Below the pieces are notes generated by a model. The model saw only the letters and a program-made list of their open reading frames with translations. It was not told the DNA's origin and did not search any database. The translations under genes and the position numbers were made by a program. Positions 1 to 28,313 of a stretch of DNA of 28,313 bases are shown here, piece by piece. Origin of the DNA: a virus; the IMG/VR virus record IMGVR_UViG_3300035698_001462, positions 1 to 28,313 of that record, one strand, 5' to 3'. Numbering within the stretch: the stretch's first letter is position 1; the number at the start of each line of letters is the position of its first letter.

Positions 1-120
1 ACTGATAAGCATTTGTATAGCTCGTTCTCTTAGTTCTTCATCTGATATGCGGGGCGTACACATTACATCAACTGAAACTTCTTGTCCGAATAATTTGAAA
101 TATACTGTTTTGTAATACAT
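1..120 (-). CDS. small protein, 3' end outside window (partial)
   Basis: The reverse strand opens with ATG at 120 and reads 40 codons without a stop to the window edge, so the C-terminus is missing. The visible protein begins MYYKTVYFKLFGQEVSVDV and ends in a charged helix-like stretch (SDEELRERAIQML). A good Shine-Dalgarno, AGGAGA, lies just upstream at about 126-131 and is shared with the end of the preceding membrane-peptide gene, whose stop is 2 bases away. This tight spacing supports translational coupling within a leftward operon of small phage genes. I do not recognise the family. Confidence 0.6.
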   Translation of the reverse strand, partial: MYYKTVYFKLFGQEVSVDVMCTPRISDEELRERAIQMLIS

Positions 121-121
121 C

Positions 122-211
122 TTATTTTCTCCTAATCGTTAGCCAAAAGATTAGCACTAATGGCAGGGTTATGGTTAATATCGTCAATATGATAGACCAG
201 CTTAAATTCAT
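122..211 (-). CDS. 29-residue single-span membrane peptide
   Basis: This is an ATG-to-TAA reading frame of 29 codons on the reverse strand. It encodes a short polar N-terminus (MNLSWS), an uninterrupted hydrophobic segment of about 19 residues (IILTILTITLPLVLIFWLT) and a basic tail (IRRK). That is the layout of a single transmembrane helix with the positive tail on the cytoplasmic side. A GAGG ribosome binding site sits 7 bases upstream of the start. It lies between two other small leftward genes, and its last codons carry the ribosome binding site of the next gene. Tiny membrane proteins of this sort in phages include holin-like, superinfection-exclusion and inner-membrane accessory proteins, but nothing here decides between them. 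Confidence 0.6.
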   Translation of the reverse strand: MNLSWSIILTILTITLPLVLIFWLTIRRK

Positions 212-231
212 TTTATGCCTCGCTTTCCAAC

Positions 232-414
232 CTATTCGTTTATATCGTTAATTTCAATATCTGTAACGCAAATATTTTTATAAAACTCGCTTTCAAGGTT
301 TGCGCTAACTTCAAAATATCCCAATGCCTCTTCTCTAGCTGATTCAGCGTCTTTCGCTTCAACATCTATATTGCAGGTTATGGATAAACTTGCGGTCACG
401 TTATATTCTGTCAT
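232..414 (-). CDS. small acidic phage protein, DpnD/PcfM-like in style
   Basis: This encodes 60 residues in a beta-helix-beta pattern: a threonine/serine-rich strand (YNVTASLSITCNIDVEA), a helix with SAREEALGYFEV, then a C-terminal strand ending EINDINE. The pattern of a strand followed by A-x-(D/S)-A-E-x-A-R-E-E-A resembles short phage proteins of the DpnD/PcfM-like type, whose function is not settled. The match is from layout only. The start at 414 has a TAGGA ribosome binding site just upstream. It is the third gene of the leftward operon, separated from the gene before it by a 100-base gap that holds inverted repeats. Confidence 0.6.
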   Translation of the reverse strand: MTEYNVTASLSITCNIDVEAKDAESAREEALGYFEVSANLESEFYKNICVTDIEINDINE

Positions 415-429
415 TTTATCCTAGTTTCT

Positions 430-511
430 GGCCTATTGGCCTTTAAATGAGCATTTAACCCAAGCCCGTCAGCTTCGGACGGACGCGGGCGAAAGGCTAG
501 CAAGGGGTTAA
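430..511. promoter_or_regulatory. nested inverted repeats in a leftward intergenic gap
   Basis: The 100-base gap between two leftward genes is unusually GC-rich in its centre and holds several dyads. GGCC-TATT-GGCC lies at 430-441. TTAAATG-AG-CATTTAA, an operator-like palindrome with a 2-base centre, lies at 443-458. A nested set has TTAACCC (455-461) pairing with GGGTTAA (505-511), and inside it GCCCG (464-468) pairing with CGGGC (486-490). No U-run follows on either strand, so a plain intrinsic terminator is unlikely. A repressor site or an RNA element controlling the distal genes are the two readings I would consider. Confidence 0.35.
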
Positions 512-514
512 GCT

Positions 515-706
515 TTAGTCAAAAATTACCTCATCAAGTTCCGCCTTCGCACTGTCCATGTGGTCGATAGCGTCTTGCGACACTTCACCTCTTGAGCTAT
601 CTTGAATTGATTCAGGCATATTATCAAAAGCCTCCTGCTCTTCTGTAATAAGTATATCAAGTCTGTTATGTATCTGAGCTAATTCGGTTCTGCGTTTTTT
701 ATTCAT
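515..706 (-). CDS. small acidic helical phage protein
   Basis: This encodes 63 residues with a basic start (MNKKRRTELAQIHNRLDIL), an acidic middle containing the motif EEQEAFDNMPESIQDSSRG, and a C-terminal helix (AIDHMDSAKAELDEVIFD). Short proteins with the pattern E-x-E-A-F-D-N-(M/L)-P-E-S-(I/L)-Q-x-S-x-R-G are common in phage early or accessory regions and have no assigned function. The start at 706 is supported by an AAGGAG site 7 bases upstream. It lies 21 bases downstream of the preceding leftward gene, so the two are very likely co-transcribed. Confidence 0.75.
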   Translation of the reverse strand: MNKKRRTELAQIHNRLDILITEEQEAFDNMPESIQDSSRGEVSQDAIDHMDSAKAELDEVIFD

Positions 707-727
707 TGTTCTACTCCTTAAAGGTTG

Positions 728-904
728 TCAAATTAAACCAGTAATTTCGGTTTTAACATCAGTCATTGTATCCTGAAACTTAGTCCATGCGGTTCTTTCG
801 GTCATATTCTTGCAATCAACCTTGTATTGCTTGCGTGCCGATATAATCCTGGGATCGCGATGGAATCTATTGCAAGTTTCTTTATATTGTTCATTGTCGG
901 TCAT
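728..904 (-). CDS. small hypothetical protein, first gene of the leftward operon
   Basis: This is a 58-codon frame on the reverse strand starting at 904 and ending TGA at 728-730. The product begins MTDNEQYKETCNRFHRDPR and contains a basic, aromatic segment (ISARKQYKVDCKNMTERTAW) that looks helical. It has two cysteines but no recognisable zinc motif. A strong AAGGAG ribosome binding site lies 9 bases upstream. It is the promoter-proximal gene of the leftward unit, and a sigma-54-like promoter candidate lies about 45 bases upstream. I do not recognise the family. Confidence 0.65.
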   Translation of the reverse strand: MTDNEQYKETCNRFHRDPRIISARKQYKVDCKNMTERTAWTKFQDTMTDVKTEITGLI

Positions 905-948
905 TTTTTGGTACTCCTTAAATTAAAGTTTCAAAGTTACCCGTAGGA

Positions 949-967
949 AAGCAACTACCATGCCACA
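949..967 (-). promoter_or_regulatory. candidate sigma-54 (RpoN) promoter, leftward
   Basis: Read leftward, the sequence is TGGCATG-GTAG-TTGCT. This places GG at -24 and GC at -12 with exactly 10 bases between them, and matches the sigma-54 consensus TGGCAYR-N4-TTGCW at essentially every informative base. Transcription would start near 938-940, leaving a leader of about 35 bases before the start codon at 904, with the ribosome binding site in between. The upstream side (968-1165) is AT-rich, as expected for an activator or IHF bending region, but only a poor IHF-like core (TCAATAATTTA near 1000) is visible. No sigma-70 promoter of comparable quality was seen for this operon. Confidence 0.45.
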
Positions 968-1167
968 ATGATAATAAAATGCAAAAAGCCCATTTAAAGC
1001 TCAATAATTTAGAAACTCACAAAATCCTAAATAGTAGTTTGGGAAGGCATGAATAAAATTAGAAACATGCAAAAAAAGTTATGTGATGTAAATAGCTTAG
1101 ATATAAAGAGTTATATGATATTATGGGAATGGTGTAAAAAATATACGCATGTTGTGTTTTTAATTCA
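968..1167. other. AT-rich divergent intergenic region
   Basis: This 200-base stretch separates the leftward small-gene operon from the rightward late region. It is strongly AT-rich and has no convincing open reading frame with a ribosome binding site on either strand. I see no long repeat or iteron set. Its position between two divergent promoters fits a regulatory spacer where activators or repressors could bind. Confidence 0.5.
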
Positions 1168-1196
1168 TTGACAGGATGGCGGGAGAGTGATACAAT
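1168..1196 (+). promoter_or_regulatory. sigma-70 type promoter, rightward
   Basis: A perfect -35 box TTGACA (1168-1173) is followed by a 17-base spacer and a -10 box TACAAT (1191-1196), one base from consensus. Initiation is expected near 1202-1204. It points into the packaging and virion genes and is the best promoter in the window by eye. The first start codon downstream is at 1204, so the transcript would be almost leaderless. Confidence 0.75.
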
Positions 1197-1203
1197 TCAG
1201 GCA

Positions 1204-1347
1204 ATGAATGAATACACACATACAATCGAAAAGTTATACAAACAAGCCAAAAAGGTAGGTGAGACCTTCCGATTTTCCCAGATAAACGAAAAGTGGGATA
1301 ATGTGAGCAAATTGCGGGTTAGACGTAAGAAACGAAGAGACAATTGA
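1204..1347 (+). CDS. 47-residue basic peptide, possibly leaderless
   Basis: This is an ATG frame of 47 codons ending TGA at 1345-1347. The protein begins MNEYTHTIEKLYKQAKKVGE, contains a WDNVSKLRV segment and ends in a very basic tail (RVRRKKRRDN), consistent with nucleic-acid binding. There is no Shine-Dalgarno at normal spacing. The start codon coincides with the expected transcription start of the strong promoter at 1168-1196, so it would be read from a leaderless or nearly leaderless message. The family is not recognised. The main doubt is whether it is translated at all; the charged composition and its position right after the promoter favour a real gene. Confidence 0.4.
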   Translation: MNEYTHTIEKLYKQAKKVGETFRFSQINEKWDNVSKLRVRRKKRRDN

Positions 1348-1359
1348 TTCAGAGTGATA

Positions 1360-1580
1360 CCTATATCATTACGGCTTTCGTGGCATATAGGAGACGTTGA
1401 TATCAAGATAAGGATATTGAGTACAAGTCTTAAGCGGTCATAACGCGCACTGCTGCTTAAGCCGTCGTGGATCGTATCTTGCACAATATGGCGAGCGATA
1501 CGAGAGCTAAAAGCGTGAGAACTCATTATACGAGTGATTGCAAACGCTTCTACTAAATTTCTTAGGAGCGTTATGCGCTC
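1360..1580 (+). ncRNA. array of six hairpins, candidate structured RNA
   Basis: Between the first small gene and the next ORF lies a stretch without a credible gene that folds into six consecutive stems. H1: CCTATAT (1360-1366) with ATATAGG (1385-1391), plus an inner ACG/CGT. H2: TTGATATC (1397-1404) with GATATTGA (1413-1420). H3: CTTAAGC (1429-1435) with GCTTAAG (1455-1461). H4: TCGTATC (1472-1478) with GATACGA (1497-1503), extended by TTGC/GCGA across a 2-base bulge. H5: AAGCGT (1511-1516) with ACGCTT (1544-1549) and an inner ACTC/GAGT. H6: GAGCG-TTATG-CGCTC (1566-1580). The spacers are 5 to 16 bases. No tRNA T-arm consensus is present. It could be a small RNA, a long leader, or a DNA element such as an origin or packaging site. 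Confidence 0.45.
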
Positions 1581-1638
1581 GAATCTATAACCGAGTGGAT
1601 ATTACAAGCCAAGACAATAACCAGTATAGAGTAAGAAT

Positions 1639-1785
1639 ATGGCACTAACCAAGAAACAAAGAAAACGCAAGTATTATCAAGACCGTAAAGAATTGTCATT
1701 ATTGATCAAACAACAACGAAAAGAATCTTATTACGACAATAGGCACAGTATTTATGGTGTGAATAGTAAAACAAAGGTATCATAA
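1639..1785 (+). CDS. 48-residue basic small protein
   Basis: This is an ATG frame of 48 codons whose stop TAA overlaps the next start (TAATG). The protein begins MALTKKQRKRKYYQDRKELS and is lysine/arginine- and tyrosine-rich throughout, which suggests nucleic-acid binding. The ribosome binding site is weak (AGAGTAAGAAT). The stop/start overlap with the next gene argues for a real translated pair. The family is not recognised. Confidence 0.5.
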   Translation: MALTKKQRKRKYYQDRKELSLLIKQQRKESYYDNRHSIYGVNSKTKVS

Positions 1786-1949
1786 TGAGCATTAAAAGCG
1801 AAATGAAAGCAAGGATAGACTTAATCAAGCCCTGCGATAATACAGCCGGAGACGAGATTAGATACATGGCTGAGGCCTTGGAAGCTTGTCTGGGATCGCC
1901 AGCGATAGTTGAATCATTGTCAAGACTATATCAAAACACTATGGATTAA
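1785..1949 (+). CDS. 54-residue hypothetical protein
   Basis: The start ATG overlaps the stop of the previous gene by one base (TAATG), so translation is probably coupled. The 54-residue product begins MSIKSEMKARIDLIKPCDNT and contains two amphipathic helices (AGDEIRYMAEALEACLG and SPAIVESLSRLYQNTMD). The sequence is protein-like, but I do not recognise the family. It belongs to the run of short genes before the small terminase. Confidence 0.5.
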   Translation: MSIKSEMKARIDLIKPCDNTAGDEIRYMAEALEACLGSPAIVESLSRLYQNTMD

Positions 1950-1951
1950 AC

Positions 1952-2074
1952 ATGGCTCCCCAGAAAACTACAAACAACTTCAACAAAGAAAATAAAGTAG
2001 AACGGGGAGCTATTCTAAGGCAGGGCAAAACGCAGGCATGCATTAGTACTAAACCAAGTGAGTTAGTCCATTAG
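1952..2074 (+). CDS. possible 40-residue peptide
   Basis: This is an ATG frame of 40 codons beginning MAPQKTTNNFNKENKVERGA and ending TAG at 2072-2074. It starts 2 bases after the previous stop, which favours reinitiation, but it lacks a clear ribosome binding site and has low-complexity, polar composition. It may be a real coupled gene or chance. The stretch to the next start at 2116 contains no other candidate. Confidence 0.25.
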   Translation: MAPQKTTNNFNKENKVERGAILRQGKTQACISTKPSELVH

Positions 2075-2115
2075 AAGCGAAGCAGTGGACTTGAAATAAG
2101 GTGAATAAGGCAATA

Positions 2116-2391
2116 ATGGGCATAATAGCAATAAGAAGACCGATAACACCAAAACAAAGATTCAAGAGAGAACGCCGATGGATAGTAGACAGGGAACTAA
2201 AATTCAGGGAAAGAACAGAGGTTTTCAGTCAACTATCACCATTAGATGACATCAAGATAAGGCGTAGAGTTGCCAAGGAAACACGGAAAGCGGCAACATG
2301 GTCGATATTTGACAAGCTACAGAATAGAATGAATAAACGAGCACTAGCTTATAAATACGCCAAACAAATAACCGATACTATTAAAGTGTGA
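2116..2391 (+). CDS. arginine-rich hypothetical protein
   Basis: The frame is open from a GTG at 2101, but the ATG at 2116 is preceded by AAGG at proper spacing and is the better start, giving 91 residues. The protein is highly basic and helical (repeated R-R and K-R pairs; motifs PKQRFKRERRWIVDREL, KIRRRVAKETRKAATW). It looks like a nucleic-acid-binding or structural basic protein of phage origin, and I cannot assign a family. It lies two genes upstream of the small terminase, in the same orientation, with a 5-base gap to the next gene. Confidence 0.6.
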   Translation: MGIIAIRRPITPKQRFKRERRWIVDRELKFRERTEVFSQLSPLDDIKIRRRVAKETRKAATWSIFDKLQNRMNKRALAYKYAKQITDTIKV

Positions 2392-2396
2392 ATAAA

Positions 2397-2552
2397 ATGG
2401 CTAAAACAATAGAATTACCGAAAACACCTGAATCCAATAAGGATAAAGAAGACTTCTTGAAATCGCATAGTCTGGGCAGATATAACCTATGCTTCGAGCA
2501 GCTAATCCCAGAGTGGTATATTAGACTGCAGAACATGTCAGGAACAGGATAA
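2397..2552 (+). CDS. 51-residue hypothetical protein
   Basis: This is an ATG frame of 51 codons that fills exactly the space between the arginine-rich gene and the small terminase. The product begins MAKTIELPKTPESNKDKEDF and continues with an aromatic, folded-looking segment (RYNLCFEQLIPEWYIRLQNM). Its last codons provide the AGGAT ribosome binding site of the small terminase gene, which starts one base after its stop. That arrangement supports a real, coupled gene. The family is not recognised. Confidence 0.55.
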   Translation: MAKTIELPKTPESNKDKEDFLKSHSLGRYNLCFEQLIPEWYIRLQNMSGTG

Positions 2553-2553
2553 A

Positions 2554-3036
2554 ATGGCTAAATCAACCAAGAAGACAAAAGAAAGACCATTAACAGGCAA
2601 GCAAGAACTATTCTGTACTGCTATGTTTACAGTTGGAAGCCAATCATTCGGTAATGGCACGGAATCAGCAAGGACAGCAGGATATAAGGGCAGCGACTAT
2701 ACATTAGGTAGGCAAGCACATGACAACACAAGAAATCACAAGCTACTAAAAAGAAAGCATGAAATACAGGCCGAAATAGCCAAAATATACAAACATAACA
2801 GAGATATTGCCATCAAGAAACTGTACGCAGACTATGAGTTGTTGCAGGCTAAAGCCAACACTGGGGATATACAAGCAATACAGGCCAGAAGCGGCATTAT
2901 ACGCGAGCTAAACGCTATAAGCAGCTTGCATAGCCAGACAATAGACATGGGTGAACACATAGTACCGGCCTTAACCCCTGAAGAGCAGGCCCGCGCTAAC
3001 ATCATAGCTAATAACCTACTTAAGACTAGTGGCTGA
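2554..3036 (+). CDS. terS: terminase small subunit
   Basis: This 160-residue protein has the layout of small terminase subunits (Terminase_2 type). A basic N-terminus is followed by LTGKQELFCTAMF near residue 14, then a helix-turn-helix-like segment (GTESARTAGYKGSDYTLGRQ, about 35-54) in which related proteins have T-x-A-A-x-x-A-G-Y-S. A helical oligomerisation region follows (about 75-125), and a C-terminal tail (ALTPEEQARANIIANNLL) is suited to contact the large subunit. The role is recognition of viral DNA and start of packaging. The start has an AGGAT ribosome binding site within the preceding gene. Unusually, the large subunit is not adjacent but 1.3 kb downstream. Confidence 0.8.
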   Translation: MAKSTKKTKERPLTGKQELFCTAMFTVGSQSFGNGTESARTAGYKGSDYTLGRQAHDNTRNHKLLKRKHEIQAEIAKIYKHNRDIAIKKLYADYELLQAKANTGDIQAIQARSGIIRELNAISSLHSQTIDMGEHIVPALTPEEQARANIIANNLLKTSG

Positions 3037-3044
3037 AAGGACTT

Positions 3045-3359
3045 ATGACTACACACACTACTACAGACAGCACACAATGCATGGCCATCACGCCTATTAA
3101 CGTAACACAAGCGCCAGACCGTCTGTGTGCCTCTGTGGTGCAGGCAAGGCTAGATAGTGTAGTTGGTGCTTGTTTGGCCGGCAAGGCCTCCTACGGGCAT
3201 ATAAAGCCTCTTAGAGCTATAAGGCGGGTGGGGTGGGGAGTTAGGGTACGGGTCGATGATTATAATACTCTCCCCTGTCAATTATGCCCATCGGAGCAAA
3301 ACAGGACAAGTTTCATCCAGAGTTATATAGTTAATTCTTTATTCTGCAGGAGTTTATAA
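3045..3359 (+). CDS. doubtful 104-residue ORF after the small terminase
   Basis: The frame starts at an ATG with a fair ribosome binding site (AAAGGA) 8 bases after the small terminase stop, and ends one base before the next start. The translated sequence looks poor. It has a threonine-rich start made from a CA-rich simple repeat (MTTHTTTDSTQ), a middle run of glycine, valine and arginine encoded by a G-rich tract, and no clear secondary-structure pattern. Base composition is more GC-rich than the flanks. It may be a fast-evolving gene, or a non-coding segment that carries the packaging start near the terminase genes. Confidence 0.35.
   Translation: MTTHTTTDSTQCMAITPINVTQAPDRLCASVVQARLDSVVGACLAGKASYGHIKPLRAIRRVGWGVRVRVDDYNTLPCQLCPSEQNRTSFIQSYIVNSLFCRSL
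3226..3246 (+). other. G-quadruplex-type motif
   Basis: Four runs of three or four G separated by loops of 1, 1 and 5 bases (GGG-T-GGGG-T-GGGG-AGTTA-GGG) satisfy the usual G4 rule in an otherwise AT-rich genome. It lies inside the doubtful ORF just after the small terminase gene. A G-rich tract next to terS could be part of a packaging signal, but no cos overhang or terminal repeat can be seen here. Confidence 0.5.
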
Positions 3360-3360
3360 C

Positions 3361-3708
3361 ATGAAGTGTATGAATGAGCATTGTAATAATGAGTTATCTG
3401 GCCGCCAGAAGCAATTTTGTTCAGACAAGTGCCGTATGCAACATAAGAGGCAGTCTGAACCCGAACAGGAATCCAAAGTCGAACAGGTTAAACCCGAACA
3501 ATCCAAAGTTGAACACAAACCCGAACAAGGTGTAAAATCAATGACTAGGCACCCGTTATCTGCAGCAATCCGAGCATACCCTCAGGACTCATGGGTGAAC
3601 AGCTCAGAGCATAAGGAATTGATGCGGCGATTACATAGCATGAGTATTGACGAGTTGGAAGCTGATGGCTACTGGGTTCCTGCGTGGAAGCGGTCAGCGG
3701 TAGCGTAG
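3361..3708 (+). CDS. zinc-ribbon-like protein with PEQ repeat linker
   Basis: This is a 115-residue protein with a strong ribosome binding site (AGGAG). The N-terminus has C3-x4-C8 and C20-x3-C24 in the context FCSDKCRMQHKR, matching the style of small phage and bacterial zinc ribbons with a FCS-x-x-CR signature. Residues 31-60 form a charged linker with three PEQ units (about 34, 45 and 54) alternating with SKVE. The C-terminal part (LSAAIRAYPQDSWVN, then SSEHKELMRRLHSMSIDEL and GYWVPAWKR) looks helical. Function is unknown; nucleic-acid binding is plausible from the zinc motif. It sits in the small-gene cluster between the terminase subunits. Confidence 0.65.
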   Translation: MKCMNEHCNNELSGRQKQFCSDKCRMQHKRQSEPEQESKVEQVKPEQSKVEHKPEQGVKSMTRHPLSAAIRAYPQDSWVNSSEHKELMRRLHSMSIDELEADGYWVPAWKRSAVA

Positions 3709-3731
3709 TTAATTTAGGCAAGGATAATGAA

Positions 3732-3926
3732 ATGAAGCGAGCAGAATATGAGAAAGAGCTTAAGAAATTGTACAGCAAGGCTATTGCGGATCACGATTAT
3801 CGTTTAGCTGTGGAGATACTTGAGAAATCTGCACATCTTGATATTGACTACATTAGCGAGTTAGTGCCAGAAGCGAATACTACTGGTTCTTACGGGTGTA
3901 TTAAGAAACCATGCACGCAGTTATAA
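3732..3926 (+). CDS. 64-residue helical hypothetical protein
   Basis: The frame is open from a GTG at 3684, but that would overlap the previous gene by 25 bases. The ATG at 3732 has an AGGAT site at good spacing, so I choose it. The product starts MKRAEYEKELKKLYSKAIAD, followed by a helix (DYRLAVEILEKSAHL), and ends with a short cysteine-bearing tail (SYGCIKKPCTQL). The first two thirds look like a helical hairpin. The family is not recognised. Confidence 0.55.
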   Translation: MKRAEYEKELKKLYSKAIADHDYRLAVEILEKSAHLDIDYISELVPEANTTGSYGCIKKPCTQL

Positions 3927-3945
3927 ACTGGGAAGGATTCATAGA

Positions 3946-4083
3946 ATGAAAGAAGTTTTCCTTAAAGGCGATAACTCGAAACGCTGTATATCCGGTAATG
4001 ATATTGAGGTTGATGCTATTGTTAATGAGTATACAGACATGGGTGAAACAATAGAGCATGTAGAAATTAGGAAGGATTCATAA
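3946..4083 (+). CDS. 45-residue hypothetical protein
   Basis: This is an ATG frame of 45 codons, beginning MKEVFLKGDNSKRCISGNDI, with a second half rich in acidic and hydrophobic residues. It is preceded by the initiation cassette GGAAGGATTCATAGA. Its own last codons (encoding IRKDS) form a nearly identical cassette for the next gene, which starts immediately after its TAA. The reading frame, spacing and ribosome binding site support a real gene. No family is recognised. Confidence 0.55.
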   Translation: MKEVFLKGDNSKRCISGNDIEVDAIVNEYTDMGETIEHVEIRKDS

Positions 4084-4284
4084 ATGAGTGTTTGCTATAA
4101 TATAAACTGCCATGATTGCAAGGAGTCTTTATGGATTGGCCAGCGAGACCATATTTATACTACCGAAGAGATTTTGGTTAATTTGAATAAGTTCCTGTTT
4201 AAGCACAAAGGACACAAGTTGAGTTTTGATGATGATAATAAATGTGAATTTTACAAAGAAATGAATGGCGATGACGGTAATTAG
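4084..4284 (+). CDS. small cysteine-containing phage protein
   Basis: This encodes 66 residues with C4, C9 and C12 in the N-terminal segment (CYNINCHDCKESLWIGQ), followed by a helix (TTEEILVNLNKFLFKHKGHKL) and a last cysteine near residue 54. The cysteines and the HKGH segment suggest metal binding. The start codon follows the GGAAGGATTCATAA cassette directly. The TAG stop is part of the next cassette. The function is unknown. Confidence 0.65.
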   Translation: MSVCYNINCHDCKESLWIGQRDHIYTTEEILVNLNKFLFKHKGHKLSFDDDNKCEFYKEMNGDDGN

Positions 4285-4293
4285 GATTCATAG

Positions 4294-4353
4294 ATGGAAA
4301 CAAAAATAGAGATATTGCATAAATTGCGTGAAGATATCAGGAAGGAATCTTAA
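4294..4353 (+). CDS. 19-residue minigene upstream of large terminase
   Basis: A short ATG frame (METKIEILHKLREDIRKES) is preceded by AGGATTCATAG, the third copy of the local initiation cassette. It ends TAA directly before the TTG start of the large terminase. Its last codons (IRKES) contain the AGGAAGGAATCT site that serves the terminase. It repeats the design of the 45-residue gene, which ends in IRKDS. It may be a leader peptide that couples or meters terminase translation. Confidence 0.4.
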   Translation: METKIEILHKLREDIRKES

Positions 4354-6021
4354 TTGGCGGATCAGGATATAAATGTGTTAATGCAGGCTAACCCTTGTTT
4401 TTGGGCTGTTAAGAACAAGATCAAGCTAATGGGTAATACTGAGTTTACCCTTAAAGGCTGTGAGTACATGCAGGACATAATGTCCGACCCCGCCAGGCAT
4501 ATAGCTGTAATGAAGGGTACGCAGGCTAGAATAACTACTTTATTCATGCTGAGAGCCATACATAAACTCAGATATGGTTTATACCCTAAAGGAGTGATAT
4601 ATTACTTCCACAATAAAGATAGTGTAGAAGACTTCTCTAAGACTCGCTTTGGTCCGTTGATTGCCAATAATCCTTGTATTAAGAAGTTCCTAAAGAGTAC
4701 GAATTCTGTATTTGCAAAGCAGGTTGGCAAGGCGTTTTTGACTTTAAAGGGTGCTTCTGCTACTACTATAATACAGGGTAAGAAGGACGGAGGTGCAGTA
4801 CGATCTACTCCTGCTGATGAGGTTATTAGAGATGAGAGAGACCTTTTCGACGAAGATATGGCTAAGATGACCGTTGATAGACTGCTTGACTCTGATTTCA
4901 AGAAAGAAGTTGATTTAGGTTCTCCCACTATTCCTGATGTCGGTATTCATAAGGTCTTTAATAATTCCGATCAGAAATTTAGATTGATTAAATGTCTTGC
5001 GTGTAACAAGTATACTTCTGTATCAGAAGAATTTCCTAAATCTATAAAATACAAAAAAGATGATACACACAGTAAGGCTTACCCATATATGGCTTGTATT
5101 AAATGTGGGAAAGAGATATTTGCTAAAAACAGCGAATATGTAGCTAAATATCCAGACAGATACAATGAGCGTTACCCAATGGAGGGTATTTCCGGTTATC
5201 ATGTAGGTTATTTTAATACAGCTAAGTTTGATGCAACTTTTCTTATGCAGGAACATATGGAGGCTGTACTTGATACTTCACTTATGGGCAGGTTCCATAA
5301 TACATATTTAGGTTTGCCGTACATTCCGGTAGAAGACAGACTAAGACAGCAGGATGTATTTAACTGCTGTGGTGACGATCTAATGGTTTCAAGTTCATCT
5401 GTCGGTACTGCAATGGCCGCTGATATAATGAAGACTAACCGTGTGGTTATCGCAGAGAAGAAACGTAATGGTGGCGCGAAGATAATCTATATGGCAAGGG
5501 TATCTACTTTTGACGCCCTGTATGATCTGGTAGGTAGATTCAATGTGAAAAGTGCAGCTATATGCCTAAGACCATACGAGGAATCTTTCAGGAAGTTCCA
5601 GACTCGATGCTCTAAACGTAATCCTAAAGTTATAGTATACGGCGTTGAGTATAGGGATAAGCAGAGAAATTTAGTAAAGGAAGATCAGGAGAGTGGTGTT
5701 TACATTCTCCATAGAACCGAGGCGATGGATGGAAGCCAGACGTGGATAAGAAGCGGCAAATTAGAAATACCGCGTAAGTGTGAAGAGGTTAATGTATTCG
5801 CTAACGAATGTTGCAATACAGCTAAGGTTCTTGAAAAAAATGAAAAGACAGGTGATAGGGTTTACAGATATAGAGAAGTTGGCACTGGTGGCGAGCATTA
5901 CAGGCATTGTGTCAACTATCTGGAATTAGCTTTAAGGCATGTACGCGATAACCAGAGAAATTTACAATATGCAGGAGCTAACGAGAATTCTAGTTGGGAC
6001 CCATTAACTCACGGACTTTAA
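4354..6021 (+). CDS. terL: terminase large subunit, GpA family
   Basis: This 555-residue ATPase-nuclease packages DNA into the prohead. The N-terminal ATPase domain has a deviant Walker A at K54-GTQARITT, with lysine at the front and no GK pair, as in lambda gpA (KSARVGYSK). It has a Walker B-like ADEVIRDE (about 154-161) and a motif III-like SPTIPDVGIHKVF (190-202). A treble zinc-type pair C214-x2-C217 and C248-x2-C251 follows, then GISGYHVGYFNTAKFD (278-293), typical of Terminase_GpA. The nuclease domain begins near 350 with GTAMAADIM (candidate metal aspartate D357) and ends with GEHYRHCVNYLELA (513-526). Translation likely starts at TTG 4354, directly after the minigene, with AGGAAGG upstream; the next ATG is at 4381. 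Confidence 0.85.
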   Translation: MADQDINVLMQANPCFWAVKNKIKLMGNTEFTLKGCEYMQDIMSDPARHIAVMKGTQARITTLFMLRAIHKLRYGLYPKGVIYYFHNKDSVEDFSKTRFGPLIANNPCIKKFLKSTNSVFAKQVGKAFLTLKGASATTIIQGKKDGGAVRSTPADEVIRDERDLFDEDMAKMTVDRLLDSDFKKEVDLGSPTIPDVGIHKVFNNSDQKFRLIKCLACNKYTSVSEEFPKSIKYKKDDTHSKAYPYMACIKCGKEIFAKNSEYVAKYPDRYNERYPMEGISGYHVGYFNTAKFDATFLMQEHMEAVLDTSLMGRFHNTYLGLPYIPVEDRLRQQDVFNCCGDDLMVSSSSVGTAMAADIMKTNRVVIAEKKRNGGAKIIYMARVSTFDALYDLVGRFNVKSAAICLRPYEESFRKFQTRCSKRNPKVIVYGVEYRDKQRNLVKEDQESGVYILHRTEAMDGSQTWIRSGKLEIPRKCEEVNVFANECCNTAKVLEKNEKTGDRVYRYREVGTGGEHYRHCVNYLELALRHVRDNQRNLQYAGANENSSWDPLTHGL

Positions 6022-6032
6022 AGGAGATTGTT

Positions 6033-6188
6033 ATGACGTGGAAAGAGTATAAAGATTGGGTTGAAGGGTTTGGTGTTAAAGATGATATTGTATTTGATCC
6101 AAACATAGAATGGTATGGTAGAGATGGTATGATGGTTAAGTTTGATACTTTCGAAGGAAAGCCTAGGGCGTTCCAAGATACAAAATGA
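6033..6188 (+). CDS. 51-residue hypothetical protein
   Basis: The ATG at 6033 has a near-perfect AAGGAG site, so it is preferred over an upstream in-frame start at 5994 that overlaps the terminase. The product begins MTWKEYKDWVEGFGVKDDIV and continues with acidic and aromatic residues (DPNIEWYGRDGMMVKFDTFE). Its stop overlaps the next gene as ATGA, so translation is coupled. It looks like a small compact domain, but I do not recognise it. Confidence 0.65.
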   Translation: MTWKEYKDWVEGFGVKDDIVFDPNIEWYGRDGMMVKFDTFEGKPRAFQDTK

Positions 6189-6571
6189 TTACTGAGGAAC
6201 CGAATTTTGACTTATCTATATTGCAAGACAATTTTACAACGTGCGAAGACTATACTAAAGAGGTTATCCTTGAAGAACTGGAATCTTGGCAGAAGCATAA
6301 GGATTTTCTTTGCCTTGTGTCTAGGAATGGTGGGATTATTGATGGTTTTCTTATTGGCTACCGGAATAGAAATAGTCTCTGGCTTGCTCAGGTGTGGCGA
6401 AAAACTGGGACTGACTTACAGACCAGTAGGAAATCATTTGAACTCGCAAAGGAATGGGCAATGAAAAGAAACATGATTTCTATTACTGGAGAGACAGATA
6501 GGAAACAAATGAGAGCAATGGAAAAATATGGCTTCAAAGAAGATAGCGTAACTATGAAAGTGATACTATAA
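6185..6571 (+). CDS. GNAT-like acetyltransferase domain protein
   Basis: This 128-residue protein has the order of a small GNAT fold. A helical N-terminus (TKEVILEELESWQ) is followed by a strand and turn (FLCLVSRNGGIIDGFLIGYR, 41-60), a central strand (SLWLAQVWRK), a long helix (SFELAKEWAMKRN), a strand (MISITGETDR), and the typical end A-M-E-K-Y-G-F-K-E-D followed by a last strand (SVTMKVIL). The acetyl-CoA signature Q/R-x-x-G-x-G/A is not clear; KTGTDLQ stands in its place, so activity is uncertain. GNAT-like proteins between terminase and portal genes are known in podoviruses, and their targets are unknown. It is coupled to its neighbours on both sides (ATGA and TAATG). Confidence 0.6.
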   Translation: MITEEPNFDLSILQDNFTTCEDYTKEVILEELESWQKHKDFLCLVSRNGGIIDGFLIGYRNRNSLWLAQVWRKTGTDLQTSRKSFELAKEWAMKRNMISITGETDRKQMRAMEKYGFKEDSVTMKVIL

Positions 6572-6777
6572 TGGGAAAAGGAACAAAGACAGCTAAGGCA
6601 CCACCAGTACCAGACCCTGTACCAACTCCAACTCAGGTTGACGAGGATATTAAATTGAAAGACCAAGCTAAGAGAAGGCAGAGAATACAAGCTGCTGGCA
6701 GGGGTGGCACAATCTTAACTGAGATAAACAAGCAATCACAAGGTTCAGCTTTGTTACTTGGAAGGTCAACAGCATGA
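6571..6777 (+). CDS. connector-region small protein, RGGTILT type
   Basis: This encodes 68 residues: a proline-rich N-terminus (KAPPVPDPVPTPTQVDED), a basic helix (KLKDQAKRRQRIQAAG), then RGGTILTEI and a C-terminal ALLLGRS. Short proteins with a proline-rich start, a basic helix, R-G-x-x-T-I-L-T and a final T-L-L-G occur directly before podovirus portal genes. Their role is unknown but presumably connected with head assembly. Here the gene overlaps the portal start as ATGA, which fits that context. Confidence 0.7.
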   Translation: MGKGTKTAKAPPVPDPVPTPTQVDEDIKLKDQAKRRQRIQAAGRGGTILTEINKQSQGSALLLGRSTA

Positions 6778-8474
6778 ATGAAACTAATCTTGCTAGTAAA
6801 TTACGACTTAGGATGAAACAACTCGAAGAGGTTAAGCAACTCTATGAAGATCGTGACTATGATATTGCGCGATATGTAAATCCACGACGTGAGCTATTAA
6901 AAGACTCCCAGAGATATGATGACAGAGGTAAGGTAAGAGGTAAAAGGTCTTACAGTGGTGTACCTTCGTCTGCGCTAAGTGTATGGGTAGATGGTATGCA
7001 GGGTCACATGGTATCTCAATCTTTGAAATGGTTCCGCAATGTAATCAACGATAAGAGAATAAACGATATAGACGAAGTACAACAGTATCTACAGAACTAC
7101 GACGAGGCTATGTACGGTGAGTATAACAACTCAAACTTCTATGCAATACTAGGTGAGTGGTTCAGAGATGCTGGCTCTATAGGAACTGCTACACTATTTA
7201 CAGAAGAGGATATGAGCAGGGAAGTAGCTGTGCATATCCCAATCCACCCAAGAGAGGTGTTCATCTCTGAAGATAGGTATGGAGAGGTTGATACAGTATT
7301 CAGGAAGTTTTTCTTAACAGCTAAACAGGCAATACAGAAGTTTGGTGAAGACAAACTAAGCAAGAACATAGTAGATAATGCAAAGGAAAATCCAGAAAAG
7401 AAACATGAATTCATTCACGCTGTATACCCGAATGACGATTTAATGTTTGGTAGTATCCTGTCGATACACAAGAATTTCGCATCTGTCTATCTCGAAGCTA
7501 ATGTCACTGGCCCGATTGAAGATGGTGATGGAACGGTACAGAGGTCTGGCTATGACTTGAATCCATATTCTGTATGGCGATTAAGAAAGAACTCAGATGA
7601 GATTTACGGATATTCTCCTGCTGCTGATGCAATGGTATCAATTAAAAAAGCACACCAGATGTCAAAGAATATTTTAAAAGCTTCTCACATGGCGGTTGCT
7701 CCTGCACTTAATGTACCAGAACACATGCGAGGTCATACGAGGATAGAACCAGATGGCCATAACTACTATGAACGAAACGGCGATACGGTATCTGTTATCA
7801 ATACTGGTATAAACTACCCCATAGCAATAGACAGAGAGAAAGAAATACAAAGAATTATCGAAGATGCCTACAGGGTAGAGTTCTTCCTTATCCTTGCAAG
7901 AGCAGAACGCGAAATGACAGCTACTGAGATTATGGAAAGACAGTCTGAGAAATCAGTTCTTCTTGGCCCGCAAGTTGGTAGGTTAGAAAGAGAAGGTCTT
8001 GCTAAATCAAATAACAACGTCCACGAGATAGCTGATAAGGCAGGAAGATTACCAGAGCCGCCACAGGTTCTTATAGACGCTTTTGAGGAATCTAAAGCTA
8101 GAGGTGGCAGAAAGATTAAAATAGAGCAGGTCTTTACCGGCCCACTCGCACAGGCACAGAGAAGGCTATTCCTTCTGCAACCAGTAGAAAGTGGATTGAA
8201 TAAACTTGCACAGGCGTCTGCGGTATATCCTAAAGCATTAGATAGAGTACACCCAGACAGGTTAGCAGAGTATATCCTGGACTCTACAGACTTCCCACAG
8301 TCAGTTATGAGAACAGATCAGGAACTAAAGGACATGCGAGATAAGGAAGCGGCAGAACGCGCACAGGCACAGCAACAGCAACAGTTACAGGGTATTGCAG
8401 ACGCAGTTCCAAAGCTTCAGAGAAAATCCGAAGTAGGTTCACCAATGGAAACTATTGAGGGACAATTAGCATGA
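6774..8474 (+). CDS. portal (head-to-tail connector) protein
   Basis: This 566-residue protein matches the T7-type head-to-tail connecting portal family in length and layout. It forms the dodecameric ring at the special vertex through which DNA enters and leaves, and it anchors the tail. Visible family features are an N-terminal helical segment with R-x-x-x-Y-E-D-R-D-Y-D-I-A-R-Y-V-N-P-R (about 20-38), the stretch SYSGVPSSALSVWVDGMQG (59-77) followed by SLKWFRNV, the wing region GSIGTATLF, HPREVFISED and the helical crown. The C-terminus carries a glutamine/alanine-rich helix (ERAQAQQQQQLQGIADA). It is translationally coupled to the genes on both sides. Confidence 0.9.
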   Translation: MNETNLASKLRLRMKQLEEVKQLYEDRDYDIARYVNPRRELLKDSQRYDDRGKVRGKRSYSGVPSSALSVWVDGMQGHMVSQSLKWFRNVINDKRINDIDEVQQYLQNYDEAMYGEYNNSNFYAILGEWFRDAGSIGTATLFTEEDMSREVAVHIPIHPREVFISEDRYGEVDTVFRKFFLTAKQAIQKFGEDKLSKNIVDNAKENPEKKHEFIHAVYPNDDLMFGSILSIHKNFASVYLEANVTGPIEDGDGTVQRSGYDLNPYSVWRLRKNSDEIYGYSPAADAMVSIKKAHQMSKNILKASHMAVAPALNVPEHMRGHTRIEPDGHNYYERNGDTVSVINTGINYPIAIDREKEIQRIIEDAYRVEFFLILARAEREMTATEIMERQSEKSVLLGPQVGRLEREGLAKSNNNVHEIADKAGRLPEPPQVLIDAFEESKARGGRKIKIEQVFTGPLAQAQRRLFLLQPVESGLNKLAQASAVYPKALDRVHPDRLAEYILDSTDFPQSVMRTDQELKDMRDKEAAERAQAQQQQQLQGIADAVPKLQRKSEVGSPMETIEGQLA

Positions 8475-8704
8475 ACGAAACAGTAACGTCATACAGATCA
8501 TGCTTTGGAACAGACCCGGGCAAGAGAGTTCTAGGTGACTTATTAATCAATGGCGGATATTTTGATGATGATTTGACAACACCAGAGGAACAAGCGGTAC
8601 AGAACTTTGTAAAGCAGATAATTAAAAAGCTCGGAATAGACGGGCCTGACATGGTTGGAATGTATATACAAAAGCTAATGGAATTACCATCGAAAGGGAA
8701 CTAA
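8471..8704 (+). CDS. Bbp19-like phage protein
   Basis: This encodes 77 residues. The core F-G-T-D-P-G-K-R-V-L-G-D-L-L (about 12-25), the following hydrophobic YFDDDL segment, and a closing helix (AVQNFVKQIIKKLGI) resemble the Bbp19-like family found next to portal genes in BPP-1-like podoviruses. The function is not established. The gene overlaps the portal stop by 4 bases and the next start by one base (TAATG). Confidence 0.65.
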   Translation: MNETVTSYRSCFGTDPGKRVLGDLLINGGYFDDDLTTPEEQAVQNFVKQIIKKLGIDGPDMVGMYIQKLMELPSKGN

Positions 8705-8880
8705 TGGCAAAGAAAAAAGTAAAGAAGGAAAAGAAAGAAGTAGAACCTAAAGAAGTAAGGGATATATGCACAAGTGAAACAGAAGTTGCAAGGCTTGATG
8801 TGATTATCGACAAACTAACCAAGCGAATCGACAGAATTGTCGACGCAATCAGTAGAGCAAAGCCGGTTAAAAATTTGTAA
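8704..8880 (+). CDS. 58-residue lysine-rich coiled-coil protein
   Basis: This is an ATG frame of 58 codons overlapping the previous stop (TAATG). The product starts with a lysine-rich tract (MAKKKVKKEKKEVEPKEVRD) and continues as a predicted helix with heptad-like hydrophobics (VARLDVIIDKLTKRIDRIVD). Small coiled-coil proteins in this position in related phages have no known function. It is the last gene of the connector unit before the endonuclease insertion. Confidence 0.6.
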   Translation: MAKKKVKKEKKEVEPKEVRDICTSETEVARLDVIIDKLTKRIDRIVDAISRAKPVKNL

Positions 8881-8912
8881 AACAATTCAGGATAGGGTCT
8901 TAAGCCTGACAC

Positions 8913-8933
8913 GGTGGGAATACTCGCCCCACC
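8913..8933 (+). terminator. GC-rich hairpin ahead of the endonuclease gene
   Basis: GGTGGG (8913-8918) pairs perfectly with CCCACC (8928-8933) over a 9-base loop. A weak T-rich stretch follows (TTCCTGTTTGTT). This may act as an attenuator or weak terminator between the connector genes and the endonuclease. A further pair CAGG/CCTG lies just upstream (8888-8908), so the whole 88-base gap is structured. Confidence 0.35.
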
Positions 8934-8953
8934 TTCCTGTTTGTTAGCGAGCT

Positions 8954-8967
8954 GGATAGGAGTATCC
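8954..8967 (+). promoter_or_regulatory. hairpin that presents the endonuclease ribosome binding site in its loop
   Basis: GGATA-GGAG-TATCC forms a perfect 5-base stem whose tetraloop is the Shine-Dalgarno GGAG, ending one base before the ATG at 8969. Folding would restrict ribosome access and hold translation of the endonuclease low. Hairpins over the ribosome binding site are known for homing endonuclease genes of T4-type phages such as I-TevI; the parallel here is inference. Confidence 0.5.
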
Positions 8968-8968
8968 A

Positions 8969-9436
8969 ATGATACGCAAAGAATATGCACGAAGATATTA
9001 TTTAGCCAACAAAGAATCTATAAACAGAAAAGCAAAAATTTACCGAGATACACACAAAGACAAAGTGGTTGCCAGACATAAAAAATACTGTAAAAACAAT
9101 AGAGAAAAGATTAACGCCTATCAAAGAAAATATTTTACAAAGAACAAGGAAAAAGTGAGAAAACAAATTAGAAATGCTAACCTACAAAGAGAGTTTGGGA
9201 TAACTAATGAAATATATGATGAATTGTTTGTTCAACAGGGTGGAGTTTGTGCTATCTGTGGCAGCCCTGAGACTTCTAAGATATATGGAAAAATAAAACA
9301 TTTAGCTGTAGACCACTGCCATAAAACAAATATGGTTCGTAAACTTTTGTGCCAAAATTGTAATTTAGCATTAGGTTATGTTAAAGATGACATAGTAATA
9401 TTAACTAAAATGATAGTTTATTTAAAGGGATTATGA
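8969..9436 (+). CDS. free-standing HNH endonuclease, endonuclease VII family
   Basis: This 155-residue protein has a C-terminal endonuclease VII (Endonuclease_7) domain. FGITNEIYDELFVQQGG (76-92) is followed by C94-x2-C97, the catalytic D115-H116-C117-H118, V123-R124-K-L-L and C128-x2-C131-N132, then LGYVKDD. The paired cysteines hold a zinc and the DHCH block binds the catalytic metal. The N-terminal 70 residues are a lysine- and tyrosine-rich repeat-like helical region (units resembling YxxNKExI) suited to DNA contact. In T4 the family resolves branched DNA; solitary copies between virion genes usually behave as mobile homing nucleases. It sits between the connector unit and the scaffold, has its own hairpin-controlled ribosome binding site, and is very AT-rich, which fits a mobile gene. 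Confidence 0.85.
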   Translation: MIRKEYARRYYLANKESINRKAKIYRDTHKDKVVARHKKYCKNNREKINAYQRKYFTKNKEKVRKQIRNANLQREFGITNEIYDELFVQQGGVCAICGSPETSKIYGKIKHLAVDHCHKTNMVRKLLCQNCNLALGYVKDDIVILTKMIVYLKGL

Positions 9437-9437
9437 T

Positions 9438-10202
9438 ATGAGTGAAACTGAAGCCGCGGGCGGTGATACGTTATTATCATCAGAACTAGCGACAACTTCT
9501 ATAGAGAGTTATGTTGGCGCCGACAATATGGAATGGGCGACATCTAAGGGAATCAAGAGCGTTGAGGATTTGCCGAAGTTAATTGGCAGTCACCGAGAAC
9601 TTGAGAAGATGTCAAGTGGCAGGGTTAAAATGCCAACACCTGAATCGTCAGCAGAAGAAATAAGAGCGTTCTACCAGAAAACTGGATGCCCTGAAAACCC
9701 AGAAGGGTATGAGGTTCCACCAGTAGAAGGCGCAGAAGCGTTCCGTAACGAGAACATAGAAAACAGCCTTAAGCAGATAGCACATGCTGAGGGTGTTAGT
9801 AAGCAAGCCTTTGAGCATATAGTCAAGGGTTATTACGATCAACTTCTGGCAGATACACAAGCTAGTCGTGAGCAGGGTGAAACTGCACTTAAACAGGAAC
9901 TAGGCGCAGGATACGATGAGAGCATGACGATAGCAAGAAGGTTCTGCGAAGAATGTAGTGATGAGTTCAGGGAATTACTTGACTCATCTGGTCTAGGAAA
10001 CAATCCTATATTTGTAAAGGAATTTATTAATCTAGGTAAGAAGACAGCATCATCTCCTATAATAAAAGGTGACTCATCTGGAGATACTGAAAAAGGATAT
10101 GTACCGCAATATGCAACCTCACCTGAGATGTATGCTAGTGGTGAGGATGATGAATCGAAACAAGCTCGCGAGTATTTTATAGCGAGAGGTCATAAATACT
10201 AA
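9438..10202 (+). CDS. capsid scaffolding (assembly) protein
   Basis: This is a 254-residue acidic protein directly upstream of the major capsid gene. It has a disordered acidic start, then a region typical of podovirus scaffolds: E-W-A-x-S-K-G-I-K-S-V-E-D-L (32-45), GRVKMPTPES and an NPEGYEVPP segment. A helical core follows (NIENSLKQIAHAEGVSKQAF), then ALKQELGAGYDESM and a distal helix ending FVKEFINLGKKT. The pattern Y-x-L/V-P-x-x-x-G, helix pair, L-G-x-x-Y-x-E and P-x-F-V-K-x-x-x-x-L-G-K is shared with T7-like and BPP-1-like assembly proteins. These line the inside of the procapsid and leave before DNA packaging. The start follows AAAGGG and overlaps the end of the endonuclease region by spacing only. 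Confidence 0.75.
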   Translation: MSETEAAGGDTLLSSELATTSIESYVGADNMEWATSKGIKSVEDLPKLIGSHRELEKMSSGRVKMPTPESSAEEIRAFYQKTGCPENPEGYEVPPVEGAEAFRNENIENSLKQIAHAEGVSKQAFEHIVKGYYDQLLADTQASREQGETALKQELGAGYDESMTIARRFCEECSDEFRELLDSSGLGNNPIFVKEFINLGKKTASSPIIKGDSSGDTEKGYVPQYATSPEMYASGEDDESKQAREYFIARGHKY

Positions 10203-10355
10203 GACTCCGTTAAAGGATAAAGTCTGATATTAGAAGTCTCGGATAACCGCAAGGCCGAGTAAAAGCGTGTAAAGGCACGCCACTGACTAAGTGTATAATA
10301 GAAGTAGTAGCCTGACAAGAACAGGGTAACTCCTACGTTAAAAAAGAAGTTTAAC
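10202..10355 (+). promoter_or_regulatory. six-hairpin leader ahead of the major capsid gene
   Basis: The gap between scaffold and capsid genes holds a near-continuous row of perfect stems. L1: AGACT/AGTCT (10202-10225). L2: CTCGG/CCGAG (10238-10259), closing an inner CC-GCAA-GG with a GNRA tetraloop. L3: GCGTG-TAAAGG-CACGC (10265-10280). L4: CACT-GACTA-AGTG (10281-10293). L5: CCTG/CAGG (10311-10325) inside GTAG/CTAC (10304-10336). L6: GTTAAA/TTTAAC (10337-10355). A strong AAAGGAG site follows at 10362-10368. A TATAAT at 10294-10299 could instead be a -10 box, but no good -35 exists at the right distance. The structure may stabilise the capsid message, process it, or regulate translation. Confidence 0.45.
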
Positions 10356-10375
10356 TATTTTAAAGGAGAAGCCTC

Positions 10376-11410
10376 ATGGCTACTAATACAGTAACAAGTC
10401 GCGAAAGTTTACTTGGCGCGGCTAAACAGACTCACAACAACGAGATAATCGACGTTGCAGAAGTCTTAAATGAAACAAACGATGTTGTTGCAGACGCTAT
10501 TGTTCAACGTGGAAATGATATTACATCTCATGTAGTAACACGCAGAACTGCACTTCCGGCAGTAAATTGGGTTAAGGCCGGTAATGGTTGGAACGCAACC
10601 GTTGGTCTTACTAATCAGGTTCGTGAAGAAATGGGTATGTTGAAAGCCCGTTATTTGTGTCCTGAAGATGTTATGCGACTTCAGCCGAATCCCGCTAAAT
10701 ACAGGTCTAATCAGGAACGTGCTTATATTGAGTCTATGGGACAGGAAGTTGCCAATACCCTTATGGGTAACGTAAGTTCTGGTGCATTAGACCCAACTAC
10801 AACACCTCCAGAAGAGTTTGCTGGATTCCAGTACAGACTTGCTTCGATAAGTGCCGATCCTACTAAGTATTGTGTTAATAACGGCAATACAACTGGTTCG
10901 GATAACACTTCTATCTACTTTGTTCAGTGGAAACCTGATGGAGTCTATCTGATTCATCCTCGTAATACTGACGGTGGTGGTCTAAAGAAAAAGGACGAAG
11001 GCCGTATTTACACTTCTGGCGATAACTCAATTGCCTCAGCTTCAGCGGCTAATCCTAACCCAACCAATTCACTCTGGGCTTATGTAACAGAGTTTAGCTG
11101 GGATGTTGGTCTTTGCGTTGAAGATGGCAGATGTGTAAAGCGTCTGTGTAATATTGACAGCGTTTCTACTGAGACACATACCTTGAATGAAGATTACATC
11201 ATCCAGATTAGAAACAACTTCAAGGGTAATTCCACTATCTCTATGTATGTTAATGAAACCGTGTATACCCAATTGCAGATTCTCGCTAAGGACAAAATGA
11301 ACGTCCAGTGGGGTGAGAACAACCCGTTTGGTAAACCTCAATTGTACTTCCTTGACATGCCGATACGTCGTTGTGACGCTATCACAAATGCCGAGGCAAC
11401 ACTTTCTTAA
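10376..11410 (+). CDS. major capsid protein, Bbp17-like
   Basis: This 344-residue protein forms the icosahedral shell. It shows the opening of the BPP-1 type HK97-fold capsid family: D-V-A-E-V-L-N-E-T-N-D-V-V-A-D-A (26-41), then GNDITSHVVTRRTALPAVNW (47-66). Later it has an R-x-x-Q-E-R-A-Y-I-E-S-M-G-Q-E block (105-119), an EEFAGFQYR segment, NTTGSDNTSIYFVQWKPDGV (about 169-188), GLCVEDGRCVKRLCNID and a C-terminal DMPIRRCDAI strand typical of the final P-domain. A perfect AAAGGAG ribosome binding site and the structured leader indicate high expression. Cysteines are unusually frequent for a capsid protein, but pairing cannot be judged. Confidence 0.9.
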   Translation: MATNTVTSRESLLGAAKQTHNNEIIDVAEVLNETNDVVADAIVQRGNDITSHVVTRRTALPAVNWVKAGNGWNATVGLTNQVREEMGMLKARYLCPEDVMRLQPNPAKYRSNQERAYIESMGQEVANTLMGNVSSGALDPTTTPPEEFAGFQYRLASISADPTKYCVNNGNTTGSDNTSIYFVQWKPDGVYLIHPRNTDGGGLKKKDEGRIYTSGDNSIASASAANPNPTNSLWAYVTEFSWDVGLCVEDGRCVKRLCNIDSVSTETHTLNEDYIIQIRNNFKGNSTISMYVNETVYTQLQILAKDKMNVQWGENNPFGKPQLYFLDMPIRRCDAITNAEATLS

Positions 11411-11422
11411 AGGAGAAAACTT

Positions 11423-11881
11423 ATGGCAATTTTTGATGCTATGTTAGAATTAAGTGACGATCAAGATGTTTCTCAGGCTGTTGGTACAATAGCTTCTACG
11501 GACATTTTGGATTTCACACTGGCCGATAAGGAACTCGGTGCCGGTGAACCACTATGGCTTAACGTAAAAGTAGGAACAGAGGCAATTGATAGTGCAGAGG
11601 GAACAGCAGCAATGCAGGTTTCTTTGTGCCACGATACAGTAGCCCCGATAGATAGTTCCTCTACTGTAATCTGGTCTACCCCTGCAATTGCAGAGGCTTC
11701 CCTCACTGCTGGTGCATGGATTATGCGTATGCCTCTTCCATACAACGTAGATGATGGTCGTATAGTTGGATTACTTTATACGATTAGTGGAACTACATCC
11801 ACGACAGGGACTGTAGACGCATGGATAGATCATGGCCCACAGTCAAGTTATGACACACAGGTTTCTGCTTCTAATATTTAA
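11423..11881 (+). CDS. capsid cement protein, Bbp16 family
   Basis: This 152-residue, beta-rich protein follows the capsid gene by 12 bases with an AAAGGAG site. It has the pattern of Bbp16-type cement proteins: an N-terminal M-x-x-x-x-L-E-L-S-D-x-Q (5-14), a short S-T-D-I-L-D segment, G-A-G-E-P-L-W-L-N-V-K-V (40-51), then alternating strands with A-S-L-T-A-G-A-W-I-M-R-M-P-L-P (93-107) and a G-R-I-V-G-L-L-Y-T-I-S-G strand before the tail. Such proteins bind the outside of the capsid at the junctions between capsomers and stabilise it. The stop overlaps the next start as TAATG. Confidence 0.8.
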   Translation: MAIFDAMLELSDDQDVSQAVGTIASTDILDFTLADKELGAGEPLWLNVKVGTEAIDSAEGTAAMQVSLCHDTVAPIDSSSTVIWSTPAIAEASLTAGAWIMRMPLPYNVDDGRIVGLLYTISGTTSTTGTVDAWIDHGPQSSYDTQVSASNI

Positions 11882-12525
11882 TGGAGAATATTTTGATTAA
11901 GGATAAACTTATTTTGGTTGGATGCCCGCTATCTCCTAACTTCCAGGCTGATACTCGTACTATTTGTGCGATAGAGGACTGGCGGACGAAGGGTAGTGTT
12001 TTAACTTATTACCCATCGACTGGATATGCAGAACTTGGTTACGATAAGATAGTGCAATTTGCTATGATGTTAAGACCGAGACCTGATTATATTCTGTTTG
12101 TAGATTATGATGTGATACCAAGATCAAACACCCTTGCAAAGCTCATTGAAGCTGATAAGGACATAGTTTCAGGCGTGTACCCTCTTATACAGAAGTGCCA
12201 GGTTAAATGGTGCTTATCTAAAGAGGACCCATTTGTTGCTATGGAGATTGAAGACCTTCCGGAAAATCCTTTTAAAGCAAAGACCATCTGTAATGGAATT
12301 ATGCTTGTAAAGATGGAAGTGTTCGACAAGCTAGAATGGCCTTATTGGAGAAGTGAGTTTGTTAAGGGTAGTCTTACAGTTGGTCACGATTTGTATTTCT
12401 GCAATAAAGCCAGAGAAGCTGGTTACGACTTATGGGTTGAGCCTAAAGTAAAATGTTCACATATTAAAACCGTTGATTTATTAGGAATGACAAGAAACTA
12501 TATTATGAAAGGAAAAAAACAATGA
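11881..12525 (+). CDS. GT-A fold glycosyltransferase
   Basis: This 214-residue protein looks like a compact GT2-type glycosyltransferase. It has an N-terminal strand with VGCPLSPNFQ (13-21), then YILFVDYDVIPR (70-81) containing the metal- and nucleotide-sugar-binding D75-x-D77. An acceptor-side helix with DIVSGVYP (94-101) follows, then a strand with CNGIMLVKMEVFD. The C-terminal G168-H-D-L-Y-F-C-N-K-A-R-E-A-G-Y-D-L-W-V-E-P block and C192-S-H194 match the usual closing part, with an ED-like acid and a metal-ligand histidine. No signal or membrane segment is seen, so it acts in the cytoplasm. It is coupled to both neighbours, which suggests it modifies a virion protein such as the cement protein or the next fibre, but DNA or host glycans cannot be excluded. 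Confidence 0.75.
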   Translation: MENILIKDKLILVGCPLSPNFQADTRTICAIEDWRTKGSVLTYYPSTGYAELGYDKIVQFAMMLRPRPDYILFVDYDVIPRSNTLAKLIEADKDIVSGVYPLIQKCQVKWCLSKEDPFVAMEIEDLPENPFKAKTICNGIMLVKMEVFDKLEWPYWRSEFVKGSLTVGHDLYFCNKAREAGYDLWVEPKVKCSHIKTVDLLGMTRNYIMKGKKQ

Positions 12526-14816
12526 AAAGATTTATGATTGTATTATTCATTGTTTTAATGGCCCTGCCATGTTTTGGCACGTTTACTAGGTCTATGGATA
12601 ATAAAAAGACCTATAAAAACGCATATAGATGGACAGGAAAATCTAAAGACTACATCTTAGATTGGGCACTGGAAGTTGAAGAAATGCTGGATGGAACTAC
12701 GGGATTCGAATATTTGTATTACATCCCGACAGCTACTAGCTCAGCGCCTACGGCTACCGAAGGAGTCATGTTTTACGACTTAACTACGGGTACTGTAAAG
12801 TATCGCAATGCGTCTGAGTGGATTTCCTTAACAGGACTTGCAGCTGGAACAGTAGGTACGCTAGACCAATCTTACAATGCCGGTTACGCGATAGATGTTG
12901 ACGAAACAGCAGTTACAATGACTGTTTCTGACGGTGATAACAACACTGCATTAGCAATCAACCAAGACGAAGCAACTAATGATAATGACGCTGTAGTTAT
13001 TACAATGGGCACTGGTGCTACTGGCACTGCTGTCGAGATTGACTCAGTAACAAATGGTACTGATATTGCAGGTGACAACTGGTCTGTTAATCAGGCTGGT
13101 GTAGCCACTCTTGTTGGTGCGATCGTAGGTGGTAGCGATATTGTTCTTTCGGAACCTGCAACTAATGACATAACACTTTCTGCTGAATCCGATGGAATAC
13201 TTACAATAGCTGCGACATCTAAGGAAGATATTGACCTTGACCTTGTAACAGCAAACACGCTTACGCTAACTTCAAGTACTGGTGTTTCAGACGTTGTCTG
13301 GGGTGCATTAGACGCACATAGTGGTCTTGCCTCTCTTGCAGGTGATGCTGGTGCTGATTTTGCTATTAGCGCTGCCAATACTGGGACTTACAACTTGACA
13401 GTAGCACAGACAGGAACAGGCGACAATGAGCTAACGCTTTCTTCCGCCGGAACGGCTGCCAATGCAGTTCAATTAACAGCTTCTACAGGTGGTGTAACTG
13501 CCACAGCCGCAACTTCCATAATTGGAACATCTGCTGCTGGTGTAATTACGCTTGAAGCAACTGGCGGTGATATTAAGCTTGATTCAACAGATAAGTCTAT
13601 TATGATAGATTCTGGTGAAGCTTCTGCTGACGATGCTATTACGATTGTTACAACGGGTGCAGGAAGTGGTATAGTTATTACTTCACTGGCAGATATTGAT
13701 ATGACCACAACTGGAGCATCTGATGAGGATATATCAATAACTAATACTGGTGGTTCAATCCTATTGTCAGCAACCGAGGCGGCTGTAAATGCAATATCGC
13801 TACAGGCAACTGCTGGTGGAGTTGATATTGACGCTATTGGCGCAGAAGCCGGTGACTTGACAATGAACGCCGCTGACAACATGGGCATAACAGCCGCTGA
13901 TGCGCTTACACTGACTGGAACAACTACTGGAGTATTTACAAGTCCAGCTCTTACACTTGGAAGCATTACTACTACGGCTTCAACTACTATCCAATCTGGT
14001 ACAGGAGACTTAGCACTTACAAGTACAGATGATATTTCTTTGACGGTAAACACTACCACATCAGATAATATCATAATCACCAACACACCCGGTACTGGCG
14101 AAGATGCTATTAATATCGACGCAACTGCTGGTGGTATAGATATCGACTTTGCAACTGCGAAGAATATGGCTGTTACTGGTGGTCAGTTCATTTTTACGTC
14201 AAATGAAGACGTCGCAAGTGCCTTTAGTGTTGTAACTGATACAGGTATAGCGGAAACGATTACCTTAGTGAATACACAAGGTACAGCCACAGGAGCTATT
14301 ACTTTAACCACAACTGCCGCTGGTGATATAGATATTAACTCTGGCGATGACCTTACCGTTGATACTACAGATGACGCTACGATTACAGTTGGTGGCGATT
14401 TATCTATTGCTGTAACGGGTACAACCACGATTGACAACAGTACGGTAGCAACTATTGGAATAAACTTTACACCATTCGATGCAACTGCTGATGATGCCGA
14501 CGGAGGTGGTAATTCAATACCTGCTGGAACTAGAATTGTTGAGATTACCGCTGTTACTAACAACGCTGATGATTGGGTAGCCTTACCAGTTGGTGTTCTT
14601 GGTGAAAAGATTGCGATTGTAGCAACGGTAGCTTGTGAACTTAGAACCTTGGCATCAACTACTGACGAAATCAACGAGCTTAATTGTGACGGAACTAAGG
14701 AATATCAATTGACTGCTGGCGATGTAGTAGATTTGATTTGTGTTGAAGCTGGCGCAAGATGGATGGGTGTATCCCATACCAAATTGGGCGCTGCCAAAAC
14801 TATCGTACCTGACTAA
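12522..14816 (+). CDS. repetitive beta-rich fibre protein with N-terminal signal peptide
   Basis: This is a 764-residue protein overlapping the glycosyltransferase stop as ATGA, with an AAAGGA site upstream. Residues 1-19 form a classic Sec signal: MKR, a hydrophobic core (FMIVLFIVLMALP) and CFG before a likely cleavage at about 19. The cysteine context (ALPC) is not a good lipobox. Residues about 60-110 contain SAPTATEGVMFYDLTTGTV, a phage-fibre style anchor. Residues about 120-680 are threonine-, alanine- and aspartate-rich short strands with recurring units (AISLQATAGGVDIDA; AINIDATAGGIDIDF; AVQLTASTGGVTATA), as in a beta-solenoid. The C-terminal 75 residues (GEKIAIVATVACELRTLAS and GARWMGVSHTKLG) look globular. 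A cleavable signal is unusual for a phage virion protein. It may be a head or tail fibre, or a protein exported to the cell surface. Confidence 0.7.
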   Translation: MKRFMIVLFIVLMALPCFGTFTRSMDNKKTYKNAYRWTGKSKDYILDWALEVEEMLDGTTGFEYLYYIPTATSSAPTATEGVMFYDLTTGTVKYRNASEWISLTGLAAGTVGTLDQSYNAGYAIDVDETAVTMTVSDGDNNTALAINQDEATNDNDAVVITMGTGATGTAVEIDSVTNGTDIAGDNWSVNQAGVATLVGAIVGGSDIVLSEPATNDITLSAESDGILTIAATSKEDIDLDLVTANTLTLTSSTGVSDVVWGALDAHSGLASLAGDAGADFAISAANTGTYNLTVAQTGTGDNELTLSSAGTAANAVQLTASTGGVTATAATSIIGTSAAGVITLEATGGDIKLDSTDKSIMIDSGEASADDAITIVTTGAGSGIVITSLADIDMTTTGASDEDISITNTGGSILLSATEAAVNAISLQATAGGVDIDAIGAEAGDLTMNAADNMGITAADALTLTGTTTGVFTSPALTLGSITTTASTTIQSGTGDLALTSTDDISLTVNTTTSDNIIITNTPGTGEDAINIDATAGGIDIDFATAKNMAVTGGQFIFTSNEDVASAFSVVTDTGIAETITLVNTQGTATGAITLTTTAAGDIDINSGDDLTVDTTDDATITVGGDLSIAVTGTTTIDNSTVATIGINFTPFDATADDADGGGNSIPAGTRIVEITAVTNNADDWVALPVGVLGEKIAIVATVACELRTLASTTDEINELNCDGTKEYQLTAGDVVDLICVEAGARWMGVSHTKLGAAKTIVPD

Positions 14817-14826
14817 TGTTTAATTT

Positions 14827-14858
14827 AAGGACGGGGTAAAATCTCGTCCTTTATTTTT
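14827..14858 (+). terminator. rho-independent terminator
   Basis: AAGGACGGGG (14827-14836) pairs with TCTCGTCCTT (14842-14851) over a TAAAA loop, including one or two G-T pairs, and is followed by TATTTTT. This is a textbook intrinsic terminator. It ends the capsid-fibre transcript before the tail genes, which therefore need read-through or another promoter. Confidence 0.85.
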
Positions 14859-14869
14859 AGGAATAAATT

Positions 14870-15679
14870 ATGGCAGCTTCAGAAACAGCAATTTGCAACC
14901 TGAGTTTAATGCGTATGGGACAGTCGCTAATAGACGATATGGACGGCACGGAAGTAAACGAGAAGAAATGTGCTGCTATATTTGATCAGATTCGTGACGA
15001 GACATTAGTTGACGGCCCAGAGATAGGATGGAAGTTCGCACACAGGACTTACCACGGGATAGACGACCACAGTGCAACGGTTAGTTCAATTGCTGTGTTA
15101 GTTGCCGCTTCTACCATTACTGTGACCACAGCGGCCTCTCACGGCCTTGTGGCTGGTGATATGGTTGAGCTTGCAGGCGATACAGGATATGACGATACTT
15201 ACGATGTTGTGTCTGTTGTCGATGCGTCTCCTACATTTACCTTTGTAGTCGCCGCAACGTTTGTAGCAACCGGAACCGGAACTGCTCATTGGCGGTCTGA
15301 GGAATATTCATACAGATACGCAATACCTACCAGTAAAAAGGTTGTAAAGGTGAAGGTTGGCGGTATTGAATTAACCGACTGGACGAAGAGAGGAACCAAT
15401 ATTGTAACTAATATGGAAGATGAAGAAGTTGACATGGATATAGTACAGGCTATCACAGATGTCACCTTATTCCCTGAACACTTCGTTAGAGTTCTGGTCC
15501 TGAAACTGGCAATTGCTCTTCATTACAATATGACACAGGATTTGAAGGCAATTCAGTTGCTTGCAATTGAACTTGACCTGGCAATGCCGAAAGCAATAGC
15601 AATGGATGAGCGAGAGAAATACGTTAAAGAGAGTTCGAATAGTTGGGCTGAAGTTGGTAATACGCAAGAAATAGAATAA
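14870..15679 (+). CDS. head-tail adaptor (tail tubular protein A, gp11-like) with inserted domain
   Basis: This is a 269-residue protein. The N-terminus (ETAICNLSLMRMGQSLIDDM, then EKKCAAIFDQIRDETL and IGWKFAHR at 51-59) and the later YSYRYAIPTSKKVVKVKVGG match T7 gp11-like adaptors, which sit below the portal and receive the nozzle. Residues about 66-143 interrupt this fold with a small beta domain: STITVTTAASHGLVAGDMVE (81-100), YDVVSVVDASPTFTFVV and a strand ending GTGTAHW. It resembles the FCCH-like HGL-x-x-GD-x-V inserts seen in phage structural proteins. The C-terminal helices (FVRVLVLKLAIALHYNMTQD) complete the adaptor. It has an AGGA site at 14860 inside the terminator tail. Confidence 0.8.
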   Translation: MAASETAICNLSLMRMGQSLIDDMDGTEVNEKKCAAIFDQIRDETLVDGPEIGWKFAHRTYHGIDDHSATVSSIAVLVAASTITVTTAASHGLVAGDMVELAGDTGYDDTYDVVSVVDASPTFTFVVAATFVATGTGTAHWRSEEYSYRYAIPTSKKVVKVKVGGIELTDWTKRGTNIVTNMEDEEVDMDIVQAITDVTLFPEHFVRVLVLKLAIALHYNMTQDLKAIQLLAIELDLAMPKAIAMDEREKYVKESSNSWAEVGNTQEIE

Positions 15680-15689
15680 GGAGAAAATC

Positions 15690-15797
15690 ATGGCAGCGAA
15701 AAAAGGTAGTTGTGGCGGGACACCGCGTGTAGGTAAAAAAGGAGATCCAAAACCAAGTAGAGGCAGAGGTAGAGGTAGAAGAAAAGCTACTAAATAA
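15690..15797 (+). CDS. 35-residue arginine/glycine-rich peptide
   Basis: This is an ATG frame of 35 codons with an AAGGAG site. It encodes MAAKKGSCGGTPRVGKKGDP followed by KPSRGRGRGRRKATK. Very short, basic glycine-rich proteins with a C-G-G-x-P-R motif occur among podovirus tail genes, with unknown role. The RG repeats suggest nucleic-acid or polyanion binding. The gene lies cleanly between two well-supported genes, each with its own ribosome binding site. Confidence 0.65.
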   Translation: MAAKKGSCGGTPRVGKKGDPKPSRGRGRGRRKATK

Positions 15798-15813
15798 TGA
15801 ACAGGAGTAAATC

Positions 15814-16203
15814 ATGGCTAATATGACAATAGGCGAAGTTACTGCAAGAGGTGGTAAATCAAGGATGCGCAGTGTTACTTTCACACATACTGCGTCTGGA
15901 ACCGCTGGTGGTGCTGCTACAACGTCATTTCCAATAACCGGCAGAATGTTGAAATATATACGAGTTGGTGGTGATGCAGAATGGCAGTTTGTACTTAACG
16001 ATGGAATAGCCGATGTATTTTCATCTGGAAACCTCAATGATACAACAACGGAAACATTACTGAGTTTGCACGCTACAATACCACATAACGGTATACCAAT
16101 GGCCGGGCAATTACTAACTTGCACTACTACCAATGTAACAACATTAGCACCAACAATAACAATATTCTGGGAAGAATCAGCAGAATGTAACGCAATACTT
16201 TAA
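15814..16203 (+). CDS. small beta-rich virion protein, copy 1 of a tandem pair
   Basis: This 129-residue protein has an AGGAG site. It opens with MTIGEVTARGGKSRMRSVTF and alternates strands and turns, with a PHNGIPMAGQLLTC segment near residue 89 and a closing TITIFWEESAECNAIL. It is clearly a paralogue of the next gene along its whole length, with the same first 20 residues, the same HxGIPMxGQ motif and the same WEESAE-x-x-AIL end. Its position between adaptor and nozzle genes and its beta-rich makeup suggest a virion component, perhaps a decoration or tail-associated protein. I do not recognise a named family. Confidence 0.7.
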   Translation: MANMTIGEVTARGGKSRMRSVTFTHTASGTAGGAATTSFPITGRMLKYIRVGGDAEWQFVLNDGIADVFSSGNLNDTTTETLLSLHATIPHNGIPMAGQLLTCTTTNVTTLAPTITIFWEESAECNAIL

Positions 16204-16227
16204 AATGCAATACCATAAGGAGATATA

Positions 16228-16626
16228 ATGGCAGATAGTAATATGACAATCGGCGCTGTAACGGCACGCGGTGGGAAGTCAAGAATGAGGCGTGTGACTT
16301 TCACCCAGACGACAGCAGGTGCGGCTGGTAACGCTACAACTACGTTCCCAATAACAGGTAAGTTACTTCGCTTTGTAACTACTGGTGGTGATGCTTCGTG
16401 GACAGTTACTCTTAATGATGGAATAGCAGATATTTTTGCTTCAACCTTAACCGGAGGTGCAGACACACCACAAACAGGAATATTATATATGTCAGCTACT
16501 ATTTCGCATGATGGTATTCCAATGTGCGGGCAGACATTACTTTGTACGCTTTCAGGTAGTGCTACCAATGCAGTAACGGTAACAATAATCTGGGAAGAGA
16601 GTGCGGAAAGTGCGGCAATACTTTGA
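16228..16626 (+). CDS. small beta-rich virion protein, copy 2 of a tandem pair
   Basis: This 132-residue paralogue of the preceding gene has an AAGGAGATATA site. Conserved blocks are the MTIGAVTARGGKSRMRRVTF start, TTFPITGKLLRFV, TLNDGIADIF, SHDGIPMCGQTLLC and TIIWEESAESAAIL. The middle, from about residue 72 to 90, differs in length and sequence between the copies. The two probably arose by tandem duplication and may form related rings or occupy different sites on the virion. Its stop overlaps the TTG start of the next gene. Confidence 0.7.
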   Translation: MADSNMTIGAVTARGGKSRMRRVTFTQTTAGAAGNATTTFPITGKLLRFVTTGGDASWTVTLNDGIADIFASTLTGGADTPQTGILYMSATISHDGIPMCGQTLLCTLSGSATNAVTVTIIWEESAESAAIL

Positions 16627-17192
16627 ATTTAACCACTCCTGCTCACAAAATTTTCCCAATGAGGGCCACTGGCGCAGAAGATACGCTGTTAGACCTTACA
16701 ACGGCGGGGGATTTTGCCAGTAAGCCAGCTACAGGAGTTTTGGACTTGCTGAAAGACTCCATAGCATGGACAGACAACTCCACTGAAACAGATGGAAACA
16801 CACATGACCTAGAGACTAACGGTATGGAGATATTCATGGCTGGAAGTTCTGCTCATTCAAGAAATGCTATCTGGTATTTGACTGCATGGAAGAACGAGAA
16901 CGGTATGGCAAGGAGAGCGGCGGCTGGTACATGCACTACAGGGACACAAGCGGTAGTTAAGTGGCCACACAACGGTATAGCTGTGGCAAACACATTTTGG
17001 TGTGATACGATTGTAGTAACATACGAAAATTGGCCAAAAGAAATAGAGGGAACTGACGATGGTAATTCAAATAGTGCTGGAAGTCTTTTTTTGGATGCAT
17101 GTGGATATAGATACTGGATGCTTGAGTTCAGGACAACAGAGGCAACAGCGACTGCATTAACAAATTTAACCGGATTTTATGGACGGTTCTAA
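16623..17192 (+). CDS. hypothetical virion-associated protein
   Basis: The frame begins at a TTG that overlaps the previous stop (TTGA), with only a weak ribosome binding site. An alternative is the ATG at 16659. From TTG the product has 189 residues: NLTTPAHKIFPMRATGAEDT, then LDLLKDSIAWTDNSTETDG, NAIWYLTAWKNENGMARRAA (about 81-100), TFWCDTIVVTYENWP and a final YWMLEFRTTEATATALTNLT. The strand-rich pattern and position just before the nozzle suggest a virion protein. I do not recognise the family. Confidence 0.65.
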   Translation: MNLTTPAHKIFPMRATGAEDTLLDLTTAGDFASKPATGVLDLLKDSIAWTDNSTETDGNTHDLETNGMEIFMAGSSAHSRNAIWYLTAWKNENGMARRAAAGTCTTGTQAVVKWPHNGIAVANTFWCDTIVVTYENWPKEIEGTDDGNSNSAGSLFLDACGYRYWMLEFRTTEATATALTNLTGFYGRF

Positions 17193-17195
17193 AAA

Positions 17196-20100
17196 ATGCC
17201 AAAAACAAACGAAATCATACAAGCTCTTAATTCTGGCGAACTTGATCCGAAGCTTAATTCAAGGATCGACCAGCAGAAATATCATATGGGTTGTCGCCAG
17301 ATGCAGAACTTCTATCCATTAATTTATGGTGGAGCAGAGCGAAGACCTGGAACACAATTCATAGCCTCGCAGAAAACCCAGACAGCAAAAGGAATGGTAG
17401 TAGGCTTTGGCCATTCAGTTGACGATACCTATGTTCTGTTATTTGAGAATCAAGTCATAAGAGTATTCAAAGACGGCGCACAAGTCTTAACTGGCGCCGG
17501 TACTGAGGTTGACGCTACGTACGCCGCTGCTGGTACGGTTATCTCACACTGGAAGATGAATGATAACACTTCAAATACAGCAGTAGATGATACAGCGGCA
17601 AACTACGACGGAGTAGCAACAGCAAACACATCAGTTTTACATGAAACTGGCAAAGTTGGGACTGGATGTTTAGATTTAGCTGGCCAGTATGCAATAATCT
17701 TAACAGGTGGGGCTGGGGCTGGTCTGACTTTCGTAGAGGGAGTTGACGGAACTTTCAGTATAGCTGGATGGGTTAGAGTTACAAATACCGGTACGATACA
17801 AACGATAATGGCTAAGTGGGACGAAACTACGGGATCACAGGCAAGGGAATGGAAGCTCATACTAGATGAAACAAACCATCTTAAGATGTGTATAGCCGAT
17901 GAAAGTTTACTGCTTGATTCAGATTTGGTTGCTCATTGGAAATTAAATGACAGTGCAGATTCAACAACAGTAATAGATGCGACTGGAAGTCACAATGGAG
18001 TAATGGATGATGAGGGGGATAATTATACATCTACACATAGCGTAACTGGTAAAATAAATAATGCTATAGATTTCGATGGAACCAATGATAGAATTAGTGT
18101 AGCAGATGCAGATGATTTAAGTTTTGGTGACGCTTCTGACGACAGTCCATTTTCTATAGCTGCATGGATTAACATGAATGATGCCACAACTTTTCCGATT
18201 CTTAGTAAGACCCAAAATGCTGCTGATGAATACTTGTTTTGGGTTGATAAAGACGACAAACTTCGTTTATCGTTATTTGACCATGATACAAATGTTCGCA
18301 TTAGTCGAAAGTATAATACTGCTATTACAGCACAAGAAGGTTCATGGATTCATGTTACAGCCACATATGATGCATCTGAAACATCCGCAGGAATAAAACT
18401 GTATATAAATGGAGCGTTAAAAACGGGTACATCTGATGATGGCGGCGGATACACAGCAATGCAAAACGAGGCAACTGATGTTTATATTGGCTTTACAGAC
18501 CAGTCGATTGGCGATGCAACAAACAGATATGCAAATGGTAAAATAGACAATGTAATGTTATTTAATAAAGAACTTACACAGGAAGAAGTAACTGCTCTTT
18601 ACAATTCCGATGCAGGAACAGAAGATTTAAGTTCACAATTTGCAAGTTCAGTAACAGACAACGCACTAAGCACTGGCTGGCGATATGTAGCAATGACATA
18701 TGATGGAGATCACGTCTCTTGGACTGGAGCAACTGCCGCTAATTATATCTCTTTGTATGTAGATTCAGCCGCCGCAGATGCAACCGCTACTAATCTATCT
18801 ACTTATGGAACAATGGAAGATACAGTCGCACAAACAAGAATAGGCGCACAAGAATCTTCGGCAGGAGCTATAGAAAAAATATTCGGCAGTAGAATAGATA
18901 ATCTAGCAATATTCAGTACAGTATTAAGTGCTGCAAACGTATTATCTCTTTATGACGCAACTGCGGAATATGAAATAGAAACACCATACCTAACTGCCGA
19001 CCTATTAGGCTTGGATATAAAGCAAAGTGCAGATGCAATGTTTATTGCTCATGACGACTACGAGCCTAGAAGACTTGAAAGATTGGGAGACGACGACTGG
19101 ACACTATCTGCTGAGGATATTCAGGATGGTCCATTTAGGAATGAAAACACAGATACAGACAAGACAATCGTAGCTTCGGCAACTACTGGTTCAGTTACAT
19201 TAACAGCGGTAGGACATGCACCGTTCAAATCGGGAACAACTGCCGGACATGCACCGAGTGGAAGTGTTACAACATCTAAATCTCAAACAGGAACATTATT
19301 CAAATTAGTTCAGAACGTATCGGGAACCGATGCTAGTATAGGTGAGACACTTAACTCAACGACGGCAGATGCCGTTACAAGCACACTTGCAGTATCAAAG
19401 GGTATTACATGGGACTTTACTACAAATGGAACATGGGGAACAGGTGGGCCATCTACTATTGTCCTTGAAAGAAGCTACGATTCAGGAACAACTTACGAGA
19501 CGGTAGCAACGGTATCTTCCTTGGCGAATAAGAATATAGACACCTCCGAAACAGAAGAATTCTCAGATGCTATTTATAGGGCCAGAGTTTCAGATGGGAC
19601 GGGTACAGGAGATGCAAGTATACAGATTTCCATACGAGATACTTCCCATATTGGGATAGTTGAGATAACATCAGTAACATCACCTACCGTTGCGGTTGGT
19701 ACAGTCTTAAAAACACTAGCCTCAACTGACCTAACTCACAGATGGTCAGAAGGTGCATGGGGTAATTGGAGAGGTTGGCCTAGAACGGTTGAGATTTCCC
19801 CTGAAGAGCGCGTCACGTACTCTGGTTCCGTCTCTAAGCCATTAACTTCATGGGGGAGTGCTGTTGGAGAGTTTAAGACGTTCAAGGCTGGTACGGCAGA
19901 TGACGACGCTATAACGCAAACACTGATCGGTTCTGGTGAGCAGAATATAATCCAATGGGCGGTTCCCAGAACGTCTCTTATGTTGGGAACTGTTGGTGGT
20001 GAGCATTTACTGGGCGCATCCAGTGCAGATGAGGCCCTTACGCCTACTAACGTATCAGCTAAACTAAAGGGAACTCGTGGAAGTGAGAGATTACAAGCCA

Positions 20101-21698
20101 TGCTTGTCAATGACTCTATCCTATTCCTACAGCGAGGTGGCAGAAAAGTCAGGGAACTGTCAAATATTGACACTTTCGATGCTTCTAACTACAGAGCAGA
20201 TGATCTTACAGTATTTTCAAGTCATATCACAGAATCGGGAATAGTAGACTGGGCATACCAAAGAAGTCCTGACCCGATGTTATGGTGCGTTAGAGATGAT
20301 GGTGAAATAGCCGTAATGATGTACGAGAAACAGCAAGACGTATTTAGCTGGTCAAGGATAGTCCTCTCTGGAACAGATGCTAAGGCTGAGTCGGTTGCAG
20401 TGATTTACGGCGGTGCAAGCAAGGAAGATGAGGTTTGGATTACAGTTAGTCGTACAGTAAATAGTTCAACAGTACGAAATGTAGAACGATTCAAGGCTAG
20501 AGATTGGGGTTCAACTCTTGCTGATGCTTTCTTTATTGATTCTGGCCTTACTGATACAGGTGGAACTGCAACAATATCAGGATTAGACCACTTAGAAGGC
20601 GAAACCGTTCAGGTATTTGGGGATGGGAAAGAACAGACAACCAAAGTTGTAATTCCGACAGCAATAAACCACTGGTTAATGAACGAGACTACCGCCACCA
20701 CAACAATATCTGATGCAGAAGGAAGCGATGACGGAACTTCTGCCAACAACGCAAGTACAATGACAGTTACAGGTAAAATAGGAACTGCGCTGGAATTTAA
20801 CGGAACGGACGATGTTATTGTAGTCACCGATTCTACTACACTTGATTTTTCAACTGCGCTTTCAGTTTTCGCATGGATAAAACCATCTTCCCTTGGTAAT
20901 GCCGATGGTATAGTAACGAAATATTTGTCTGTTGGTGATAAAAGAGAGTGGGCTTTTACTCCAATTGGAGTTAGTGGTTCAAGTGGAAAGCTGGTAGTAA
21001 CTTTGGGGGTTTCAGGCGGATCCGCAACAACAACAAAACAAACAACAGATGATTTAGTTGTAGCTAATGGGACATGGTCTCACGTTGGATTCACTTATAA
21101 TGCAGGCGTAGTCAAGATTTACGTTGACGGAGTTGTAGTTGACTCTACTAAAATAGGAACACACATAACATCCATCAATAACGAAGCTGTTGATTTAGAA
21201 ATAGGTAGATTTAATAATGGTACTTATTTTGACGGCATAATTGACGATGTACGAATTTACGATAAGGTTCTAACGACTTCTGTAATTGGTGCTTTATATA
21301 ATTCTGGCGACGGAACAGCTTTGCTTGGTGGTGAAATAACTATTGATACTGCCGCTTCAACAGCACAAGTTGGACTTGGATATGACACAACATCCATTAT
21401 AGAGCCGATGAAACTCGATATAGAGGGTTTAGGCCTGACGATACAAAAGAAAGTCACAGAAGGAACGCTAACATTCTACAAGACAATGGCAGGTCAGTGG
21501 GGTAATTCTACCAGTAATATGTATGCACTTAAATACGAAGGTGACGGTTCAGTTACAGGAGAACTCTACACAGGTGATATTACAATACCATTCGACGGTG
21601 GATATACCAGAAGTGGCGATGTAATAATAAGACCTACAGGGCCGACACCGATGACAATTCTATCACTTACATTAGATGTAGGAGTACACAGTTACTAA
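17196..21698 (+). CDS. nozzle (tail tubular protein B, gp12-like) with three LamG inserts
   Basis: This 1500-residue protein is about twice the usual size. The nozzle scaffold is seen at 1-105 (ALNSGELDPKLNSRIDQQKY, FYPLIYGGAERRPGTQFIAS, VIRVFKDGAQVLTG), at 592-660 (YEIETPYLTADLLGLDIKQS and HDDYEPRRLERLGDD), at about 840-1150 (WRGWPRTVEISPEERVTYSG, GTRGSERLQAMLVNDSILFL, LDHLEGETVQVFGDGK) and at 1379-1500. LamG 1 begins at 115 (ISHWKMND) and stops near 240. A complete LamG 2 occupies about 243-477 (LVAHWKLND, DFDGTNDRIS, FSIAAWINM, GSWIHVTATYD, KIDNVMLFNKEL, ALYNSD). The missing half of LamG 1 then follows at 478-590 (TGWRYVAMTYDGD, SLYVDS, RIDNLAIFSTVL, SLYDA). LamG 3 is at 1155-1373 (INHWLMNE to GALYNSG). 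The nozzle closes the tail tube; LamG domains usually bind glycans or proteins. Confidence 0.85.
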   Translation: MPKTNEIIQALNSGELDPKLNSRIDQQKYHMGCRQMQNFYPLIYGGAERRPGTQFIASQKTQTAKGMVVGFGHSVDDTYVLLFENQVIRVFKDGAQVLTGAGTEVDATYAAAGTVISHWKMNDNTSNTAVDDTAANYDGVATANTSVLHETGKVGTGCLDLAGQYAIILTGGAGAGLTFVEGVDGTFSIAGWVRVTNTGTIQTIMAKWDETTGSQAREWKLILDETNHLKMCIADESLLLDSDLVAHWKLNDSADSTTVIDATGSHNGVMDDEGDNYTSTHSVTGKINNAIDFDGTNDRISVADADDLSFGDASDDSPFSIAAWINMNDATTFPILSKTQNAADEYLFWVDKDDKLRLSLFDHDTNVRISRKYNTAITAQEGSWIHVTATYDASETSAGIKLYINGALKTGTSDDGGGYTAMQNEATDVYIGFTDQSIGDATNRYANGKIDNVMLFNKELTQEEVTALYNSDAGTEDLSSQFASSVTDNALSTGWRYVAMTYDGDHVSWTGATAANYISLYVDSAAADATATNLSTYGTMEDTVAQTRIGAQESSAGAIEKIFGSRIDNLAIFSTVLSAANVLSLYDATAEYEIETPYLTADLLGLDIKQSADAMFIAHDDYEPRRLERLGDDDWTLSAEDIQDGPFRNENTDTDKTIVASATTGSVTLTAVGHAPFKSGTTAGHAPSGSVTTSKSQTGTLFKLVQNVSGTDASIGETLNSTTADAVTSTLAVSKGITWDFTTNGTWGTGGPSTIVLERSYDSGTTYETVATVSSLANKNIDTSETEEFSDAIYRARVSDGTGTGDASIQISIRDTSHIGIVEITSVTSPTVAVGTVLKTLASTDLTHRWSEGAWGNWRGWPRTVEISPEERVTYSGSVSKPLTSWGSAVGEFKTFKAGTADDDAITQTLIGSGEQNIIQWAVPRTSLMLGTVGGEHLLGASSADEALTPTNVSAKLKGTRGSERLQAMLVNDSILFLQRGGRKVRELSNIDTFDASNYRADDLTVFSSHITESGIVDWAYQRSPDPMLWCVRDDGEIAVMMYEKQQDVFSWSRIVLSGTDAKAESVAVIYGGASKEDEVWITVSRTVNSSTVRNVERFKARDWGSTLADAFFIDSGLTDTGGTATISGLDHLEGETVQVFGDGKEQTTKVVIPTAINHWLMNETTATTTISDAEGSDDGTSANNASTMTVTGKIGTALEFNGTDDVIVVTDSTTLDFSTALSVFAWIKPSSLGNADGIVTKYLSVGDKREWAFTPIGVSGSSGKLVVTLGVSGGSATTTKQTTDDLVVANGTWSHVGFTYNAGVVKIYVDGVVVDSTKIGTHITSINNEAVDLEIGRFNNGTYFDGIIDDVRIYDKVLTTSVIGALYNSGDGTALLGGEITIDTAASTAQVGLGYDTTSIIEPMKLDIEGLGLTIQKKVTEGTLTFYKTMAGQWGNSTSNMYALKYEGDGSVTGELYTGDITIPFDGGYTRSGDVIIRPTGPTPMTILSLTLDVGVHSY

Positions 21699-21725
21699 TG
21701 AATAAAATATATAAGGAGTGTTAAT

Positions 21726-22226
21726 GTGTTAGGCGCAATAATCGTTGCATTAATGACAATAGGTGGTGGTATACAAGCTTACGGCCAATACCAGCAAGGC
21801 AAAGCCGCTGAAGCACAGGGTAAAGCTGAACAGGAACTAGCTAACTATAACGCGAAACTAAAAGAACGTGAAGCTGACGCTGAACTTGAAAGGTCAAGAG
21901 CAGAAGCTAAACAGTTCGAGCGTGAAGGAAGATACCTACAAGGCGAGCAGAAGGTTGCTATTGCCAAGGGCGGGGTTCTAGCTACAGAAGGATCGCCAGC
22001 ACTTCTCCTGGAAGAGACTGAAAGAGATTTAGAACTCGACAGACTTGCGATATTAAAAGAAGGCTTTCTTGCCCAATCATTTAGAAAGACGGAAGCAGAA
22101 GGACTCAAGTTTAGCGGTAGAGCTGCCAAGGCTAGAGGCCAGAATATCAAAACTGCTTCCAGATTCCAAGCTGCCGGAACTTTACTCACAACTGCTGGCT
22201 CTGCTGGAGTTGCGAGCAGATTATAA
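21726..22226 (+). CDS. internal virion protein, T7 gp14-like
   Basis: The start is GTG, 7 bases after AAGGAG; an overlapping ATG at 21724 leads straight into a stop. The product has 166 residues with an N-terminal hydrophobic, glycine-rich segment (MLGAIIVALMTIGGGIQAYG), a long alanine/glutamate-rich helix (about 21-75: KAAEAQGKAEQELANYNAKL onward), then AIAKGGVLATEGSPALLLEE (about 79-98) and further helices. The G-x-x-x-x-x-G-S-P motif after a long helix is typical of gp14-type ejection proteins, which leave the virion first and insert in the outer membrane. It is the first of three internal protein genes. Confidence 0.75.
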   Translation: MLGAIIVALMTIGGGIQAYGQYQQGKAAEAQGKAEQELANYNAKLKEREADAELERSRAEAKQFEREGRYLQGEQKVAIAKGGVLATEGSPALLLEETERDLELDRLAILKEGFLAQSFRKTEAEGLKFSGRAAKARGQNIKTASRFQAAGTLLTTAGSAGVASRL

Positions 22227-22260
22227 ACAGCCAGTGTATCGTTCACATTAAGGAAATAAT

Positions 22261-23958
22261 ATGCCTCCATTACCAACATATAGAAAAAAGAGATTGCCAA
22301 GTACGAATGTAGGAGCTGCACCACTTCCTTTAGATGCCGCTAATGTGGCTGGTGGCGCAATAGGGCAAGGTTTGTCTGCATTTGGTGGCGGGGTTAGTGA
22401 TGTCGGTGGTTCGTTGTTTAAGATAGTACAAGATGACATGCAAAACAAAGACTCCATTGCCACTACTAGATACAACCAGATAATGCAGAACGCTAAAATT
22501 AAACATGAGGCGTTCAGGGAATCCGTTGGCGATGAAACTAAGTGGGAAGAAAATAGAGAACAGGTATATAACGAAGCTAAAGCTGAAGCTGATAAGCTGG
22601 TATGGGGTTCTGCTGACGGTAAATTTGGCTCGGAACTAACAACTACAGGCTTGTTAGAGAACTCCAAGAAAAGTACAGAGCTTTTCGCAATACGTAAAAG
22701 GAAAGCTGAGGCACTTGAAGTAACCAAGAAAAACTACATAGAGGCACTATCTGAACCAATAACTCCATATACTACAGAAGTCCAGAAGGCGGCAATAGAA
22801 TTGCAAATAGAAGCTTCAAGAGAGATGCGTAAAAAGACTTTAGAAAGTGAATTCGGAGAAGATGCAGTAAAATCAATACTTGAAGAAGAAGCTAAAGTAG
22901 GAGCAGATATTAGGTCTGAAAACCTTATCAATGCAACATCAAAAACAGCATTTGACGTATGGCAATCAAGTGTAACAAAAGCAGACCTAGACGGAGACTT
23001 GAACGTGGCCTTTGATGTTATACAGGCAAGCGGTATGCGCGAATCAGAAAAACAAGATGCTGAATCGGAACTTAAAAATAGGGTGACTAATCGCAGGGCA
23101 GAAAACAAGTTGCGGTTAGAGGCGGTACAAGAAGAATCGCGAGATATAATTAATAAAGCACTTTTCGACAGTAAGGACTATGAAGCTGCTAACGCCTTAA
23201 TAGAAGCGTCACCTCTTAGTGAAAAAGAACAAGGAACTTTCCTTAAATTATCTAGCCAAAGAGCCACTGCTGCTGCAAAAGGTATCCCCTTAGCGAACGA
23301 TAGGGTAGTAGAGTCTGAAATGTACGACTTATCTCTTGGTATTTGGAAGGGTAATATAACAAAGAAAGAGTTCGATACTCAGTTGCTCGCAGTAGCCGGC
23401 AAATTAGATGATACGGCTTGGAAACGAATAACTTCATCTGCGTCAAATACTCTAAAGACATCACAAGCCGAATCGCTTTCAAGGGCAAGTTCATCAGCGA
23501 AGAATGTTCTTGTGGACTTTAAGAGCGAAGACGCTTTTGCAAAGTTTATATCTGACAGTATTAAAGGATTAGAACCTGACGTAGCAAAAGCATTTGAAGA
23601 TAATGCAGTTGAAAATCGACAGTTGCAGTTCAATAGCTTAACTCAATACGATTCCGAAATCCGTGACTGGATAGCTGCTAATCCTGATAAGGTAGGCAAA
23701 GACTTCTTCCAGTACAGTGAGTCACTAAAACATGAATACTGGAATAAGAACATTGAAGACTTGCGATTACTAAGGGCGGAACAGAATAAAGAAGTTTTAT
23801 CAGAAGTAGAATTGAGTGCAGAAGAAAGAACGGAACTGTTTAATATGGTAGATGTTGTTGACAGAGACACCTTGCCTGAGTTAGAAACAATTATTAAAAC
23901 TGGTGACGTGGAACTTATAAGAAAAGCGATGGGGAGGCTGCGTGGGACAACTAAGTGA
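22261..23958 (+). CDS. internal virion protein, gp15-like
   Basis: This 565-residue protein is largely helical. The N-terminus (MPPLPTYRKKRLPSTNVGAA) and a glycine-rich segment (AGGAIGQGLSAFGGGVSDVG, about 30-49) are followed by long charged helices with many A-x-x-x-L and E-K-R patterns through to the end. No enzymatic motif is visible. The place between the gp14-like and the very large internal protein, the length and the helical make-up fit the T7 gp15 position, part of the periplasmic ejection tunnel. AAGGA lies 6 bases before the ATG. Its end overlaps the next gene by 17 bases. Confidence 0.65.
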   Translation: MPPLPTYRKKRLPSTNVGAAPLPLDAANVAGGAIGQGLSAFGGGVSDVGGSLFKIVQDDMQNKDSIATTRYNQIMQNAKIKHEAFRESVGDETKWEENREQVYNEAKAEADKLVWGSADGKFGSELTTTGLLENSKKSTELFAIRKRKAEALEVTKKNYIEALSEPITPYTTEVQKAAIELQIEASREMRKKTLESEFGEDAVKSILEEEAKVGADIRSENLINATSKTAFDVWQSSVTKADLDGDLNVAFDVIQASGMRESEKQDAESELKNRVTNRRAENKLRLEAVQEESRDIINKALFDSKDYEAANALIEASPLSEKEQGTFLKLSSQRATAAAKGIPLANDRVVESEMYDLSLGIWKGNITKKEFDTQLLAVAGKLDDTAWKRITSSASNTLKTSQAESLSRASSSAKNVLVDFKSEDAFAKFISDSIKGLEPDVAKAFEDNAVENRQLQFNSLTQYDSEIRDWIAANPDKVGKDFFQYSESLKHEYWNKNIEDLRLLRAEQNKEVLSEVELSAEERTELFNMVDVVDRDTLPELETIIKTGDVELIRKAMGRLRGTTK

Positions 23959-26900
23959 TTTATTACCAGAAAAGACTGAACAAGGTGGATTGTTAAAAGA
24001 TTTAATCCCTAATGGCACTGCTGTGGAATACGAAGGTGACAGCAGGCCTATTGATCCGAACGAAGCATCCCAAAGGGCTGGCGAGGTCTGGGATTTAACA
24101 TTAGAACAGCAAATTCCGCTAAGGGCCGGAGATAGGCATTTAGATGATGTTAAAATTGTCAAAGAGAAGCATGATAGCTCTAAGTTTTTCCGTGAAACTT
24201 ACATGCTTAATCCGGTTAGGAGAACTTTTACGCCGCCAAAAGAATCCACTTTAGATATTGACCCATTAGGAGTACCAAAAGAAGCTGTTAAGGGAGTTGC
24301 GCGATCGTTGCAAAGAGACTTCGCAGGCGGAGCTAATACTATGCTGGATTGGCTTGGTCAATTAGTTCAAGAGGGCGCAGGCGCTCTTGATTGGTGGACT
24401 AAAATTGGAGCAAAGAATAAAGACCAGATTTACAATCCTCTTGCTGAAGAAATTTTATCTGCTGGTGAATCAATATCCAATTACGGCAAAGCATGGCGTC
24501 AAGAGTGGGCGGATAGGGCGGCGAGTGGTTGGGAATCTTTCGATGAGACATTAAAGAAATCAGACCCTATTTCGTATGCAGCAGGTAAAGTCTCAGAAGG
24601 ATTAACCTCAAGTGCCATGTCTGTACTGGCAGTTTACCTGTCAGGTGGAGCAGGATCAGGAGCAATTGCGGCTAATACCGGAATACAGATAAACAGGGGT
24701 TTGGTGGCCTTGTCTTTGTTTTCGGCGGCAGGAGGCTTTGAACATGCCCAGAATGAGGACGAAAACTTCTATTGGTCAACTGCTCATGGAATCGCTGATG
24801 GCGGTATCGAATTTGGTATGGAGACTAGTTTTCTAGCAGGAGTTGGAAAAAATGCAGGGGTTTTACTTACTGGAGTAAAAGAAGGTACAGAGGAATTCTT
24901 TACTGGTATGTTGCAAAATACAAGAGCTAAGATACTTGAGAACACAAACAAGGGTATGACGGCATATGATTCAGCAAGAGAAGCTATGGTTGGTTCACTT
25001 AAACAGTCGCCGTGGGAAGTTGCGGCTGGTTTCATTGGCGGTGTTGGTATAGCCGGAGGTTCTAATCTCGTCCAGATAGTCGATAAGTCTATTGCAAAGC
25101 CAGCAGTGGAAGCTAAAAAAGCACCATTAGAGCCAGTTGTAGCCGCGCCAGTGCAAAAAGCCCCTGTTACCCCTACGGAAGCACCCCCAGTAGTTGCGGA
25201 GGCTCCTACGCCCGTTGAGGCGGTCGAGGGGAAGGTAGAAGGGCTAGAAATACTAAGCGATAAAATTATTGACGTTACAACTGAAAAGGCTGAATCCCAG
25301 ATACAGGATAAGGTATCACAGGCTAAGAGCTTGCCGAAGGCCGAACAGAAGACTATAGCAAAACAGTCCATAGCTAAAGTGAACGAAAGAATAAGTTTCA
25401 AAAAACCAAAGCAAACTATCAAGCAGAACTTTAAGAATCTCCTGTTCAAGACAGACAAGGCTTTCAGGGACGAATTCGCAGGGCTTAGGCGAGTAGTTAA
25501 GGCGGCTGATGCTGGCCCGCTTGCTCCCGCTGATGATCCTGTCCAATTGGCTATTGCCTTTACGCAGAAGTCATCCGCAAAAACACGCGGTTTTGTCATG
25601 GAAGCTACGACAGACCTTGCGGGCAACAGAAAAAGTAAGGGCCTGAAAGATATTTTCAAGCCAATAGTAGCCGATGGCGGTAAGGCCAACTTTGATAATT
25701 TCGTAACTTACGTTGTAGCGGCAAGGGATTTGCAATTACAAAGACAAGGTAAGGAAACTGGCATTGATCCAGTAGCTTCGAGGTTGGCTTTTGACGAACT
25801 AAACTCGCCTCAATTCCAGCAGGCGGCAAGAGAAGTTACGGAATGGAATCAAAAGGGGATTGATTTACTTGTCGAATCCGGCAGGATAACCACCGAATCA
25901 GGAGAAGCTATAAAGACAGCTAATCCAATATATGTACCATTCTTCAGGGAATTCACAGAAGCAGAGCAAGTTCCAGTTGGAAAAGGAAAGAAGTTTGTAC
26001 CCAAGAGGCTTAAAGGTTCTAGCCGTAAAATAGTTGACCCGATAGAGGGTATGATACAACAGATGGACGCTATTATAAGTAGCGCACAAAGGGCAGCAAT
26101 AGAACGATCGATGGCTAATCTGGCTAGCGACAATCCAGAAGCTTTAGTAGATTTCATTAAGCCTGTTAAACCACCAGTAGCACCTACTAAGTTTACTGTT
26201 AAGGAAATCAAAGCCGAACTTGAGGATATAGGCATAGATTTTTCAGGTGTAGCTGATAAAGACTTAAACGAATTACTAACTGTGTTCCGACCATCACGAT
26301 TACCACTATCACAAGGTGTTATCAAATTAACAGTAGATGGAAAGAATAAGTATTTCAAAGCTGAAAAAGAATTACTTGATGTTCTTGAAGGGACTGAGGT
26401 TTATAAATTAGGGCCGTTCTGGGATATAGTTGTAGGGAAGCCAACGAGACTTTTGAAACTTGGTGCAACTGGTTTGAATACATCATTTGGACTAGTAAGA
26501 AATCCTATAAGGGATATTCAAACATTTACCGTAACATCTGAATTCGCTAAAGCAGGGCCGTTAAGTGCAGTTGGCGGGATTCTAAAATCTGTAAAAAATG
26601 ATGTTTCTAGTATAGCAGAAAACTATGGGTTTGAAGGCATAAAACCTGATAGCGATGTGGCTAAATTTGCAGCCTTGGGCGGTGAAATGTCCGGTTTCAT
26701 CACACAAGATAGGATGGGGACTAAACACATACAGCACGAAATGCTTGCCAGTAATGGGGTTAGGTACACGATAAATACGTTCGCGCATCCAATTGACGCA
26801 CTGAGAAGTGTAGTTGGTATCACTGAAATAGGAACTCGAATCGGAGAATTTGGCCCAGCCTTGAAAGAAGGAGAGAGGTTGTATGGAAAAGGCAGTCTTT

Positions 26901-27931
26901 CAGCTTCGATATTTGCTCTCAATGCGGCACAAGATGTTACAACTAACTTCACAAGACATGGACAAATAGGTAAGCAGATAAATCAGATAATACCATTTTT
27001 TAACGCTGCAATACAAGGGCCGGATAAATTAGTAAGATCGTTCAGATCGCGTCCTTTAAAGTCAACGGCAGCAGCCGTAGCAACTCTAACGATTCCAGCC
27101 TTATTCTTCTGGTGGAAAAACAAAGATAAGGAATGGTACAAAAATATGACAGCCCACGAAAAGGCTAGCTATGTACATTTTGAATCTCCGCAAGATGAAG
27201 ATGTTGTATTCAGATTTCCAGTACCATTTGAATTAGGACATGTATTCCAAGCTATACCTGTGGCTTTCCTTGACGCTGTTCACAACGAAGACCCTAAAGA
27301 AGTTAAAAGCATTTTGGCTGCTACGCTTAAAAGTGCGAACCCTCTTGACTGGCCATCTTTAATCGGCCCTGTAATAGATATAAAAGCAAACGAAGATTTC
27401 GCTGGTAGGCCAATTGTTTCTCGTGCCAATGAAGGCAAATTGCCAGCAGATCAGTTCGGAACAAACACAACCGAGTTAATGAAGGTAATTGGTAAAACTA
27501 TCAATATGTCGCCATCGCAAATAGAACACTTAACTAATTCATATACAGGAGGCATCTACAATCGTACTGCGAGAATGCTAGAAAGCAACGATATGGAAAA
27601 GCAACCAGCAGATATACCAGTTATAGGAACACTTTTTACAAGAGACCCATTTGCACCAAGGAAACAAGTCGAGGCGTTTTACAATGAAAGGGAATTACTA
27701 AATAAGAAGTTCCAGTCCAAGAAGATCACGGTAAAGGAAGCGGCTAGGAGAGTTGCCATAAATAAAATATCTCCGTACCTATCAGTGTTCTTTGACAGAA
27801 TAAGGGATGCTAAGACTATAAATGAAAGAAAAAAGAACTGGAAGATAATAGGTACGCTTACAGAGGTCATGGATAATCTAAACATAGAGGAAACAGGAAC
27901 TAAAGTTTTCCCAGAGAGAAAAGGTAAATAA
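23942..27931 (+). CDS. large internal virion (ejection) protein with LPD38-like region
   Basis: This is a 1329-residue protein from a GTG start with GGGGAGG just upstream, overlapping the previous gene by 17 bases. Residues 1-120 are polar. About 215-375 contain small-residue hydrophobic segments (SSAMSVLAVYLSGGAGSGAI) suited to membrane insertion. About 385-435 form a proline/alanine linker (EAPPVVAEAPTPVEAVEG). A long helical region follows. From about 830 to 1090 there is a block typical of large polyvalent protein domain 38: LGATGLNTSFGLVRNPIRDI (about 838-857), then IIPFFNAAIQGPDKLVRSFR and a hydrophobic AVATLTIPALFFWW. No transglycosylase E-x-x-W/NP motif is seen, although T7 gp16 carries one. 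It probably crosses the inner membrane during DNA entry. Confidence 0.75.
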   Translation: MGQLSDLLPEKTEQGGLLKDLIPNGTAVEYEGDSRPIDPNEASQRAGEVWDLTLEQQIPLRAGDRHLDDVKIVKEKHDSSKFFRETYMLNPVRRTFTPPKESTLDIDPLGVPKEAVKGVARSLQRDFAGGANTMLDWLGQLVQEGAGALDWWTKIGAKNKDQIYNPLAEEILSAGESISNYGKAWRQEWADRAASGWESFDETLKKSDPISYAAGKVSEGLTSSAMSVLAVYLSGGAGSGAIAANTGIQINRGLVALSLFSAAGGFEHAQNEDENFYWSTAHGIADGGIEFGMETSFLAGVGKNAGVLLTGVKEGTEEFFTGMLQNTRAKILENTNKGMTAYDSAREAMVGSLKQSPWEVAAGFIGGVGIAGGSNLVQIVDKSIAKPAVEAKKAPLEPVVAAPVQKAPVTPTEAPPVVAEAPTPVEAVEGKVEGLEILSDKIIDVTTEKAESQIQDKVSQAKSLPKAEQKTIAKQSIAKVNERISFKKPKQTIKQNFKNLLFKTDKAFRDEFAGLRRVVKAADAGPLAPADDPVQLAIAFTQKSSAKTRGFVMEATTDLAGNRKSKGLKDIFKPIVADGGKANFDNFVTYVVAARDLQLQRQGKETGIDPVASRLAFDELNSPQFQQAAREVTEWNQKGIDLLVESGRITTESGEAIKTANPIYVPFFREFTEAEQVPVGKGKKFVPKRLKGSSRKIVDPIEGMIQQMDAIISSAQRAAIERSMANLASDNPEALVDFIKPVKPPVAPTKFTVKEIKAELEDIGIDFSGVADKDLNELLTVFRPSRLPLSQGVIKLTVDGKNKYFKAEKELLDVLEGTEVYKLGPFWDIVVGKPTRLLKLGATGLNTSFGLVRNPIRDIQTFTVTSEFAKAGPLSAVGGILKSVKNDVSSIAENYGFEGIKPDSDVAKFAALGGEMSGFITQDRMGTKHIQHEMLASNGVRYTINTFAHPIDALRSVVGITEIGTRIGEFGPALKEGERLYGKGSLSASIFALNAAQDVTTNFTRHGQIGKQINQIIPFFNAAIQGPDKLVRSFRSRPLKSTAAAVATLTIPALFFWWKNKDKEWYKNMTAHEKASYVHFESPQDEDVVFRFPVPFELGHVFQAIPVAFLDAVHNEDPKEVKSILAATLKSANPLDWPSLIGPVIDIKANEDFAGRPIVSRANEGKLPADQFGTNTTELMKVIGKTINMSPSQIEHLTNSYTGGIYNRTARMLESNDMEKQPADIPVIGTLFTRDPFAPRKQVEAFYNERELLNKKFQSKKITVKEAARRVAINKISPYLSVFFDRIRDAKTINERKKNWKIIGTLTEVMDNLNIEETGTKVFPERKGK

Positions 27932-28313
27932 TGCTACGCGGAAGATACAGCCCATTCAATCTAACAGCCTTCAACAAGAAGCTTGACCACGGCCTACTGC
28001 TAGGCTTAGGAGATAACGATCATACGATCTACGTCAACGCTGTATCTGACACATCCTCTCTGGACTTAACCTTAACAGGCCAATCTATAAGTGGTGTAGT
28101 CCTACCAGCAGGGATAGATCATGGTGGGCTTGCTGGTCTGGACGATAACGACCACGGTGCTATCTACATGCCATACACGTCTCTGGCAGGAACGGTAGGT
28201 GCTGATGAAGTCTACACGCTAGCCACAGCAGGCATAACCCTAACCGCCGGCGCCTTGACTACAAGCTCTGTAGTTATCGCGGACGGCGGCACAATCGGGC
28301 AAGCTGATGGGCC
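27931..28313 (+). CDS. tail fibre protein, N-terminal part (truncated by window end)
   Basis: The ATG overlaps the previous stop (TAATG), and AAGG lies 7 bases upstream. The frame is open for 127 codons to the window edge. Two copies of a phage fibre motif are visible: HGLLLGLGDNDHTIY at about 24-38 and HGGLAGLDDNDHGAIY at about 66-81, of the H-G-x-L-x-G-L-x-D-D-D-H-x-x-Y type found near the N-terminus of tail fibres. The rest is alanine- and threonine-rich. Codon use shifts to C- and G-ending codons compared with the genes upstream, suggesting separate acquisition, which is common for host-range genes. Confidence 0.75.
   Translation, partial: MLRGRYSPFNLTAFNKKLDHGLLLGLGDNDHTIYVNAVSDTSSLDLTLTGQSISGVVLPAGIDHGGLAGLDDNDHGAIYMPYTSLAGTVGADEVYTLATAGITLTAGALTTSSVVIADGGTIGQADG

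Follow-up and report, generated by a model that had tools for sequence, protein, structure and literature searches.

A LamG domain split by a second, complete LamG domain in the tail nozzle protein of an uncultured phage

The 1500-aa tail nozzle protein encoded by a viral DNA stretch of 28,313 nucleotides (IMG/VR record IMGVR_UViG_3300035698_001462, positions 1 to 28,313; hereafter the window) carries a LamG domain that is interrupted by another, complete LamG domain. We are close to certain of the nesting itself, in which residues 116-243 and 477-590 form the two parts of the outer domain and residues 244-474 the whole of the inner one, and the split position that the outer domain shares with 12 other contigs puts the nested order far beyond chance. 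Overall, we favour (with a probability of roughly 0.8) an explanation in which the nested LamG pair occupies a slot in the nozzle backbone, is exchanged as a cassette whose inner member has been replaced by other LamG lineages, and would form arms that bind the host surface. The features of the nozzle gene are collected in Table 1.

Table 1 Features of the nozzle gene, with positions in the window and the basis of each assignment.
Feature	Residues	Position	Strand	Basis
Tail nozzle gene, gp12 / tail tubular protein B-like	1500 aa	17196..21698	+	PHROG 376, PDB 8ck1, homologue annotation
Nozzle backbone, N-terminal part	1-112	17196..17531	+	Residues 5-102 align with 8ck1 11-108
Outer LamG, first half (strands 1-8)	116-243	17541..17924	+	Splice score, half-tree with L032
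Inner LamG, complete	244-474	17925..18617	+	Pfam Laminin_G_3 5.8e-24, structural match
Outer LamG, second half (remaining strands and C-terminal helix)	477-590	18624..18965	+	Profile 73-150, half-tree
Nozzle backbone, middle part	592-1150	18969..20645	+	8ck1 alignment
Third LamG, uninterrupted, in a second slot	1153-1375	20652..21320	+	Pfam best stretch 1202-1362
Nozzle backbone, C-terminal part	1376-1500	21321..21695	+	Weak 8ck1 alignment

Judged by its sequence, the 1500-aa protein is a podophage tail nozzle. It matched PHROG 376 (‘tail protein’, E 4e-152) and PDB entry 8ck1 (‘Tail Nozzle’, Carin-1 phage; E 2e-73 by sequence and E 8e-108 by profile), while its homologues in named phages carry the annotation tail tubular protein B, and we take the gene family to be that labelled gp12 / tail tubular protein B. 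The gene stands in a neighbourhood of virion genes, namely a portal-type head-tail connector (6774-8474), a major head protein (10376-11410) and an internal virion protein (21726-22226). Farther downstream, at positions 23942-27931, lies the gene for a 1329-aa protein that contains an LPD38 domain (E 1e-34) and probably serves in ejection. The nozzle of Carin-1, a Cobetia phage, shares with the window the backbone residues 5-102, 592-678 (8ck1 110-195, adjoining the N-terminal aligned part) and 817-1126 (8ck1 285-589), and more weakly the C-terminal residues 1376-1492 (8ck1 699-821). Unlike the nozzle of the window, it lacks LamG: the counterpart of window residue 592 comes no more than two residues after its residue 108, and approximately 490 residues, nearly all of them LamG, stand in the window where 8ck1 has one or two.

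LamG domains were scored with the Pfam profile Laminin_G_3 (gathering score 27.6, profile length 151). The inner domain (residues 244-474) reached 85 bits over profile positions 2-150 of 151, while residues 115-240 alone gave no match to this profile and residues 478-590 alone gave 26 bits, which is below the gathering score and covers profile positions 73-150 only. An earlier note, made from the letters of the window, had read the region as half a LamG, a whole LamG and a second half, and had expected the two halves, once spliced, to score as one complete domain; spliced together (116-243 plus 477-590), they did rise above the cutoff, to 36.2 bits over profile positions 16-150, from values that were singly below it. 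The same splicing in nine more nested relatives gave 39-60 bits for the outer domain, compared to 66 bits for the uninterrupted LamG of L032, a relative discussed below. The motifs on which the proposed order rested were all found where the note had placed them, starting at residues 116 (ISHWKMND), 229 (LKMCIADESLL), 244 (LVAHWKLND) and 467 (ALYNSD), with TGWRYVAM at 493 and SLYDA at 584 in the second outer half and YEIETPYL at 592 after it. With the boundaries refined to 116-243, 244-474 and about 477-590, the first outer half breaks off behind the strand KMCIA, the second starts with the short strand SSVTD (483-487), and the insert is about as large as its host (231 vs 242 residues). The G+C content of the inner LamG (17925-18617) is 37%, compared to 41-45% in both outer halves and the adjoining backbone, which is a weak hint of a different source.

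Structures were predicted with AlphaFold2 for window residues 100-612 (ten nested sequences; pLDDT 73.5 and pTM 0.65, which are middling values) and for the nested nozzle L056 (twelve nested sequences; pLDDT 82.8), the latter chosen since its Pfam score is higher for the outer than for the inner domain (52.6 vs 46.7). The equivalents of inner strands 1-8 lie, in both models, in the first outer half and the remaining ones in the second, and the strand order of the outer domain corresponds one-to-one to that of the inner domain with good local confidence. In the L056 model the first-half strands lie at 13-17, 37-39, 55-57, 64-66, 83-91, 98-103, 113-117 and 123-128, and the second half comprises 376-381, 388-396, a helix at 402-408, 409-413, 420-423, 438-445, 458-465 and a helix at 471-477; the inner elements used for comparison run from 138-142 to 354-361. 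The models thus agree with the earlier claim that residues 115-240 are incomplete alone, as they assign the first eight predicted strands to 115-243 and the rest to 477-590. From the strand order, the model confidence and the phylogeny described below, we infer that the two outer halves pack together.

A structural search with the window and L056 models gave 50 listed rows, all of which align to the inner domain, whose matches filled the list. The inner LamG of the window matched domain 4 of AbnA (5hp6) with Z 19.4 over 194 residues at 2.9 Å, in line with the note’s view that it is a complete fold, and it is predicted to be a ConA-like jelly roll. The matches to AbnA and to clostridial neurotoxins concern the fold only: they have the jelly roll in common with the inner domain and imply no shared function. 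Matches from BFVD were considered as candidate nested relatives and discarded; hundreds of columns aligned but the rmsd was mostly 9-30 Å, and none of them could be claimed. An alternative arrangement would be an interleaved or domain-swapped pair, in which 116-243 folds with the C-terminal half of 244-474 and the other two pieces do likewise. The splice score alone is compatible with such a swap, since any first half spliced to any second half scores as LamG, but we regard it as very unlikely: the inner LamG models match contiguous solved ConA-like lectin domains with Z 19-20 over approximately 195-200 residues, within residues 131-377 of the models, and the history that both outer halves share with the uninterrupted domain of L032 also counts against it.

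This shared history was seen in three trees, one of complete domains (the outer ones joined from their halves), one of first halves alone and one of second halves alone. All three contained the same 14-row clade, consisting of 12 outer domains, the uninterrupted LamG of L032 and the inner LamG of L007, with support of 99/95, 97/90 and 95/96, respectively. As both half-trees give the clade that contains L032, the outer halves belong to one domain lineage that also exists uninterrupted, in L032, at the same nozzle site; the nested history proposed in the earlier note is in keeping with this, each outer half separately grouping with the L032 domain. The inner domains behaved otherwise. A single inner clade was rejected (p-AU 0.0004), and a single outer clade without L032 and the L007 inner domain was disfavoured (p 0.012). 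The inner LamG of the window falls in a group (98/93) with those of L001, L004, L005, L006 and L010, a group that also takes in the LamG at the C-terminus of a different nozzle, L013; a second inner group comprises L008, L031, L039 and L056 (96/90), while in the whole-domain tree the inner domain of L033 stands apart and that of L007 falls in the outer lineage. Going by these phylogenies, the inner domains have more than one origin. Nesting may have occurred several times, or it may have occurred once and been followed by inner replacement and loss, and either order of steps forces changes across the starred branches.

The trees also bear on whether a foreign LamG was inserted at all, as the nested order could instead have arisen within one gene by two partial duplications of the form A-A-B-B. 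The L007 inner domain, which lies within the outer lineage (99/95) and whose outer counterpart is 42-44% identical to it, looks as partial duplications would leave it. In the window and most relatives, however, the inner lineage differs from the outer and groups with the L013 LamG from another slot, identity between inner and outer domains in the window’s group is 25-37%, and the A-A-B-B route needs two matching duplications; we consider this origin unlikely and retain insertion as the preferred reading.

Relatives were gathered by three scans of viral contigs (with the protein, the nested alignment and the backbone alignment) and sorted by local profiles. Among the listed relatives whose frames hold both backbone parts, the site was empty in 50, held a non-LamG insert in 19, a nested pair in 11, an intact single LamG in three (L016, L032, L036), a LamG split by a non-LamG domain in one (L029) and a partial LamG match in one (L054), counts that are not frequencies, the backbone scan having taken the best 80 of 590 relatives. 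Relatives lacking the inner domain, which the earlier note had suggested searching for, are therefore at hand, with a single LamG in the three just named and none in at least 50 contigs. The LamGs of L032, L016 and L036 (all from IMG/VR) occupy the same slot as the nested pair but, in contrast to it, are single and uninterrupted, and both halves of the L032 domain fall in the outer lineage. Nesting beyond these 11 cases was found in the window itself and in L039, which has an extra insert in its inner LamG. L002, L011, L012 and L014 have truncated or broken frames, and what can be read of these is nested as well; L007 and L009 nearly duplicate each other. The arrangement is thus present in at least 12 other viral contigs, two of them with a further insert in the inner LamG, and the break in the outer domain falls at the same profile position (119-125 / 121-135 of 225) in all nested cases. 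An assembly chimera or a misread frame has a negligible probability: although broken frames do occur among these contigs (L011, L012, L015), the window frame is open for 1500 codons and the same order and profile position recur in more than 10 contigs from different data sets. An assembly artefact was ruled out by the many independent contigs with the same nested order.

The slot near backbone residue 110 is a general domain-exchange site in the nozzle family. Eight relatives (L027, L041, L047, L072, L084, L077, L088 and L103) have CBM5/12 domains, some of them sub-threshold, or E1_FCCH-like domains in the slot, single or repeated. In L029 (3450-6695) the nozzle LamG is interrupted elsewhere, at profile position 193; the domain inserted there is 155 residues long and matches F5/8 type C below the threshold (18.6 bits). 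In L039 (2976-7094) and L014 (7974-9176, ending at the contig end) the inner LamG has an insert after its first strands, giving three levels. The second slot of the window, which holds the third LamG, a domain not reported in the earlier note, has no insert in L001, nor in 8ck1 (near its residue 699); this third LamG matched 5hon by sequence (E 8e-08), and in the tree it stands with the LamG of L017, a non-nozzle protein (97/90). Another non-nozzle protein, L023 (7905-10370), has a LamG (33-105 plus 656-802) split around a complete LamG (235-449) that is flanked by approximately 130 and 190 residues without assigned identity, apparently a LamG inside something inside a LamG and separate from the nozzle case.

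Exchange of the pair between backbones was assessed with identity matrices over 12 nested loci, with the 300 residues after the cassette as backbone. Identities of the first and second outer halves were correlated (r 0.87), as were those of the outer and inner domains (r 0.84, Mantel p 0.0002), whereas neither the outer (r -0.05) nor the inner domain (r -0.20) followed the backbone. The window and L005, for instance, share 64% identity over the outer domain and 63% over the inner one, against 27% over the backbone, while L007 and L008 show the reverse (41%, 47% and 71%, respectively). Nested loci are scattered over the backbone tree, and the backbone closest to the window among the relatives listed, L027 (54% identical, 100/99), holds CBM5/12 in the slot instead. 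Because divergence is correlated between outer and inner domains and not with the backbone, the simplest reading of the sequences is that the nested pair would be transferred as one unit between nozzle backbones. Exchange of the inner domain, together with mobility of the pair, suggests a swappable surface-binding module.

In the explanation that we favour, the outer LamG sits in the slot near backbone residue 110, where extra domains go, and the hairpin between its strands 8 and 9 contains the inner LamG (244-474) as a whole. The data show the nesting, the slot, the swapping of the pair as a cassette among unrelated backbones and the presence of several LamG lineages as its inner member; nesting would add a second binder and leave the backbone untouched. 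The nozzle, which in T7 is a hexamer, would then display six two-domain arms outward, and these would attach to host-surface glycans or to other surface molecules when the phage adsorbs. We lean towards surface or glycan binding as the function of the pair, based on the fold class and the company of CBM5/12 domains in the slot. That the slot is mostly empty, holds CBM domains elsewhere and is exchanged independently of the backbone points to a display site for host-surface binders. A nozzle protein of a Vibrio podophage has been found to bind a host receptor (PMC7241545).

The LamG arms could also be structural, decorating or stabilising the tail or docking fibres and binding nothing on the host. 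The T7 nozzle, a hexamer at the tail end, does have a fibre dock (PMC6702177), and the CBM-like and FCCH domains in the slot might equally be packing modules. Such a role seems to us the less probable one, though by no means far-fetched: the slot is empty in most relatives listed (at least 50 contigs), indicating that its contents are dispensable for nozzle assembly, and these contents include carbohydrate-binding modules that are swapped independently of the backbone, as is typical of receptor-binding parts. To the host-binding reading we add a tentative idea, to which we give slightly less than an even chance, that the outer-LamG hairpin is a swapping receptacle in which a host-recognition domain is replaced as a LamG within a LamG, repeating inward; the inserts in the inner LamGs of L039 and L014 and the F5/8C-like domain that splits the L029 LamG point in this direction. 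If true, phages would have in this pair a mobile adhesion module, built like a Russian doll, by which tail-tip binding could be altered without harm to tail assembly.

Nested domains are common, and phage proteins with LamG domains are already known. The fold of the inner domain occurs in AbnA domain 4 (5hon) and in the N-terminal half of clostridial neurotoxin binding domains, where, unlike here, LamG-like domains are stand-alone or tandem. Two-dinucleotide-binding flavoproteins such as glutathione reductase likewise have one domain inserted into a homologue that shares its fold, but these proteins differ in fold from the present case, are enzymes and have a fixed architecture, in contrast to the exchangeable cassette described here. 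In a survey of ECOD, A1-B-A2 and A1-B1-C-B2-A2 orders were common, 65.8% of insertions joined different homologous groups and approximately a third fell within one group, and inserts were usually smaller than their hosts, with no mention of lectin or concanavalin in the main text (PMC13114784); the nozzle insert, by comparison, is about the size of its host. Our case is set apart as a variant of this known kind in that host and insert are equally large, the inner domain has been exchanged and the pair is mobile.

All nested members come from uncultured viruses. None of 50,697 records of named phages had the nested region, only a distant LamG of Winogradskyella phage Peternella_1 being matched, and a scan of genome contigs gave six distant LamG matches (24-28% identity) in which nozzle and host were not recognised. 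We know of no described LamG-in-LamG nozzle, and a search of the open-licence literature found nothing specific on nested LamG or on LamG in nozzles. The earlier note’s remark that it knew of no described nozzle with this arrangement holds to this extent, but the arrangement is not peculiar to the window, being shared by the contigs counted above.

The finding means that a phage tail part gains domains by nesting like within like, with empty, single, nested and doubly nested states found among relatives, and these states form a natural series in which the tolerance of folded domains to the insertion of an equal-sized homologue can be studied. The slot marks a site of the nozzle at which likely surface-binding modules are swapped, and the idea that nozzles, besides fibres, carry host-recognition diversity becomes directly testable.
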